This document shows, piece by piece, positions 1 to 64,000 of a stretch of DNA of 64,000 nucleotides. The notes under the pieces are model-generated. The model saw only the letters and a program-made list of their open reading frames with translations, was not told where the DNA came from and did no database searches. This DNA is from an uncultured Schlesneria sp. (GTDB lineage: Bacteria; Planctomycetota; Planctomycetia; Planctomycetales; Planctomycetaceae): contig CAIVEI010000048.1 in assembly GCA_903904835.1 (NCBI GenBank), forward strand, positions 1 to 64,000, given 5' to 3'. The first letter of the stretch is position 1; every line of letters starts with the position of its first letter. Both the position numbers and the translations under genes were made by a program.

Positions 1-138
1 CGTTTTGTACGCTTTTTTCCGATTTCAACTTTTGTAGTCATCTTCTCTGCCTTTCTAAAGAGAAACGTTGTTCAAACATTTCCCACAAAAGCAGAGGAAG
101 CAAATTTTTTAGATTTATGGTTTCAAGAACCACTTACC

Positions 139-883
139 AGGTGTCAGGAACCTTTGTTATGGTTTTTGGGTCGACCGCGGGGTCGAGTCGTGATTTCCAG
201 GCCGAGAGCCTTTGCCGTTTCGGCGAACTAGGAATTGTCTCCGAACGGGCAACCGCGATCAATGCTACGTTGGATGGCGGAAAGCTCCTCGTCAGTTTGG
301 GGTGAATTCACATGTTCCACCCAGCCTGCGGACCGACGAACCGGCCAGCTCGCGAGCAGGGATTTTTGTTCGGGTGTTCCGCAGTACCAGCGGTAAAGAC
401 TGCTCCACCGGCATTCTTCGGCACGCACGACGAGATTCGCCCGCAATGGGTTGCGTTCAACGTACCGGCAGACCGTGAGAAAATGCTCGTCGTCTTGGAT
501 TGGAAAGGATTTGAAACGTCCGTGATATAAGTGCCCTAGTCCGGCAGACTGGCGATGAGCATGCCAGCGCTGAGTATGAGTTAAGGTCAGCCAGCCGACG
601 AATTTCGAAAGCTGTCCATCTTCTTCGGGCCAGACGACGAGGTGCCAGTGGTTCCCCATCACACAATAGGAGAGCAGCCGAATTCCTGTTCGAGCAACCG
701 CTTCCTCAAGAACTCGCTCAAATGCCTCAAAATCATCGGGGGAAGAAAAGATCGGCGTCCGCGCGTTAGCACGGTTCAGAACGTGGTAAATCCAACCACC
801 CGCTGCGGCTCGTTTTGGTCGTCCCATGCCATGAGTTTACCGATTTTCTGGCCCGCCGTCAGCAATAATGGTTCCTGACACCT
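139..883. mobile_element. RAYT unit bounded by 14-bp inverted repeat
   Basis: The motif AGGTGTCAGGAACC at 139-152 recurs as its exact reverse complement at 870-883. The two copies enclose the single transposase gene on the minus strand and leave about 75 bp on one side and 40 bp on the other. Single-gene units of this kind, flanked by short palindromic ends, are typical of REP-associated tyrosine transposases. The element boundaries are inferred from the repeat pair; no target-site duplication was identified. Confidence 0.6.
228..827 (-). CDS. REP-associated tyrosine transposase (RAYT, Y1/HUH family)
   Basis: This 199-residue protein belongs to the IS200-like Y1 transposase family, which cuts and rejoins single-stranded DNA through one tyrosine and a divalent metal held by an HUH motif. 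The N-terminus GGWIYHVLNRANARTPIF is characteristic of the family. The HUH element is HWHLVVWP in the segment after YCVMGNHW, and the likely catalytic tyrosine lies in VCRYVERNPLRANLV. The RCRWSSLYRW-like segment (ECRWSSLYRW) near residue 150 is also typical. Length is normal and no frameshift is visible, so it may be active. It is a single gene inside a 14-bp inverted repeat. RAYTs are usually domesticated and linked to dispersal of REP palindromes, so it is a candidate mobiliser of palindromes in this genome, which is inference. Confidence 0.9.
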   Translation of the reverse strand: MGRPKRAAAGGWIYHVLNRANARTPIFSSPDDFEAFERVLEEAVARTGIRLLSYCVMGNHWHLVVWPEEDGQLSKFVGWLTLTHTQRWHAHRQSAGLGHLYHGRFKSFPIQDDEHFLTVCRYVERNPLRANLVVRAEECRWSSLYRWYCGTPEQKSLLASWPVRRSAGWVEHVNSPQTDEELSAIQRSIDRGCPFGDNS

Positions 884-944
884 TTTCTTATCAGAAGAAA
901 AGTGGAAATTCTACTTTTTTAAGACTCGCGCATTCGGCACGCTG

Positions 945-1415
945 TCAATCGAGATCCACTATAGCGCCGGCTGGCGGTGATTTCAGCCGTTGCAGCAATT
1001 CGACATCACTGAGAATTGCGATGCCGTTCTGCTGACAATGACTGACGACCGCGGGAATGCGAAGGTGGCGATCCAGCGTACAAAGGACGTCCGCAGACGC
1101 CGCAATCGCTGTAGCTACGATTTGATCATCGTCCGGATCAGCGACAACGACAGCCACAGACTTGTCGGGATCAGGCTCGACCATCAGGCTGGCTGTTTGC
1201 AGGTCCTGCAGGAATTGATCGATAACTTGATCCGACATTCCATGAATTCGCCGCACCCGTTCATAACGTAATACACGGCTGAGTTCAGAGATCAAGAACG
1301 GTGAGACGCAGAGGATATGCGGTGGTGCGAGTGACAGTTGCAAAACTTCGGCGGCGGGACTGGGAGGTCCGCTGGCAGCGCGGGCCAGAATGTTTGTATC
1401 GAGGACGATTCGCAT
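945..1415 (-). CDS. PIN-domain toxin (putative toxin-antitoxin ribonuclease)
   Basis: A 156-residue PIN-domain protein of the COG1569-like group; PIN toxins are metal-dependent ribonucleases. The sequence opens with MRIVLDTNILARA, giving the first acidic residue, has the conserved SELSRVL segment near residue 45, and keeps the second acidic cluster in ADPDDDQIVATAIAASADVLCTLD, followed by the typical ILSDVELLQRL end. The start at 1415 is chosen because the ATG overlaps the stop codon of the upstream gene as TGATG, which implies translational coupling. A TTG three codons upstream is possible. The upstream gene is therefore the likely antitoxin. All the expected acidic residues appear present. 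Confidence 0.82.
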   Translation of the reverse strand: MRIVLDTNILARAASGPPSPAAEVLQLSLAPPHILCVSPFLISELSRVLRYERVRRIHGMSDQVIDQFLQDLQTASLMVEPDPDKSVAVVVADPDDDQIVATAIAASADVLCTLDRHLRIPAVVSHCQQNGIAILSDVELLQRLKSPPAGAIVDLD

Positions 1416-1696
1416 CAGCGACAATGCCGAATGATGGAAAGGGCTTCTTCGATTGCCGTATCAGCTTCCGCCGCACAAATCCCGTCGACATTGGCGAATT
1501 TTTGATTGACCGCAAGCGTCTCGGCAATGCGGGCGCGAGCGGCCTGACGAGTTTCATCGCTGCTCAGTTGGCTTGGCGTGTAGGTTAAAATCAGAACGTG
1601 CTGCTCTGGCTCCAGGGCCGAACCCAAGAGTGTTTCTAGCGTCCGCTTTTCTTCGGCCGGTATCTGATTCACGTTACGGATGGCAATTGTGTCCAT
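1415..1696 (-). CDS. Small protein upstream of PIN toxin, likely antitoxin
   Basis: A protein of about 93 residues starting MDTIAIRNVNQIP, whose stop codon overlaps the start of the PIN toxin gene (TGATG). I do not recognise a DNA-binding fold such as AbrB, RHH or Phd by eye. The middle is predicted helical (SSDETRQAARARIAETLAVNQ), and the end, EADTAIEEALSIIRHCR, resembles the acidic tail often found in antitoxins of COG1569 toxins. The antitoxin call rests on position and size. The start is uncertain: an ATG seven codons upstream (MRYSIP) is in frame, and neither has a convincing ribosome binding site. Confidence 0.55.
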   Translation of the reverse strand: MDTIAIRNVNQIPAEEKRTLETLLGSALEPEQHVLILTYTPSQLSSDETRQAARARIAETLAVNQKFANVDGICAAEADTAIEEALSIIRHCR

Positions 1697-1769
1697 GGGA
1701 ATAGAATACCGCATAACGACTGTGACGGGCAAGAACCTGTTTTGGCGAATTCAACCAAATTCATACTTC

Positions 1770-2123
1770 CTAGTTTTCCAAATTATTGATCAGGCCGCTG
1801 AGCATTCGAGAGATCTCTTCCAGCATCGACTTCAGATTTTCGTGGTCCTGAGATGTCAGCAGCTTTCGGCGGAATGCCAGTTCCATGAGCGGGACACATT
1901 CTTGAATTGACCCGCGCGATATGATGAAGAAATTGCGACGGTCGGGTTTGGTGAAACGACCGTTGCCTTCTGCGATGTTGGCGGCGATAGAGAGTGATGC
2001 TCGGTTGAGTTGATCGGAGAGGAAGCCGTAGCCGCGTGGGAAGTTTTCGGTCAAAACACAGATCTGGTCCGCGAAATCCACCGCCTTCTGGTAGACGAGC
2101 AATTTTTCGAAGGCGAATGCCAT
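1770..2123 (-). CDS. Four-helix-bundle protein (S23 / IVP type)
   Basis: A 117-residue protein of the 23S rRNA-intervening-sequence (S23) four-helix-bundle family, recognised from FEKLLVYQKAVDFADQI, the central LSDQLNRASLSIAANIAEGNGR and the ending LLTSQDHENLKSMLEEISRMLSGLI. The biochemical role of free-standing members is unknown, and they do not need to lie in an rRNA gene. The start at 2123 (MAFAFEKLL) fits family length; an in-frame extension of 28 residues upstream looks non-coding. Just upstream, at about 2158-2252, lies a purine-rich direct/inverted repeat built on GAGAGTAGTGAGTAG, an arrangement I associate with genes of this family. Confidence 0.85.
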   Translation of the reverse strand: MAFAFEKLLVYQKAVDFADQICVLTENFPRGYGFLSDQLNRASLSIAANIAEGNGRFTKPDRRNFFIISRGSIQECVPLMELAFRRKLLTSQDHENLKSMLEEISRMLSGLINNLEN

Positions 2124-2157
2124 GGGGGTGGTCCGCTGAAGAGGAGAAAAGCGAAGA

Positions 2158-2252
2158 CGAGAGAGTAGTGAGTAGATCGCGGCGGACGGTTTTGACAGTG
2201 ATGTCAAACTGTTTTCTCCGTCTACTCTCTACTTACTACCTTCTACTCTCTC
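2158..2252. repeat. GAGAGTAG-type inverted repeat upstream of four-helix-bundle gene
   Basis: GACGAGAGAGTAGTGAGTAG at 2158-2177 faces CTACTCTCTACTTACTACC and CTACTCTCTCG at 2222-2252 in the opposite sense, with a short TTTTGACAGTGATGTCAAAC hairpin between them (TTTGACA/TGTCAAA). It lies between the S23-type gene and ssrA. It could form a long imperfect stem in the 5' leader of the S23-type mRNA. No function is claimed. Confidence 0.45.
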
Positions 2253-2286
2253 GCCGCTTCATTTTTTGGCCGTTCAGGCAAAAAAA

Positions 2287-2636
<350 letters not shown>

Positions 2637-3116
2637 GAGGTCCTGGCAGATTGAAAAAAGCCAGTTCGGCAAACGCGGATTTGCACCTTGGACTATAATC
2701 CTCGTGCATTCCTTTGTTGCTTCACTAGATCTTCACAATCTGAGTTCGGACTGACCAAATCCTAACCGGCTGGGAAATCGAGTCAAGGAGCATGGGTGAA
2801 TCATCGGCTGATTTCGAAAAATAGGGGTCCTGAAACTGGTTGAAGGGGTTTAGAAGAGGGGGTCGGGCGTTCAAATTTCAAAATTGGCCATCTCAGCGAT
2901 TTACGATTGAATGCGGGTTTGCACGGCCAATTTTGAAATTTGAACGCCCGACCCCAGAGCATGACCTGACGTTCCCCGGTTACCCATCTGTCAGCTCATG
3001 TGCTAACCTAGGGCAAAGGCCCGTTGACCATCTCCGCAGGGGAGGTGGGGATTCGTGGAAATTAGAAATTCTCGAAAAGTGTACGACTGCGAGAGGAACG
3101 AGGGAGCGAACAATTG
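2637..3116. other. Intergenic region between ssrA and DUF420 gene
   Basis: These 480 bases hold the ssrA upstream region, with GATTATAGT on the minus strand near 2690 as a possible -10 element for a processed precursor, and a perfect 31-bp inverted repeat listed separately. An open frame from about 2840 on the plus strand has no family features and runs into the DUF420 gene in another frame, so no gene is called here. Confidence 0.5.
2859..2955. repeat. Perfect 31-bp inverted repeat with 35-nt loop
   Basis: The arm at 2859-2889 begins GGGGTCGGGCGTTC and ends AAAATTGGCC. It is matched exactly in reverse complement by 2925-2955, beginning GGCCAATTTTG and ending GCCCGACCCC. The 35-nt loop is unremarkable. 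A stem this long and perfect is beyond a normal terminator and has no T-run. It looks like a non-autonomous palindromic element or the remnant of a small insertion. Confidence 0.85.
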
Positions 3117-3608
3117 ATGAAGGATGGATTTCTGGGGTATCAGGCCTCGTTTATGCTCGACGCAGTCGTCGTGGCTCTGGTGCTCGTCGTTCCCGTACTG
3201 CTCTTCAGCTTGTTTTCCGTCAAATTTCGTCGACAGTACTCCGTGCATCGTAACGTTCAAATGGTGCTGGCTGTGACGCTGCTGGCGGCCGTGTGCGCCT
3301 TTGAAATCGATCTGCACTGGGTACAAGGCGGTTGGGAGAACGTGGTGAAAAAGGGGCCGACGGTGACGCCGGACCAAATGTCGTTCATTCACAACGTTTT
3401 AAGATTTCACCTGATTTTCGCGGCCAGCACGCCGTTTCTGTGGGCCGTGACGATTGCTTTTGCTTTGCGACAATTCCCAAATCCCCCTCATCCAGGATCA
3501 CATAGTCGGCTGCATTCACTGCTCGGCTGGGCTTCGACTCTGGATTTGGTGATGACATCCGTTACGGGGCTTGTATTCTATTATGTGGCGTTCGTGAACC
3601 GAGGTTGA
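3117..3608 (+). CDS. DUF420 family membrane protein
   Basis: A 163-residue polytopic membrane protein of the DUF420 family (YozB-like), often found near respiratory oxidase assembly genes but of unproven function. Four hydrophobic spans are visible: SFMLDAVVVALVLVVPVLLF, VQMVLAVTLLAAVCAF, VLRFHLIFAASTPFLWAVTIAF and LVMTSVTGLVFYYVAF. Polar residues and histidines (FHLIF, HPGSHSRLHSLLGW) near the membrane faces match the family. The ATG at 3117 is used; a TTG lies one codon upstream. A purine-rich AGGGAG lies 11 nt before it. No cytochrome oxidase genes adjoin it here. Confidence 0.8.
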   Translation: MKDGFLGYQASFMLDAVVVALVLVVPVLLFSLFSVKFRRQYSVHRNVQMVLAVTLLAAVCAFEIDLHWVQGGWENVVKKGPTVTPDQMSFIHNVLRFHLIFAASTPFLWAVTIAFALRQFPNPPHPGSHSRLHSLLGWASTLDLVMTSVTGLVFYYVAFVNRG

Positions 3609-3640
3609 ACGAGTTCCTGCATTTCATCGCCGCAAGGCAA

Positions 3641-3675
3641 GAGCACTGGCGAGCGAAGACGCACGCCAGTGGCAC
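3641..3675. repeat. CACTGG-GAAGAC-CCAGTG palindromic element
   Basis: GAGCACTGGCG, then AGCGAAGACGCA, then CGCCAGTGGCACCC forms a hairpin with outer stem ACTGGCG/CGCCAGT. It sits in the short gap between the DUF420 gene and the next start. It belongs to the GAGCAC...GAAGAC...GTGGCAC family seen also near 6.3, 6.5, 21.5 and 52 kb. Confidence 0.6.
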
Positions 3676-3688
3676 CCGAGGCAAGATC

Positions 3689-4951
3689 ATGATCAGGTCC
3701 ATTTCAGGCCGCGCTGGTCTTCTGACAATCGCCATTGGAATGTTCGTTGTTTCGCCCCTTATCGCTCAGCCGAAACCTGCTGGGGTCGGGCATCCCGCTG
3801 TTGACGTCGTCACGTTAAAGTCAGGACGCAGCCTGCGCGGTGTGGTCGCGTCTCAAGAGCCGAATGGTTCCGTGACGATGGTTGTGTCTCGCGAATGGCT
3901 TGGTTCGGCAAATCCCACCCTACTGGAAACGGCTTTAAAAGAGAATCAGGACGGACAAAGGTCAAGTTGGACTCAGGCTCGTGATCGAATTGTCGAGCGA
4001 CAGAAGACGCCGATTGATTCTCCGAATCTTGTTTTTTTCCTGAAACAGGAAAAGGAACGTGTTGACCAAAAGCTGGCTGATCGGAATCTGCCAGAGATCG
4101 ACTTTTTGTGGTTGGATGTTCGGCACGAAACGATCGCCAAGATTGCACGAGCGACTCCTGATCGTCAGAAAATTGCGTTACTTGGATGGAATGAGCATTT
4201 ACCTCATGTCGAAACACGCGATGCAAGCTCGCTGGAAAAGGAACTGACAAATCGGGGTGTGAAGCTGGAGGTTGCTCCCGTTGATCTGTCAGACCGCATT
4301 CCGCCTCGACCACAGTCCGATGAGGAATGGGCCGCTCGCATGGCCATCGTAGAATATTCACTCGCCGAACCACTTGATTTCCAGGGGATGGGTGATGTTC
4401 TAGCCCGGACTCGTGAAGGAGAACCGGCCAACCTGGGGGACGTATTACCGAAAATCCTTCAGCAGCAGCTTGGATCTGTTTTTAAGGACCTGATTAACGA
4501 CGGACGACCTCAACAGAAACTGAAGGGGGACTCGGAATGGCTGGCCGGGGCGATTCGGCAGGCGGAACGCGAGAAGTTGCATGGCTTTCGAGTGACTCGT
4601 TTGGACATTGATCCAAACGCAATGCGAGTGACGGTCGAAACGCGGTTTGTCGCCAAGCTGGCCGAGAGCCGATGGCGCACGGTCTGGCAAGCGACCGAGA
4701 CCGGCGATGGAACTAAACCGCGTCCTCAGGCAGAAGCTCGCATTGAACAGGACCCTCAGTTGAAGACGGCTGTCGACACGCTCAAGTCACTTGGACTGGC
4801 CGAGGGAGACATGCTGAAACAGGCGATTCGAATTGGTGCGGCAACGATGGCGACTCAACAGGCTGCTGATGCGAAGTTTGCTTTGTTCCGAGATGCGTAT
4901 GTCCGGCATCTTGATGGGCCACCGCTGTTGATCACGGGCAAGCCAGAATGA
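3689..4951 (+). CDS. Secreted hypothetical protein
   Basis: A 420-residue protein with an N-terminal signal sequence (MIRSISGRAGLLTIAIGMFVVSPLIAQ) and no family I recognise. The mature N-terminus, VDVVTLKSGRSLRGVVASQEPNGSVTMVVSREWL, resembles the SH3-like fold planctomycete secreted proteins use before a domain of unknown role. The rest is mostly helical and charged, with a late segment (GLAEGDMLKQAIRIGAATMATQQAADAKF). The start at 3689 is chosen because it creates the signal peptide and has GAGG eight bases upstream; the frame is open 28 codons further upstream through the palindromic element, which is unlikely to be translated. It follows the DUF420 gene by 80 bp and could be co-transcribed. 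Confidence 0.75.
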   Translation: MIRSISGRAGLLTIAIGMFVVSPLIAQPKPAGVGHPAVDVVTLKSGRSLRGVVASQEPNGSVTMVVSREWLGSANPTLLETALKENQDGQRSSWTQARDRIVERQKTPIDSPNLVFFLKQEKERVDQKLADRNLPEIDFLWLDVRHETIAKIARATPDRQKIALLGWNEHLPHVETRDASSLEKELTNRGVKLEVAPVDLSDRIPPRPQSDEEWAARMAIVEYSLAEPLDFQGMGDVLARTREGEPANLGDVLPKILQQQLGSVFKDLINDGRPQQKLKGDSEWLAGAIRQAEREKLHGFRVTRLDIDPNAMRVTVETRFVAKLAESRWRTVWQATETGDGTKPRPQAEARIEQDPQLKTAVDTLKSLGLAEGDMLKQAIRIGAATMATQQAADAKFALFRDAYVRHLDGPPLLITGKPE

Positions 4952-5776
4952 TTGTGGTCAAGTCACCGTGGGCGACGCTGCCAGCGTCGGAATCAATTAA
5001 CATAAGCTCCAATCAGCGCTCGTGCCGCCACACGAAATTTTCTCTGACCCGGTCGAGCGATGTTAGAGAGTAGGAGTCGCCAGAGGGAGCAGTCTTCGCG
5101 CGTTGTTGCGTCCTGAATTTACCGGCTTATCACACGCAAAATCATTTTGCAGATTCAGGCGTGGGACGTGCGAGTTTGCTCGGGGAGCGACTTTCATCCA
5201 CACATTCCAATCGTTAAGAAGCCAAGTCTCATTTTCTATTGACAAGCGTGAAATACTCTTGTAGTTTGCTTGTCGTAATATGTTGTTGTCTGTAAATGTG
5301 GTCTGTCGTTTAACCCGAAGCCAGCGGCGCCGGCGAATCGGCGTCCAGCCGATTTCTTCCGAACGTTGCTGGGTTAAAGCTTGAACTTAGCTTTGTGCGA
5401 ATGCTGGCGGTAATCGGGAGGCGTCCGGGGATTAACATTCCCGGCTTGCCTGGGATTTCCAGACATCAATGTCTGACGACGACAACATTCGATCTTTGAC
5501 ATATCGGAAAGAAATTAAGACCGCTCGGGGCGCCGAAGCGGCGAAAGAGTCGTTTTGAGAAAGAAGACAAATTAAAAAGCGTTCGGGGAATTAGACAACT
5601 TGCCTTGCCTCGGAGGAGAGTAACCTGGACCGAACTCTAGTGAACTCGGGTGAACTCGGGTGAACTTTTTCTCGACGAAAAAATGGAAAACGGCTTCGAA
5701 AACTCAATGAAATAAGGGGAATGGTCGAAGTCGCGCGAACTCGCTCGAACTTTTTGGTTGAGTTTGGCGAATGCTT

Positions 5777-6220
5777 GATTTCCGGAGCGGGGAGGAAAAG
5801 ATATTTGAACTGGCCGGGCCGAACTTTGCCAAGTTGGCCAAGTTCAAAACTGCGAAAAAGCCTATGAAATACGGAAGTCGGCCAACTTTGCCAACTTTGT
5901 CGCACTTGATCGATCAGATTTCGTGGGGTACTCGATTTCCGGAGCATGGAAGAAGAGATATTTGAACTAGCCAGGTCGAACTTTGCCAAGTTGGCCAAGT
6001 TCAAAATCTGTGAAAAAGCCTACGAAATACGGAAGTCGACCAACTTTGCCAACTTTGTCGCACTCGATCGATCAGATTTCGTGGGGGACTCGATTTCCGG
6101 AGCATGGAAGAAAAGATATTTGAACTGGCCAGGTCGAACTTGGCCAACTTGGCCAAGTTCAAATGCCGCGAAAAAGTCTACGAAACAGGGAAGTTGGCCA
6201 AGTTGGCCAACTTGTTTTCG
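5777..6220 (+). repeat. Tandem repeat, about 157 bp x 2.8 copies
   Basis: Each unit starts with GATTTCCGGAGC (at 5777, 5934 and 6092), continues through GAACTTTGCCAAGTTGGCC and GCCAACTTTGTCGCACT, and ends in GATCAGATTTCGTGG. The period is 157-158 bp. Copies one and two are nearly identical; copy three diverges after the palindromic centre. Each unit contains an inverted repeat, GTTGGCCAAGTTC on one side and GGCCAACTT on the other, separated by about 40 bp. Related single units occur in opposite orientation at 49621-49690 and 49804-49876. Confidence 0.85.
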
Positions 6221-6294
6221 ATGGTTTGGTTGGCCTCGAAGACTCGACCGCACGCTTCGACACGAAGTACGGAGCGAACGGTTAAGACGGCTCG

Positions 6295-6396
6295 GGGTGC
6301 CACGGTTTTGGAGTCTTCGACAAGGCCGTGTCTTCGTGGTTTGATAACGCGTCCGAAGAGCACGGCCTTACCGAAGACGGTAAAACCGTGGCACCC
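6295..6396. repeat. Two palindromic elements in inverted orientation
   Basis: The arm 6295-6330, GGGTGCCACGGTTTT followed by GTCTTCGAC and AAGGCCGTG, is the inverted match, with about five differences over 36 bases, of 6361-6396. Each arm is itself a GAAGAC-core element of the family seen at 6511, which makes a head-to-head pair around a 30-bp spacer. Confidence 0.7.
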
Positions 6397-6510
6397 ACTT
6401 TCTGTCCCAAATGCAGATTGTCCCCAACGTCGTAAACATCCCATCTTCAAGTCGTTTCATCAGGCTGCCCTCGCCTTCGCTCCTGATGTTTAACTAGTTT
6501 GAAACTTTAA

Positions 6511-6547
6511 GAGCACTGCTTGACCGAAGACGGTCAAGCAGTGGCAC
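6511..6547. repeat. GAAGAC-core palindrome, possible bidirectional terminator
   Basis: CACTGCTTGACCG at 6514-6526 and CGGTCAAGCAGTG at 6531-6543 form a perfect 13-bp stem with an AAGA loop. It lies 85 bp beyond the end of the RND pump gene. It is the cleanest copy of the dispersed family and could stop transcription from either side, though there is no T-run. Confidence 0.7.
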
Positions 6548-6631
6548 ATCCGACCGTAAACGGCTTTCAGGCTCTTAAGGCAATGTGTTTGAAGGCTGGA
6601 AGCCTCCACTACGAAGACAGGCAGCCGTATC

Positions 6632-9600
6632 TTACCACAATCGGCTTAAACGCTGGCTGAATCGACGAAGCGATTGGCCGACGCTGTCGATGATCGCGTA
6701 CGTGACGGGGGTGACCAGCAGTGCCAATAATAAACTCAGCGATTGCCCGCCGATGATGACTTTGGCCATGCTGGCTCGGGCGCCGGCTCCGGGGCCTCGT
6801 CCGAGTGCGATCGGGACCATTGCTGCGATCAGCATGACCGTTGTCATTAAGATCGGGCGAAGACGCGTGTGATTGGCTTCCAGGATTGCAGCGGTCCGCT
6901 CCATCCCTGAAGCCCGCAGTTCGTTGGTTTTATCAACCTGAAGGATGCCGTTCTTCTTGACAATTCCGATCAACATGAACAGGCCGAACATGGCGTACAA
7001 ATCCATCGGCGTTCGGAACATCAGCAGCGACAGCAGGCCGAACGGTATGGTCACGGGTAACGCGGCAAGGATGCTGACCGGGTTTAACCAGCTTTCGAAT
7101 TGAGCAGCCAGGATCAGGTACATGAACAGGACACTCAGTCCAAGTGCGACCATGAAGTAATAGCCGGTTTCACCCAGCATCTTGGCCTGGCCTCCGAAGG
7201 TGACCTCGTATTCCGGCGGCATGTTTAATTCTTTCGCGATGACACGCGCCTGTTGAATCGCTTCATTCAGTGAGACCTTGTCGGGATGAGCCAGCAGTGT
7301 CACCGTTCGCTGACGGTTAAACCGGTCAATTTGACTTGGTCCGCGTGCTTCAGTCACCGTTGCCAGACTGGAAAGCCTCACTTGCCCTGCGGTGGGGGAC
7401 GGGACCGTTAAACTCTCTAGACTTTGTGGTGTGGCGCGAAAGGGTTGGTCGGCTCGCAGCCAGACATCGTATTGTTCGGTCCCTTCCTTATAGCGAGAAA
7501 CGATCTGGCCACCGACCAGGACGTTCAGGCTGTTGGCAATTGTTTGTACGGGGATTCCGAGGTCACTGGCTCGATCGCGGTCGATAGCGACCTGAACCTC
7601 AGGCTTGCGAAGCGATAAGGTGGAATCGACGTCGACAAGTCCTGGAATCGCGCGAAGTCGTTCGATGAACTCGGACGAATACTTACCCAGTTTGTCGATG
7701 TCCGGGCCTTGGATACTGACTTGAAACGTGCGGCTGTCCTGTCCGTTCCCGCCGATGGCCGAAACGTCCGAGACAGCCGTTCGAAGGTCGGGGTATTCCT
7801 TCAGAATGGTACGGGCTCGTTCCTGGACTTCGAACTGAGTGTATTCTCGTTCTTCCAGTTCTTTGATGCGGAAGTAGATGGATCCTCGCGTGACGTCCCC
7901 CTGTCCTTTCCCCGATCCGCCAGTGTTCTGGCCGATAATCGTGAAACGGTGTCGGACACCAGGCAGGCTGCTCAGTCGCTGTTCAATCTCGGACAGTACC
8001 TGATTGGTTCGGTCTAAGGTGTAACCTTCCGGCGTAATGTAGGTCACCTGAAATTCGCTTTGATCATCTCGCGGCACCAGGTTGATCCCCAGATTCGCAA
8101 CGATCGGGATCGTGGAAAGAAAGGCGAGAACGCTGATGAACATCGTGATGAAGCGGTGCTTCAATGACCAGGCGAGCGTCCGACCATAAAGTACGTCGAT
8201 GGTTCGATAGACGAAGCCCCCTTTCGATTGTGCATGCCCCGCTTCACTCGGCTCAAGTTTTAGAAAGTGAGCACACAACATGGGTGTCAGCGTGAACGAC
8301 ACAAACAGGCTCATCACGACGGCGAACGCCACAGTTAAGCCAAAACTGCTGAAAAAGCGTCCGACGATTCCACCCATGAACGCGACCGGGACGAAGATCA
8401 CAACCAGAGACAAGCTGGTGGCGAGAACTGCCAGAGCGATTTCACGTGTTCCATCGCGTGAAGCAGTAAAAGCGTCCTTGCCGAATTCTTCCATGTGACG
8501 AAAGATATTTTCATGCACGACGACGGCATCGTCGATCACGATGCCGATGGCAAGGATCAAGGCCAGCATCGTGATATTGTTCAGGGTAAAGCCCATGTAG
8601 TGCATAAACAGAAACGTAGGGATGATCGACGTGGGGATGGCCAGTGTGGCGATGACGGTCGTGCGCCAGTCGCGAATGAACAACAAGATGGTTGCGGAGA
8701 CCAGAACGGCGGCGAGCAACAGGTGGAAGTTCACTTCCGCCATCGATTCGCGAATGAAGCGTGCCTGATCCTGAATGAGTTCGACCTTGATATCGGCGGG
8801 CAGGGCCTGTTTGATTCTCGCAAGCCGAGCCTGAACGGCGTCCGAGATGGCGACCGTGTTCGTGCCCGACTGACGCTGGACGAACAGGCTGACCGCGTTG
8901 AGACCATCCAGTCGGCTAAGCCCGCGCGGTTCTTCGATAGAATCCTCGGCCCGACCGACATCGCGAATACGGATCGCGTGTCCCTCGCGATTGGTGACAA
9001 TCAGTTCGTTAAACTGGTCGGAGGTCTGCATCCGACCAAGCGTTCGCAGAACGAGTTCTCGTGAACCTTGATTAACGATCCCACCGGGGACTTCAATGTT
9101 CTGAGTCTGCAGAGCGACTCGGACGTCTTCGACGGAGAGTTCGTAAGAGGCTAGTTTTTCCGTGTTAACGATGACGTTGATGGCTCGGGTGCGTGCACCT
9201 GAGAGAAAGACGGCGCCAACGCCTGAGACGGTTTGCAGTTGTTCCTGAATCTGGCGCTTGGCGATTTCGGTGACTTCCCGCACGTCGCGGCGACCCGAGA
9301 CACCGATCGTCATGATGGGTGCGGCATCCAGATCGAACCGGTTGATGACAGGTGGTTCCATTCCCTGGGGCAACTGGTTCAGGATGGACGAGATTTTGTC
9401 TCGAACCTCTTGAGCCGCGACATCTCCGTTTTTGCTCAATTGAAACTGGATCGCGATCGTCGCCATCCCTTCACGGGTTGTCGAACGCAAGTCCTCAATT
9501 CCCGAGACCTGATTAACCGCTTCTTCAATCAGCTTGGTGACGGTGGTTTCGATTTCCTCGGCACTGGCACCGGCAAGTCTTGCCGAGATCGTGACTGCGC

Positions 9601-9727
9601 TCAAGTCGACCTTAGGAAAGAGGTCAACTCCCAGGCTGTAATACGAGACCATGCCAAGCACGACGGGGATGCCGACAAGTACCCAGGTAAAGACTGGCCG
9701 ACGAATGCAAATCTCAGAGAGATTCAT
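6632..9727 (-). CDS. RND efflux transporter, HAE1 (AcrB-like) family
   Basis: A 1031-residue inner-membrane pump of the hydrophobe/amphiphile RND family, which exports substrates from periplasm or membrane using the proton gradient. The start, MNLSEICIRRPVFTWVL, is typical. The porter domain follows (PKVDLSAVTISARLAGASAEEIE, VTKLIEEAVNQVSGIEDLRST). Proton-relay acidic residues sit in TM4, ALILAIGIVIDDAVVVHENIFR near residue 400, and the TM10-11 region reads GLFMLIGIVKKNGILQVD. Length is normal. It is the second gene of an operon with the adaptor, 25 bp downstream of it. No TolC-like outer-membrane gene adjoins. The substrate cannot be inferred. Confidence 0.95.
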   Translation of the reverse strand: MNLSEICIRRPVFTWVLVGIPVVLGMVSYYSLGVDLFPKVDLSAVTISARLAGASAEEIETTVTKLIEEAVNQVSGIEDLRSTTREGMATIAIQFQLSKNGDVAAQEVRDKISSILNQLPQGMEPPVINRFDLDAAPIMTIGVSGRRDVREVTEIAKRQIQEQLQTVSGVGAVFLSGARTRAINVIVNTEKLASYELSVEDVRVALQTQNIEVPGGIVNQGSRELVLRTLGRMQTSDQFNELIVTNREGHAIRIRDVGRAEDSIEEPRGLSRLDGLNAVSLFVQRQSGTNTVAISDAVQARLARIKQALPADIKVELIQDQARFIRESMAEVNFHLLLAAVLVSATILLFIRDWRTTVIATLAIPTSIIPTFLFMHYMGFTLNNITMLALILAIGIVIDDAVVVHENIFRHMEEFGKDAFTASRDGTREIALAVLATSLSLVVIFVPVAFMGGIVGRFFSSFGLTVAFAVVMSLFVSFTLTPMLCAHFLKLEPSEAGHAQSKGGFVYRTIDVLYGRTLAWSLKHRFITMFISVLAFLSTIPIVANLGINLVPRDDQSEFQVTYITPEGYTLDRTNQVLSEIEQRLSSLPGVRHRFTIIGQNTGGSGKGQGDVTRGSIYFRIKELEEREYTQFEVQERARTILKEYPDLRTAVSDVSAIGGNGQDSRTFQVSIQGPDIDKLGKYSSEFIERLRAIPGLVDVDSTLSLRKPEVQVAIDRDRASDLGIPVQTIANSLNVLVGGQIVSRYKEGTEQYDVWLRADQPFRATPQSLESLTVPSPTAGQVRLSSLATVTEARGPSQIDRFNRQRTVTLLAHPDKVSLNEAIQQARVIAKELNMPPEYEVTFGGQAKMLGETGYYFMVALGLSVLFMYLILAAQFESWLNPVSILAALPVTIPFGLLSLLMFRTPMDLYAMFGLFMLIGIVKKNGILQVDKTNELRASGMERTAAILEANHTRLRPILMTTVMLIAAMVPIALGRGPGAGARASMAKVIIGGQSLSLLLALLVTPVTYAIIDSVGQSLRRFSQRLSRLW

Positions 9728-9752
9728 TGGAAAACGACTTCTGTTGGGGTTC

Positions 9753-11147
9753 TTATGGTGTCGGGGTCAGATCACGAACATTGACGTCTGTGCCGTCCGC
9801 GATCACTGACTGACCACTCGTAATGACCTGGGCACCACGCGGCAATTGTGGTTTGGTGATTTCGACCCAGTCCGTCGTCTGCGTTCCGAGGGTGACGGGG
9901 ACCTCTTTGGCTCGCCCGTTTTCGTCCAGAAAAATTTTCGTGATTCCTGCAAACTGAATAACGGCTGAAAGAGGGACGGTGGTCGCTTCGGGATCGACGC
10001 GAGTCAGGATGGCAGCCTTGGCAAAACTACCGGGCTTCAATTCGCCGTTGGGATTCGGGACTTGAATTTCAACCTGAAAAGTACGCGTTGCCGGTTCGAC
10101 GGTCGGATAGATTCGGGTCACCGTTCCGACGAAAGGAGTAGCCGATGTTGCGGCGAAGACATTCACCTGCTGCTGAAGTTTAACCTCGGAACTGAATCGT
10201 TCAGGGACGGGGACACGCAGTTTCAGGATCTGGTTGATCACCACGCGAAAGATCTCGGTCCCGGGTCGAACGAGTGTTCCTTCCGAAACTGATCGTTGAG
10301 AAACGACGTATTTCACTTGATCGATTCCCGGCACCGAAACCGATGGGATCGGGGCCGAGACTTTGGTGTTCGCCAGTTGTTCACGGGCGACTTCCAGTCC
10401 CACCTGCTGCATCTGAATTGTTGCGAGGTCCGTTTCGGCGGTCAGGAGTTGGTTTTCATATTCTGCCTTACTCGTCCGGTAGTCGCTTGCCGCGCTTTCC
10501 GCTTCTTCGGCAGAGACGGTTTTCGAGGCAGCAAGACGACTGATTCGATCATTGCGAGATTTGGCGTAATCCATTTGCGACTTCGCTTTCGCCACGAACG
10601 GTACGCGTTCTAAGTCCAATCGGGAATCGGGAAGAGACTGAAGTCCCAGCTTTGACAATTCGACCTGCAGTGTGCGATCAGCCTTTTGAACAGACAATTC
10701 GTAATCGGTGGGGTCGATTTCGAGCAGTTGTTCGGTTGGGGCGACGATGTCAGAAACATCGTGCAGAATTTTGCGGACGCGTCCTTCGACTCGGGCAGAA
10801 ATCGAGACTTCTTCGAAACCGTGAAGTGATCCAAATGCCTCGACGGAACGTTGTACTGAACGAACAGAAACGGGCTCGGTTGTGACGATGACGGCTGCGG
10901 CATCGCGTCCTTCAGGCTTTACGACGGGTTCGATCTTTTCTTTATCGTGTTTTCCGACCTGTGCCAGCGCGGCCATCCAACCCAAACCAAAAGCGGTGAT
11001 CAAAAGAACGAAACCAACCAAACGTCGAATCCAGCGACGGCCTGATGTTTGTAAATCCTGTTGACCTACAGTGGATGGCCTCTCGGACTCGACGGTCGCA
11101 TGTTGAACCGTGTCTTTCGGTGTGGGATGAATTACGGCCTGACCCAT
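9753..11147 (-). CDS. RND efflux periplasmic adaptor (membrane fusion protein)
   Basis: A 464-residue adaptor linking the inner-membrane pump to an outer-membrane channel. A cytoplasmic tail and one membrane anchor (RLVGFVLLITAFGLGWMAAL, about residues 43-62) come first. Then the lipoyl half GFEEVSISARVEGRVRKILHDVSDIV, a long helical hairpin (about residues 150-255), the matching lipoyl half near QLANTKVSAPI, and beta-barrel and membrane-proximal domains up to DWVEITKPQLPRGAQVITSGQSVI. ATG at 11147 is preceded by TTAGGAAAG six bases away. It is transcribed with the downstream pump gene. The anchored rather than lipidated N-terminus is a variant within the family. Confidence 0.93.
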   Translation of the reverse strand: MGQAVIHPTPKDTVQHATVESERPSTVGQQDLQTSGRRWIRRLVGFVLLITAFGLGWMAALAQVGKHDKEKIEPVVKPEGRDAAAVIVTTEPVSVRSVQRSVEAFGSLHGFEEVSISARVEGRVRKILHDVSDIVAPTEQLLEIDPTDYELSVQKADRTLQVELSKLGLQSLPDSRLDLERVPFVAKAKSQMDYAKSRNDRISRLAASKTVSAEEAESAASDYRTSKAEYENQLLTAETDLATIQMQQVGLEVAREQLANTKVSAPIPSVSVPGIDQVKYVVSQRSVSEGTLVRPGTEIFRVVINQILKLRVPVPERFSSEVKLQQQVNVFAATSATPFVGTVTRIYPTVEPATRTFQVEIQVPNPNGELKPGSFAKAAILTRVDPEATTVPLSAVIQFAGITKIFLDENGRAKEVPVTLGTQTTDWVEITKPQLPRGAQVITSGQSVIADGTDVNVRDLTPTP

Positions 11148-11330
11148 GAAACTTTCCTAATCTATTCTCAAAGGCGAATTCGGTCGTTGGACCAATCCTG
11201 CTGGATTTGTAACTGACCTGCGCGAGCAATCTTACGTCACGATGGATTGTTCGTTGGGTTCGAAGTCATCAATATGGTAGTCTTATAGCATCGAAACAAA
11301 CCTTTCGCCTCCATTGATTGAGAACGCAAC

Positions 11331-12806
11331 ATGTCCGCCGCCGGATATTCACCTGAAGAGCAACGCAAGCGGAAGCTGGCTTCCGATTGCTTGAAGCGAG
11401 CCACCGAAGCAATGGCCAAGCAGAACTGGGACTATGCCGTCGAGATGTTCATGACGGCGGTTAAGATGGTCCCGGACAATTTGATGTACCGACAGTCGCT
11501 GCGAGGAAGCGAAAGGAAGAAGTACAAAGACAACAAGACCGGCGCCAGCATGGCGTTCCTGAAGTTGTCGAGTCTCAGATCGCGCATCAAAAAAGCCCGC
11601 GGCGCAAAAAACTGGGTCGACATGGATCTGGCCGCAGAAGAAGCGCTGGCAATCAATCCGTGGGATGGACAGTTTAATGCCGACCTGGGTGAAGCGACCC
11701 GTGAACGGGGGTTCCTCGAAATCGCATCATTTGCTTACGAGCAGGCAACAGCTCCTGATGGTGCTCCGACCAACAAAGACTTTTTGATCTCGTTGGCCGA
11801 GGTCTATGAGATGCGGAAGAATTTCAATGCTGCGATAGCTGTTCTCGATAAGGTGATGGCGCTCGACCCGTTGAATGGTGCTGTTCGGTCGAAAATCCAG
11901 GCGCTGGGCGCGGACGCGACGATCTATAAGGGCTATGACGACGCCAAATCGACGCATGAAGTTCGTGAAGACAAGCAACAAGCTGTTAAGCAAGGTTACG
12001 AAGAATCGGTTAAAGGGGATGTCAAAACCAATAAGGAAGTGCTTGGCCCGGGTGAATCGGTTGAAGCCGATTTGCAGCGAATGGTACGCAAAGAGCCTGC
12101 GAACGTCGCTCATTATCAGAAGCTGGCCGATTACTATCGACGTGAAGGGAAGCTGGAAGAATCGGCGAAGACTTACAAGCTGGCGCTGGACGTCAGTGGC
12201 GACGCCAACATTCGGGAACAGATGGAAGACGTTGAACTCGATATGGTTCGGCGAAATGTGAACTTTGCGAAGGAGGCGGCAGCACGCGATCCAAACGATG
12301 AGCAATCACGAGCGATCGTCGTCGAGCTCGCGAACGAGTTGCTGTCACAAGAAATCGAAGTCTTCAGTCGCCGCGTCGATCGTTATCCGAACGACCTGAA
12401 GCTGAAGCACGAGCTCGCGAAACGCTTCATGCGGTGCAAAAAACATGACAAGGCGATCCCGCTGCTGCAGGCCGCCTCCAAGGATGTCCGGTTGGAAGCT
12501 CAGGTCCTGGCCAGTCTTGGAACTTGTTTTCTGGCGAAGAAGCAGAACAATCTGGCTAAACGTCAGTTTGAAAAAGCGTTGGAAAAGTTGAATTCAACGG
12601 AAAGCCCAATCCCTTACAAAGAGTGCTGCTATTATCTGGGACGGTTGGCTGAAGAAGGTAACGACAAGAAATCAGCCGAACAGTATTACTCGGACATTCT
12701 CGCCATCGACTATGACTACAAGGATGTCGCCAAGCGACTGGAAGAGATCCAGGGAGGTGATGACGAGTCCAATCAGATCGATATGGATCACGGCGAAGAC
12801 GCCTAG
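11331..12806 (+). CDS. TPR-repeat protein
   Basis: A 491-residue, probably cytoplasmic protein made almost entirely of helical tetratricopeptide-type repeats. Recognisable units include AKQNWDYAVEMFMTAVKMVPDNLMYRQSL, WVDMDLAAEEALAINPWD, NFNAAIAVLDKVMALDPLN, REGKLEESAKTYKLAL and KKHDKAIPLLQAA. The tail DDESNQIDMDHGEDA is acidic. Such proteins act as scaffolds; no enzyme domain is present. It is transcribed with the ComM-like gene 14 bp downstream. Its promoter lies in the 183-bp divergent gap with the efflux operon. Confidence 0.8.
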   Translation: MSAAGYSPEEQRKRKLASDCLKRATEAMAKQNWDYAVEMFMTAVKMVPDNLMYRQSLRGSERKKYKDNKTGASMAFLKLSSLRSRIKKARGAKNWVDMDLAAEEALAINPWDGQFNADLGEATRERGFLEIASFAYEQATAPDGAPTNKDFLISLAEVYEMRKNFNAAIAVLDKVMALDPLNGAVRSKIQALGADATIYKGYDDAKSTHEVREDKQQAVKQGYEESVKGDVKTNKEVLGPGESVEADLQRMVRKEPANVAHYQKLADYYRREGKLEESAKTYKLALDVSGDANIREQMEDVELDMVRRNVNFAKEAAARDPNDEQSRAIVVELANELLSQEIEVFSRRVDRYPNDLKLKHELAKRFMRCKKHDKAIPLLQAASKDVRLEAQVLASLGTCFLAKKQNNLAKRQFEKALEKLNSTESPIPYKECCYYLGRLAEEGNDKKSAEQYYSDILAIDYDYKDVAKRLEEIQGGDDESNQIDMDHGEDA

Positions 12807-12820
12807 ACAGAAACGCGAAG

Positions 12821-14356
12821 ATGCTCGCCAAACTGACGACTTATTCGCTGTTGGGAATTGACGCTCTGCCTGTTGAGGTCGAGGTCGATATCTCACCCGG
12901 CGCCATCCCCAAAACGATCCTGGTCGGTTTGGCTGAAGCGGCCGTTCGCGAGAGTTCCCATCGGATCGAGCGGGCATTAGTGAACTGCGGCTACGTCAAG
13001 CCGGTTGATCGGATCGTCATTAACCTTTCGCCAGCCGATCTTCCGAAGGAAGCCGCGTCGTTCGACCTTCCGATTGCCTTGGGGTTGCTTGTTGCCAGCG
13101 GGCAGTTGGCTTCGGATGTATTGGGCCACTATGCCGCGATCGGGGAACTAGCCCTAGACGGGACAATCCGTCCCGCGAAGGGAGCGCTGTCTATGGCGCT
13201 CTCGGCGAAAGAACAAGGATTAAAAGGTTTCGTTGTTCCTGCAGCCAATGCTCAGGAAGCGGCGGTCGTGGAAGGGATCGAGATTATTCCTGTCACTTCG
13301 CTGACCGAAGCCGTTGGCTATTACAGCGGACAGTTAGACATCCCGCCGCAGCCGTTCAGTTGGTCTGATGCTGTGGCGAGTTTCGGCAAATACGGAGTCG
13401 ACTATTCCGACGTTCGAGGTCAGGAATCTGCCAAACGAGCGGTCACCGTCGCAGCGGCAGGAGCACATCACTTGCTGATGCTGGGAAGTCCCGGAACCGG
13501 CAAGACCCTGCTGGCGTCGCGACTGGGAACAATCCTGCCGGAATTGGCTCCTGAAGAAAGCCTGCAAACGACTCGGATCTACAGTGCTGTTGGGCGATTG
13601 CAGCCGGGTCAGGCGTTGATGTTGCAGCGCCCATTTCGGTCGCCCCATCACACGATCAGTGAGGCGGGCCTGGTCGGCGGAGGAAGTATTCCCACACCAG
13701 GCGAGATATCTCTCGCCCACAACGGAGTTTTGTTTTTAGATGAGTTGCCCGAGTTCAACCGGCGCACCTTGGAAGTTCTTCGTCAGCCGCTGGAAGACGG
13801 ATGTGTGACGATCAGCCGTGCCATGGGGAGCCTGACATTCCCTGCCAATCTGATGCTTGTCGCCGCAATGAACCCTTGCCCCTGCGGCTATTTCGGTGAT
13901 CCCCGCAGGCAGTGTCAGTGTAATCCCATGCTGATCGAACGGTATATGAGCCGGATCAGCGGACCGCTATTGGATCGACTCGATATCCACATCGAAGTCC
14001 CACCAGTCCCATTTCGAGAACTTTCGAATCAGACGGCGGGAACGAACAGCGAAACAATGAAGGCTCAAGTCGTCGCCGCGAGAGAAATTCAACAGCGTCG
14101 TTTTGGAAAAGGTTCTTTGCGTCTCAACGGAAGGATGCCGCCGTCACAGATCCGCATCTTCTGCAAGCTGGAACCGGACGCCGAGTCGCTATTGAAAAGT
14201 GCCATGGAAGAGATGGGGCTCTCGGCAAGGGCTCACGACAAGATCCTGCGAATCGGTCGGACGATCGCCGACCTCGAAGCAAGCGAAAACATCACTGCTG
14301 CGCACCTGAGTGAAGCCATCAACTATCGGACGCTTGATCGATCATATTGGAAGTGA
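12821..14356 (+). CDS. comM: YifB/ComM family AAA+ Mg-chelatase-like ATPase
   Basis: A 511-residue AAA+ protein. Proteobacterial ComM acts as a hexameric branch-migration helicase during natural transformation; in planctomycetes this role is not tested. The N-terminal ChlI-like domain runs from MLAKLTTYSLLGIDALPVEVEVD. Walker A is GSPGTGKTLLASRLG near residue 223 and Walker B is GVLFLDELPEF near residue 303. The MNPCPCGYFGDPRRQCQCNP cysteine-rich stretch and the C-terminal Mg-chelatase helical domain, ending NYRTLDR, are family hallmarks. It follows the TPR gene by 14 bp and is convergent with the DUF1501 gene six bases away. Confidence 0.93.
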   Translation: MLAKLTTYSLLGIDALPVEVEVDISPGAIPKTILVGLAEAAVRESSHRIERALVNCGYVKPVDRIVINLSPADLPKEAASFDLPIALGLLVASGQLASDVLGHYAAIGELALDGTIRPAKGALSMALSAKEQGLKGFVVPAANAQEAAVVEGIEIIPVTSLTEAVGYYSGQLDIPPQPFSWSDAVASFGKYGVDYSDVRGQESAKRAVTVAAAGAHHLLMLGSPGTGKTLLASRLGTILPELAPEESLQTTRIYSAVGRLQPGQALMLQRPFRSPHHTISEAGLVGGGSIPTPGEISLAHNGVLFLDELPEFNRRTLEVLRQPLEDGCVTISRAMGSLTFPANLMLVAAMNPCPCGYFGDPRRQCQCNPMLIERYMSRISGPLLDRLDIHIEVPPVPFRELSNQTAGTNSETMKAQVVAAREIQQRRFGKGSLRLNGRMPPSQIRIFCKLEPDAESLLKSAMEEMGLSARAHDKILRIGRTIADLEASENITAAHLSEAINYRTLDRSYWK

Positions 14357-14361
14357 ACCTG

Positions 14362-15792
14362 TCAGGCGAATACTTCGTCAATGACTTCCCCTTCGTTGAC
14401 CGTCGCTCGTTCGGGTCGGCCTTGAAGCTTGTAAGTCAGTTCGGTGTGGTCGAGACCAAGTGCGGCCAAAATCGTCGCATGAAGGCTGTGGACATGAACG
14501 GGACGATTGACAGCGTGCATACCGAATTCGTCGGTTGATCCGATGATCTGACCACCCTTGATCCCACCGCCGGCCAGCCACATCGTGAATCCGTATGGGT
14601 TGTGATCGCGTCCATCTCCTTTTTCGCTCATCGGAGTGCGACCGAATTCGCCTCCCCAGACCACCAGCGATTCGTCGAGGAGGCCGCGTTGTTTGAGGTC
14701 TTTTAACAGCGCCGCGATTGGTCGATCGGTGGCTCCGCAATGTTCGGTATGATTCTGTTCAATCTTCGCATGCGCGTCCCACTTACTGCCCGAACCGGAA
14801 TAGAGTTCGATAAACCGAACGCCTCGCTCGACCAGGCGACGTGCGAGCAAACAGTTCTGGCCGAATGCCTGAGTTCGTTTTTCGTTCAGGCCATAGGCGG
14901 CTTGAGTCTCTTGGGTTTCCTGAGTCAGGTCGACCGCTTCCGGCGCGTGGGCCTGCATTTGGAACGCCAACTCATAAGAAGCAATCCGGGCTTCCAACTC
15001 GCTGTCACCACTTCGGCTGGCAAGATGTTCGCGATTCAATTGGTTGATGTAGTCTAGTTTATGACGCTGCCGTTCGTCGCTGATTTCGGGCGGCGGATTG
15101 AGGTGCAGAATCGGGTACTTGCCGGTCAGGAACTTCGTTCCTTGATGGCCAGATGGCATAAACCCGGAACCCCAGACCCTGTTCCCGCCCGGTGGTTCGC
15201 GATCGCTATCCAGCAAGACAACGAAACCCGGTAAATTGTTATTCTCATTGCCGAGTCCGTAATTGACCCACGCACCCAGACTAGGACGGCCAGCAAGGAT
15301 GCTGCCGGTATTCATCTGCGTGACACCACCGACGTGGTTCAAAGCATCTGATTTACATGAGCGGATCACGCAAAGGTCGTCGGCACACTCACCGACAAGC
15401 GGATACCAGTCAGAAACCGGAATCCCGCTTTGGCCGTAATTCTTCCAGGTCCTTTTGGAGGCGAGCAAGCCGTTTTCGGTGACACCCATCGGAGTAATGA
15501 CACGTTTAATCGATGAAGGGAGCGGCTTTCCTGCGTACTCGTTGACAAGGGGCTTGGGGTCGAAAGTATCCAGATGACTTGGCCCGCCATCCATGAACAG
15601 GAAGATGACGTTTCGGGCTTTTCCCGGCAAATGTGGTTTCAGCGCCGATTCTTCGGATGCGGCGGCAGACCTCCGCTGCTCGTCGGCCATCAGTCCAGCG
15701 AGTGCGATCGCACCGAATCCACCCCCGGCTCGACACAAGAAATCTCGCCGGGACGTCAAAAACTGGCGATGTAGAGTTTGAATCGCGGACAT
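14362..15792 (-). CDS. DUF1501 protein, Tat-secreted (sulfatase-like fold)
   Basis: A 476-residue member of DUF1501, a family abundant in planctomycetes and related to alkaline phosphatase/sulfatase superfamily enzymes. The Tat signal SRRDFLCRAGGGFGAIALAGLMA lies in the first 40 residues after MSAIQTLHRQFLT. Conserved segments are NVIFLFMDGGPSHLDTFDPKP, GSKWDAHAKIEQNHTEHC and VVWGGEFGRTPMSEKGDGRDHNP, which carry the acidic and histidine residues expected at a metal site. The start at 15792 leaves a normal Tat N-terminus; the frame is open 61 codons further upstream. DUF1501 genes usually follow a DUF1549/1553 cytochrome-like gene; here none is present. Confidence 0.92.
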   Translation of the reverse strand: MSAIQTLHRQFLTSRRDFLCRAGGGFGAIALAGLMADEQRRSAAASEESALKPHLPGKARNVIFLFMDGGPSHLDTFDPKPLVNEYAGKPLPSSIKRVITPMGVTENGLLASKRTWKNYGQSGIPVSDWYPLVGECADDLCVIRSCKSDALNHVGGVTQMNTGSILAGRPSLGAWVNYGLGNENNNLPGFVVLLDSDREPPGGNRVWGSGFMPSGHQGTKFLTGKYPILHLNPPPEISDERQRHKLDYINQLNREHLASRSGDSELEARIASYELAFQMQAHAPEAVDLTQETQETQAAYGLNEKRTQAFGQNCLLARRLVERGVRFIELYSGSGSKWDAHAKIEQNHTEHCGATDRPIAALLKDLKQRGLLDESLVVWGGEFGRTPMSEKGDGRDHNPYGFTMWLAGGGIKGGQIIGSTDEFGMHAVNRPVHVHSLHATILAALGLDHTELTYKLQGRPERATVNEGEVIDEVFA

Positions 15793-15940
15793 CGGGAAAC
15801 CTCGGCAGGGTCGCGGTACGAATGGGACTTTTGGGACCCAAAGGAGTGATTCGACCGGCAGGAAACGTTGGCTGCAGGCCGGTACATCATATCGGCATTT
15901 TTGGCTTGTGCCAGCGCCTGATTTTACTGAATTGCCGTAG

Positions 15941-17518
15941 TTACTTCGTCCCCAGTTCCTGCAGACGTGCAGCAATCATCATCTGAAACACAAAACAGAC
16001 GAGTCCTGTCAGGATCCAGACGGTGACCGTGGCGGGAAGTTTCCCCCATAAATCTTGTAGACCATTGGGGCCGACCGCAAGAAACATCAATTGCCAGACG
16101 GGGCAACAGGTCGAGATCGGCCCCATCATAAAGAAGGCCATCGGTAGTGCGCCCCATTTGACGAACAGGCTAAGCAGAGCGACCAGATGCAGAAAGATCA
16201 TGATCCCCATCACTGACGCCCAGAAATGAGGTTCGATTAACAACTTGGCGAAGTTGGCAATGCGAAAGTCTGGCAGTAACAATGCGGAACCCGCGAGGCA
16301 AATTGCGGCCGGCGCCAGTCCCATCAGACAGCCAATCGCTTTCGAATACCCGATGTAGGGAATTGACCGAGGAAGCATCAAAAGAGACGACATGGTCTGC
16401 AATCGAATCTCATCGTGAAATACGCGAGATGCAGAGACGCAGGCTTCAATGATCAAAATGGCCAGCATACAGCCAAAGTAGATTCCGCCAACATCGATCA
16501 GACGAATGCCGAGCCAATTGTGATTGTAGACAGACACGGCACAAATGAGCGCGAACAACATCACATACGCCAAAAGCTTGACAACAAACAACGAATATCC
16601 GCCGCCGATGAACTGGAAATCTTTCCAGACGAATGGATTACTCCAACAGCGACCCGGGCTGAGAAATTGAATACGACTTGTCGATTTCAGCACGACACCA
16701 CGTGTGGCACCACCGGGAGCCGCGTTGTTAACGCTCGGTCCAAATAGCAGCCATGCCAGGCCAAAACAGGCGATCCCGACGACGATATTGGAAATGACTT
16801 GTTTCGTCAGGATCGGCTGGTCGAAACCGGTCTGCATCACTTCTTGAAGTTGGTAGTAAACACACGACTTTTCGATCCATTCAAGCGATGTCAAAATCAG
16901 CGACTGCCACCAGACGGATTTGGTCCAACCCGTCGCCACAAGATCTTTCAATTCCAATCCGGCAATTGGAGGAAAGACCGCGTAGAGAATCATCAGTAGC
17001 GTCGTGACAGCCGCCGCATTGCCGCCGCGTTGAAAGACCACAGAACAGACCAACGCGGTGTTTGCCAGCAGCACAGTAAAGGCCAGAACGTCGACGTAGG
17101 CGGCAAAAATCTGGTGACGGGTCACCCCTCCCAGGGTGACTGCGAGTAGCATGAATGGAAATTGTACGACCAGCAAAAGCATGACTTGAATCAGTCGACT
17201 TGTCGATTTTCCCAGCAGTATACCGATATGGTTAAGCCCCGCCATTTGCAGCAGGCCGATTGTTTCTTCTTCCTTCTCTTCGGTGATCGCGGAAGAGAAG
17301 TAGCCAATTCCCGCGCAGGTGATGAACAGGACGTTTAACCATGCGATCTGCGAAAAGAATAATAATCCTGGTGCCCCGAGGAATGCACTTTGGATTGTCG
17401 CCATCAGCATAGAAAGATAGATGAATCCGACGAACGCCAATCGGAACAGATGGTTCCGCAACTGACGGGCATCCATCCTCAATGCTCGCGTCAGTAGTGC
17501 GACTAAACCGTAATACAT
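15941..17518 (-). CDS. ABC-2 type transporter permease
   Basis: A 525-residue inner-membrane protein with about twelve hydrophobic spans. The element SSAITEEKEEETIGLLQMAGL at about residues 75-95 is the coupling-helix signature of ABC-2 permeases, where the family has EKExGTLexLL. Two halves are visible, with a cytoplasmic loop around residues 275-300. It is downstream of the ATPase gene (97-bp gap) and of a large membrane protein, so a three-gene minus-strand cluster is likely. It is not clearly an exporter of any one substrate; related planctomycete clusters are uncharacterised. Confidence 0.85.
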   Translation of the reverse strand: MYYGLVALLTRALRMDARQLRNHLFRLAFVGFIYLSMLMATIQSAFLGAPGLLFFSQIAWLNVLFITCAGIGYFSSAITEEKEEETIGLLQMAGLNHIGILLGKSTSRLIQVMLLLVVQFPFMLLAVTLGGVTRHQIFAAYVDVLAFTVLLANTALVCSVVFQRGGNAAAVTTLLMILYAVFPPIAGLELKDLVATGWTKSVWWQSLILTSLEWIEKSCVYYQLQEVMQTGFDQPILTKQVISNIVVGIACFGLAWLLFGPSVNNAAPGGATRGVVLKSTSRIQFLSPGRCWSNPFVWKDFQFIGGGYSLFVVKLLAYVMLFALICAVSVYNHNWLGIRLIDVGGIYFGCMLAILIIEACVSASRVFHDEIRLQTMSSLLMLPRSIPYIGYSKAIGCLMGLAPAAICLAGSALLLPDFRIANFAKLLIEPHFWASVMGIMIFLHLVALLSLFVKWGALPMAFFMMGPISTCCPVWQLMFLAVGPNGLQDLWGKLPATVTVWILTGLVCFVFQMMIAARLQELGTK

Positions 17519-17615
17519 GGACTAGCTCGAGAAAAGGAGAAGGTCAAAATCGGCGAGACGACAATTCAACATGGGTTGCTCGACCTGTAACAGCCGAGCG
17601 GTCACACATCCGAAG

Positions 17616-18584
17616 TTATTTCACCCCTTTGGTGGTCAAGTCCATAAAGGCGTCATTCAAGTGCCGCTTGTCTTCGGTAAATCCCACAATCGGAACACCG
17701 AGATCGAGCAATCCCCTTAACAAACTGTTTGTGTCAGTGACCGTCCAGTCATATGAGACTCGATAATCGGGTCGGCCTTCGACTTGATCCGCGTCGACAA
17801 CTCCCGGCAAGCCTTTCATCCGATCAACGATTCCATCGACTTCTGAACCGAGGGTCACTCGCCAGGTCGGATGTTCGTTCGTTGAGGCTTGCAGGCCGCT
17901 CATCGAACCGCTGTACATCACTTTTCCCTTGTCGATGATGGTGACCGCATCGCAGAGTTCGGCCAGTTCTGGAAGGATGTGTGAACTGATAAAAATCGTT
18001 TTTCCCATGGAACGAAGTGCCTTCAGAATTTCCATTAATTCAATTCGGGCTCGTGGGTCCAGACCTGACGCTGGTTCATCAAGCAGCAGTAAATCGGGGT
18101 CGTTCACGAGAACGCGAGCGAGGCTGGTACGTTGCTGCATCCCTCGTGATAAACCGCTGATGAGGTCGTTTTTTCGGCCTTCCATATCAGTCAATGCCAG
18201 AACTTCGTCGATTACGCGAGTTCTTTGCGCAAACGGTAAGCCGTATGCAGCAGCGAAGAAGTCGAGGTATTCGTATACCGTCATCTGCCGGTACGTACTG
18301 AAGTGGTCGGGCATGAAACCAATCTTGCGACGGACCATCTTCTGTTCGTCAACGACATCGTGTCCAAAAACCTTAACGATACCGAATTGAGGCCGTAGCA
18401 GAGTGCAGATGATTTTGAGCGACGTTGTTTTCCCGGCTCCGTTAGGGCCGACAAACCCGTGTAGTGACTGAGGCATCACTTTGAAGTTGACATGATCAAG
18501 CGCTCGTCGTCCCTTGAAGGAATGCACGACGTCATCGACTTCGATGACGGGTCGCTGAGAATTGCCGTTTGTCGAACTGCTCAT
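17616..18584 (-). CDS. ABC transporter ATP-binding protein
   Basis: A 322-residue ATPase of the CcmA/NatA group that pairs with ABC-2 permeases. Walker A is GPNGAGKTTSLK near residue 50, the signature is LSGLSRGMQQRTSLARVLV (variant LSRGMQQR), Walker B is DPDLLLLDEPASGLDPRAR and the H-loop is IFISSHILPELAELCD. The C-terminal 90 residues (STNEHPTWRVTLGSEVDGIV...) form the small extra domain typical of these ATPases. It sits immediately upstream of the permease on the same strand. Confidence 0.93.
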   Translation of the reverse strand: MSSSTNGNSQRPVIEVDDVVHSFKGRRALDHVNFKVMPQSLHGFVGPNGAGKTTSLKIICTLLRPQFGIVKVFGHDVVDEQKMVRRKIGFMPDHFSTYRQMTVYEYLDFFAAAYGLPFAQRTRVIDEVLALTDMEGRKNDLISGLSRGMQQRTSLARVLVNDPDLLLLDEPASGLDPRARIELMEILKALRSMGKTIFISSHILPELAELCDAVTIIDKGKVMYSGSMSGLQASTNEHPTWRVTLGSEVDGIVDRMKGLPGVVDADQVEGRPDYRVSYDWTVTDTNSLLRGLLDLGVPIVGFTEDKRHLNDAFMDLTTKGVK

Positions 18585-18738
18585 GTTTGGGCTTTCGGCA
18601 CTGAAGGGTGATGTTAATGAATTCTGGAATCGACTGAGACGGAATGATCAGATGGCTACCAACGGATTTAGTAAAAGCTGCGATTGAAGCGTGAAAAGAT
18701 GTTTGTCCAGCCACCGCTATGTTTGAAGGGGGCAGTCG

Positions 18739-20646
18739 TCATTTTGAGGCTTTGAAATCTGTGGTTGACAGGTTGATACAGTACAAAACACGGCCTTCCT
18801 GATTTGCAAGTCGATTGTTCTGCACTGCGAATTCCCCCGGCATTTTCGCATAAATGTAGGCGCGAATCATATTTGGTGGCAGTCGCAACTGTTCCGCGTC
18901 TCTCACACGACTGACGCTCAGGCTGCGAGACAGGAGCAGATCGAACATCTGGTTATATCGCTCGCCCTTTGTCGCTTGATTGCCGTATTGGTTATAAGGG
19001 TTTTGATAATAGGGATACTGATTGTGCTTCTCTTGAACTCGTAGCATGGCAACAGCGTTTCCCGCTTCATGGGCCAAGACGAGCTTGTCGTCTCGCCAGT
19101 TGAGCATGTAAAACGAGTTTCCAATCAGCGCATATTGTTTTTCGACATCGGCTTGTTTCAGTCCTACGACATCAATCTCAAGCTCTGTCAATCGGCTATC
19201 CTGCAGTTTCAACGACGATATTGTCAGCTTTGGACCTTCAAATGGCATTTTTGTGCGTGCTGCCAGTTCACGATTAGAAAACGGGGGGATATCGACCTTG
19301 AATACTGCCTCAGCTCCGTTATTAATTTCGCCCTTCACCTGCTCGTGCTCGTTGCAGGTCGAATAGAGCGAGCCGAATGCGTTATGGCGGATCTCATAAT
19401 CTGCGCCACCGGTCACGAAAATATTTGACCAACTGGCAACGTCCATCTGGCCGTCCGGCAGGGGTTTCGCGACAGCGACGGTGTGGACTGCGGTCGCCTC
19501 GCCGTATCCGCGCTGGCCGACGTAGGAGAACAGCAGGCTGAACAGAGCAACTGTCCCAAGTAAACCAGCGTAGACCACTCGAAAATCCGACCATTTTTTC
19601 CCGAGTAGATAACAACCGGGGAACACGAGACCAATGTAAACCCAGAACATCAGATGCAGAAGAACCCAATTGTGATCAGGCTTGGTCATCTGCTTAAGTT
19701 GACTGAGGAACGAATTCGATTTGAACGGGTCGGTTCCATCGCCGTAACCGAAATTCTGGTTTGGTGCGATTTGTTGAGACTCATCGACATGATCGACGAT
19801 GTCATCAGACTTTTCTGAGTTAGGAGCGTGATAATTCTTGGGTAACCCGGCGCAGACTTGCCGAAGCTCTTCTTCACCGAACTGCGGCCTAGTTAACGGA
19901 ATCCGCAGTACGCGTCCAGCACCGTACATCTGATCTTCGAGGGGAGTTTTGAGGACGCTCAGCGGTCCATTGAAGTCAGGAAACTTGCCGCTTGCCTCTT
20001 GCAGGATAACCACAGTCCCACCCAGGTAGATCCAATCGAGAAACGCCTGACGTCGCGCTTCTTCCCAGCGAGGGACGTGATCAAGTGCGACCAACTGAAG
20101 CGCATCTGTCGCTGTCACAAACGGCGGAAACAGGTTGTCGGGCAGATGAAATTTGATCGAACCACCCTTGGCCATCACTCCGTTAGGATCATCAAGCACA
20201 ATTCGCTGGTATTTGGCGATCCGAGGGACCGGCAAGTCGTAGCTTCCACCCCGGTATGAAATTCGCCAGTTCTCGCTGCTAAACCCTCCGTCGCTGGTGA
20301 TGTACGGATAAAACTGGATCCACTTTGACGAATTCGGAGACAGAGTGACCGATTCGACGAGCGTCGCATCAACGGTTCCGGCTCCGCCGAGCGATTTCCG
20401 CAAGAGGACCTCGCCGTTATAGGGCTGAGGAGTGGGATTGTTCAGCAGCACTGAGAGGACGTTGAAGCGGTGTGGAGCGACTTTACCGTTGAATCCCCAT
20501 TTGTAGTCCGCCACGTCCAGCGCGGATGCGATCGACGCCATTCCGGCCCAACTCAATCCGAACCACACGACAAACACCAAGTGATCGAATCGACGTCGAT
20601 ACAACAACGCTTCGTTCGATGGCTTCGTCATATTACAGGCGCTCAT
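18739..20646 (-). CDS. Large membrane protein of ABC transporter cluster
   Basis: A 635-residue protein I cannot assign to a named family. A hydrophobic N-terminal segment (VFVVWFGLSWAGMASIASA) suggests a signal or anchor. An extracytoplasmic region follows (about residues 45-320), with IPLTRPQFGEEELRQVCAGL. Two close transmembrane segments come next, LHLMFWVYIGLVFPGCYLLG and VVYAGLLGTVALFSLLFSYVG (about residues 325-380). The C-terminal domain contains a Tyr/Asn-rich patch, QYPYYQNPYNQYGNQ. Position upstream of the ATPase and permease suggests a role in that export system; this is inference. The start may be five codons later (MTKPSNEA). Confidence 0.7.
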   Translation of the reverse strand: MSACNMTKPSNEALLYRRRFDHLVFVVWFGLSWAGMASIASALDVADYKWGFNGKVAPHRFNVLSVLLNNPTPQPYNGEVLLRKSLGGAGTVDATLVESVTLSPNSSKWIQFYPYITSDGGFSSENWRISYRGGSYDLPVPRIAKYQRIVLDDPNGVMAKGGSIKFHLPDNLFPPFVTATDALQLVALDHVPRWEEARRQAFLDWIYLGGTVVILQEASGKFPDFNGPLSVLKTPLEDQMYGAGRVLRIPLTRPQFGEEELRQVCAGLPKNYHAPNSEKSDDIVDHVDESQQIAPNQNFGYGDGTDPFKSNSFLSQLKQMTKPDHNWVLLHLMFWVYIGLVFPGCYLLGKKWSDFRVVYAGLLGTVALFSLLFSYVGQRGYGEATAVHTVAVAKPLPDGQMDVASWSNIFVTGGADYEIRHNAFGSLYSTCNEHEQVKGEINNGAEAVFKVDIPPFSNRELAARTKMPFEGPKLTISSLKLQDSRLTELEIDVVGLKQADVEKQYALIGNSFYMLNWRDDKLVLAHEAGNAVAMLRVQEKHNQYPYYQNPYNQYGNQATKGERYNQMFDLLLSRSLSVSRVRDAEQLRLPPNMIRAYIYAKMPGEFAVQNNRLANQEGRVLYCINLSTTDFKASK

Positions 20647-21064
20647 GTTGTTACCCTCTCCCGAGTCGTATTCACGTCACCGGTTCGTTTCCATTTCGAG
20701 TCAACCTGCGAGTCACCCGAAGTATATCAAGGCATTCCGTCTGAGTGCGAATAAGATGACACCAACGATCGGAAAATGAAACAGTACGGGGCAAGAAAAT
20801 CGTCCCAAAAAACCTGGAGCGGGCGAGTTCCCTGTCTGGCAGGCAAAATTCGGTCAGGCCCGCATTACGTGTGGTGAAATTGTGCGAAAGCCAACTCGCT
20901 GACGATAATCGAGGACAAACCGACAATGGGAATCTTCAGCATTCCGATCGTTTTTTTTACCCATTAACCTTGTCTCAGTGCTCCGGACGGTTCACTATGT
21001 TGCCCGGAGCCGCCAGCCAGATTGCGGTGGCAAAAACTGAAAAATCATTGAAGGAAACGGACGG
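20647..21064. other. Divergent intergenic region
   Basis: About 420 bases between the divergently transcribed membrane-protein gene and the CaMKII-association-like gene. It should hold both promoters. I saw no convincing -35/-10 pair, no strong palindrome and no gene. A T-run (GTTTTTTTTACCC) lies near 20950. Confidence 0.5.
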
Positions 21065-21451
21065 ATGTCTGCAGAAGTGGAACTGCTGGATTTGAGTCGC
21101 AAGTTGCTCAATTCGATTGATACTGGTGATTGGGCGACATATGCCTCTATGTGCGATGCATCGATTACCTGCTTCGAACCTGAGGCACTTGGTCATCTCG
21201 TAGAAGGATTGCCCTTTCACAAATTCTATTTCGATCTTCCCGCGACGGCGACAAAGCCTGCGAAGCAGTCTTCGATTGCGTCGCCAAAGGTTCGTTTGAT
21301 TGGTGATTCGGCGATCGTGACCTACGTTCGGGTCGTCCAAAAACTCGATGGACAGGGTGCTCCGATGACTGCGGCAGCGATGGAAACCCGCATCTGGCAA
21401 AAAACGTCCGCCGGTTGGAAACACGTTCACTTTCATCGAACCCCGTGTTGA
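21065..21451 (+). CDS. CaMKII association-domain-like protein (SnoaL/NTF2 fold)
   Basis: A 128-residue protein matching the calcium/calmodulin-dependent kinase II association domain family, an NTF2-like cone fold that oligomerises in eukaryotes and occurs alone in bacteria. Signatures are LLDLSRKLLNSIDTGDWATYASMCDASITCFEPEALGHLVEGLPFHKFYF, then AIVTYVRVVQKLDGQG, and the end ETRIWQKTSAGWKHVHFHRTPC. Bacterial members have no established activity. It is monocistronic, followed by a palindromic element. Confidence 0.88.
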   Translation: MSAEVELLDLSRKLLNSIDTGDWATYASMCDASITCFEPEALGHLVEGLPFHKFYFDLPATATKPAKQSSIASPKVRLIGDSAIVTYVRVVQKLDGQGAPMTAAAMETRIWQKTSAGWKHVHFHRTPC

Positions 21452-21487
21452 CCAGACCGAGAACACTCAATCTCAAAACAACGTTTT

Positions 21488-21521
21488 GCCACTGCTTTAC
21501 TGTCGAAGGTGGAGCAGTGGC
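21488..21521. repeat. GCAGTGG palindromic element
   Basis: GCCACTGCTTTACTGTCGAA and GGTGGAGCAGTGGC form a hairpin with outer stem GCCACTGCT/AGCAGTGGC. It lies between the convergent 3' ends of the CaMKII-association-like gene and the polytopic membrane gene, so it may act as a bidirectional terminator. It is a degenerate member of the dispersed family. Confidence 0.6.
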
Positions 21522-21527
21522 TTAGCT

Positions 21528-23117
21528 TTACTCAACTTCTGTTGTTTGACGAAAGAAAATGACCTGACCATCCCTTTCAATCGGAGGTGACTTCCACGTG
21601 GGGTCGATTTTCAGCTTGTCGATTAGTGATGTGCGATTTGCTCTGTCCAAGATGAGCGTATTGATCCCGTAGTAGTTGAGTGTCTCTTTCCACCCGTCTC
21701 TTTGCTCAATCACCCTCATGTAGGCAACCCAGACATCGCGCGGAACAAGATGAGCGTGCGAGTTGACGAACAACCGCAGATTTTCAGGTCCTGCCCATTG
21801 CACGTAATCGGCCAATTCTAGCGTGGCGAAAACCATCCCATCAGGCGGGTTTTCAGCGAGATACTCTGCCGCAAAAACTGGAGTATCTCTGGAAACCGAT
21901 TGAATCTTGGCCGCTTGTTTTCCTGTTAGGACGGCAATTCCAAATGGACTGAGAATAAAACAGATTCCAGCAAACGCGACTGCGATCAACGACCATTTTG
22001 AACTTCGAGTGGGTTGATCCACCAAGCGACTTTCCCCGTTCCATCTTCGCCAGACGGCGAACGCGTGCTGAGTAATGATCAATGCAACTACTGGGGCCAG
22101 CCAGACAACGATTCGTGAACACCAAAGCGTTGCAAGCCCCAAGCCTAACGAGGAAAAGACTTCCCAAAACCTAACCCGCCGAGGAGACAGCCGATAAAAT
22201 GTTGCCAGTATGATCGCTGCCACGGCGACGATTTGTCCTAAAGGATCTTTGATCGTCAGCGGCTGCCATTCGGATAAATCTCGCAGATTTTCATTTTCCG
22301 AGAAAAAAAATGCTTCTCGGAAAAGTCGAAACGTATACGGATTAATCAGCACTGCCGCTGCTGCGATGAGCGTTAAAGAAAAAAAGCGGCGAGTATAACT
22401 GTCGTGTAAGCAGGCTTTAATGCTGCAAGTTCGTTTGAATACATCTAAAGTACGGCCGAGGCAAAAACATCCCAGAAGTCCGAGTCCTACAAAAAACGAA
22501 GAATGAAGGTTTGCCCACAGAGCAAAAACAGCTGGAATCACGGTCCAATCTGACTTGAGGCAAGGACTACGTACCAGTCGTGTGAGGACGACAACGAAAC
22601 AGACCAATCCTGCCAGTTGAGGTCGAAAGATCATCAAATGATCCCAAGCGACCAGCAAAAAAACGCTCAGCGACAGGAACGCGAACAAACCGCTTTTGGT
22701 CTGTCTGTAAGAGCTCAAAGATAAGATCGCGCCGCAAGATGTTACCATCATTGCAAATAACCCTTGTAAACCAGCAAGTTGAAGTCGAGGAGTGCTGACA
22801 ACGGCAAACCCAATCAATTGGCTGAGCCAAGGTCCGTCAATAAATGAAATCTCTTTCGAAAGAGGCAAGAGTGGTTCCGTCGCAGGTAACGATTTGGTTT
22901 CCCAGAGATATCGTCCGTAACTGAGATGCCCCCAGATGTCGGAATGCCAAATGGGGCGGGAACAAAGATAATAATAGAGTAGTCCAAGAACGAATATCAT
23001 TCCGGTAATTCCCCGTGATACGCGTAGAGAAATGGGAATCCAATCGAAGGTCGACGAGTCGCTTGACAGCATTCGCTGTGACGATGAGCATTCGGTCTTG
23101 GGGTTTCGTCGCGTCAT
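21528..23117 (-). CDS. Polytopic membrane protein, glycosyltransferase-like
   Basis: A 529-residue protein with about ten hydrophobic segments and a C-terminal soluble domain of about 110 residues (TPVFAAEYLAENPPDGMVFATLELADYVQWAGPENLRLFVNSHAHLVP). The layout, with HSDIWGHLSYGRYLW in the first periplasmic loop and the WANLHSSFFVGL segment, resembles planctomycete proteins distantly related to GT-C mannosyltransferases. The acidic residue in HSDIWGHL could serve as catalytic base, but I cannot confirm this. The start is uncertain; an internal Met (MLSSDSST) is possible. It lies between convergent and divergent neighbours and is probably monocistronic. Confidence 0.65.
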   Translation of the reverse strand: MTRRNPKTECSSSQRMLSSDSSTFDWIPISLRVSRGITGMIFVLGLLYYYLCSRPIWHSDIWGHLSYGRYLWETKSLPATEPLLPLSKEISFIDGPWLSQLIGFAVVSTPRLQLAGLQGLFAMMVTSCGAILSLSSYRQTKSGLFAFLSLSVFLLVAWDHLMIFRPQLAGLVCFVVVLTRLVRSPCLKSDWTVIPAVFALWANLHSSFFVGLGLLGCFCLGRTLDVFKRTCSIKACLHDSYTRRFFSLTLIAAAAVLINPYTFRLFREAFFFSENENLRDLSEWQPLTIKDPLGQIVAVAAIILATFYRLSPRRVRFWEVFSSLGLGLATLWCSRIVVWLAPVVALIITQHAFAVWRRWNGESRLVDQPTRSSKWSLIAVAFAGICFILSPFGIAVLTGKQAAKIQSVSRDTPVFAAEYLAENPPDGMVFATLELADYVQWAGPENLRLFVNSHAHLVPRDVWVAYMRVIEQRDGWKETLNYYGINTLILDRANRTSLIDKLKIDPTWKSPPIERDGQVIFFRQTTEVE

Positions 23118-23173
23118 TGCGCACTCGTTGCTGTACGTCTTTTGTGTCCGTCCATTTTTAAAGAAACTCTTTT

Positions 23174-23938
23174 ATGCAAATTCTGTTGGTCAACGACGAT
23201 GGGATTCATGCCCCGAGTCTTCATGCGCTTTATGCGGAATTATGTCAATGGGGTGATGTTACCGTTGTTGCTCCCGCTGTCGAACAAAGTGGCGTCGGTC
23301 ACTCGATCACCTATTTGCATCCACTCGTGGCTCATAAAGAATACAAGAATGGTGAGTTTTTCGGTTGGAAACTGGAAGGAAGTCCGGCTGATTGTGTCAA
23401 ATTAGGTGTACTGGAATTCTGTCAAACGAAGCCTGATGTCATTGTGAGCGGCTTGAATACGGGGGCCAATATTGGAATTAACGTGCTCTATTCGGGAACC
23501 GTCGCAGCTGCGATTGAAGGAGCGTTCTTTGGAATCCCTTCGTTTGCATTGTCGCAGTGGATGGATGGACCACCCGATTTTGCTGCGACATCCCGCCGAG
23601 CGATACCGATCTGTCAAAAGCTGCTTCCGAAAACGAGGCCCGGGCAATTGTGGAATATCAATTTCCCACCCCCGAAAAATGGTTGGCCGCGAAGCGTCAA
23701 ATTCGTCGCGATGGGGGTCAATCGTGTTGCCGAAGAAATCGAAAAACGGGTCGATCCTCGTGGACGGAGCTATTACTGGAGCGGGCTGAACCCGATTCGC
23801 AGCCATCTGCTGGATGATGGAACAGACATCAAACAGTTGCAAGAAGGGGATATCACGATAACGCCACTTCACTTTGATCTCACTGAAAAAGCCTATCTCA
23901 CGCAACTGCAAGCTGAAACGTGGGACCTGCCGAAGTAA
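23174..23938 (+). CDS. surE: 5'/3'-nucleotidase SurE
   Basis: A 254-residue metal-dependent nucleoside-5'-monophosphate phosphatase, usually linked to stationary-phase survival. The opening MQILLVNDDGIHAPSLHAL supplies the two metal-binding aspartates D8 and D9. EQSGVGHSIT carries the conserved serine, and VSGLNTGANIGINVLYSGTVAAAIEGAFFGIPSFALS is the nucleotide and dimer region. Length matches the family. A 12-bp hairpin follows 55 bp downstream. Confidence 0.96.
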   Translation: MQILLVNDDGIHAPSLHALYAELCQWGDVTVVAPAVEQSGVGHSITYLHPLVAHKEYKNGEFFGWKLEGSPADCVKLGVLEFCQTKPDVIVSGLNTGANIGINVLYSGTVAAAIEGAFFGIPSFALSQWMDGPPDFAATSRRAIPICQKLLPKTRPGQLWNINFPPPKNGWPRSVKFVAMGVNRVAEEIEKRVDPRGRSYYWSGLNPIRSHLLDDGTDIKQLQEGDITITPLHFDLTEKAYLTQLQAETWDLPK

Positions 23939-23993
23939 AAGTTTTTACCTCGTTAACCGTGAATTGAGCGGCAAGTTGAGAAATCGGACGAAT

Positions 23994-24024
23994 GGGACAC
24001 ATAAGACTGATCCTTATGTGTCCC
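23994..24024. terminator. Bidirectional hairpin between surE and hisF
   Basis: GGGACACATAAG (23994-24005) and CTTATGTGTCCC (24013-24024) form a perfect 12-bp stem with a 7-nt loop, between two convergent genes. No strong T-run follows on either strand, so intrinsic termination is plausible but not proven. Confidence 0.65.
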
Positions 24025-24041
24025 GCCCAGCGATTCCACCC

Positions 24042-24830
24042 TCAGGCGCCGACTGACAGGGTATTAAATCGAATTGGTACACCTCGTTCGGCGAGATATT
24101 TCTTTGTCACACCAATTGGGTGGGTTCCATAATGAAAGATGCTGGCAGCGAGTGCCGCGCTTGCGTGGCCTTCCGTCAGAATTGTTCTGAGGTGTTCAGG
24201 ATTTCCGGCACCTCCGCTGGCGACGACAGGGATCTGAACAGCGTCGGCCACAGCTCGAGTGATTGGCACGTCGTAGCCGTCTTGCGTTCCATCAGCATCC
24301 ATTGACGTCAAAACAATCTCACCGGCACCTAGCCGTTCGACTTCTTTGGCCCAGGCGACCGCTTCCAAGCCGGTTGGAACACGACCTCCATTGACGTGAA
24401 CTTCCCAAACCTCGCGTCCGTCGCGATGGACTCGTTTCGGATCGATATTCACGACAATACATTGGCTACCGAACTTTAATGCGGCTTCTCGTACAAAATC
24501 AGGATTCTTGACAGCAGCCGAATTGATCGAGACTTTGTCGCAGCCAGCGTTCAGGAGCATGCGGATGTCTTCGAGGGTTCGAATACCTCCGCCCACAGTC
24601 AACGGCATGAAACAGACTTCTGAAGTGCGCCGGACAACATCCAGAATGATCCCACGTTGCTCGTGACTGGCCGTGATATCAAGGAAGACAAGCTCATCTG
24701 CGCCGTCTTCCTCATAACGCGCCGCAACCTGCACGGGATCGCCTGCGTCGCGGAGATTGAGAAAATTCACTCCTTTGACAACTCGCCCCGCATGGACGTC
24801 AAGGCACGGAATTATTCGTTTGGCAAGCAT
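24042..24830 (-). CDS. hisF: Imidazole glycerol phosphate synthase cyclase subunit HisF
   Basis: A 262-residue TIM-barrel enzyme that, with the glutaminase HisH, makes imidazole-glycerol phosphate and AICAR in histidine synthesis. [23 protein letters not shown] contains catalytic D11; the second catalytic aspartate is in [10 protein letters not shown]. Phosphate-binding loops are [10 protein letters not shown] and [13 protein letters not shown]. The start at 24830 gives the classical N-terminus; an in-frame ATG five codons upstream (MTLES) is possible. No other his genes are nearby, as is common in planctomycetes. Confidence 0.96.
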
Positions 24831-25127
24831 AGATTCTAAAGTCATTTAAAAAGTAAGTTACTGTGAGACTGAAACTTAGACTCTAAGGCAAGTAACCAGA
24901 AAACGTCAAATCGAATCGGTGAGTCGGTTTAGAATCTGAAGACGTAATCCATCGGAAACGTTGAGTTGACATACTCATCTTGCCGAGAATTGCTCAAATT
25001 GCTCTGCTTCCAACTCATTTCAATTCAACCCTAAGGCGGACGATACCGGACTAAGCACGCATCACGTCTGTTTTTCAGTTCGTAACCTAATTCCTAAGAA
25101 GAGCGACTCGACGGAAAGGATTCTGTC

Positions 25128-26258
25128 ATGCAGCGTATCCAATTGTTGCTATTTTTATGCGTTTCAACTTTTTCCTGCAGTCCGATCTGGGGATGGAACG
25201 ACGTCGGGCACATGGCGGTAGCCCGGATTGCCTACGAAAAATTGACCGATTCAGAGCGGGCGGCAATTTTGGCAATCCTGAGGCATCATCCGCATCTTCA
25301 TGAGTTACTGCTCAGGGACCGACCGTCACAAGCCTCGATCGATGAATGGCTGTTTCTCAGGGCTGCGACATGGCCGGACAATGTTCGACCACCTCGTGAC
25401 CACCATCGAGAACCCGTGTCATCGAATCCCGTCTATCGGTTTCACCATGCGACGTGGCATTATGTCAACTTCGAATATCGTGCCGGCCAACAAGAAACAG
25501 CTCTTCCCAGCCACCCCCTACCACATCACCCAGTACCTTCAAATCCAGCAGACCAGACCAACATCATTGAACAACTGGACCATTCCTACCTTATTGTTCG
25601 CGGACGCGAACGTGAGTTTTCTGAACCAGAACTCGAATTGAATCTCGCAGAAACCCGCGCTGTGCGTCTGTGCTGGCTCTTCCATTTAATGGGCGACATC
25701 CATCAACCACTTCATGTGACGGCATTTGTCGAGCCTCGAATTCCAGTGCTTCAACACGGGGACGACGGTGGCAACAAACTGTCAATTCGGGTTAGTCATG
25801 CATCCGCACCGAGAAACCTGCATGCGGTTTGTGATGACATGCTGGGAGCAAACCCGCGTTACGAGAAAGTCGTTCAATTGGCAGAACGATTATCACACGA
25901 CCCACGATTTTCTGTATCGCGGCTTCCCGAATTCTCACGACGAAGGCTGGCCTGGGAATTTGCAGAAGAGAGCTATCAGGCGGCAAAAGAGATTGTCTAT
26001 CAAAACGGGCGTCTTCACTATGCGCTTTCGTCCCGGGTCGAATCGCACGAATTGACGGCTGAAAATGTTCCTGCAATGCCGCAACAGTGGATCGATCAGG
26101 TACATGCACTTGCAGAGCGCCGCATCGTACTAGCAGGGTATCGTCTTGCGGAAAGGCTGAAATTTATTGTTTCGCAGAATGTTCACGGCATCGAGTCACT
26201 TGGGAAAGTCAGCAGCCCGACAATCTGGGTTCAACCAGCAGGACGTTTTGTCAGGTGA
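25128..26258 (+). CDS. Secreted S1/P1 family nuclease
   Basis: A 376-residue zinc-dependent single-strand nuclease/3'-nucleotidase. The signal peptide (MQRIQLLLFLCVSTFSCSPIWG) would be cut before W23, giving the N-terminal Trp that ligates zinc in this family, with H28 at the expected +5 position (WNDVGH). Further zinc ligands are in TWPDNVRPP, TWHYVNF, FHLMGDIHQPLH and NLHAVCDD. All nine ligand positions look intact. Length is somewhat above the fungal P1 size. It probably acts outside the cytoplasmic membrane, scavenging nucleic acid. Start ATG at 25128 has GAAAGGA about 10 bases upstream. Confidence 0.93.
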   Translation: MQRIQLLLFLCVSTFSCSPIWGWNDVGHMAVARIAYEKLTDSERAAILAILRHHPHLHELLLRDRPSQASIDEWLFLRAATWPDNVRPPRDHHREPVSSNPVYRFHHATWHYVNFEYRAGQQETALPSHPLPHHPVPSNPADQTNIIEQLDHSYLIVRGREREFSEPELELNLAETRAVRLCWLFHLMGDIHQPLHVTAFVEPRIPVLQHGDDGGNKLSIRVSHASAPRNLHAVCDDMLGANPRYEKVVQLAERLSHDPRFSVSRLPEFSRRRLAWEFAEESYQAAKEIVYQNGRLHYALSSRVESHELTAENVPAMPQQWIDQVHALAERRIVLAGYRLAERLKFIVSQNVHGIESLGKVSSPTIWVQPAGRFVR

Positions 26259-26477
26259 CAAAAAGCATCGTTGCAATCAAATTAAAGACCCGTCTGGACA
26301 CAAATTTCAAGATCGAATATACAACCCGCCTCCCTGTCTCAATTCACGTCGGAATCTCGTTTCATCGGTTTTGTCCGGTTGGCCTCGAACGCAAGTCTGT
26401 CAAATGGACGACTTTGGTCGCGGCATTCGGACTCGGTTATCTCCCTTCGTAATTTGCAATCAAAAGAGTGCCCCTCG

Positions 26478-28355
26478 ATGAAGTATCGACTCTTCACTAC
26501 GCTACCGGTGTATCTCGCGCTTTATGCCTTGTCGTTGACGGCGGCCTTCGTGCTTCGCTTCGACCTGGAAATCGATGCTGACGTGGCAGGGCGCTTGATG
26601 GATTCATTACCGCTTGCGCTGTTGGTGAAGGCGTCAATCTTTACCGTCACGCGGGAATGGCGACGCCGACATCGATATACGACCATGAATGACGTCGCGT
26701 CGATCGTTTCAACGGCAAGTTTGAGTTCTGTGATCTTGTTGGCAATTCATTTGTCCAAAGGTTTTGGCAATAACTTGCCACGTTCCGTTATTGCGATTGA
26801 CTGGTTGCTGACAATTCTCGCCACAGGTCTTCTGCGTGCCACGGTACGTATGGCCCTTGAGAGTGCTCATTATCAACGAACTCAGCCGAAGAAACTAAGA
26901 GCGTTGGTCTTCGGTGCCGACGCGAAGTCGATTGCTATCTTACGAGCGCTTCAGTCCGCGAAATCCGAGTACAAAGTTGTGGCGCTTGTCGATCTGTCGG
27001 GAGTCGCAGCCAAATCATTGATCGGCGGTGTACCCGTTGTGACATCGACTCGCGGTGTGTCACGGATCGCAGATCGATTCAGCGCCAGCCACTTGCTGAT
27101 TCCGAATGGGATACCCGGGCAAATCGTTCGGGAACTGCATCAAGTTTGCCAGGAACACGGCCTGACGGCTCGTGTGATTCCTGACGTCAATGAAATTGTG
27201 GCTGGTCGCGTTAAACTGACGATTCGTGATGTCACCATTTCCGATCTGCTTCGACGCGAACCGACGCAACTGGATATGGCAAGTATCACCGGTTGCATTT
27301 CAGACAAGACGGTTCTTGTGACCGGAGCTGCGGGGAGCATTGGGTCGGAATGCTGCCGGCAAATCGTCGATCTCAAACCAAAAACATTAATTCTCGTGGA
27401 TCAATCAGAATTCGGAATGTTTCAGATCGAGCAGGAACTTGTGGCTCGCAAAATCACGGACGTAAATCTCGTGTATGTGATTTCTGATGTTAATGATCAG
27501 GTGACGCTGGGACGAGTCTTCGGCGAATATCTTCCCGACCTGGTTTTCCATGCCGCCGCGTACAAACATGTGCCATTGATGGAACACAATGTTCAAATTG
27601 CAATCCGAAACAACGTGTTGGGAACAAAATCGATTGTTGATCTGGCAGACCGATTCGGCGTCGAACGCTTCGTAATGATTTCGACTGATAAAGCGGTTCG
27701 TCCAACCAGCGTCATGGGTTCAACCAAACTGGTCGGTGAGAAGTATTTGCAAGCCGTCGCGACGAAATCCAAGACCAAATTTATCACTGTTCGATTCGGC
27801 AATGTTCTAAACTCTGCAGGGAGCGTTGTACCGACGTTCCGCCGTCAAATCCTCGAAGGAGGACCGATCACCGTCACGCATCCAGACATGACTCGCTTCT
27901 TCATGACAATCCCCGAAGCAGTACAACTTGTCTTGCAAGCGGGAGCGATCGGAGACAACGGACAGGTCTTGATCCTCGATATGGGCGAACCAGTTAAGAT
28001 TGTCGATCTCGCCCGAGATATGATTGGACTTTCTGGGCTGCGTTATCCTGAAGATGTGGACATAGTGTTCACAGGCCTCAGACCCGGTGAAAAAATGTAC
28101 GAAGAACTCTTCTACGGCAATGAAAAGACAGCCAAGAAAATTCACGAGAAAATCTTCTGTGCTGAGAGGGAACCGATTGCTCCCACCGCGATCAAACGGC
28201 ACATCGTCGATCTGGAGCGAGCGTCACGTGGAAGTGCAGCGGAAGCGCGAGAAGCGATCCGCAGCGTCATCTCCGAATACGTCAATCAGGACGTTTCAAC
28301 TCCAATGATTCGTCCCTTTCATCCTGTCGAAGCCCCAACCAGAAAAGTTGCTTGA
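26478..28355 (+). CDS. Membrane nucleotide-sugar 4,6-dehydratase (WbpM/PglF/CapD type)
   Basis: A 625-residue enzyme of surface polysaccharide or glycan synthesis. Transmembrane segments fill the first ~130 residues (LPVYLALYALSLTAAFVLRF and following). A CoA-binding-like Rossmann domain comes next (KLRALVFGADAKSIAILRAL), then a short-chain dehydratase domain with NAD motif VLVTGAAGSIGSECCRQI near residue 279. The catalytic element is MISTDKAVRPTSVMGSTK (about 400-417), where Met replaces the usual Tyr, the SMK triad known for WbpM. RPGEKMYEELFY is conserved. The start at 26478 (MKYRLF) was preferred to an upstream ATG at 26379 because it begins at the first membrane segment. Confidence 0.92.
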   Translation: MKYRLFTTLPVYLALYALSLTAAFVLRFDLEIDADVAGRLMDSLPLALLVKASIFTVTREWRRRHRYTTMNDVASIVSTASLSSVILLAIHLSKGFGNNLPRSVIAIDWLLTILATGLLRATVRMALESAHYQRTQPKKLRALVFGADAKSIAILRALQSAKSEYKVVALVDLSGVAAKSLIGGVPVVTSTRGVSRIADRFSASHLLIPNGIPGQIVRELHQVCQEHGLTARVIPDVNEIVAGRVKLTIRDVTISDLLRREPTQLDMASITGCISDKTVLVTGAAGSIGSECCRQIVDLKPKTLILVDQSEFGMFQIEQELVARKITDVNLVYVISDVNDQVTLGRVFGEYLPDLVFHAAAYKHVPLMEHNVQIAIRNNVLGTKSIVDLADRFGVERFVMISTDKAVRPTSVMGSTKLVGEKYLQAVATKSKTKFITVRFGNVLNSAGSVVPTFRRQILEGGPITVTHPDMTRFFMTIPEAVQLVLQAGAIGDNGQVLILDMGEPVKIVDLARDMIGLSGLRYPEDVDIVFTGLRPGEKMYEELFYGNEKTAKKIHEKIFCAEREPIAPTAIKRHIVDLERASRGSAAEAREAIRSVISEYVNQDVSTPMIRPFHPVEAPTRKVA

Positions 28356-28522
28356 AGATCATTATTGCGGTTCGAAGTGGCGTCGATCGCATTTGATTGG
28401 TGAACGACTTCCCAGCAAATTTTTGAGCGCGAGCGGAAATCCTCTCAATTCGGTGGAGATGAATTCCCTTCGACGGTATGTTGCTTTGAGTGTTATCCGA
28501 TCCATACACGCAAGGCCGCAAG

Positions 28523-29560
28523 ATGAACAGAATCGCACTCGCCACGTTTCTTAGTCTATTACTTTCAAGGTCTGTTTTCGCTGGAATTATAGACGGAAGG
28601 CTCGATCTCTACTTTGTGGATGTTGAAGGCGGGGCGGCAACGTTGATTGTTACGCCCGAGGGGGAGTCAATGCTGATTGACTCGGGCTATCCAGATAACG
28701 GTGGTCGCGACAGGGACCGAATTCTTGACGTCGTTCAAAACATTGCGAAGCTCGAACAGCTTGATCATGCCGTTGTGTCGCACTGGCACTTGGACCACTT
28801 TGGTAATCACGCAGCAATTGCCGCAAAATTAAAAATTGTCAATTTCTGGGACAGGGGAATTCCTGATTTACTGATTGAAGACCCTGGATTCAACGATCGA
28901 GTCGCTCCGTATCGATCTGCAAGTCAGAACCGTTCTAAGACATTGAAAGCCGGCGATTTTTTGCCGCTCAAGTCTAACTCGCCGGCGCTTAACATAGAAA
29001 TCATAACAGCGAGCGGCGAAGTCATTCCCAATCGCGGTGAACCCAACGCTTTCGCGTCTGAGTCCAAGGCTCAACCCGAAGACACGTCCGACAATGCAAA
29101 AAGCATCAGCCTGCTCCTGACTTATGGTAGGTTCAAGTTTGTTTGTTGTGGTGACCTGACATGGAATACTGAAGCCAAGTTAATGACGCCTAACAATCCG
29201 ATCGGGCAAATTGATATGTTTATGGCAACCCACCACGGATTGAGTGTAAGCAATAATCCCGTCATGGTTCTGGCCCTCGATCCGCGCGTCGTTGTCACGT
29301 GCAATGGCCCGACAAAGGGAGCCGATTTGGAAACGATCAAAACGCTAAAGAGGGTCAAATCCCTGCAGGCAATGTATCAACTTCATCGCAACGTGAGACT
29401 CGCGGAAAAAGATCAAGCACCTGTCGAGCAAATTGCGAATTTGACAGAAACCGCCAACTGTAAGGGAACCTGGATTAAGGCGTCTGTCGCAAAGGATGGA
29501 CAAAGCTATTCGGTTGAAATCGGATCTGACTTCAAACCGCATGAGTTCAAAACGAGGTAG
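28523..29560 (+). CDS. Secreted metallo-beta-lactamase-fold hydrolase (ComEC/Rec2-like domain)
   Basis: A 345-residue protein with a signal peptide (MNRIALATFLSLLLSRSVFA) and an MBL domain resembling the soluble domain of ComEC. Metal ligands are H87, H89, D91 and H92 (HWHLDHFG), the aspartate in CGDLTW, and the histidine of ATHHGLSVS. The N-terminal GIIDGRLDLYFVDVEGGAATLIVTPEGESMLIDSGYP is typical. Substrate is unknown; related domains act on DNA or nucleotides. It follows the dehydratase gene by 167 bp. The start at 28523 was chosen for the signal peptide; an upstream in-frame codon adds 11 residues. Confidence 0.88.
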   Translation: MNRIALATFLSLLLSRSVFAGIIDGRLDLYFVDVEGGAATLIVTPEGESMLIDSGYPDNGGRDRDRILDVVQNIAKLEQLDHAVVSHWHLDHFGNHAAIAAKLKIVNFWDRGIPDLLIEDPGFNDRVAPYRSASQNRSKTLKAGDFLPLKSNSPALNIEIITASGEVIPNRGEPNAFASESKAQPEDTSDNAKSISLLLTYGRFKFVCCGDLTWNTEAKLMTPNNPIGQIDMFMATHHGLSVSNNPVMVLALDPRVVVTCNGPTKGADLETIKTLKRVKSLQAMYQLHRNVRLAEKDQAPVEQIANLTETANCKGTWIKASVAKDGQSYSVEIGSDFKPHEFKTR

Positions 29561-29709
29561 AATTTCCCAGTAGTGAGTTACCGCAATGACAACGTCGATA
29601 TCACTTACGGCAGCGTTAAGTTCGATATCGTACCTCTTGAAGACGGCGTCGGTCGTTCCGTCATCGCCTTGCAATTGGCACCATAGCCAACGGAAAGCTC
29701 ATAAAGATT

Positions 29710-30486
29710 GTGATCGATATTCCACGTTTGCTCGCTGAAACAGATTTGCAAAAGGTCGAATGGTTTGATCAAGTCGATTCGACGAACAATTGGGCCTTGG
29801 AAATCGCAACTCAGTCCGGTTTGCAAACGCCGTATTTAGTTGGAGCTGAGCAGCAACTCTCGGGGCGTGGTCGAGGCACTAATCGCTGGTGGGGTTCCGA
29901 CGGATCTTTGTTGTTTTCCGTCGTCATCGATATGAGCAGTTTGGGACTCTCACCGATTGACTGGCCTCGATTTTCGCTGGTGACCGGCTTGGCAATCGCA
30001 ACAACTTTAGCATCGTTTGTTCCTGGTGTTGCCGTTGGTCTCAAATGGCCCAATGACGTTTGGCTCCGAGGACGAAAGGTCTGTGGTATTCTGATCGAGC
30101 AGTGTGATCGACAACCTGGCCGATTGATCGTTGGAGTCGGTCTGAATGTAAACAACTCTTTCGCTGACGCTCCGGAAGAATTACGAACAATAGCGACATC
30201 AATGACTGACTCCGCGAAAGGTCACCGGTTTTCTCGTACCGAAGTTCTCATTATGTTCTTGAACGAATGGAAGACTTTGGCGGGTTACGTTGCCGAAGGG
30301 TCCATTAATCTCGTTGAGCGGTGGTCGCGAGCATGTGTTCTTTCTGGTCATCCGGTGAAAATCACGAATGGAAACCAGGAAGCAATAGGCGTGTGCGCGG
30401 GGATCGATTCAGGAGGTGCTCTGCTTTTACGGACGGCGTTTTCCATGGAAAAACACTACGCGGGCACCGTTCGGATACTGGAATAG
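29710..30486 (+). CDS. birA: Biotin-[acetyl-CoA-carboxylase] ligase, monofunctional
   Basis: A 258-residue enzyme that adenylates biotin and attaches it to carrier proteins. Motif SGRGRGTNRWWGSDGSLLFSVV begins at residue 51 and the catalytic lysine is K112 in LKWPNDVWLRGRKVCGILIE. VGVGLNVNNSF is the dimer/ligand loop and the C-terminal SH3-like domain ends the protein. There is no N-terminal winged helix, so it is not a repressor. It uses a GTG start at 29710 with GGAAAG about 15 bases before. It is convergent with the uvrA gene. Confidence 0.93.
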   Translation: MIDIPRLLAETDLQKVEWFDQVDSTNNWALEIATQSGLQTPYLVGAEQQLSGRGRGTNRWWGSDGSLLFSVVIDMSSLGLSPIDWPRFSLVTGLAIATTLASFVPGVAVGLKWPNDVWLRGRKVCGILIEQCDRQPGRLIVGVGLNVNNSFADAPEELRTIATSMTDSAKGHRFSRTEVLIMFLNEWKTLAGYVAEGSINLVERWSRACVLSGHPVKITNGNQEAIGVCAGIDSGGALLLRTAFSMEKHYAGTVRILE

Positions 30487-30559
30487 TTTGATTTCCAATT
30501 CCACGATTCATTCATCATCAACTGTCTCAACCGTTTGATTCAGCAAACGAAAACAATCC

Positions 30560-33500
30560 TCATTTCCACAGTTCTGATAAAAACTTGCGTAAGGCCGGTG
30601 ATGTTACTTGTTCTACGTTCGTGAACTTCAATCGAAGCGTATCTACACCCGCGTTGTCGCGCGATGCGATTTCGGAGTCGATTCCCAAGTTTGAAACTTG
30701 GCCTAATTGAACCGCCCCTGGCGTGACGGAGATCGCCAGTTCTAAAGCTGACGGTCGCTTCGTCACGAGCGACGCCTTCGGAATTTTATCGATCGTAAAG
30801 TTCACGACGATTTTTTGTGTCCAATCGACATCAGCTGCCGGAAGCAGTTCGCTAAGAAGCGATGCAAGTTCTTCCAAGACAATCGGTTCCCATTCAATTG
30901 ATCCCTGAAGAAAGCCTTTGCGCATCAAATGCCATTTTCGGCCGAGTTTTTTCCAGGGAGTGAGATCTTCCAGATTGAGTGACTCGGGGTTGGTTCGATC
31001 AACAAACGATTTCTGTGCCGTGGCAAAAAAAGTGCGGAATGCTTCGGTCTCAGTTTCGGCAACGTCGACGATTGAAATCGTCACATCTTCAAACGGCCCG
31101 TTAGTGGAAGGACGAATTCGAACTCGCGGCTGACGATTGTAGACCGGTATTTCATCGAGATCATTCACATCTTTAAGTCCAAGTTCAGCGATCAATGTCG
31201 CTTCGGCGAAAGTCCGTTTTGGAACACGGAACTTCAACGTCAATAACCATTCGTCACCCGTATACCCGTGCAGGAACCAGCCGATCCCCTTGGCTTTCGA
31301 CGCCACTTCAACCGTGCTGCGTTCATTCCAGTTCGTGGGGCTGAACCTATCGGACGCTTCCAATTCATCAATAATCCGACCGAGAATTACCCCCTTCCAT
31401 TTACGCGGCTTTCCGTTGTTGGCTAATCCATCGACCGTATGCCATTTTCGTCCATCAACTTCCCATGGCATCTTGGCGTCCGCCCCGATTTTCGTTGGAT
31501 CAAGATCTCCTGCCTTTTTCTTCCTTATTGTTTCAGCGTCAAACGTCTCTCGGTCGCCTCGGCCTCCGTTAGCTAACGTCTTTGCGAGAATCTCTCCCGT
31601 AAAACTGCGGTGGCCCAAAATCGTTGTTGGTTTGTCGCCATCAAAAGAGAAGGTGGACGAGGCTGGCGATGTTCTCTTTGGCTTGTTTCCGACAAACGAG
31701 CGAAATGCGACGTTTGACTGCAGACGATTGATCGCGAGTTGAGCGACATCTTCAGGCGTGCCTTGAGCAACAATCCAACCGCCTTCGGCACCCGCTTGCG
31801 GACCAAGATCAATAATCCAATCAACCGTCTTTATCACGTCGAGATTATGTTCGATCACGACGACGGTATTTCCAGCATCCACAAGACTATTGAGAATCTT
31901 CAATAGTTTGCGGATATCATCAAAATGTAATCCAGTCGTTGGTTCATCCAGCAGATAAAGCGTTTTTCCTGACTGAGGTCGAGCCAGTTCCGCTGCCAGT
32001 TTAACACGTTGAGCTTCTCCTCCGGACAAGGTTGGTGCAGGCTGTCCAAGAGTCAGATAGTCGAGACCGATCGCCGCGAGAACGGACAGTGGTCCGCGAA
32101 TCTTCGGAATATTATTAAACAATTCCAATGCTTGTCCGATCGACATTTCCAGCACGTCGGCAATACTTTGACCACGATACGTCACGGCAAGTGTCTCGGC
32201 ATTGTATCGCTTTCCGTGACACGTATCGCATTCGACCCAGATATCAGGCAGAAAGTGCATCTCAATGAGCTTTTGGCCATTTCCTTCACAGGATTCACAG
32301 CGCCCACCTGCTCGATTGAAACTGAAACGGGTGGTACTGAATCCCCGAACTTTCGCTTCGGGCATCCTTGAGAATAGTTCGCGAATATGTTCGAAAACAC
32401 CCGTATATGTCGCCGGATTTGATGCGGGTGTCGTTCCAAGCGGTTGCTGGTCAACTACGATGATTTTGCTGAGGAATTGTAGACCATTAATTTCGTCATA
32501 CGGGCCTGGTTGTGCGGTGGCGCGGTTCAGCTTTTGAGAGATCGCACGGGCCAGTGTGTCATCAATTAGCGAACTCTTTCCACTTCCGCTCACGCCCGTT
32601 ACTGCGGTCAGTGTCCCGAGTGGAATCCGCAAGTCGACATTTCGAAGATTGTGCTGTCGAGCCCCTAACAGTTCGAGCCATCCACCTCCGGGAGGAGTTT
32701 GATACGAACCAGGCTCACGCTCCAACGGGAGGGGTTCAAATTCGAGGATATCTGCAACTCGACCAATCCCGGGGATAATCTCCGGAGCTCGCTTACTCAC
32801 CTTTTTCGCCAACGGCTTTAGGAGTTTCAAAGGCTCTTGAACCGTAATTCGCTGCATCCGTCGTTGCTTTGGAATAACAATCTCTTCGCGTCCTGAGAGG
32901 TATTTTCCCGTGAGCGACATTTCGCTCTTCTGAATTTCGCGAGGGGTCCCTTGGTCTGTAATTGTTCCACCAAATCGACCGGCAGCGGGGCCAAAGTCAT
33001 ATAACCGATCAGCAGCCTGCAAGACTTCGCGATCATGTTCGACCATCACAATCGTATTTCCCAAATCCCGGAGTTTCACCAGGGCCGTCAGCAGTCGACC
33101 GTTGTCACTGGGATGAAGACCGATTGTCGGCTCGTCCAGAACATACAGGACGCCAGTTAATGCACGACCGATTTGACCAGCAAGTCGAATCCGCTGCGTT
33201 TCGCCGCCGGATAACGTTGGCAAAGTCCGGCCGAGCGTCAGGTAGTGCAGTCCGACTTCGACCAGAAACTGCAAGCGTGAGGTCGCTTCAGCAAGTAGAT
33301 CTCCTCCGATCCGCTTCTGAGACGCTGTCAGTTTCAGCTCACGTAAAAACGTGAGAGCGTCATTCAGCGGAAGATCACAAACTTGCTTAAGCGTCTTTCC
33401 TGTTTGGATCCCATTGGGCATGGTTACAGAGACAGGACGTTTTGTGATTGGTTCTGCAACACGGGTGCCCTCGGTATGGGATGCGATTTTTACCGAGCTC

Positions 33501-36500
33501 GCATCGTCGCGTAATCGACTTCCCTTGCAGGACGAACAGGGAACATCACCGACAAGTCCGAAGAGTTTCATGCGATAGTCGTACGAAAGGCTTGCTGCTT
33601 GCTCAATCGCCGGATAAAGCCCTTTATATTGAAAGCGAACCGTTCCAGATGTTGATCCTGAAGTTGACGACGACTTTGATTTCTTCGCAGTACGCGAAAC
33701 TGAATCGTCGGATGACGGTGCCAGTGGGATCCATGTGTCACCAGTCCCAAACAATACGGCATTTTGTTGAAGCGGATCTAACTGAGAAAACGGGACATCC
33801 AACGGGATATCGCATTCTTTAGCCATTGATTCCAGCATCACCCGAAAGAGCGGCGATTTCACCGGATCAGGCCATGCGGTCACAGCTCCTTGCAACAAAG
33901 TCCGTGTCTGATCCGAAACGAGCGCCCCCAGATTTGTACCTTGTTGAACGCCAATCCCTTCGCATGTATTGCACCAACCGAGTGGGCTGTTGAACGAAAA
34001 GTTATGCGGGGCCAGTTCCTCAAATCCGCGCCCGCAGGACTCACAGGCGCGAAACAGGCTAAACGGAAGGACCCTCCATTTTTTTTCGTCACGACTGTCA
34101 TCCACAATTGCGACGCGAATCAATCCCTTACCCAGATCAAACGCGAGTTCAACCGACTCTGCCAGGCGAGATCGACTTGATTTTGAGATCGTGATCCGGT
34201 CAACGACAATCTCAACATGGTGTTTTCTTTTTCGATCGATTTCCGGGACGTCCTCTAAAGCGTAGGTTGCCCCATTGATTCGAACTCTTCGGAACCCCTG
34301 TTCTCCAACTCGCTCCCAGAGCTTTGAGTATTGCTGACCAACGGTCACCTCTTGCGGAGCAAGAACGAGCGCTCGAATTGAATCAGACGTGCCTGCTTCG
34401 TTCTTTCCAGGGTTCTTCTGATCGCTGGTCGATTCATTGTTCGTGCTGAGCTCAAGCAGGCGTTGGATGACGTCGTCAACTGTTTGTGATTTGACTGGAA
34501 TTCCGCAGTCAGGACAGTATTGCGTTCCCAATCGAGCATACAGTATTCGCAGGTAATCATAAATTTCTGTCACTGTACCAACGGTCGAGCGAGGCGTATG
34601 CCCAACGGTTTTTTGTTCGATTGCAATCGACGGCTGCAGACCGTGAATGTGGTCGACCCTCGGCTTCGGCATCTGTCCAAGAAACTGCCTCGCGTAAGAC
34701 GAGAGAGATTCAACGTATCGCCGTTGTCCTTCGGCATAGAGAGTATCCATTGCGAGTGAGCTTTTGCCGGAACCACTGGGGCCACAAAAGACGCTCATCT
34801 GATCCCGGGGAATATTGAGATTCAAGTGTTGCAGATTGTGTTGAGCCGCGCCGCGAACCACGATCGAAGTCTCGGCTCCGTCTGGTGATTGACTGAGCGG
34901 TACGGAGGTCTGCCATCGCGAGACTGCCCCCGAACCTGCAAGGCTGGAAGCTTCTAGCGCTGCGACTTTCTTTTTTACTATCTTCTTTCGTGAACCCGTT
35001 GGGGTGGGCACAAGCCCCGCTAATGCGCGCAACGCCTTGCCGGTATACGATTCCTCACACTGAATGACATCTTCAGGTGTCCCTTCCACAAGAATGCGAC
35101 CCCCTCCAGATCCTCCTTCAGGGCCAAGATCGATGACCCAGTCTGCTGTTTTGATCACGTCCAGATTATGTTCAACCACAATGACGGTGTTGCCAGCTTC
35201 AACAAATCCGTGCAAAACGCGTAACAGATGCTCAATATCGACGAAGTGCAGTCCGGTTGTCGGTTCGTCGAGAATGTAGATTGTTTTGCCTGTCGATCGT
35301 TTGCTGAGCTCTTTCGCCAACTTCACGCGTTGAGCTTCACCGCCAGATAACGTCGGCGAAGGCTGGCCAAGCTTGATGTAGTCCATTCCGACATCGTGCA
35401 GCGTTTGCAAGGATTTCATGAGCTTTGGATGGTGCTCGAAATGCTCGAGACCCTGCTGAATATCCATTTGAAGGACGTCGTTGACGTTCTTCCCTTTGAA
35501 CCGAACCTCAAGCGTCTCTTTGTTGAAACGTTTCCCTTGGCAGACTGGACATGTCACCCAGATGTCAGCAAGAAAATCCATTTCAAGCTTGTTAGAACCG
35601 TTTCCCTCACACGCTTCACAACGTCCCCCAGGCACGTTGAACGAAAAACGTCCTGGCTTAAATCCTCGCAATTTGGATTCTGGCAACTGTGTATAAAGAT
35701 CTCGAATCAGATCGAACAACTTGACGTAAGTTGCAGGATTCGAGCGAGGGGTTCGACCGATCGGACTTTGATCGATGTCGATCGCTTTATCGATGTGTTC
35801 GAGTCCGACTACTTTGGCATATTGGCCTGGACGCCCATTTCCCTTGTTGACGTCACGATTCAATACTTCCCACAAAATGTCGTTGACGAGCGAACTCTTT
35901 CCAGAACCGCTGACGCCGGTGACGCAGATGAATTTTCCAAGCGGAAAACTTGCTGTGACATTGCGTAGATTGTGATGTGTCGCACCATGGATCTCGATGG
36001 CGTGACCGTTTCCTGCACGACGAGTCTTTGGAATTTCGATCGTCCGGCGACCGCTAAGAAACGCTCCAGTCAGGCTGCGTTTTGAATTTTTGATGTCGTC
36101 GACGGTTCCTTCGGCAACGACCTCTCCGCCGCGCACTCCCGGCCCCGGCCCAAAATCAACCAGATGATCAGCGGCCTTCATTGTTTCATCATCGTGTTCG
36201 ACAACGATGACGGTATTTCCCTGATCTCGCAGGTCTTTTAGGCTGTCGAGCAACATTGTATTGTCGCGCGGATGAAGGCCGATAGAAGGCTCATCCAGGA
36301 TATAAACCACGCCGACGAGTCCACATCCGATTTGACCCGCTAAACGGATTCGCTGGCTTTCGCCGCCAGAAAGTGTTGGTGCCGTTCTATCAAGCGTCAA
36401 ATAATCCAATCCACAGCGAAGCAAGAATCCCAGTCGTCCGCGAATTTCCTTTAACGCCTCAGATGCAATAAATTGCGCTGTATTCGAGAGTTCAAGTTCT

Positions 36501-38119
36501 TCAAAAAAAAACCAAGCAGCCAGCGTGCTCAATGAGCATATTTCTGGCAGTGAAAGCGATAAGATTGGAATCGTCTTTTTGTCGCTCGACGAAGGCCGAG
36601 CTTTTGTTTCCTTGTTGTTCATCCGGTCCAAGGATTCTCGACGTTCATTCTGTGCAATATCGGCGCTTTTCGAAGTAAGTCGATAACTGCTTGCCTCCTT
36701 ATTCAGCCGACGGCCACCGCAACTGGCACAACCGGTTTCATGCATATATTTTTCAAGTTGAACACGACGCATCGGGTTGCGCGTCTTACGATATTCTTCA
36801 AGCAATTCTGGTATGAAACCGGCGTAAGTTCCCCCACGTTTCCAGACACCATGACCCGTTCGATAGGCAAACGTGATATTTCGCGACCCGGTTCCGTAAA
36901 GGAACAAATGCTTCGCTGCATCGGCCAAATCTCGCCATTTTGTCTTAAAGAACGAGTCCTCGACCAACCCAAGGTCCATCTCAATGGCCCGGGCAACACC
37001 TTTCAAAATGTGCTTTCGCCACTTGCCTACAGAACTGAGTTTCCCGAGCACGACGATCGCACCCTTTTGAATCGTGAGATTGTCATCAGGAACCAATCGA
37101 TCGACAGCAAAGTCATAACGAATCCCCAAACCCTGGCAATCGGGACACATCCCTTGTGGACTATTGAAACTGAACAATTGCGGTGAAGGTTGCTGATAAC
37201 TGATGCCACAATGAGTGCATGCATAGTCGCACGAGTAAAGCTGATCGACAGGAATTGTTGATTCAGCCTCCGCATCGGCTGGCAGCAATTTCTCAGCTCG
37301 CGAAGTAACTTTCCTGTCGACTCCCTTCTTTTTTTCGGCGAATGAAGCTGCTTCCGTTGAGTTTGAATCCTGATTGGCTGCCATCGTCGGATCACGATCG
37401 ACTTCACGAGCAATGACTAATTTACGTTCGGCCAGATTCAGCGCGGTTTCGATTGCTTCGGCAACGCGTCCACGAGGAGTCTTTCCTGCAATCAGCCGAT
37501 CGACCACAACGTCGATCGTGTGCTTCATTTGTTTATCGAGTTGCAGATCGTCCGTCAGTTGAACGACGTTGCCATCGACACGAGCTCGCAAAAAGCCTCG
37601 TTTAAGTAGATCAACAAATAAATCTTTGAATTCACCCTTTTGCCTTTGAATGAGCGGCGCGAGAACCTGATACTTGGTTCCTTCAGGAAGCCTCAAAACA
37701 TTGTCGAGAATGTGCTCGCGCGTTTGTGCTGTTATCGCCCTGCCGCATTGATAGCAACTTGGTGTTCCTACGCGAGCAAAAAGGACCCGCAAGTAGTCAT
37801 AGATCTCTGTAATTGTTCCCACTGTACTGCGGGGATTCCGCCCGCTTGCCTTTTGTTGAATCGATATGGATGGTGCCAGCCCGGTGATCGAATCGACCTC
37901 AGGTTTCGGCATCTGGCCAAGAAACTGGCGAGCGTAAGACGAAAGCGACTCCACGTATCGGCGTTGGCCTTCCGCATACAGTGTGTCGAAGGCAAGTGAG
38001 CTCTTTCCTGATCCACTGACTCCCGTCATTACGATCAATTTGTTTCGGGGGAGAGTCAGATTGATGTCTCGCAGATTATGCTCGCGAGCACCCCGAATCA
38101 CGATATCAGAAGCAGGCAT
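30560..38119 (-). CDS. uvrA: Tandem UvrA excinuclease subunit with C-terminal extension
   Basis: A 2519-residue protein; normal UvrA is about 940. Two complete UvrA units lie head to tail, so four ATP-binding cassettes. Walker A motifs occur near residues 33 ([13 protein letters not shown]), 731 ([13 protein letters not shown]), 1113 ([13 protein letters not shown]) and 1836 ([13 protein letters not shown]). Each unit has its signatures ([16 protein letters not shown] or [12 protein letters not shown]) and zinc modules (for example CEACEGNG...CPVCQGKRF and CESCEGNG...CDTCHGKRY). A ~40-residue Lys/Ala linker joins them near residue 1080. The last ~390 residues are not UvrA and contain two similar motifs, GRKWHTVDG and [10 protein letters not shown]. 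UvrA finds bulky DNA damage as a dimer; this form may be an intramolecular dimer. The start at 38119 ([19 protein letters not shown]) gives the family N-terminus. Confidence 0.93.
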
Positions 38120-38351
38120 GGGAAAAACAACACAGCAAGAGGATGAGCCGTCGTCTAACAAACCAGTCAAAGTCTCAAGAAGTATAGACCACCCTTACTT
38201 GCCAGCAAGCCCGGCCAATTTGTCGTTCACCCCCCTCGTCGACGAGGGGTCTTCTTTTGATGTGAGATTCGTTATGATTTTCCGAAATCTGGCAGGACCC
38301 CGTCGGATTCGCTGGCGATTTAGAGTCGGCCTTTCAGGAAAAGGATTGCAA

Positions 38352-39584
38352 ATGAATCGATTGATGAAAGCACGGTTGGTATTCGCCTTGATATGCGTCG
38401 CGGGCTGTGGCCATTCCAAGCCGGTTGCGGTCGTACCAGAGCCAGCAAAACAGACGAAGTCATCTGCAGTAATTGACGAGACCAAATCAGAATCCAAGCC
38501 GACGACTTCCATTCCACTCGTGAGTACCGCCAGGGAAGGAACCGCAGAATCGACATTTCAACAGACATTGATCGCTTTTCAAGAAGGGCGACTTGAATCC
38601 GTATTAGACTTCTTGCCGCCGTCGTATCAAGCTGACGTCAACACGCTCCTTCATGATTTTGCAGGAAAGATGGATGCCGAAATCTGGTCAGCTTCCTTCA
38701 ATTTGCTGGCGAAAGTCGCCAATATCTTAAAGTCCAAGAAAACGCTGATTCTCAGTCTGGACGGAGTGAAGCGTACACCGCAAATTGAGTCAATCAAGCC
38801 ACACTGGGATGCAATTGCCGCCGGCATTTTTGAGGTTGCATCGAGCGATGTGGCCGATCTTTCAAAACTGAAACAGGCAAATGCCCGTGATTTGCTCACA
38901 TCAGCAGGCAAGATTTTCCGACGCATGCCGCTTCCACCTTTTGACGAGGTGCAAGTGATGACGATTAAGTCGGATTCAACGACAGCGACCTTATCATTCA
39001 GAGAAAATCGAGATGCCGATCCAAAGCAAGTTGAATTCGTGTTGATCGAAGGGAAATGGCTGCCAAAATGGATCGCCGACGGGTGGTCTTCAAGTGTCGC
39101 CGACGCCAAGGCCACACTGGAAGATCTTCCCAATCGAGTCTCCGTAGTGAAGCCCGAAGCCATGAAGCAGATCGACGCCATCAATGGAATGATGGAACAG
39201 CTTCAAAGTGCGAAAACATCTGATGAATTCAGCGCGGCCGTTGCGCCACTGGTTCTCACAATCGCATTTGGAGCTCAGATGGCTCAGCAATCGATGAGAG
39301 ACGCTGCGACAACCCCTCGGAAAGGAAACGCGGTTCATTGCGTCATCAACCGCGAACTGACCGATAGTGAGTTAACGGCACTCAAAGACGCGGTGATGGC
39401 AACGCTCAACAATTCTGCCTCCAACGCCGACTACGAACTGATTCCGAACAATGGAAAAACTCGATGTCGATTTATCCCCGTTTCCGATATTAACGCTCTA
39501 ACAGCAGTCGTGGCGAAGCACTTTGACGCTTCAGAAGTTCGCCTTGACCTTGAAAACAGAACGATTCACGTCGATTTCAAATAG
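38352..39584 (+). CDS. Lipoprotein, hypothetical
   Basis: A 410-residue predicted lipoprotein: [24 protein letters not shown] contains a lipobox with the lipidated Cys. A Ser/Thr/Lys-rich linker follows (to about residue 60), then a helical domain ([37 protein letters not shown]) seen in planctomycete secreted proteins and a C-terminal module ([23 protein letters not shown]). No enzyme motifs are visible. It is divergent from uvrA, so their promoters share the ~230-bp gap, and 31 bp upstream of nadB, so possibly co-transcribed. The frame is open upstream of the chosen start but runs into antisense uvrA sequence. Confidence 0.75.
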
Positions 39585-39615
39585 TTCCTGAAATCTCCCT
39601 TGCAACGATACATTT

Positions 39616-41274
39616 ATGCCACCTCAGATTGTTTTGCCGAAACGACGTTATCTCGTTCGCTTTAACCCCAAACGAGTTCCGCATTTATTCACAGATGTCT
39701 TGGTAATCGGTGCTGGAATAACCGGCATTCGAGCCGCGCTAGCCATTGATCCCAAACTGAACGTAGTCCTTGCAACGAAGGACCGGCTTAAAGAATCGAA
39801 TAGTGCGTATGCTCAAGGGGGCATTGCAGGTGTCTTCGATCCGGTTGACGACTTCGCGAATCACGTCGCAGACACTTTGGCGGCGGGGAAGGGCCTTTGC
39901 ACTCAAGCCATTGTCGACACTGTTGTCCGAGAAGCTCCCTCGCGAATTCGCGAATTAGTCTCGATGGGGGCGCATTTTGATCAAGCGGATGGCGAAATTG
40001 CTTTGACTCAGGAAGGTGGGCATAGCCATCGACGTGTTGTTCATGCTCTTGGAGACGCGACGGGAAAAGAGGTGATGCGGGCTTTGATCGAACAAATTCG
40101 CAGTGCAACGCAAGTCGACATTTGGGAAAACACTTTTACAATTGATCTGCTGACACACAGCGGCGAGTGTCGCGGAGCGCTTGTTTGGAATGCGAGTCAC
40201 GGTAAGACATTCGTCTGGGCTAAACAAACGATTCTTGCTACAGGTGGCGCTGGCAGGCTTTATCGAGAAACAACCAATCCCGAAATTGCGACGGCTGACG
40301 GTCACGCGATGGCCTTTCGTGCCGGATGTGAATTGCGTGATATGGAGTTCATGCAGTTTCATCCGACAGTGCTTTATATCGCAGGTTCCTCTCGCCACTT
40401 AATTTCTGAGGCCGCGCGAGGTGAAGGCGGAATTCTGCGAGATTGCACAGGCCATCGCTTCATGCCGGACTATGATCCTGCCGCCGAACTCGCCCCGCGT
40501 GATATTGTCAGCCGATCAATCACACGTCAAATGGAGAAGACACGTCACCACTGTGTCTATCTCGATTTGACGCACCTGCCAAAGTCACTCGTTCTCGAAC
40601 GATTTCCGCATATTCGACAAGTCTGTACGCAGTTCGGTCTCGACTTGTTGCGAGACCAGATCCCTGTTCGTCCTGGTGCCCATTATATGATCGGTGGAAT
40701 AACCGTGGACGACGAGGCAAGAACCTCGTTGCCGCGCTTGTGGGCCGCTGGGGAAGTGACATCCACGGGACTGCACGGCGCGAACCGACTTGCCAGTAAC
40801 AGTCTTCTGGAAGGTTTGGTCTTTGGTCTTCGTGCGGGGATCAATGCCTCAGCCGCAGCATCTGGAGAGACAGACCAGTTTACCGCGCTCGCACTGAAAA
40901 CTGATCCTAAGCAACTTTTGCCAACTGAGGGGACGTTCGCCGAAAGTGACGAGCCACTTGAATCGTCGACGCTAAAGCTCGACGACTTGTTGAATTCGCT
41001 CAACAGTGAAATGTGGCGAAACGTCGGAATTGAACGGAACGCCAGCGATTTGGAGTCGGCGCTTCGTCAAGTTGAGTTCTGGGATCGATACGTCGGACCA
41101 CACGAGTTTGCAATCACCAAGGGTTGGGAATTGCAAAATCTACTGCTGGTGGCCCGCTTAATGATCGTTTCTGCGCTGACACGAAAGGAAAGTCGCGGCA
41201 CGCACTACCGCAGCGATTTCCCGGATACTGACCCGAACCAGGCCGAGCACATTCGACTTTTGGCTCAGCCGTAA
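39616..41274 (+). CDS. nadB: L-aspartate oxidase
   Basis: A 552-residue FAD enzyme that oxidises L-aspartate to iminoaspartate for NAD synthesis. The FAD loop is DVLVIGAGITGIRAALA (residues 27-43). SNSAYAQGGIAGV is the NadB signature, and GHSHRRVVHALGDATG, TGGAGRLYRETTNPEIATADGHAMA and EFMQFHPT follow. HGANRLASNSLLEGLVFG is in the second FAD region, and RGTHYRSDFP supplies the late His/Arg pair. An N-terminal extension of about 25 residues precedes the FAD loop. NadA and NadC are not in this window. Confidence 0.95.
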   Translation: MPPQIVLPKRRYLVRFNPKRVPHLFTDVLVIGAGITGIRAALAIDPKLNVVLATKDRLKESNSAYAQGGIAGVFDPVDDFANHVADTLAAGKGLCTQAIVDTVVREAPSRIRELVSMGAHFDQADGEIALTQEGGHSHRRVVHALGDATGKEVMRALIEQIRSATQVDIWENTFTIDLLTHSGECRGALVWNASHGKTFVWAKQTILATGGAGRLYRETTNPEIATADGHAMAFRAGCELRDMEFMQFHPTVLYIAGSSRHLISEAARGEGGILRDCTGHRFMPDYDPAAELAPRDIVSRSITRQMEKTRHHCVYLDLTHLPKSLVLERFPHIRQVCTQFGLDLLRDQIPVRPGAHYMIGGITVDDEARTSLPRLWAAGEVTSTGLHGANRLASNSLLEGLVFGLRAGINASAAASGETDQFTALALKTDPKQLLPTEGTFAESDEPLESSTLKLDDLLNSLNSEMWRNVGIERNASDLESALRQVEFWDRYVGPHEFAITKGWELQNLLLVARLMIVSALTRKESRGTHYRSDFPDTDPNQAEHIRLLAQP

Positions 41275-41310
41275 TGCGACAGTCTCAATTGCCAGCCGCG
41301 AGACGTTGAA

Positions 41311-41670
41311 TCAGCTCCAAAAGTTTTCGCCATGCCAGTTCATCGGGGGCTGAGTTTGCACTTCCACGTCACCATTGACTTGCATTTGGCAGGCCAGGCG
41401 AAGGTTTGTTTCGTTCCCCAACCGCGCAAAGAACGTCAGGGGATGGGCGGTCATCGAGACTTTTTCAAATAAGCTTTGGTTCGAGATGTTTTCAAGTCCC
41501 TTCTTCACCATCACTTTGCAACTGGTACAAAGTCCAAACCCCATGCAATTCACATAGTTGTGAGGGGTGGGGTATAGCTGGACGCCAGCTTTAATCGCTT
41601 CGCGTCGCAGGTTCGATCCCGCTGGAACTTCGATCGTCTTTTTCTCGTTAACAAAAGTCACTGTCGGCAT
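41311..41670 (-). CDS. 2Fe-2S ferredoxin
   Basis: A 119-residue plant-type [2Fe-2S] ferredoxin carrying electrons between redox proteins. The cluster ligands are C42, C48, C51 and C94 in the pattern C-x5-C-x2-C...C (NCMGFGLCTSCK and LACQMQV). The C-terminus (PPMNWHGENFWS) is short and polar. It faces nadB tail to tail with a 36-bp gap. Its partner is not evident; a second 2Fe-2S protein of BFD type lies 6 kb away. Confidence 0.9.
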   Translation of the reverse strand: MPTVTFVNEKKTIEVPAGSNLRREAIKAGVQLYPTPHNYVNCMGFGLCTSCKVMVKKGLENISNQSLFEKVSMTAHPLTFFARLGNETNLRLACQMQVNGDVEVQTQPPMNWHGENFWS

Positions 41671-41809
41671 GTTGGATGCTCTTCCAAAAGCAATATGGTC
41701 ACGAACAGATTGGCACCTCGCTTATAATATTCTCGACATCAAGTTGAACGCAATGTTCGCAGACGGGTCTGACCGTTTTGATCGACCGAAAACTTAGGGT
41801 TTCAGAAAT

Positions 41810-41841
41810 CGTCCGCAAGCGACTTTGACCGCTTGCGGACG
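41810..41841. promoter_or_regulatory. 12-bp inverted repeat in divergent promoter region
   Basis: CGTCCGCAAGCG (41810-41821) and CGCTTGCGGACG (41830-41841) form a perfect stem with an 8-nt loop. The gap lies between the divergent starts of the ferredoxin gene and a small membrane-protein gene, so the repeat is more likely an operator or attenuator than a terminator. Confidence 0.4.
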
Positions 41842-41920
41842 TGCAGAACGAATGATCTGCCGCTACGATTCTGACGCGTTTACTGTCAAACATCACAACA
41901 GTCACTGAGATTACACAAAT

Positions 41921-42430
41921 ATGAAAAGCAACTTGCCGGTTATTTTTGCCTTGTTGACCGGATTATGCTGGGGTAGTTACGGACCCGTCCTCGGTCAAGC
42001 CCGGGCCTTTGAGAAAAGTCCATTCAAACCGTATGTCATGATCGGTATCGCCTATTTGATTTGGGGAATCATTGGTGGATTGATCGGGATGGTCGCCAAA
42101 GGAGACAGCTTCAGTTTTACGAAAAATGGCACAATCTGGGGGTTCGCAGCAGGAACTCTCGGCGCATGGGGAGCGTTAACTCTGACGCTGGCCATGTTTA
42201 CCGGGGGAACGGCCATGCCTCAAGTCGTGATGCCGATCGTTTTTGGAACCGCCGTGACCGTCAGCGCGATTATTGCTGTACTCACAACGAAGACCCAAGC
42301 TGATCCGCGGCTTTGGCTTGGGATTATCGGCATGGGGATCTGCATCGTCACCGTGGCGTATTATACACCCCACCCGGTTCCTCATGGGGCAAAACCGTCT
42401 GAACCACCGGCAGTAAAAGATCCCGCTTAA
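41921..42430 (+). CDS. Small DMT/EamA-like membrane protein
   Basis: A 169-residue integral membrane protein with about five spans. The opening NLPVIFALLTGLCWGSYGPVLGQA and the motif around VMPIVFGTAVTVSAIIAVLTTK resemble half of a drug/metabolite transporter (EamA) protein. It is too short for the ten-span form and may dimerise. The C-terminus (HPVPHGAKPSEPPAVKDPA) is polar. Function is unknown. Confidence 0.7.
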   Translation: MKSNLPVIFALLTGLCWGSYGPVLGQARAFEKSPFKPYVMIGIAYLIWGIIGGLIGMVAKGDSFSFTKNGTIWGFAAGTLGAWGALTLTLAMFTGGTAMPQVVMPIVFGTAVTVSAIIAVLTTKTQADPRLWLGIIGMGICIVTVAYYTPHPVPHGAKPSEPPAVKDPA

Positions 42431-42541
42431 CCGCGACGGTTAGACGAGAGGCGATCTTACCTGTTTGGCGTTGAAACCATTGCCGGAGATGCAAGGTATC
42501 GATTTGTAGCCGTCCGCAATTCAAAAACTCAGGAATCAGGC

Positions 42542-43780
42542 ATGACGATCACCTCCAATCGACGCGAATTTCTCAAACAATTTGGCGCGGCGAGTGCGAT
42601 TTCGCTGGCGGCGGCTCCGCCCCATTTCCTGGCGAACGCGGCCGACCTCGCTGCCACAACAACCTCCACTGACCAGCGAGTCCTCGTACTGATACAACTC
42701 GCCGGCGGCAACGACGGCCTCAATTCTCTGGTTCCTTATGGCGATCCTGCTTACTACAAAGCACGTCCAGGGATCGGAATTCCGAAGAATCAGGTGCTAC
42801 GCATCAACGATCACATCGGACTTCATCCACGGTTAACCGGGCTGAAAGAACTTTATGACGAGGGTAATCTCGCGATTGTTCAAGGGGTTGGGTATCCACA
42901 AACCGATCGGTCACATTTCCGTTCAATGGATATCTGGCAATCCGCTCAACCCTCAAACCCCGTACCTCGCGATGGGTGGCTTGGACGGGCACTCGAATGG
43001 GAGTTCGATCGCCAACCCGCACGAGCCGAAGGTCTTTCTCTGGGGACGGATAAACTTCCGTTAGCCTTCGTAAGCGGACGAGTGAGCGTTCCTTCGTTAC
43101 GTCGACTCGAAGATTTTCAACTTGTCGCCGGTCACGGTCCTGAATCTCATCAAAGATTAAAAAGAGAAATACTAAATCGAGTTATTCAATCGCCAGTGCA
43201 GGGCGAGCGAGAACTTGATTTTCTCCGCCGAACGACGGCCACTGCCCTGACGAGTGCCGACCGCCTGAAAAGCATGGCTAACAACTACAAAGCCGCCGTT
43301 AACTATCCTGCCACCGTCTTGGCAAATCGGCTGAAGCTGATCGCACAAATGATCGCTGCGGAATTGCCTGCGAGAATGTTTTTTGTCTCACTGGATGGCT
43401 TTGACACGCACGCACAACAAGAAGGTGGACATGCGGCATTGCTGGCGGAACTTGCAGGAGCAATCCTGGCGTTCCAACGCGACCTCGCCGGACACGGCTT
43501 GGCTGACCGAGTGTTGCTTTCTACGTTTTCGGAATTTGGACGTCGAGTTGCCGAGAATGGAAGTTTGGGAACCGACCACGGTGCAGCCTCGATGCTCTTT
43601 GCATTATCTCCGAATAAAGGGGGGGTGTATGGAACTCATCCCAGCATGACTGATCTGGAAGACGGAGACCTTAAACACACGTCCGACTTCCGCTCAGTGT
43701 ATGCATCGCTACTAAACTGGTTGCAGATTCCCAGTGAGCCCGTTCTGGGTGAGAGATTTGACCCAATTGGGTTTGTTTGA
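42542..43780 (+). CDS. DUF1501 protein, Tat-secreted
   Basis: A 412-residue DUF1501 member with Tat signal NRREFLKQFGAASAISLAAAP. Compared with the protein at 14.4 kb it is shorter and of the other common subtype. Characteristic segments are VLVLIQLAGGNDGLNSLVPYGDPAYY, IGLHPRLTGLKELYDEGNLAIVQGVGYPQTDRSHFRSMDIWQS and LLSTFSEFGRRVAENGSLGTDHGAASMLF. Such genes commonly pair with a DUF1800 gene, which is absent here. The product is probably periplasmic; its activity is unknown. Confidence 0.92.
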   Translation: MTITSNRREFLKQFGAASAISLAAAPPHFLANAADLAATTTSTDQRVLVLIQLAGGNDGLNSLVPYGDPAYYKARPGIGIPKNQVLRINDHIGLHPRLTGLKELYDEGNLAIVQGVGYPQTDRSHFRSMDIWQSAQPSNPVPRDGWLGRALEWEFDRQPARAEGLSLGTDKLPLAFVSGRVSVPSLRRLEDFQLVAGHGPESHQRLKREILNRVIQSPVQGERELDFLRRTTATALTSADRLKSMANNYKAAVNYPATVLANRLKLIAQMIAAELPARMFFVSLDGFDTHAQQEGGHAALLAELAGAILAFQRDLAGHGLADRVLLSTFSEFGRRVAENGSLGTDHGAASMLFALSPNKGGVYGTHPSMTDLEDGDLKHTSDFRSVYASLLNWLQIPSEPVLGERFDPIGFV

Positions 43781-43800
43781 ATTACTGAATCATCAACTCA

Positions 43801-44811
43801 TTAATCCGGCTTGCGAAAAACCACTCCCGCATCCACCTGATGAAACCCCGCTGACTTCAGGACAGCGATTCCCGCTGCGTCAGTTTCGCAGGCGTGCGCT
43901 TCAGCCAATTGAATCATCTGGTCTCGCACACGCCGACATACCTCGTCCAGCAGTAACTGTCCATAACCCTTTCGACGCTGCTGCTCGACAACCTGTAACC
44001 CCGTGATTCCAATCGCGCGCACCTTCCACCCGTTTGAATAAACATCCAATCCGACAACGCAGACTCTGGCGATCAAATTTCCGCCAGCCTTTGGCACCAG
44101 GCCAAGTTGCATGGAATCAAGACGCCCCTGTCGAGTCGACCACCACCAATCTTTCGGTTCGAAGGCCGTGGCGGCAGCCAGCTTGGATTGCCGTTTTGCA
44201 TTCAGTAGTCGAACGCACATGATTTCAGGCCCACCAGGCCCCAATGTCCTTTGGAATACGAGATGTCGTTCGACTTGGGTATACCCAAGTGAAACAAAGA
44301 ACGGGGCTGCTGCAGGGTCAGATTCCAGAAAACCTGCCGGTTCGGAACCGCCATATAAACCGAAATAAAACGGATCTCGTGGGTCTGCACACCCTGCAAA
44401 AATTGTTTCTGCTCCGGCATTGCGGAGATATTCCTCGGCACGACGAATCAATTCGCGGCCAATTCCCTGTCGACGATATTTCGGTTCGACGATGACGGCG
44501 CAGATGATACCTGTCTTTTTGGACAACTGGGATTTTGATTCATCGGCTGCAAATCCCGCATGAACAAATCCGATGACACGTTTGTCATCGGCCGTTGCCA
44601 GAATCATTCCTGCGGGATCGAAGTACGTCTGAGCGATCACGAGGCCATCGAATACGTCGCAACTGATTCCTTGCGCGGCTCCGCGGCCTAATCCTGCTTC
44701 GTTCCAAAGACGCACGACGTGCGGAGGATCGGCGTTTCGAAACTGGCGGTAAGCCACCACGACTGAATTACCTTCGTTTGCAAGAGTAACCCGGTGGCAA
44801 TAAGACACCAA
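43801..44811 (-). CDS. Two-domain GNAT N-acetyltransferase
   Basis: A 336-residue protein with two GNAT domains in tandem. The acetyl-CoA pyrophosphate loops are VEPKYRRQGIGRELIRR in the first half and VVEQQRRKGYGQLLLDE in the second, so both copies look competent to bind acetyl-CoA. The acceptor is not known. It is minus-strand, convergent with the DUF1501 gene and upstream of nothing obvious; the next gene on its strand is transketolase, 65 bp upstream. Confidence 0.88.
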   Translation of the reverse strand: MVSYCHRVTLANEGNSVVVAYRQFRNADPPHVVRLWNEAGLGRGAAQGISCDVFDGLVIAQTYFDPAGMILATADDKRVIGFVHAGFAADESKSQLSKKTGIICAVIVEPKYRRQGIGRELIRRAEEYLRNAGAETIFAGCADPRDPFYFGLYGGSEPAGFLESDPAAAPFFVSLGYTQVERHLVFQRTLGPGGPEIMCVRLLNAKRQSKLAAATAFEPKDWWWSTRQGRLDSMQLGLVPKAGGNLIARVCVVGLDVYSNGWKVRAIGITGLQVVEQQRRKGYGQLLLDEVCRRVRDQMIQLAEAHACETDAAGIAVLKSAGFHQVDAGVVFRKPD

Positions 44812-44876
44812 GCTTTCTCAATTATACAACCGAACCACCGCATAGCGAGTCACGAGATTCATCGATTCATCAACAA

Positions 44877-46943
44877 TCACGACTTCGAATTCGAACTGAT
44901 TTGCTCCAACGCAGCGGCAACGACGTGTTCGACATCGAAGCCGAAATGCTTCTGAAGGTCCTTGTATGGCGCAGAAGCACCGAAGGTTGTCATTCCAATG
45001 ACTCGTCCTGACTCGCCGACATAACGTTCCCAACCAAACGTCGCCCCTTGTTCAACGGCGACTCGGGCTTTCACTTCCGGCGGTAAAACGCTGTTTCTGT
45101 ATTCCAGCGGTTGCTTGCTGAAAATATCCCACGATGGCATCGACACCACTCGGGAGCGAATCCCTTTCGCGACCAGTTTTTCGTGCGCTTCGACGACCAG
45201 ACTGAGTTCACCGCCGGTTCCAATCAGAATGACTTCCGGCTTCCCATCAGCAGCGTCCGCAAGAATATACGCACCATGCGAAACCCCGGCTGCCGACGCA
45301 TACTTGCCGCGATCCAACGTTGGCAGGACTTGTCGTGACAAAACCAGAGCCACAGGATGATGCTTCAACTGCATGATATAGCGATAAGCTTCGACGACTT
45401 CATTCGCGTCGCCTGGACGCAGCACAACCAAGCCGGGCATCGCCCGCAATGAAATCAGGTGTTCGATCGGCTGATGTGTCGGGCCGTCTTCACCGTCTCC
45501 CAATGCGTCATGCGTGAAGACGAAAATCGTCGGAATTTCCATTAAGGCCGACAGCCGGATCGCGGGACGAGCGTAATCGCTGAAAACGAAGAACGTGCCA
45601 CCGAACGGGCGAATCTTCGAAAGCGACAGCCCGTTCATGATCGCTCCCATCGCGTGCTCTCGAACTCCGAAGTGGAAATTTCTCCCTCCTGGGGTCTCTG
45701 CCTGAAAGCTACCGGCATTCGCGAATTTGAGCTGCGTCTTGTTCGACGATCCGAGATCGGCAGATCCTCCGATCAGCCACGGGACGTTCTGTGCCACCAC
45801 GTTCAAAACCTTGCCAGAAGCTTCTCGTCCCGCAACCCCTTTTGGATCGGCTGGAAAAACGGGAAGATCCCGATCCCAACCGGCAGGAAGCTCGCGTTTT
45901 TGCATCTGGTCAATCTGCGTGGCCAGTTCCGGGAATTTGGCACGGTAGGCTGCGAACAGTTCCGTCCAGCTCTTGTGAGCGGCTGCACCACGAGCACCGA
46001 TTCCAGCGTCAAAATGCTCGCGGACACCTTCGGGCACGAGGAATTTCGCGTCTTCGGGCCAGCCGTAAAATTGCTTCGTCAGACGAACTTCCGCTTCGCC
46101 AAGCGGTTCTCCGTGTGCTTCACAGGTGTCCTGGCGGTGGGGTGATCCATAGCCAATATGGCTGTCCAGAATGATCAAAGTAGGTCTGCTCTTGGTCTTG
46201 TGGAAAACCGCAATGGCCTGCTCGATTCGCTCAATGTCGTTGGCATCAACAACCCGCAAGACGTTCCATCCATAACCCACAAATCGGGTCGCAACGTCTT
46301 CCGTGAAGGCAAGGCTGGTATTGCCTTCAATCGTGATGTGGTTGTTGTCAAAGATCCAGCAAAGATTGTCGAGGCCTAAGTGCCCCGCGAGCGATGCTGC
46401 TTCCGAAGCGACCCCTTCCATCAGACAGCCATCGCCGCAAACCGCGTAAACGTTGTAGTCGAAAATGTCAAAACCAGGCCTGTTATACTGGTTCGCCAGC
46501 CACTTTTGAGCGATCGCCATCCCTACGCTGTTGGCAACGCCCTGTCCCAATGGACCTGTCGTCGCTTCAACCCCCGAAACCATGTGATATTCGGGATGTC
46601 CGGCCGCTTTGCTTCCCAGTTGCCGAAAGCGTTTGATGTCGTCGAGCGAAATCGCGGGAGTGCCGTCGGTTTTGCATTCGGAATTCACCTGCTGTGTCCC
46701 GCTCAGATGCAGAACCGACCAGAGCACCATCGACGCATGACCATTCGAAAGGACGAACCGATCGCGATTAGGCCAGTTCGGGGCTTTGGGATCGAATCGC
46801 ATGGTCCGATTCCAAAGCGTATAAACCAGTGGTGCCAGTGCCATCGGCGTTCCGGGATGCCCGGAATTCGCCTGCTGGACTGCATCCATCGACAACGTGC
46901 GGATTGTATTTATCGACAACTGAACTAATTGATCATTGGCCAT
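44877..46943 (-). CDS. tkt: Transketolase
   Basis: A 688-residue thiamine-diphosphate enzyme of the pentose phosphate pathway. MANDQLVQLSINTIRTLSMDAVQQANSGHPGTPMALAPLVY is the usual N-terminus. The ThDP/Mg motif is GDGCLMEGVASEAASLAGHLGLDNLCWIFDNN, and the pyrimidine-domain residues are in DALGDGEDGPTHQPIEHL. The start at 46943 has AAGGGAAAT about eight bases upstream on its strand. The frame is open 25 codons further upstream (MTLKDEV...), including an ATG at 46961. Confidence 0.96.
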   Translation of the reverse strand: MANDQLVQLSINTIRTLSMDAVQQANSGHPGTPMALAPLVYTLWNRTMRFDPKAPNWPNRDRFVLSNGHASMVLWSVLHLSGTQQVNSECKTDGTPAISLDDIKRFRQLGSKAAGHPEYHMVSGVEATTGPLGQGVANSVGMAIAQKWLANQYNRPGFDIFDYNVYAVCGDGCLMEGVASEAASLAGHLGLDNLCWIFDNNHITIEGNTSLAFTEDVATRFVGYGWNVLRVVDANDIERIEQAIAVFHKTKSRPTLIILDSHIGYGSPHRQDTCEAHGEPLGEAEVRLTKQFYGWPEDAKFLVPEGVREHFDAGIGARGAAAHKSWTELFAAYRAKFPELATQIDQMQKRELPAGWDRDLPVFPADPKGVAGREASGKVLNVVAQNVPWLIGGSADLGSSNKTQLKFANAGSFQAETPGGRNFHFGVREHAMGAIMNGLSLSKIRPFGGTFFVFSDYARPAIRLSALMEIPTIFVFTHDALGDGEDGPTHQPIEHLISLRAMPGLVVLRPGDANEVVEAYRYIMQLKHHPVALVLSRQVLPTLDRGKYASAAGVSHGAYILADAADGKPEVILIGTGGELSLVVEAHEKLVAKGIRSRVVSMPSWDIFSKQPLEYRNSVLPPEVKARVAVEQGATFGWERYVGESGRVIGMTTFGASAPYKDLQKHFGFDVEHVVAAALEQISSNSKS

Positions 46944-47186
46944 GTGATTTCCCTTTGCCATTTCGTTCGTCAAAATGCACGCGTACTTTATCGACGAGAC
47001 CTCGTCCTTCAAAGTCACTTTGCCCCGGAAGACATTCTTGCTGTTTGGAATGACTGAAATGAAGACACGACCTGTGTCAAAAAATCTCGAATTTGACGTC
47101 GCAAATCGTTTCAGTCCGTTTCACGATCCCATCAGCACAATATGATTGTTTCAGGCAGATTTGGAAATGAAACGACAGGATTCACG

Positions 47187-47705
47187 ATGCTGATCGGAAT
47201 TTTTGCGGATAGTCATGATCATCTGGACCATATTCGGCGCGCAGTCGACGTCTTCAACGACGCGGGATGTGAACTCGTTGTTTTTGCAGGCGATCTCGTT
47301 TCTTCCTTTGCCGTGCCCCCACTCAGAGAACTGAAATGTAAAGTCATTGCCTGCTTCGGTGATAACGAAGGGAACAAACCTGGTGTCACAGCAGGTATGA
47401 AAATCATTGGCACCATTGGCGAGCCTCCTTTTGGTTTCAAAACTCCCGATGGACGAAAGATTCTTGTGACTCATATGGACCGTTCGTTACGAGACTTAGA
47501 CGGTGATTTCGACGTTGCGATCTACGCACATACTCACAAACCAAGCATCACTCATGATGAAAAAGGCCGATTGTTCATTAACCCGGGAGAAACCAGCGGT
47601 TGGTCACACGGACGTCCATCAGTCGCCATTCTCGATACACGCACCCTGGAAGCCCGAATCGTGCTAATTTCAAAATCCCCTGAGGAAGTTGCGGCAGCAA
47701 ATTGA
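47187..47705 (+). CDS. YfcE/MJ0936-type metallophosphoesterase
   Basis: A 172-residue calcineurin-like phosphodiesterase. Metal-ligand motifs are FADSHDHLDHI, FAGDLVSSF, CFGDNEGN, VTHMD and YAHTHKPS, and NPGETSG ends the fold; this is the MJ0936/YfcE subfamily. The start at 47187 (MLIGIF) has CAGGA about eight bases before; a longer frame starts at 47142. The biological substrate is unknown. Confidence 0.92.
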   Translation: MLIGIFADSHDHLDHIRRAVDVFNDAGCELVVFAGDLVSSFAVPPLRELKCKVIACFGDNEGNKPGVTAGMKIIGTIGEPPFGFKTPDGRKILVTHMDRSLRDLDGDFDVAIYAHTHKPSITHDEKGRLFINPGETSGWSHGRPSVAILDTRTLEARIVLISKSPEEVAAAN

Positions 47706-47710
47706 GTCAT

Positions 47711-48031
47711 TCACTCCGTTGCCTCTTGCTTCGGTATATCCGTCGGCAACGGGATTGCTCCAGCCGCTGGCTTTCCATGCCCGGCTTGAATGTAGGCAGC
47801 GCGTTGCCTGGCATAATCGGCGGGACTCAACATTTCAGCCCCGCTGGCAACTTCACCCTGTGATTCCGCGAAGTAGCGTTTCAAGTAAGAAACACACCAT
47901 CCACATCCTGTTCCAGCTCCACCACATTCGCTGATTTGACTGGCACGTTTCGGTCGATGCACGCGAATGAAATTCAGAATCTTTCGCTTGGAAATATGAA
48001 AGCAGTAGCAAATTGTGTCGTCGGGTTCCAT
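47711..48031 (-). CDS. BFD-type 2Fe-2S protein
   Basis: A protein of about 106 residues with a bacterioferritin-associated-ferredoxin fold: the ligands are the Cys pair in TICYCFHIS and the pair in ECGGAGTGCGWCVSYL. Such proteins donate electrons to bacterioferritin or are modules of larger redox enzymes. A C-terminal tail of ~50 residues (SPADYARQRAAYIQAGHG...) is extra. An alternative start at 48082 adds 17 residues; neither has a clear ribosome binding site. It is convergent with the phosphoesterase gene five bases away and divergent from the SMP-30 gene. Confidence 0.8.
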   Translation of the reverse strand: MEPDDTICYCFHISKRKILNFIRVHRPKRASQISECGGAGTGCGWCVSYLKRYFAESQGEVASGAEMLSPADYARQRAAYIQAGHGKPAAGAIPLPTDIPKQEATE

Positions 48032-48203
48032 CAGCAATCCATCGGAATGAGTTTCGAAAATTTGATTGACGACAGTTCTCATTTCGTGTCAAAGAGAACA
48101 ATCTCTAATGTACTCAACGTTCGTCCGGTTGACGACCATCACATTATCACGGCAGGATATCAGCCGTCATTCAAAATCGATTTGCCCTGAAGGATTGCAG
48201 AAC

Positions 48204-49088
48204 ATGGAAATTCTTGCTCTGGCGATGATACTTTTCAGCCAACCGAACGAAAAATTGTTCATGGCCACGCCACTGACGCAACCCAAACAATTCACGCCGG
48301 GAATTGAAGGACCGCAGTGCGATCGAGCGGGAAATATCTACGCAGTTAATTTTGAGAAACAGCAGACGATCGGCAAAGTTTCGCCCGATGGCAAAGCGGA
48401 AATCTTTGTCACTCTGCCCGGCGAAAGTACTGGAAACGGAATCGTATTCGACCAGCAAGGTCGCATGTACGTTGCGGATTATGTCGGCCATAACGTGCTT
48501 CGGATTGATATGAAGACCCGTAACATCGAAGTCTTCGCCCACCATGACGAGATGAATCAACCTAATGATCTTGCGATCGCCCCTGATGGAACGCTCTACG
48601 CCAGCGATCCGAACTGGGGGAATTCCACTGGCCAATTGTGGAGAATTGACGGTTCCGGAAAGGTTCAACGGATTGCCGAAAAGATGGGGACAACAAATGG
48701 AATTGAAGTCAGCCCTGATGGCAAGACCCTGTACGTTAACGAATCGGCGCAGCGGAATGTCTGGTCTTTCCCGATCAAGGCAGATGGATCACTTGGGGAA
48801 AAGCGGTTGCTGAAGAAATTTCCTGATCACGGGTTTGACGGCATGCGGTGCGATGTTGATGGCAACCTTTACATTACCCGCTACGGAAAAGGGACCGTTG
48901 TCGTTCTGACACCGGATGGAAAAGAACTGCACGAGATCAATGTCCTGGGAAAACAGCCGAGCAATATTTGCTTTGGAGGTCCCGATGGTCGAACCGTCTA
49001 TGTCACTGAAGTTGAACAGACTCGTCTGGTCCAGTTCCGAGTCGACAAACCAGGACTCGCCTGGAAACGCTGGTCGACAGCCAAATGA
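48204..49088 (+). CDS. SMP-30/gluconolactonase-like beta-propeller
   Basis: A 294-residue six-bladed beta-propeller of the SMP-30/gluconolactonase family, lactonases that bind a divalent metal. Blade motifs are IEGPQCDRAGNIYAVNF, GNGIVFDQQGRMYVADYVGHNVLRID, PNDLAIAPDGTLYASDPNW, TNGIEVSPDGKTLYVNES and CDVDGNLYITRYGKG. The N-terminus MEILALAMILFSQ may be a weak signal. The start at 48204 has AAGGA 11 bases upstream. It is followed by a RidA-like gene on the same strand. Confidence 0.9.
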   Translation: MEILALAMILFSQPNEKLFMATPLTQPKQFTPGIEGPQCDRAGNIYAVNFEKQQTIGKVSPDGKAEIFVTLPGESTGNGIVFDQQGRMYVADYVGHNVLRIDMKTRNIEVFAHHDEMNQPNDLAIAPDGTLYASDPNWGNSTGQLWRIDGSGKVQRIAEKMGTTNGIEVSPDGKTLYVNESAQRNVWSFPIKADGSLGEKRLLKKFPDHGFDGMRCDVDGNLYITRYGKGTVVVLTPDGKELHEINVLGKQPSNICFGGPDGRTVYVTEVEQTRLVQFRVDKPGLAWKRWSTAK

Positions 49089-49153
49089 AATGTTCGACAG
49101 ACGTTATCGCGTGTTTTTTGTATCCGAACTTTAAACAGGAATTTTCCAGAATA

Positions 49154-49591
49154 ATGACACCTCAAGAAATCGCTGAAAAACTCGGGCTGACATTTCCAAA
49201 ATCGGAACCAGGTTACTTAAACCTTTGCATTCGTACGGGCAACTTACTGATGACCTCGGGACATGTCAGCGATTTGAAGGGAAAACTTGGAGCGGGTGTT
49301 TCTGTCGATCAGGGATACCAGGCTGCCCGAGATTGCGCCGTCAAGATTCTGCGGTCAGTTTATAACGCACATGGAACGCTGAATGGATTGCGCGTGATTA
49401 AAGTTCTGGGCTGCGTGAATTCAACGCTTGAGTTCCACGAACAGCACTTGGTGATCAACGGCACTTCAGATTTGTTACACGAGATCTTCGGAAAAACAAC
49501 CGACGGTTACCACGCGAGAAGTGCCTTGGGATTCGCCCAACTTCCCACGAACGCCGCCGTAGAAGTCGAAGCGATCTTCGAGATCAAATAA
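49154..49591 (+). CDS. RidA/YjgF-like protein
   Basis: A 145-residue member of the YjgF/YER057c/UK114 family, in the subgroup with TPQEIAEKLGLTFPKSEPGYLNLCIRTGNLLMTSGHVSDLKGKLG. RidA proteins hydrolyse reactive enamine/imine intermediates, but this subgroup has replaced parts of the active site and its activity is uncertain. The end FAQLPTNAAVEVEAIFEIK is typical. The start at 49154 has CAGGA about 13 bases upstream. It is 65 bp after the SMP-30 gene and is likely in the same operon. Confidence 0.88.
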   Translation: MTPQEIAEKLGLTFPKSEPGYLNLCIRTGNLLMTSGHVSDLKGKLGAGVSVDQGYQAARDCAVKILRSVYNAHGTLNGLRVIKVLGCVNSTLEFHEQHLVINGTSDLLHEIFGKTTDGYHARSALGFAQLPTNAAVEVEAIFEIK

Positions 49592-50862
49592 AACGGTTAG
49601 GGTCCGGCCGAACCCATCGAAGAAAAGTTGGCAAAGTTGGCCAAGTTCCCTATTTCGTAGTGTTTTTGCAGGTTCGAACTTGGCCAACTTCACCCGTTCA
49701 CCCCCAATCTTTGCGTGGGCGAGGTTCCAACCCAAGCCGTCGTTTAGCGTAACCCAAAACGCGTAGGGTCGGTCGAGTCTTCGAGGCCCACCAGATCCTC
49801 GAAGAAAAGTTGGCCGAGTTGGCCAAGTTCCCTGTTTCATAGCGTTTTTACAGGTTTGAACTTGGCCAAGTTGGTCAGCAATGAAATAAAAAAGACTTTG
49901 AACAGAAGTTAACAAAGGGATCGAAGGAATACAGAACAATGCATTCATTCCGATCGGCCCGGACAGTTAGGACGAAACCCCAGCCGGATGCGTTTTTTCT
50001 TCCCTTCGTGAACTTCGTGTCCTTCTGTTCAAAAAAATCTCTCTTATCCCGCTGGAACCAGGGCTTCACAAAATTTGGTGTCAAAGTTCGATCAAGTTCG
50101 TTCGACTTCGACCATTCCTCGTAATTCGTAGGCTTTTGTCCATTTTTCTGCAGCGCTCGAGTTCGCTCGAGTTCGACACAGTTCGTTCGACTTCGATCAA
50201 GTTCGAATCCCAACATTCCGCCCACGCGAGATGAACGGTGAAATTCCCTAAACGATTCTTTGAATTTTCGACGCACTACTTTCTCAAAACTACTCTCTCG
50301 CCGTTTCGGCGCCGCCACGAACGTCCCGCTGCGGTAATAGGGCGTCCCGTGTTAAAGTCATTCCGAATTTTCAATGATCAAATTCGTTGCATTACACCGG
50401 AGCCGAAACGGCTCAGAAAGTTGACCTGAGAACGTGGAAAGTAGACCAGATCAAGAAATAAATCGTTCTCCTGATGGTTCTACTTATGACACTCTCCTGA
50501 CGACTTTCTTCCGTTTTGGCTCGGCTGCGGGTCAAACAATCCGAAAATATCGGCTGCCCTCTTGTGGTAACACAAAAGAACGACAAAATTATTGAGATAA
50601 AAATGTCGTTTGTCAATGTTTGCTTGCGTGTTTTTTCTTAATGTTTGGAACGTGCTCAAGAGCAAACTTCCATTACGGCCAAGCGGACGCAGATTTTTAA
50701 GAGATTTGCGTGAGACGGACACGGAGAAGAACTTGGGGAAAGTTCAATTAATCGTTGAAAAGTGGTGTTTTGTTGGCCGCAGGGGCTGCACTTCCTCAAG
50801 ACTTAAGAAGTACTGGCAAGAACGATCATGACCGCCATGCAGGGGGAAACTGCCACGCGAAC
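49592..50862. other. 1.3-kb gene-free repeat island
   Basis: No credible gene is present. 49621-49690 and 49804-49876 are two copies of an AAGTTGGCCAAGTTC / GAACTTGGCCAACTT palindromic element. 49995-50035 is the CTTCGTGAACTTCGTGTCC type of low-complexity run. 50080-50210 is built of GTTCG, TTCGA and CTCGAG blocks. 50440-50860 appears non-repetitive and may be decayed. Long frames here, including one on the minus strand at 49875-50318, are translations of repeats. Confidence 0.7.
49621..49876 (-). repeat. Two palindromic units related to the 157-bp tandem repeat
   Basis: Unit one has arms AAGTTGGCCAAGTTC (49634-49648) and GAACTTGGCCAACTT (49676-49690), perfect over 15 bp. Unit two has GAGTTGGCCAAGTTC (49816-49830) and GAACTTGGCCAAGTTGG (49858-49874). 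Read on the minus strand, both align with the third tandem unit at about 6125-6265, including the flanking GGCCTCGAAGACTCGACCG. Confidence 0.75.
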
Positions 50863-51855
50863 CTAAAGTCGATTCTTGGCTCGATCGCTGGCACGCTGAA
50901 GGATGGACCGTTCGCGGTCGGTCAGGCTTTCTGAACCGTGTTCGTGGATCTTGGCCAGGATCGCATCGACTTGCTCATCGAGGTTCGAAGTCACTTCTGG
51001 ATGAAAGACTTTCAGATTCCTCGCCGTGCTGGCTCGACGGATTGTTCGCCGTAATCGGCTGACATCGAAGAACTCGCCGATTGAGGCCAGTCGCCATCGC
51101 TGTTGCCGGTAAAGATATCCAAACGCTGCTCCCCAAAGTTCAGAACAATAGGCAACGCTGGTCCATGTCCCCTGCCCGGAAAACGCCTGGAGGATGCGAT
51201 AGCAGTCGATAACGATGTAGATCGCCAGCAAGACCCGAATCTGCATCGGGATCAGCCCGAAAAACAGAATTTCCTGGCGTGGAAAATGAGTCGCAAAAAG
51301 TGCCAGGAGCGCAATGACGCAGGGGTTAGAACCCATTAAAGGTGCGGGTAAAAACAACTTCAGACCAAAGCAGGTGAAGATCACCCCACAAACGAGTGCC
51401 GAAAACAGGTAAAACCACAACAGTTCACGCGAACCATACATCCGTTCGATGGCGGACCCCAGATACCAGACGGCCACCATATTGAACACGAGATTGAACG
51501 GAGCATCCCGAAAGTGACAAAAAGCGAATGTCACCAATCGCCAGATTTGACCCTGCAAAACTTTACGAACATCAAGCTCCAACCACTCTTCGACGTACGA
51601 CACCTGTGCGCCAAAACCACGCATCGCGGCAGGTTCGACATTGTGGAGATAATGAATCGCAGCAACTCGCGGCTCTTCTCTCTCGATGAATCCGACTTCA
51701 TGAGTGAAAATCGTCTGCAGGAAAAACAGACCGACCGTCACGATGATCAGCCATTTTGTTGTCGGAACGTCATGCCCCCAGGAAGCGACTCCTGTTCCGT
51801 CATCATCGCGCATATAGTCGCGGTTGGTTGAACCCATCGTCCGTGTTGACCTCAA
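50863..51855 (-). CDS. Rhomboid-family membrane protein, probably inactive
   Basis: A 330-residue homologue of rhomboid intramembrane serine proteases with about six transmembrane segments (about 33-50, 118-135, 145-165, 170-190, 195-215, 235-250). The segment LMGSNPCVIALLALF places S176 at the position of the GxSG nucleophile, although the flanking residues differ. In the last helix, where active members read AHLGGAAFGYLY, this protein reads SELWGAAFGYLY, so the catalytic His is Glu (E239). The fold is conserved but the dyad is broken. The cytosolic C-terminal ~80 residues end LDEQVDAILAKIHEHGSESLTDRERSILQRASDRAKNR, a helical tail common in planctomycete rhomboids. Pseudo-rhomboids in other organisms bind clients without cutting. 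Several starts are possible. Confidence 0.85.
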   Translation of the reverse strand: MRSTRTMGSTNRDYMRDDDGTGVASWGHDVPTTKWLIIVTVGLFFLQTIFTHEVGFIEREEPRVAAIHYLHNVEPAAMRGFGAQVSYVEEWLELDVRKVLQGQIWRLVTFAFCHFRDAPFNLVFNMVAVWYLGSAIERMYGSRELLWFYLFSALVCGVIFTCFGLKLFLPAPLMGSNPCVIALLALFATHFPRQEILFFGLIPMQIRVLLAIYIVIDCYRILQAFSGQGTWTSVAYCSELWGAAFGYLYRQQRWRLASIGEFFDVSRLRRTIRRASTARNLKVFHPEVTSNLDEQVDAILAKIHEHGSESLTDRERSILQRASDRAKNRL

Positions 51856-51969
51856 ATCGTCCGTTGACTGCCGAAGAACCCAACTTTGGTTGTTTGAATA
51901 GTGTAGCGACTACCCATCATTTCTTCACTGACAGTTTGTACTTATAAGCCTGGCCAATGAGGATTCTGT

Positions 51970-52085
51970 GCCACTGCATCGGAGTCTTCGGAGAAGCAGT
52001 GGCTTCTCTTTCCACCAGTTCAAAGAGCACTGCGTGACCGAAGACAATCATGCAGTGGCACACACACACACACACACACACACAC
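51970..52085. repeat. Two GCAGTGG palindromes followed by a (CA)13 run
   Basis: GCCACTGC...GAAGCAGTGGC at 51970-52003 and GAGCACTGCGTGACCGAAGAC...GCAGTGGCAC at 52025-52061 are two members of the GAAGAC-core family, in opposite orientation. The second runs directly into an uninterrupted (CA)13 tract, 52059-52085. They lie between two minus-strand genes. Confidence 0.8.
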
Positions 52086-52111
52086 CAGGAGACTGACTAG
52101 TCCGGTCCGCG

Positions 52112-53005
52112 TTACTTATTGACCGAAGATTCGTTCTTTCTCACTGACAATGGGTTCGCTGCGCCAGCTTGAGGCAATCGTTTTGTCAATTCAATGTTAT
52201 CGCTCAGCATCTGATCGATGTCGGCCTGAACACTTCGGACCTCGCGACGAAGTTTATCGATCGTCAAAAGCGTCTGGTTTCGGTCCTCTTCCGCAGCCGC
52301 CATCGCGGCGACTAAACCGTCTCGGAATTCCGGATTAACCGACTCGGTCTTGGGCAATATGTCGCCCCCAACGAGTTCTGCTTCTCGTAGTTTCAGCTTC
52401 GCGTTTGCCTCTCCCAGCAATTTCACCTGGCCTTTGAGAGTTCGCACTCGGTCGCTGAGTGTTTCCTCATGTTTCAAAATTGTGGTTAATTGCTTGTCAA
52501 AGTTCTCGACGTAACCGGGTGGAACGAGATTGCGCCATCGCCAGTTGCCGGTCTTCCAGGTTCGAATTTCTTCTGGATTCGCTCGCCAGTTTGGCTTCAT
52601 CGTGGCGGTGTTGTTCTGGATGTCGACCGGCAGGAAAGAACCCCGGTAAATCGAAGTCCCGTCCTCGGCAGTCTCAAATCCATGCATTAAAAACTTATCA
52701 CGAACGCCGTTGTCCGACCCAACGCCGACCCGAACGGTCCCATCGTTTTGATTCACAACTTCCGTTTGAACAGGGAAAAAGAAGTTGCCCCAAAGTTCAC
52801 GAGATCGAAACAGTTCGTTATTCAGAGAATCAATCTGTGCCTGCAAAGCGACAATTTTGGGAGAAATGTCGTTGAATTTGTTTTTGGACGCGACCGACTT
52901 CGCCGTCCAACTGTTACGCACCTGCACCAGCTTTGCGGTGAGAACGGAAGCAGTGACCGCAAGGAGGACCACGAGAAATGCCAAGACTTTGCCGGATGTA
53001 TGCAT
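52112..53005 (-). CDS. Secreted/anchored coiled-coil protein, hypothetical
   Basis: A 297-residue protein with an N-terminal hydrophobic segment (GKVLAFLVVLLAVTASVLTA) that is an anchor or signal. A first coiled coil runs over about residues 43-70 (IVALQAQIDSLNNELFRSRELW). A beta-rich central domain follows (VQTEVVNQNDGTVRVGVGSDNGVRDKFLMHGF, about 79-160). The last ~120 residues are again coiled coil (LKGQVKLLGEANAKLKLREAEL, LRREVRSVQADIDQML). I do not recognise a family. An N-anchored coiled coil with a small extracytoplasmic domain suggests an envelope role. Confidence 0.75.
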   Translation of the reverse strand: MHTSGKVLAFLVVLLAVTASVLTAKLVQVRNSWTAKSVASKNKFNDISPKIVALQAQIDSLNNELFRSRELWGNFFFPVQTEVVNQNDGTVRVGVGSDNGVRDKFLMHGFETAEDGTSIYRGSFLPVDIQNNTATMKPNWRANPEEIRTWKTGNWRWRNLVPPGYVENFDKQLTTILKHEETLSDRVRTLKGQVKLLGEANAKLKLREAELVGGDILPKTESVNPEFRDGLVAAMAAAEEDRNQTLLTIDKLRREVRSVQADIDQMLSDNIELTKRLPQAGAANPLSVRKNESSVNK

Positions 53006-53513
53006 AACTAGATCCTTGTCGCGAAATTCAATCTCTATTTTTTGTTTGGCAGTCCCGAATCACGCACGGCCCAACACCAACTATTGCACCCGCGACGCGA
53101 ATTTCAAGAAAGTCTGCAATCTCTTACGTAAAAATCGGCGGAAATCAGGTCACTTCAGACTGCTTTCTGTTATCGACCCAACCTCGACAAAGGCGACAGC
53201 AGATTCTCTCAAGTTATTGTGAACGCGATTCCACCGATTATTTACTCTTTAATCGACCGAAGATTCCGTCTGTGACGGTGGCGACACCACCAAATCTCGC
53301 CTGCAATTTCAGTCCGGAATTGTCGAAAAAATCGTTACGACCGTTTTAAATCGAAATGATACCCTCGAACAATGTGACAATGTTCCAAAGATCATAGGTT
53401 TGGCTAAAGTGGACGGTCAAGCAGAAAGTCTCGTGCAATTGCCTTTCGAGATAAGTCAGCCCACAATCTTGAGAATGACCCGACCCCGACATCCCTGTTG
53501 AGAGACCCCTCCT
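53006..53513. other. Divergent intergenic region
   Basis: About 510 bases between divergent genes. No gene or strong repeat was seen. It contains a minor GGTGGCGACACCACC palindrome at about 53279 and presumably both promoters. GACCCGACCCCGAC lies just before the MFS start. Confidence 0.5.
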
Positions 53514-55208
53514 TTGACTACGCCACTTGACTCTCAGCCTCCGCTCGTCTCCCCGGAATCCTCCACAAACGGATCACCGGCTCTGGTCGGAACCGGATTC
53601 GGACAATGGATGGCTCTTGTTGCCGCGTTGTTAGGCTGGATGTTTGACGGCGCAGAAATGGGCGTCTTTTCGATGGTGGGTCGCGCTGCGATTCAAGATC
53701 TGCTGGGGATCTCCGGCCCCTCTACTCCGGAAAGCGAACAGAAAATCGGCTTTTATTTCAGCGTCGTCATCTCCGTATTTCTCATCGGAGCGGCAACGGG
53801 TGGCGTCGTCTTCGGCTGGCTTGGGGATCGTATTGGCCGAGTCCGAGCCATGAGCCTTAGCGTCTTGACGTATGCTCTGTTTACGGGACTTTGTGGATTC
53901 GCTCAAACTCCGATTCAGTTGGGTATCCTTCGATTCATCGCCGCTCTCGGAATGGGGGGCGAATGGTCACTGGGAGTGGCACTCGTCATGGAAGTCTGGC
54001 CAAATCGGTCTCGAGCCCTCATGGCAGGTCTGATCGGAGCCGCTGCCAATGCCGGATATCTGCTGGTTGGAATAATCGGTATCGGACTGACGGCAATGCT
54101 GACCCAGTGCGAACAATCGCTGAGCGGCCTTGGTTTACCGGAATCCACGGTCAAAATGCTGGTCGCCAATAAAGGTTGGCGGCTGATGATGATGTTAGGG
54201 ACCTTGCCAGCGGCTCTGACGTTCTTTTTCCGCATGTTCGTCCCGGAATCGGCAAAATGGGAGCGAGAAAAAGGCCGCGGAACCACGTCCAATTGGGTGA
54301 CATCCGACTTATTCGGAGTTCTCATCGGTGCCATTGGTCCGGGGATTATCGTCTGGGTCTGGGCCGACGACCGTATCGGCGTAACGCCGCGCCTGATCGG
54401 AACGCTGATCGGACTTGTGATTGCCACGATTGGTTACATTTTCCCAGCCCTGAGGTTCCTGCAGCGGACATTCGCCAATTCTGCTTCGGCACAAAACGAA
54501 ACGGGACGAACCATTCGCCGGATGCTGCTCGGGGCGTGCCTCAGCGCCGTCGCTTTGATCGGAACCTGGGGGTCGACGCAATGGGCCATGTCATGGGCCG
54601 GACAATTGACTCAGAATCTCAAACAGAATGACGATCCAGCAACATCTCAGGCAGAAGACGCTCCATCAACCGGCCTGGGGGCTTTTCAAAAGTGGTTTAA
54701 GGCAGCAATTTTTAAGAACCCCCGCGAATACACTCAGATGTTTACAGCAGTGGGAGCCATCGTCGGGACCATCCTTGCCGCCATGCTGGGCGACTGGGTC
54801 GGTCGACGATCTGCCTACTGCGCATTGTGCGTCTTGTCGATCGCCTCGGTGATCTGGTTCTATCAATTTCACTCCAAGTTTGACGAAGAATTCTTGTTCG
54901 CCTCATTCGTGCTCGGGACCTGCACCGCATCGTTTTACGGCTGGTTGCCGCTTTATTTGCCGGAACTGTTTGCCACAAACGTCCGCGCGACGGGACAGGG
55001 ATTCAGCTTCAACTTCGGCCGAATTATCGCCGCGATTGGCACGCTTCAGATTGGTTCGCTGTTGAAACTTGTCGACAACTACGAAACCTTTGCACGGGTG
55101 AAAGGGGGATATCCGATCGCCTGTAGCGTCGTTTGTGGAGTCTATGTGCTCGGCATGGCGCTGATTTGGCTTGCTCCGGAAACTAAAGGAAAATTGCTTC
55201 CAGATTAA
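53514..55208 (+). CDS. MFS transporter
   Basis: A 564-residue major facilitator with twelve predicted spans. Signatures are WMFDGAEMGVFSMV in the first helix, the loop GWLGDRIGRVRAMSLSV between helices 2 and 3, MGGEWSLGVALVMEVWPNRSRALMAGLIGAAANAGYLLVG, and the equivalent GDWVGRRSAY in the second half. It resembles the sialate/aromatic-acid symporter subgroup (SHS/AAHS), but the substrate is not inferable. The start is a TTG at 53514; the N-terminal ~30 residues are Pro/Ser-rich, so an ATG at 53610 (MALVAALLG) is an alternative that would truncate helix 1. An 80-residue loop splits the halves (TSQAEDAPSTGLGAFQKWFK). Confidence 0.88.
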   Translation: MTTPLDSQPPLVSPESSTNGSPALVGTGFGQWMALVAALLGWMFDGAEMGVFSMVGRAAIQDLLGISGPSTPESEQKIGFYFSVVISVFLIGAATGGVVFGWLGDRIGRVRAMSLSVLTYALFTGLCGFAQTPIQLGILRFIAALGMGGEWSLGVALVMEVWPNRSRALMAGLIGAAANAGYLLVGIIGIGLTAMLTQCEQSLSGLGLPESTVKMLVANKGWRLMMMLGTLPAALTFFFRMFVPESAKWEREKGRGTTSNWVTSDLFGVLIGAIGPGIIVWVWADDRIGVTPRLIGTLIGLVIATIGYIFPALRFLQRTFANSASAQNETGRTIRRMLLGACLSAVALIGTWGSTQWAMSWAGQLTQNLKQNDDPATSQAEDAPSTGLGAFQKWFKAAIFKNPREYTQMFTAVGAIVGTILAAMLGDWVGRRSAYCALCVLSIASVIWFYQFHSKFDEEFLFASFVLGTCTASFYGWLPLYLPELFATNVRATGQGFSFNFGRIIAAIGTLQIGSLLKLVDNYETFARVKGGYPIACSVVCGVYVLGMALIWLAPETKGKLLPD

Positions 55209-55240
55209 GTATTGTCCGTATGACTACAATCAAAACGGAA

Positions 55241-55338
55241 GGATTTCACCATGGATGACACGGATGCCCACGGATAAGAAAAGCAGCGAAATTCAGAATC
55301 GCTTTTAGCATTTATCCGTGTCATCCGTGGTGAAATCC
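55241..55338. repeat. 25-bp inverted repeat (GGATTTCACC...GGTGAAATCC)
   Basis: GGATTTCACC at 55241 begins an arm that runs to 55265 and matches the reverse complement of 55314-55338 at 24 of 25 positions. It follows the MFS gene by 33 bp and precedes the next gene. The sequence is a typical dispersed hairpin of this group and could be a terminator. Confidence 0.8.
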
Positions 55339-55401
55339 TCTTCTCTATAAGATTCTTCTCCACCCAAATGTCGAAACAAAAACTCGGTGTCGAGTAATGA
55401 A

Positions 55402-55776
55402 ATGAACGACGAAGCCGGCAACATACCGAGCGACTTAGACCCCAAACCGGGTCTTGACCCTGCACCGTTTGAAAACTTGCCGGGTATTTCAAACCGCCCT
55501 GTTACATCCGACGATCAGCCTGTTGTGGATTCGCGTTTGTACGTCCCGGACAATGAGGACTGGGGGGTCGAGATCAAGCGGGATTCGGACAGAATTTACT
55601 GTTATGCCAAACAGCCGGAACAGGATTATTTCCACCTGATCCTGAACGGCGAAATCTACGTCACACGGCAACACGAACGGTACTGTCTCAGTTGTGCGCT
55701 CAGGATGGGATTTCTGACGCAAGATCGACTCTTTTGGCAACATCGCGTCCCCAAGAAGCCAACTCGCGTTCTGTAA
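55402..55776 (+). CDS. Small acidic hypothetical protein
   Basis: A 124-residue protein with no recognised family. The first ~45 residues are acidic and Pro-rich (NDEAGNIPSDLDPKPGLDPAP), probably disordered. A compact second half (WGVEIKRDSDRIYCYAKQPEQDYFHLILNGEIYVTRQHERYCLSCALRMGFLTQDRLFW) is conserved-looking, with two Cys three residues apart (YCLSCA). A GTG five codons upstream is an alternative start. It is convergent with the GYF_2 gene. Confidence 0.65.
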   Translation: MNDEAGNIPSDLDPKPGLDPAPFENLPGISNRPVTSDDQPVVDSRLYVPDNEDWGVEIKRDSDRIYCYAKQPEQDYFHLILNGEIYVTRQHERYCLSCALRMGFLTQDRLFWQHRVPKKPTRVL

Positions 55777-55813
55777 GGGACGCATTGTCTCTCGATGATG
55801 GTCCGTCATCAGG

Positions 55814-57070
55814 CTACTTCGTAGATCTTTTCCGTTCCGCCTCGTCTTTCCATTTCTGCATTTCTCTGGTTGCGGAACCCAGGAGATTTCGAGAGACCTC
55901 CATGTACGTCATTAGTTCATCGCTCTCCTCAGATTTGGCGGCCCGGATCAGATTGTCGCTGAGCGTCAGGAGAATCAAACGGATGTCATGTTCTGTGGAA
56001 AGGTTTGTGATCCTTTGTTTCGCTGAATCAATTTTGTCCACAAAGTCTTTTGTTACCACGGCTCTGACTTCTCCATTCGGATTTGTCGACCGTTCTTGAT
56101 CAAGAGCGTGGTAAGCGGTCGACAAATCTGCCAGTGGAGATTCAAACTGTCCAACCTCCGCCGGTATCATGCTTCTTCCGAGAAAGAAGATCAAAACACA
56201 ACCGGCCAGTGCCATGATCAAATTCCCTGAAAAGAGGGGCTGAGAATCGCCGATTCGATCTGTTCGAGGTTTGGGCTTGATTTCACCTTTGTACTTGGGA
56301 TACGGACCGCTCTTTGGCTGCGGCGGCGACTGATTCACGCCAACGTTCGGGCCGAGGTTTGAGCGGCTTAACAAATGCTCTCGGTTTGTGGATTGTCGAG
56401 TCGATTCGACTTTAAGATCAGCGCCGCTGTTCAACGTCTGCGGTTCTGAACGTTGTGAATGAGCCGTATCTTTTGCCGGGGAATATGTCGCCGATTGTGC
56501 TGCCGGTGGAAACGGGGAATGCATCGCATGTTGGACGGGTGCCTGTGCGGCCGGCGGGATGGCCGAGGTCTGCGGCGTATGACTCCTTTGACTGGAACCA
56601 GATGTCTCGGCGACCGAAGGACGAGTTGGTTCAGATGCGAATGAAGAACCGTCTGCCATCAAGCCAGGATACGAGCAGAAGAGACCAGGGACATCCAGAG
56701 CGATCCTCCATTCGGTCTGATCGCTCTGTCGAACGCGGTCGATGGGTAGAATGCGTCCGGCAGCGACCATCTCAAGCAGTTTTTGAAACTCGATCGGCCC
56801 ATGCTCGGCACGCCCCATTCGCACGTACCACAGCGTCTGATGATCGGCAACTTGAAGCTCAGAAGTCGGACTTGACGGCGTCGTTTGTGTCGTCGGAGTG
56901 TGATGCGCTAACACTTGTTCGACGAAGTCGTCAACACGAGTCCAACTGGTTTGGTCTGCAGCTCGGACTTCAGCGCCTGACAACTGACCTGATGCAATTT
57001 CATCCTGCAGCCAAACGAGCGACGTTGGCCCGAAGTTGACTCCGTGGATTCGGAAATAATATTGCGACAT
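55814..57070 (-). CDS. GYF_2-domain membrane protein
   Basis: A 418-residue protein with two N-terminal GYF_2 (DUF4339-like) domains: MSQYYFRIHGVNFGPTSLVWLQDEIASGQLSGAEVRAADQTSW (1-45) and LWYVRMGRAEHGPIEFQKLLEMVAAGRILPIDRVRQSDQTEW (about 80-125). A long Ser/Pro/Gln-rich linker follows (about 150-270), then one membrane span (LIMALAGCVLIFFLGRSM, about 285-302) and a helical C-terminal domain of ~115 residues. GYF_2 is a likely protein-interaction fold that recognises proline-rich sequences. Topology, with GYF domains in the cytoplasm, is inferred. Confidence 0.85.
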   Translation of the reverse strand: MSQYYFRIHGVNFGPTSLVWLQDEIASGQLSGAEVRAADQTSWTRVDDFVEQVLAHHTPTTQTTPSSPTSELQVADHQTLWYVRMGRAEHGPIEFQKLLEMVAAGRILPIDRVRQSDQTEWRIALDVPGLFCSYPGLMADGSSFASEPTRPSVAETSGSSQRSHTPQTSAIPPAAQAPVQHAMHSPFPPAAQSATYSPAKDTAHSQRSEPQTLNSGADLKVESTRQSTNREHLLSRSNLGPNVGVNQSPPQPKSGPYPKYKGEIKPKPRTDRIGDSQPLFSGNLIMALAGCVLIFFLGRSMIPAEVGQFESPLADLSTAYHALDQERSTNPNGEVRAVVTKDFVDKIDSAKQRITNLSTEHDIRLILLTLSDNLIRAAKSEESDELMTYMEVSRNLLGSATREMQKWKDEAERKRSTK

Positions 57071-57325
57071 CCTACCCCTCGGTCCGAAAGGAGCCTGCCA
57101 AATGAAAGCGAGTGCTAAATTGGTTTAGTCCTCGTGCAAGCCCTTCGTCGTGGTCGGGAATTATACGTTCCCTGGCAAATGCCCGCGACCGAACTTCCTG
57201 AAATCGATGTCGTAGTACCGCGTCAACACGAATAATGTGGATGCCACTCAACGCAGTTAACAATTTTGTACCAGGACGTTTCGTATCCTTTCTGGATTGT
57301 CCTGTGTCCTGGAAGGACGAAAGCG

Positions 57326-57537
57326 ATTAGCCGGTCGGTTGAGCGCAGCGACACCACCGGGTCAGGTATGAAGTTGGGATTTTCATCCGGGAAGGATGAC
57401 AGATTTATTTTTCATGACACTTCTGATTTCGCCCAAATCGCATGGTCGATCGTCATTTTTCTGGAATCCCTCCAGGATTCAGGACCTTTCCCGTCGTCAT
57501 ACCCGGTGGTGTCGCTTCGCTCAACCGACCGGCTAAT
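57326..57537. repeat. 37-bp inverted repeat, arms 138 bp apart
   Basis: The arm at 57326-57362 starts ATTAGCCGGTCGGTTGAGCG and ends ACACCACCGGGT. It matches the reverse complement of 57501-57537 at 36 of 37 positions. Arms of this length and near-identity around a ~138-bp core suggest a small inserted non-autonomous element. Confidence 0.85.
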
Positions 57538-57786
57538 TGCTGCAGTCCCTTCGGGACAACGAAATGCGCCATGCCAGACTTTCCGTGGAAAATCGCCATT
57601 CGTTGTGTTAACCGTTCACATGCGATTCAATTCAACACCCGCCTTACGGAAGGATATCAACCGAATTCAGTGAGAACGGTGGATCTCGCCGCAGTCGGTG
57701 AAATTGTTCGCACTGTCAACAATTCGTCGGAACCGTCTTCGTTTTGGAGTTGACAACCATCTTTTCCCCGAAGGGGATACGGATAC

Positions 57787-58005
57787 CAGCCCAGCGGCAA
57801 GCGAGTCTCCGAGCGCCGCCCTGGGTCGCGGTTGAGAGAATTACAACTGCCCTGAAGGGGCACGGTAACACAATGATCGCGTTTCGGGTCAAAAAAATGA
57901 TGCCGAAATTGTGTATCGTCGGTTCCATTGCCCTTACAGGGCAAATCCATTGTTTTTGATTTGTAACCCAGGGCGGCGCTCGCGGACGAGCTTGCCGCTG
58001 GGCTG
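57787..58005. repeat. 40-bp inverted repeat, arms 139 bp apart
   Basis: The arm at 57787-57826 starts CAGCCCAGCGGCAAGC and ends GCGCCGCCCTGGGT. It matches the reverse complement of 57966-58005 at about 36 of 40 positions. The core is about the same length as in the neighbouring pair at 57326-57537 although the arms differ, so both may be related elements of one class. Confidence 0.8.
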
Positions 58006-58058
58006 ATCTCCGCTCCCCTTTCAGGGGAGAGAATCCGCGTCGTGTACGCTAACCTGAC

Positions 58059-60740
58059 TCAGACGAGCTTCATCGCCCGGACATACGCTTCGGCGACTGC
58101 CAAGTTTCGTACTGCCGCCTCGATTGCTTCGACCCGCCCTGTCTCTCGGGCGCGGTGCTCCGCCGCGATCGCTTCGAGTTCATTGATCGCAGTCTGGATG
58201 GCCTGCCCGAGCGGCAGGAACACTGGCGCGTAGCGAGCGGCAATTCGGGTTTTCTCCGATTCCGGCAATCCCTGCTGACGGCGGAATGACGCTGCCAACT
58301 TGTCGCGCCAATCTAAGAGACGTTTACTCAGAACCGGCCCGATCCCCGGCACTTTCTGATAATTCAGGATAGCCACGTCCTTGGCTGTCTCGATGCCAAA
58401 TGATTCCAGTGACAGGATGCGATCACCGGTGATGCCCTTGAGCCTTGCCCAACGGATCAGCGTCTTGTCGAGGTGCTCCTCCAACTGAATCTTATTCGAG
58501 TCAATCTCGGCTTGGCGCAGCTCCCGCTCGTAATCCTGCAGTGTTCCGTCGTGGGATTTGATCACGCCGTCGGCGTTCGCCTTCCGCTGCCCAAATCGCG
58601 AAATGCTCGTTCGCCGCTCCGTCACGAGTTCGTCCTCCATCCGTTTGATCTGCATCTCAGCGGCCAATGCGCGGTCACTCCATCGCTTCTGCTCGCTAAT
58701 CCAAGGGGCGTTTTCGACGGCCCACGCCGCCATGAGTTGTCGGTTCTTGGCGTCGATTTCTTGGCATTGCTGGTGATGTTCCACCTGTAGGGATGCCGTC
58801 AGGGTATCCCAAGCCGAGGTGCGCCGTTGATTCTCCTGCTCTATCTCCCGGCGCGCCTGATCGTAAGACGCTCGGCGAGCCGTATTTTCTGATTCCCAAG
58901 CCGAGAGCGTGCGGCGGTTTTCCTGCACGACCTCCTGGGTAACTCGCTGGTACGCTGCCTCGATCACCTTCTTTTCGACTATCCAAGGTGCGGTCCTGCG
59001 GCGGTTCTCATCGGCGACCGCTTCGCATAGCATTTCGTGCTTTGCGGCCTCAGCTGCGTTCACAACCTTCCATGCGTTCAAGAGCTTCTCGTTAGCCATC
59101 TGAACCGGCTCGATCTGCTCCGCGTATTCCTCATCCATCTGCGCGCATTCCGCTTCGTGAGCCTTTTTCAAAGATTGCTGTGCAATCGCGAGCCGCAATC
59201 CTTCGGTGAGCTTCATAAGGAGCCACACGGCCCCAAAGCCGAACATCATGATCGTGCCAACCGGCCATGCGACGAAGTAAACTAGTACTCCCGCTACGGC
59301 CCCGCCGACGAACAGCCATTCAAGGAAATGATCGGGTGGGTCGGGTGTTGGAACCAGTGGGTAGACTGGCGGTCGCGGCTTGGCATGCAGCGTGGGACGG
59401 GGCAGCAGGACCGGCTTAGCCGGGTTGGGCCTTAGCATCGGGGCGAGCGGGATATCGGGCGCCTCTGGCAGCCGGCGGAGTATCGGCTGGGCCAAGAGGA
59501 CGGGGGGATGCGGTATGGGTATCAGCGCAGGATTCTTTATCGGTGTAGGCGCGGCAGGATGGGGCAGCAACGCGGGCTTCGGAATCGCACGCAAATTGGC
59601 GGGCAGCTTGACCTTGACGGGTAAGTTCGCTGTGGGCCGCACGTAGGAGGCGAACACCAACTGCAAACTGGTGAGCTTCCGGATCAAATTCCGGATGTCT
59701 TCGATCCGAAGCGTCGCACCTGATACCCCTTGACTAGGAATGAAGAACATCAACCGAGCCACCGCGATGAGTTGGCACCACGGGCAACTGCCCGCCGTTG
59801 GATAAGCGTGATTGGGGTCATTCTTGCAGCGTTGGAGCCCCTTCATCGAAGCGTCGAGCACGCCGCGCCACTCGGTCGCCGTCGGACGCTGACGCGAGCC
59901 AAATGCCCGCTCGAACAGCTCTCGCGTGGGGACATCGAGCATCGCCAAGGGCGGAACGTGCGGAGGCGGCTTAAGTTTGCTCGGGTTCCGCGTGTAGGCA
60001 TAGAGCCCGTCCTGGATCGCCTTCTCGATCGGGATGTCGATGTTGATTTGGGGCACACCCGCGAATGGGTGACGCCCCATCATCAGCAGATGGAACACCA
60101 TGACAGCCAAGCCGAACAGATCGTGGTTCGCGTCCCGGTCCAAGTCGGTGAACTTCTTTCCGTGAAGTTCCGGCGGTGTGTACTCGGGTACGCCCACGCC
60201 GCAGCGGAATATACGATTCCCCTCCTTCACCTGGAACGAATCGCAGTCAACCAGAGCGACGATGCCTTTTTTCGATACCATCACGTTCTTCTGGTTGACG
60301 TCGCCCACGATGTGGCCTTGGCCGTGCACGCTCTCGAAGGCTATGGCACAATTGCGAGCCGTGTGTAGGAGGAAGCCCCAATCGGCTTCGGGAAAGTCCT
60401 TCTTGCGTTGGGCCACGCTGTAGAGGTGGTGGATCTCCTTGTGGTCTGCGATTCGAGGCATAAGGATACCCTCGACCGCCGCCGAGGTGCCGTTGCTGAG
60501 CGTCGATATAGGCCAGGCAGCGATCTTGAGCAGATCGGGATTGCACAGCTTCGCCATCGCCCGGAGTTTGTCGCAGCGTTCATTGCTCTGCGGTTTGCTG
60601 TAGAGTTTGGCGACCAGGTCGGGATGACCTATGACGTCGAAGATCGCCCCTTCGCCACCAGTGGCGAAAGGCTTCGCCGGCAGCCGGACGTCATTTCCCA
60701 AATGGTCACGCAGTTGCGTCGGGTAGGTTGGGCGGGACAT
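58059..60740 (-). CDS. Membrane-anchored protein kinase of TerY-P triad
   Basis: An 893-residue kinase. Its N-terminal kinase domain covers about residues 20-290: glycine-rich loop ATGGEGAIFDV, ATP lysine K45 (LVAKLYSKP), catalytic aspartate D147 with N152 in GDVNQKN (no His before Asp), and metal aspartate D165 in VDCDSF. A zinc-knuckle segment, CKNDPNHAYPTAGSCPWC, lies near residue 310. A Pro-rich linker follows (about 370-460), then two close membrane spans (about 472-508), a long coiled coil (about 515-750) with three alternating-ENRRT-type repeats, and a helix-hairpin-helix, NYQKVPGIGPVLSKRL (about 800). It is the third gene of an operon after the vWA and phosphatase genes. Start 60740 overlaps the phosphatase gene by 35 bases. 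G+C is higher than in flanking genes. Confidence 0.88.
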   Translation of the reverse strand: MSRPTYPTQLRDHLGNDVRLPAKPFATGGEGAIFDVIGHPDLVAKLYSKPQSNERCDKLRAMAKLCNPDLLKIAAWPISTLSNGTSAAVEGILMPRIADHKEIHHLYSVAQRKKDFPEADWGFLLHTARNCAIAFESVHGQGHIVGDVNQKNVMVSKKGIVALVDCDSFQVKEGNRIFRCGVGVPEYTPPELHGKKFTDLDRDANHDLFGLAVMVFHLLMMGRHPFAGVPQINIDIPIEKAIQDGLYAYTRNPSKLKPPPHVPPLAMLDVPTRELFERAFGSRQRPTATEWRGVLDASMKGLQRCKNDPNHAYPTAGSCPWCQLIAVARLMFFIPSQGVSGATLRIEDIRNLIRKLTSLQLVFASYVRPTANLPVKVKLPANLRAIPKPALLPHPAAPTPIKNPALIPIPHPPVLLAQPILRRLPEAPDIPLAPMLRPNPAKPVLLPRPTLHAKPRPPVYPLVPTPDPPDHFLEWLFVGGAVAGVLVYFVAWPVGTIMMFGFGAVWLLMKLTEGLRLAIAQQSLKKAHEAECAQMDEEYAEQIEPVQMANEKLLNAWKVVNAAEAAKHEMLCEAVADENRRRTAPWIVEKKVIEAAYQRVTQEVVQENRRTLSAWESENTARRASYDQARREIEQENQRRTSAWDTLTASLQVEHHQQCQEIDAKNRQLMAAWAVENAPWISEQKRWSDRALAAEMQIKRMEDELVTERRTSISRFGQRKANADGVIKSHDGTLQDYERELRQAEIDSNKIQLEEHLDKTLIRWARLKGITGDRILSLESFGIETAKDVAILNYQKVPGIGPVLSKRLLDWRDKLAASFRRQQGLPESEKTRIAARYAPVFLPLGQAIQTAINELEAIAAEHRARETGRVEAIEAAVRNLAVAEAYVRAMKLV

Positions 60741-61464
60741 CGGCGGTGATTCGCGTGGCAAGGAGGAGGGTCTTGTCGTCGTCAGTGCGCTCGTTGACTC
60801 GCTTCGAGCCGAGAAATTCCAGCAGAGAGGCCTGCAATACGGCCTCGTCCGGCCCGTTTCTCACGGCTTTAAACAATGGTGCGAAGAAGCGATCATGGAC
60901 TTTCGCTCCTGCAATGTCGAGGGCGAGCATCTGCAGACCGTCAGTCAGGACCGCCAGCTCGGAGACATTCCGCTTAACGATCTCGATTCTCAGATGTTGT
61001 CGGTGGTCGTCTTCGCTCAGGAATCTTGTGGTGTTGGCATACTCTCCATTGTCCGGCCAGAAGGGGAAGTCGTAGCCATCCGGACCGTCGAAGACGATCA
61101 CGCCGTCGCCCAATTGAGCGAAGGCGGCCCAGCCGTCGCCGACCAGCGCAGCGAGAAAAGTACAGGCAAACTGCCGAGGCGTCGACCCATTGGCCTCGGC
61201 AGCTTCGATCAGGCGTTCACGTGCAACTTCAATCCACGCCTCGACCTGCTCTTTTGTCGGCACTTCATCGCAGGAGGCAACTTCCAAGAAGCGATCGACT
61301 GCCGCCTTGGAACCCAACTGCGAGAACTCGGCGCTACCAGCCCCATCGGCGCACGCGACGACTAGGGTAGTACCTGTGACGGTCCCGGCACAGTAATCCT
61401 GGCATGGCTGCCCCGACCGAACGTGGGACGTGCCCTGTACGCTGCCGAACACGAGTTTCCACAT
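60706..61464 (-). CDS. PP2C-type serine/threonine phosphatase of TerY-P triad
   Basis: A 252-residue PPM-family phosphatase. Metal motifs are ADGAGSAEFSQLGS (D40, G41), FAQLGDGVIVFDG, AVLTDGLQMLALD and, near the end, RTDDDKTLLLATR. The N-terminus MWKLVFGSVQGTSHVRSGQPCQDYC contains the usual conserved Ser/Gln region before the first aspartate. It begins seven bases after the vWA gene stops and overlaps the kinase gene. The product probably reverses phosphorylation by the kinase. Start 61464 was chosen because upstream frame sequence is the vWA gene in another frame. Confidence 0.92.
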   Translation of the reverse strand: MWKLVFGSVQGTSHVRSGQPCQDYCAGTVTGTTLVVACADGAGSAEFSQLGSKAAVDRFLEVASCDEVPTKEQVEAWIEVARERLIEAAEANGSTPRQFACTFLAALVGDGWAAFAQLGDGVIVFDGPDGYDFPFWPDNGEYANTTRFLSEDDHRQHLRIEIVKRNVSELAVLTDGLQMLALDIAGAKVHDRFFAPLFKAVRNGPDEAVLQASLLEFLGSKRVNERTDDDKTLLLATRITADVPPNLPDATA

Positions 61465-61471
61465 TTTGACT

Positions 61472-62227
61472 TCAAACCTCGGTCCAGCCGGGCGCTGGCA
61501 GGCTAACGGTGTCGCCGGGGGAGGACTGGGACACGGCCTGCATGGACTGCGATAGCCACAGGAACATCTCGCGGAAATTGAGGCCCTTGAGCTTCGCCGG
61601 CGGGCGCGCCCCGATCTGAGCCAGCACGTCCATGTTTGCACCTTCGACGGCCACCGTAAAGAAGGCGAATGACTTCGACGCCTCTCCCTGCTTCACCTGC
61701 TCGGCGGCGGACATCCAGGGGTCTCTCGGGTCGGGTTCGCCGTCCGTGATGAGGAAAATCCACGGGCGGTAGTACGAGACGCCATTGGAGCGGTAGGTCG
61801 CTTTGCGCCTGGCAACCATGTCCAAGCCGACAAGGATTGCATTGCCCATCGGCGTGCTGCCGGTGGCGTGCAGGCGCGGCGGTTGGAAGTTCTCGGCGGT
61901 CACGAAGTCCTGGATCGTCGTGACCGTACCGCCGAAGGTTACAATCGCAATCTCGGCTCGGCGGCTGGCTAACGAGTCTGCGCCGAGGGTTTCCTTCAGG
62001 GTTACCAGGCCATCGTTCAGCAGGTCGATCCGAGTCGTCGCGCCGGAGACGACGTTGTAGAACTGCCCGTCCTGCATGACGGTTTGGCCGGTCGCTTGTC
62101 CCGAGTCGCCGACGACCTCGGCCATCGAACCGGACGTGTCAAGGAGCAGCACGCAGGGTACGCGGGGCTCGGGGTTCTCGGCGAATTGGCTCGCCCCAAA
62201 TCCCGCATATTCAAGCTGGTCGGACAT
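61472..62227 (-). CDS. TerY-like von Willebrand factor A protein
   Basis: A 251-residue vWA protein of the TerY type. The metal-ion-dependent adhesion site is complete: D30-x-S32-x-S34 (VLLLDTSGSMAEV), the Thr in HATGSTPMGNAIL and the Asp in FLITDGEPDP. It is the first gene of the operon. In tellurium-resistance and related loci TerY partners a kinase and a phosphatase, and metal-dependent binding of the vWA domain is proposed to assemble them. There is no signal peptide, so it is cytoplasmic. The start at 62227 (MSDQLEYAG) was preferred because a purine-rich GAGAAAG lies ahead. Confidence 0.92.
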   Translation of the reverse strand: MSDQLEYAGFGASQFAENPEPRVPCVLLLDTSGSMAEVVGDSGQATGQTVMQDGQFYNVVSGATTRIDLLNDGLVTLKETLGADSLASRRAEIAIVTFGGTVTTIQDFVTAENFQPPRLHATGSTPMGNAILVGLDMVARRKATYRSNGVSYYRPWIFLITDGEPDPRDPWMSAAEQVKQGEASKSFAFFTVAVEGANMDVLAQIGARPPAKLKGLNFREMFLWLSQSMQAVSQSSPGDTVSLPAPGWTEV

Positions 62228-62597
62228 AGGATTTTTTCTTTCTCGCCCAAATTGAACGGAGTCTGACGTCGCTGCTAAGCATAACATAAGAGAGGCAGGG
62301 CGTTACAAAGATTCCATTCGTTCACGGCCGCAGTCGCTTCTCTTTTCCTCACACATCTCATCAAACTTTTATACCCGTTGTTTACGTTGAATTTCGCTTG
62401 TTTAGAATTTTAGAAATTAACTAAGGTAAATGAATTAAACTGCGTAATTCTTCTTTCAGCAAGCGACTTTCAGCAATTTCTCGATGGCAACCGAGCAGGG
62501 AGAAGACGCCGTTTGCGCTTCTTCGTTTCAGAATCGAAAGCGTTGTCGTATTCAACGCTGACATTGCCAAACGCATCAGTCTTGCCAACTATTGGCG
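62228..62597. other. AT-rich leader region of TerY-P operon
   Basis: About 370 bases upstream of the vWA gene. AT content rises sharply around 62365-62450. TATAAA on the minus strand (62368-62373) is a possible -10 box for the operon with no clear -35. No gene is called. A minus-strand frame at about 62470-62605 abuts the antitoxin-like gene and could be a remnant of a partner toxin, but it shows no PIN or other motif. Confidence 0.45.
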
Positions 62598-62840
62598 TTA
62601 GAAAACTTCTAACTTAAACGCTCGGCCCAGCCAGAAATCATCCGGAAGTGCTGCGTCGAAATCTGGCGCAACTTCCCAAACCCCTGCATGCAATCCAGCG
62701 CGGCGAGTTGCAGGTCGACACGTTTCACCCGCGACCGTCGGATTTCTTCCGAGCCGCATTTGAAGAAATGCCAACAATTGTGCTTGCTGCTCGGGAGGCA
62801 GAGTGTCAGCAGCGGCTTCGATTTCCGATAGAGTGGTCAT
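62598..62840 (-). CDS. Small antitoxin-like protein (VapB/DUF2281-like)
   Basis: An 80-residue protein starting MTTLSEIEAAADTLPPEQQAQLLAFLQMRLG, the helical N-terminus of DUF2281-like antitoxins, and containing APDFDAALPDDFWLG near the end, a toxin-binding segment common in VapB partners of PIN toxins. No toxin gene is found on either side, so it is probably an orphan. The start may also be 14 codons upstream (62882). Confidence 0.6.
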   Translation of the reverse strand: MTTLSEIEAAADTLPPEQQAQLLAFLQMRLGRNPTVAGETCRPATRRAGLHAGVWEVAPDFDAALPDDFWLGRAFKLEVF

Positions 62841-62948
62841 GAACTTCACACTCCCGATCACCATCCGTCCAGACAACTCCACGTTTCAACGTGAGCGTCT
62901 CATGCGAAAAATCCTTGAAATTCGCTGTAACGAGCGAATAAACAAGAA

Positions 62949-63167
62949 ATGTCAGTGAGCGATACTGGATTCGAACATCACTCACATGTCCAGTGCGAAA
63001 CATCAATTCTATCTTCGAGCGCTGCGAATTCCACTGCATTCGTTTCCGATACGGATCTGACTTGGTTCCAAGAGAACTGGCCGATGCTGTCGGCTGACGA
63101 TCGGGAAGCTGTCCGGGAACATGTTGACCACCTGGTAGCTTTGCGAGTGACTGGCGGTGTCCGATGA
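62949..63167 (+). CDS. Possible small hypothetical protein
   Basis: A 72-residue frame whose second half, LTWFQENWPMLSADDREAVREHVDHLVALR, resembles a helical segment found in short planctomycete and phage-associated proteins. The first half is Ser-rich and unconvincing. There is no clear ribosome binding site. Listed as possible only. Confidence 0.3.
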   Translation: MSVSDTGFEHHSHVQCETSILSSSAANSTAFVSDTDLTWFQENWPMLSADDREAVREHVDHLVALRVTGGVR

Positions 63168-63212
63168 ACTGCCAAGCTGTGACCGGCAATCCAATCGTGA
63201 CGGGCGATGACA

Positions 63213-63260
63213 CCCCCCCCTCCCCCCCTTCACGGGTCCTTTCTGACCACCCCCTCCCCC
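63213..63260 (-). other. G-quadruplex-capable run
   Basis: The plus strand has C8 T C7 (63213-63228) and C5 T C5 (63250-63260), so the minus strand has four G-runs of at least five with short separators. It lies between the small frame at 62949 and the zinc-ribbon gene. A structured G4 on the minus strand or i-motif on the plus strand is possible. Confidence 0.5.
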
Positions 63261-63407
63261 GGCGCGGTCGGACGATGGCGAAAAATCTGTACGAAATAAC
63301 AAAAAATTTCGTGTTCCTTCCTTCCCTCCTGTTTCAAAAACGCCTTGGTTTGCCGGAAATCACAAATGACATCGTGAAAAGAACTTCCTACATGTTCGAG
63401 GGGTTAA

Positions 63408-63896
63408 ATGACAAAAACTTGTGAAGTCTGCCAAACGGTTCCCGTTATTGCCCGAAACCGGTGCCGACGGTGTTACAAGCTTTTGGAGCGGCTTCCGAAA
63501 CTACCGCCCAAATTGTGTCAAGTCTGTGGTAAACCGGCTGTGGCCCGGAATCGCTGTTCGACTCATTACAAGCAATTGGGATTGAAGCCCGGCCGGACGA
63601 CTCCCTGTCAAGTCTGTGGTAAACCGGCTTTGGCCCGGAAACGCTGTTCGACTCATTACAAGCAGTTGGGACTGAAGACCGGGCGAACGACTCCCTGTCA
63701 AGTCTGTGGTAAACCGGCTTTGGCCCGGAAGCGTTGCAGCGGGTGTTACAAACGGTTGAAACTTCCTCCCATGGTTCCCCCGAAGCCGTGCACGGTTTGC
63801 GGGGATCCAGTTTGTGCCCTGGGGCTCTGTAGGCGGCATTATCAGCGAGCATCGAGATTGAAACGGTTGGCCGGAACTCTGCCTGCAGGTGATTGA
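63408..63896 (+). CDS. Five-repeat zinc-ribbon-like protein
   Basis: A 162-residue basic protein made of five tandem motifs of form C-x2-C-x9-10-C-x2-[HC]-Y. They begin at residues about 5 (CEVC...CRRCY), 37 (CQVC...CSTHY), 67 (CQVC...CSTHY), 97 (CQVC...CSGCY) and 128 (CTVC...CRRHY). The middle two are nearly identical at DNA level, which points to recent duplication. No catalytic domain is present. Zinc-binding repeats with Arg/Lys-rich spacers suggest nucleic-acid or protein binding, which is inference. The start has GAGGGG six bases upstream, one of the best ribosome binding sites in the window. Confidence 0.7.
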   Translation: MTKTCEVCQTVPVIARNRCRRCYKLLERLPKLPPKLCQVCGKPAVARNRCSTHYKQLGLKPGRTTPCQVCGKPALARKRCSTHYKQLGLKTGRTTPCQVCGKPALARKRCSGCYKRLKLPPMVPPKPCTVCGDPVCALGLCRRHYQRASRLKRLAGTLPAGD

Positions 63897-63986
63897 ATCG
63901 GAACGGCGGGTACCGGATTTCACGAAAGAGGGTAGCGGTTGAATTGCGGTCTGTGTTCGGGTCGATCTGGAACGGAGTCCTTCAAC
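63897..63986. other. Short spacer at window edge
   Basis: About 90 bases between the zinc-ribbon gene and a possible next start. Nothing notable was seen. Confidence 0.3.
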
Positions 63987-64000
63987 ATGACAGATTCGAA
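63987..64000 (+). CDS. Possible start of a truncated gene at the window edge
   Basis: ATGACAGATTCGAA begins at 63987 with GGAG nine bases upstream. Only four codons are inside the window, so the product is unknown. Confidence 0.3.

Follow-up and report, generated by a model that had tools for sequence, protein, structure and literature searches.

The 64,000-nucleotide stretch of planctomycete DNA analysed here (the window, from an uncultured Schlesneria sp.) contains a compact block encoding a vWA protein, a PP2C-type phosphatase and a Ser/Thr kinase, which raises the questions of what kind of system the block represents and where it came from. The vWA-PP2C-kinase module itself is already known. 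We find that the operon is the planctomycete form of the yegL-pphC-yegI module of E. coli and that it arrived by lateral transfer; the homology, gene order, motifs and acquisition are established in this analysis, and the features are collected in Table 1.

Table 1. Features of the operon, its kinase and its 3' flank (window positions).
Feature	Position	Strand	Basis or remark
vWA protein (251 aa), YegL homologue, first operon gene	61472..62227	-	YegL identity, PF00092, metal-site motifs
PP2C-type Ser/Thr phosphatase (252 aa), PphC/YegK homologue	60706..61464	-	PphC identity, PF13672
YegI-type Ser/Thr kinase (893 aa), last operon gene	58059..60740	-	YegI identity
Kinase domain, ~residues 20-300	59841..60683	-	GGEG loop, K45, D147 in VGDVNQKN, D165xD167
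Zinc knuckle, C305-x5-H311-x7-C319-PW-C322	59775..59828	-	four presumed ligands conserved
Pro-rich linker, ~residues 360-465	59346..59663	-	19-kinase alignment; no secondary structure in model
Hydrophobic stretch 471-512, read as two-helix membrane hairpin	59205..59330	-	hydropathy, model
Five tandem 29-residue helical repeats NxxxxxAW..., residues 550-694	58659..59093	-	self-similarity
Probable tandem helix-hairpin-helix (HhH) region, ~residues 762-817	58290..58457	-	alignment with YegI and relatives, model
Second inverted repeat 3' of operon	57760..58032	.	copy of dispersed genomic repeat
Inverted repeat 3' of operon	57305..57558	.	copy of dispersed genomic repeat, outside system

Gene order and the vWA and PP2C proteins

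The three genes lie on one strand in the order vWA, PP2C, kinase, matching the arrangement of the YegL-PphC-YegI triad. A gap of 7 bp separates the vWA and PP2C genes and the PP2C and kinase genes overlap by 35 bp; the coordinates, strand and close packing given in a preliminary description of this DNA were all correct on re-checking. The E. coli K-12 operon yegL-pphC(yegK)-yegI shares the gene order and all three homologous proteins, although in K-12 yegJ lies between pphC and yegI, where the window genes overlap. A passage of PMC8463566 counts YegI among eight Ser/Thr and Tyr kinases known for E. coli, and statements in PMC13232886, citing earlier work, describe it as bound to the inner membrane, autophosphorylated on Ser and dephosphorylated by PphC; the same statements report that earlier work found no condition promoting yegI and pphC expression.

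The vWA protein is 51% identical to E. coli YegL over its full length (pairwise BLASTP, E=2e-73) and matches PF00092 (Pfam, E=2.5e-7). Its metal site had been called complete, and a pattern search indeed recovers all three motifs: DTSGSM at 30, TPMG at 125 and ITDG at 160. By simple patterns, DxSxSM is retained in 32/32 related vWA proteins, while TPxG is missing in four and TDG in three of the 32. These counts were made by pattern because a list of conserved alignment columns ends at residue 47, where an insert disturbs the alignment: relative to YegL, the window protein has an insert of ~25 residues after DxSxS, which is also present in L010 and absent from L008. The PP2C protein is 36% identical to E. 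coli PphC (pairwise BLASTP, E=8e-43) and matches PF13672 (Pfam, E=1.1e-48). The metal-site aspartates are conserved among the aligned PP2Cs (D40-G41 in 34/34, D175-G176 in 33/34), in keeping with its earlier description as a complete phosphatase.

Acquisition and genomic setting

The block has a G+C content of 60.4%, compared with a mean of 52.2% (sd 1.6) in 546 overlapping segments of equal size, none of which is as high. Third-position G+C (GC3) is 0.718, 0.688 and 0.817 for the kinase, PP2C and vWA genes respectively, against a mean of 0.564 and a maximum of 0.669 for 144 genes of at least 250 aa. The comparison sample was drawn from 20 stretches of the genome, with L064, which reads N, left out. 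The operon was acquired from outside the genus (AU test, p=3.5e-9, and GC3), a finding that is new here; the kinase tree comprised 38 kinases, one per locus, with L021, L038 and L042-L046 left out. Both the G+C enrichment and the horizontal acquisition proposed in the preliminary description are thus borne out, and the composition check that it had named as able to weaken the transfer claim did not do so.

The two long inverted repeats that had been taken as a further sign of transfer do exist, but they lie 3' of the operon and are not evidence of transfer. The 735-bp stretch containing them has 116 matches in its own genome (self and part matches included) and no match outside the window within a 294-kb sample; they are copies of a dispersed repeat, and we rule them out as the ends of an element. 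A separate integrative element at a tRNA-Val adjoins the operon (62956-74903). The triad is not its cargo, because it lies outside the 21-bp repeat copies at 62956-62976 and 74883-74903. The exact point of insertion could not be read by comparison with congeners, where an empty site was sought: at the nucleotide level, matches to stretches from six congeners stop at 55752-55782, four of these six stretches continue for at least 14 kb and show no protein match to the window past that point, and three draft genomes have the sequence past the tRNA-Val on other contigs.

Architecture of the kinase

The window kinase is 41% identical to YegI across the kinase domain and zinc knuckle (residues 22-324) and 26% identical over residues 732-885 (BLASTP, E=2e-75). 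Its kinase fold is supported by Foldseek searches with a structural model (e.g. PknB 5u94, E 1.0e-7). The catalytic loop reads VGDVNQKN where HRDxxxxN is expected and so has no His, yet K45, D147, D165 and D167 are unchanged in 19/19 aligned kinases. The presumed CHCC ligands of the knuckle are likewise unchanged in all 19, albeit with different spacing in a few rows. The length of 893 aa, the loop lacking His, the CPWC motif (at 319) and the Pro-rich linker were all found as first described. However, the loop, knuckle, membrane stretch and HhH end had been considered unusual, and they are not, because the published E. coli YegI also has a non-HRD loop, a CHCC knuckle, a hydrophobic stretch and a probable C-terminal HhH region. 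What the window kinase has beyond YegI (648 aa) is a long Pro-rich linker, which in the 19-kinase alignment is long in the planctomycete subfamily only, and the 29-residue repeats.

A hydrophobic stretch follows the knuckle in 18/19 kinases by hydropathy, L020 lacking one. Two membrane spans had been proposed for the window kinase; residues 471-512 are long enough for two, and two spans are likely, although the hairpin itself comes from the model, which predicts helices at 471-490 and from 492 onward with a break at 491. The repeats that had been noted as a repeated coiled coil are confirmed by self-similarity, with peaks at lags of 29 and 58; they start at residues 550, 579, 608, 637 and 666. 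Seven copies are present in the L010 kinase, and none was found in YegI by alignment.

The kinase probably ends in HhH. The region aligns with those of YegI and relatives and residues 740-893 are modelled with a mean pLDDT of 89, but the profile match is weak: HHH_5 scores E=0.099 for the window kinase and 0.00093 for YegI, neither reaching the Pfam cut-off. The first hairpin is degenerate (GIT, with the second Gly lost), unlike that of E. coli YegI, and the second reads GIG. Foldseek gave no significant fold match for the C-terminal part (best E=0.2). The full-length model shows a helical arm, although its pTM of 0.42 leaves the placement of domains unsure. All structure predictions are of single chains.

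Judged by sequence, the window and four other loci form a new planctomycete subfamily in which a Pro-rich linker and five to seven repeats would extend from the membrane to the HhH region. The kinases of these five loci are 55-68% identical and all keep the repeat array in frame. This bears on the idea that the operon is silent or decaying, having been carried in alongside a mobile element, and now serves no function. Its foreign composition and the adjoining tRNA-Val element are consistent with such a passenger, but the three reading frames are open, the catalytic residues are intact, and identity and repeats have been kept; selection is therefore suggested, and we regard an inert passenger as very improbable.

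We think it reasonably probable that the operon encodes a laterally acquired phosphorylation switch of the YegL-PphC-YegI type, with a membrane hairpin, an HhH arm, reversal by PP2C and a vWA adaptor. The kinase topology, its ligand, the role of the vWA protein and every activity in the source organism are what we infer. A two-helix hairpin would anchor the kinase in the inner membrane and leave two arms in the cytoplasm, one consisting of the kinase domain and zinc knuckle and the other of the helical repeats followed by the tandem HhH. Sensing of, or docking on, a ligand in the cytoplasm (nucleic acid being the likeliest) would fall to the HhH arm or to a partner attached to it; the kinase would phosphorylate itself and a further target, PP2C would reverse this phosphorylation, and the metal-dependent vWA protein may serve as an adaptor or target-presenting subunit.

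Related loci and alternative roles

All three genes occur together in 35/39 related loci (L006-L010, L019-L041 and L110-L120; L011-L018 repeat L031-L038 in shorter form). Kinase homologues never linked to vWA and PP2C had been named beforehand as what could refute the proposed triad; the loci did not refute it, and its composition (Pfam domains) was correct. The 39 loci are partly redundant, including two from E. coli, two Pseudomonas plasmids of one group, and the nearly alike L110 and L111; five distant kinase matches without vWA (L042-L046, E 2e-7 to 4e-15) are not counted. The four incomplete loci are L009, which reaches a contig end, and L112, both with PP2C and kinase, and L032 and L036, from one planctomycete genome, whose kinases have no vWA or PP2C inside the 14 kb read. 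The triad is not absolute, because these last two kinases stand alone and in genome G303 the vWA gene is located on a separate contig. Apart from the triad, every gene family is present in at most 4/29 stretches compared, a layout comparison that drops nested frames and misses some vWA and PP2C genes, whereas the count of 35/39 used unfiltered frames. We also considered a conserved chaperone partner, given yegD by yegI and a J-domain gene by the Cupriavidus triad, and rejected it; the J-domain protein occurs in only one plasmid record. Rhizobial triads have His-Xaa-Ser genes as natural neighbours.

The relatives appear, from their predicted domains, to exchange the C-terminal module of the kinase, which is HhH, WD40, FGE-like, Lcl_C or a Top1 zinc ribbon, an exchange that is new here. 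Among the swapped cases scanned (L113, L115, L034, L041 and L032), only L032 is without vWA and PP2C. The C-terminal modules thus vary while vWA and PP2C stay, which fits a sensing or docking arm.

The preliminary description suggested that the system senses DNA or damaged DNA ends. The C-terminus is HhH-like; its best Foldseek matches are not significant and include RAD51 and the Y-family polymerases, which contain HhH motifs; and a Sphingomonas relative has a Top1-type zinc ribbon appended to its kinase. Repair genes also lie near some triads: alkA in E. coli, a Y-family polymerase on three Pseudomonas plasmids, and an SOS-associated peptidase and DNA-3-methyladenine glycosylase I elsewhere. 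However, clustering shows a repair gene family in common only among the three Pseudomonas plasmids, and elsewhere among the relatives the kinase is followed by a WD40, FGE-like or Lcl_C domain. SOS control was rejected on the basis of relatives, exact LexA-type boxes (CTGTN8ACAG, GTTCN7GTTC or GAACN7GAAC) being found in 0/11 of their upstream regions (300 bp). We therefore consider damage sensing quite unlikely.

The other proposed link was to TerY-P triads (Anantharaman 2012; Gao 2020), as described in parts of PMC11090510 and PMC7699616. In an anti-phage module of this type, infection would be sensed, the kinase freed from PP2C, host proteins phosphorylated and growth stopped. The composition (vWA, PP2C and Ser/Thr kinase) is the same, and commentary in PMC7699616 reports TerY-P action against T7-like phages. 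The triad is also patchy, being present in 8/294 genomes of the phylum, in plasmids (a kinase match in 54/72,556 records, with the triad in 20/20 of those read, one of which, L021, has its kinase frame split in two) and in three IMG/VR contigs, and some triads lie near an AbiEii-family toxin, HipA or DNA methyltransferases. TerY-P kinases are described in PMC11090510 as having a C-terminal zinc ribbon or OB-fold, kinase-OB-fold fusions being among those in defence; in contrast, the C-terminal part of the window kinase consists of a membrane stretch followed by a coiled coil and an HhH-like end, and neither an OB-fold nor a C-terminal zinc ribbon was found by Pfam scan or in the model. With PADLOC, the TerY match is weak (E=0.012), and PD-T4-6 and mad6 matches are confined to part of the kinase domain (best PD-T4-6 match 6.7e-8, over residues 129-230). 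The E. coli homologue, a core operon present in 5342/5426 genomes, differs from defence genes, which are typically patchy, and the lack of widely shared neighbours also argues against defence. A TerY-P-type role is thus unlikely, and the proposed link to defence is not supported. A further comparison is with actinobacterial GAP1-N2 GTPases, whose associated kinases, often with a zinc ribbon or TM helices, lie like that of the window beside PP2C and vWA genes; the relevant part of PMC7159879 describes these sets as restricted to actinobacteria, unlike the planctomycete triad.

Returning to the YegL-PphC-YegI-type switch, one speculative extension, which we hold to be distinctly improbable, is that the planctomycete subfamily forms a tether from membrane to nucleoid, in which the repeats would work as a ruler: their number (five or seven seen) would set how far a DNA-touching HhH head extends from the membrane, and the kinase would fire depending on whether DNA is in range. 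Phosphorylation would then report where the nucleoid, or incoming DNA, stands with respect to the membrane. More generally, YegI represents one lineage within a mobile module that spans several phyla and combines a vWA-PP2C-kinase core with a C-terminal arm that can be swapped; the exchanged domains, the differing numbers of repeats and the natural neighbours offer hints at what that arm may sense.

The triad and its E. coli counterpart

The vWA, PP2C and kinase genes of the triad lie on the minus strand where the preliminary description placed them, with its 7-bp spacing between the vWA and PP2C genes and 35-bp overlap between the PP2C and kinase genes. The kinase scores 28.1 bits against a Pfam Pkinase cut-off of 31.7.

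Features of the window and of its contig (C48) beyond position 64,000
Feature	Position	Strand	Remarks
tmRNA gene	2287-2636		tag ANKPLTLAA
Kinase gene	60740-58059	minus	Pfam Pkinase, sub-threshold, 1.6e-6
PP2C gene	61464-60706	minus	Pfam PP2C_2, 1.1e-48
vWA gene	62227-61472	minus	Pfam VWA, 2.5e-7
21-bp copy of tRNA-Val end	62956-62976		in window
Integrative element, ~11.9 kb	62956 to C48 74903 (L056:10903)		bounded by 21-bp tRNA-Val-end repeat
Small Cys-rich protein	63408-63896		inside element; three repeats of a 90-bp unit; DZR_2 E=0.0002, under cut-off
tRNA-Val	C48 74883-74955		beyond window

The gene order is that of yegL, pphC and yegI in E. coli K-12, although there yegJ lies between pphC and yegI on the opposite strand. 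Pairwise identities to the E. coli proteins are 51% for the vWA protein, 36% for PP2C and 41% for the kinase with its zinc knuckle, and a second kinase/YegI segment (26% identity) links both HhH regions. YegI likewise has a GDVNQ catalytic loop, CPWC, a hydrophobic stretch and a probable HhH, so these traits, earlier deemed unusual in the window kinase, are not peculiar to it.

The proposed likeness to TerY-P extends to composition, but not to an OB-fold or ribbon end, nor to the TerY model. One account gives TerY-P kinases zinc ribbon or OB-fold ends and hypothesises that TerY-P is a metal-sensing switch (PMC11090510), and another reports TerY-P as active against T7-like phages (PMC7699616). 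Anti-phage defence by the window system seems unlikely, and that its triad is a passenger is improbable.

Distribution and gene neighbours

All three genes occur in the same order in 35 of the 39 related loci examined, not all of which are independent. Two loci have only PP2C and kinase: L009, cut by a contig end, and L112, whose genome carries a vWA gene on another contig. The other two (L032 and L036) are lone kinases from one genome. The loci span Planctomycetota, alpha-, beta- and gammaproteobacteria, Deinococcota, Cyanobacteriota, Acidobacteriota and Actinomycetota. The operon is core in E. coli: of 5426 complete genomes, 5342 carry 80% or more of the query at a single place. Among 50,697 phage records one weak match turned up. 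The kinase is rare in the window's phylum (8/294 sampled genomes, E up to 1e-20) and occurs in 4/15 genomes of its genus, its own genome counted in both. Three IMG/VR contigs (L039, L040, L041) each carry the whole triad. At L033:8657-10219 a single open frame, possibly a fused regulator, matches both PP2C and vWA models, and a separate vWA gene and kinase adjoin it.

We note that hxsB, of the His-Xaa-Ser radical-SAM system, lies less than 6 kb from the kinase match in 14 of 15 kinase-bearing plasmid records of Rhizobium and Sinorhizobium, a count made on the 60 listed of 415 hxsB records. At such loci (L026, L029, L030, L120) hxsB and the kinase are co-directional in some cases and convergent in others; HxsB/HxsC-like genes also adjoin the triad in Cupriavidus sp. 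P-10. A functional link is possible, although most hxsB records are not among the kinase records (316/415 are Klebsiella), which argues against a strict one.

Composition and surroundings of the block

The triad block was said to be richer in G+C than its surroundings, and this is borne out. Against its G+C content of 60.4%, 546 equal-sized overlapping windows, drawn from 19 sampled stretches totalling 294,543 bases and from the remainder of the window, average 52.2% (sd 1.6) and reach at most 58.8%. The GC3 values of its kinase, PP2C and vWA genes (0.718, 0.688 and 0.817, in that order) exceed those of all 144 comparison genes (maximum 0.669). Two inverted repeats had also been taken to suggest horizontal acquisition; they are copies of a dispersed repeat (57301-58035; 116 matches in the genome), uninformative on transfer, and were ruled out as a sign of it.

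A phylogeny built from 38 kinase domains places the window kinase inside a five-member Planctomycetota clade (support 100/100), next to Pirellula (97/89). Three congeneric kinases fall apart from it, and the AU test rejects a topology that holds them together with it (p=3.49e-9). The triad is accordingly read as acquired from a source beyond the genus. When six congeneric stretches are compared with the window at the nucleotide level, every match stops at 55752-55782.

Beyond the window the contig encodes an integrase reading into tRNA-Val (Pfam Phage_int_SAM_5, 1e-6), a resolvase and a PhageMin_Tail protein. The integrative element starts ~730 bp from the triad, which lies outside it because of where the window's 21-bp repeat sits.

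Conserved core and variable arm of the kinase

Together with kinases from a Pirellula MAG (L007), Singulisphaera (L008) and two Planctomycetota MAGs (L009, L010), the window kinase forms a subfamily marked by a long Pro-rich linker and, after the hydrophobic stretch but before the HhH region, by 29-residue repeats (NxxxxxAW...). The top self-similarity lag of the arm is 29 in four of the five; in L009 it is 58, with 29 second. Four members have five units, one of which has lost its Trp in L009, and L010 has seven, exactly two more. The array is absent from the other 14 of 19 aligned kinases. Among the papers listed by searches of an open-access library, made without repeat-specific terms, none describes such a subfamily in its title or the start of its abstract, and its novelty is claimed only within that scope.

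An AlphaFold2 model of the window kinase (8 sequences; mean pLDDT 82) has a kinase domain and helices at 471-490, 492-676 and 678-759, in an arrangement that is unsure given a pTM of 0.42. The last 154 residues are modelled as an HhH and a long helix (mean pLDDT 89). Foldseek gave them no significant match; its top hits, at E 0.2 or worse, included RAD51, Y-family polymerases and also MnmE-MnmG. In the first hairpin of the window kinase GIT stands in place of YegI's GVG, whereas the second retains GIG. With an HhH modelled and GIG retained, yet a GIT hairpin and non-significant Foldseek hits, DNA binding by this end is plausible only; a DNA-damage system is quite unlikely.

K45, D147, D165 and D167 and the knuckle residues C305, H311, C319 and C322 are invariant across the 19 aligned kinases. 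DxSxSM is present in 32/32 related vWAs; by simple patterns TPxG is missing in 4/32 and TDG in 3/32. Behind the knuckle the kinases vary: the YegI type has HhH, L113 HhH with Zn_ribbon_Top1, L115 WD40, L034 and L041 FGE-sulfatase-type domains and the lone kinase L032 Lcl_C, and the domain scan named none in L110, L118 and L036. From this we infer a signalling core of vWA, PP2C and kinase domain to which a swappable arm for sensing or docking is attached.
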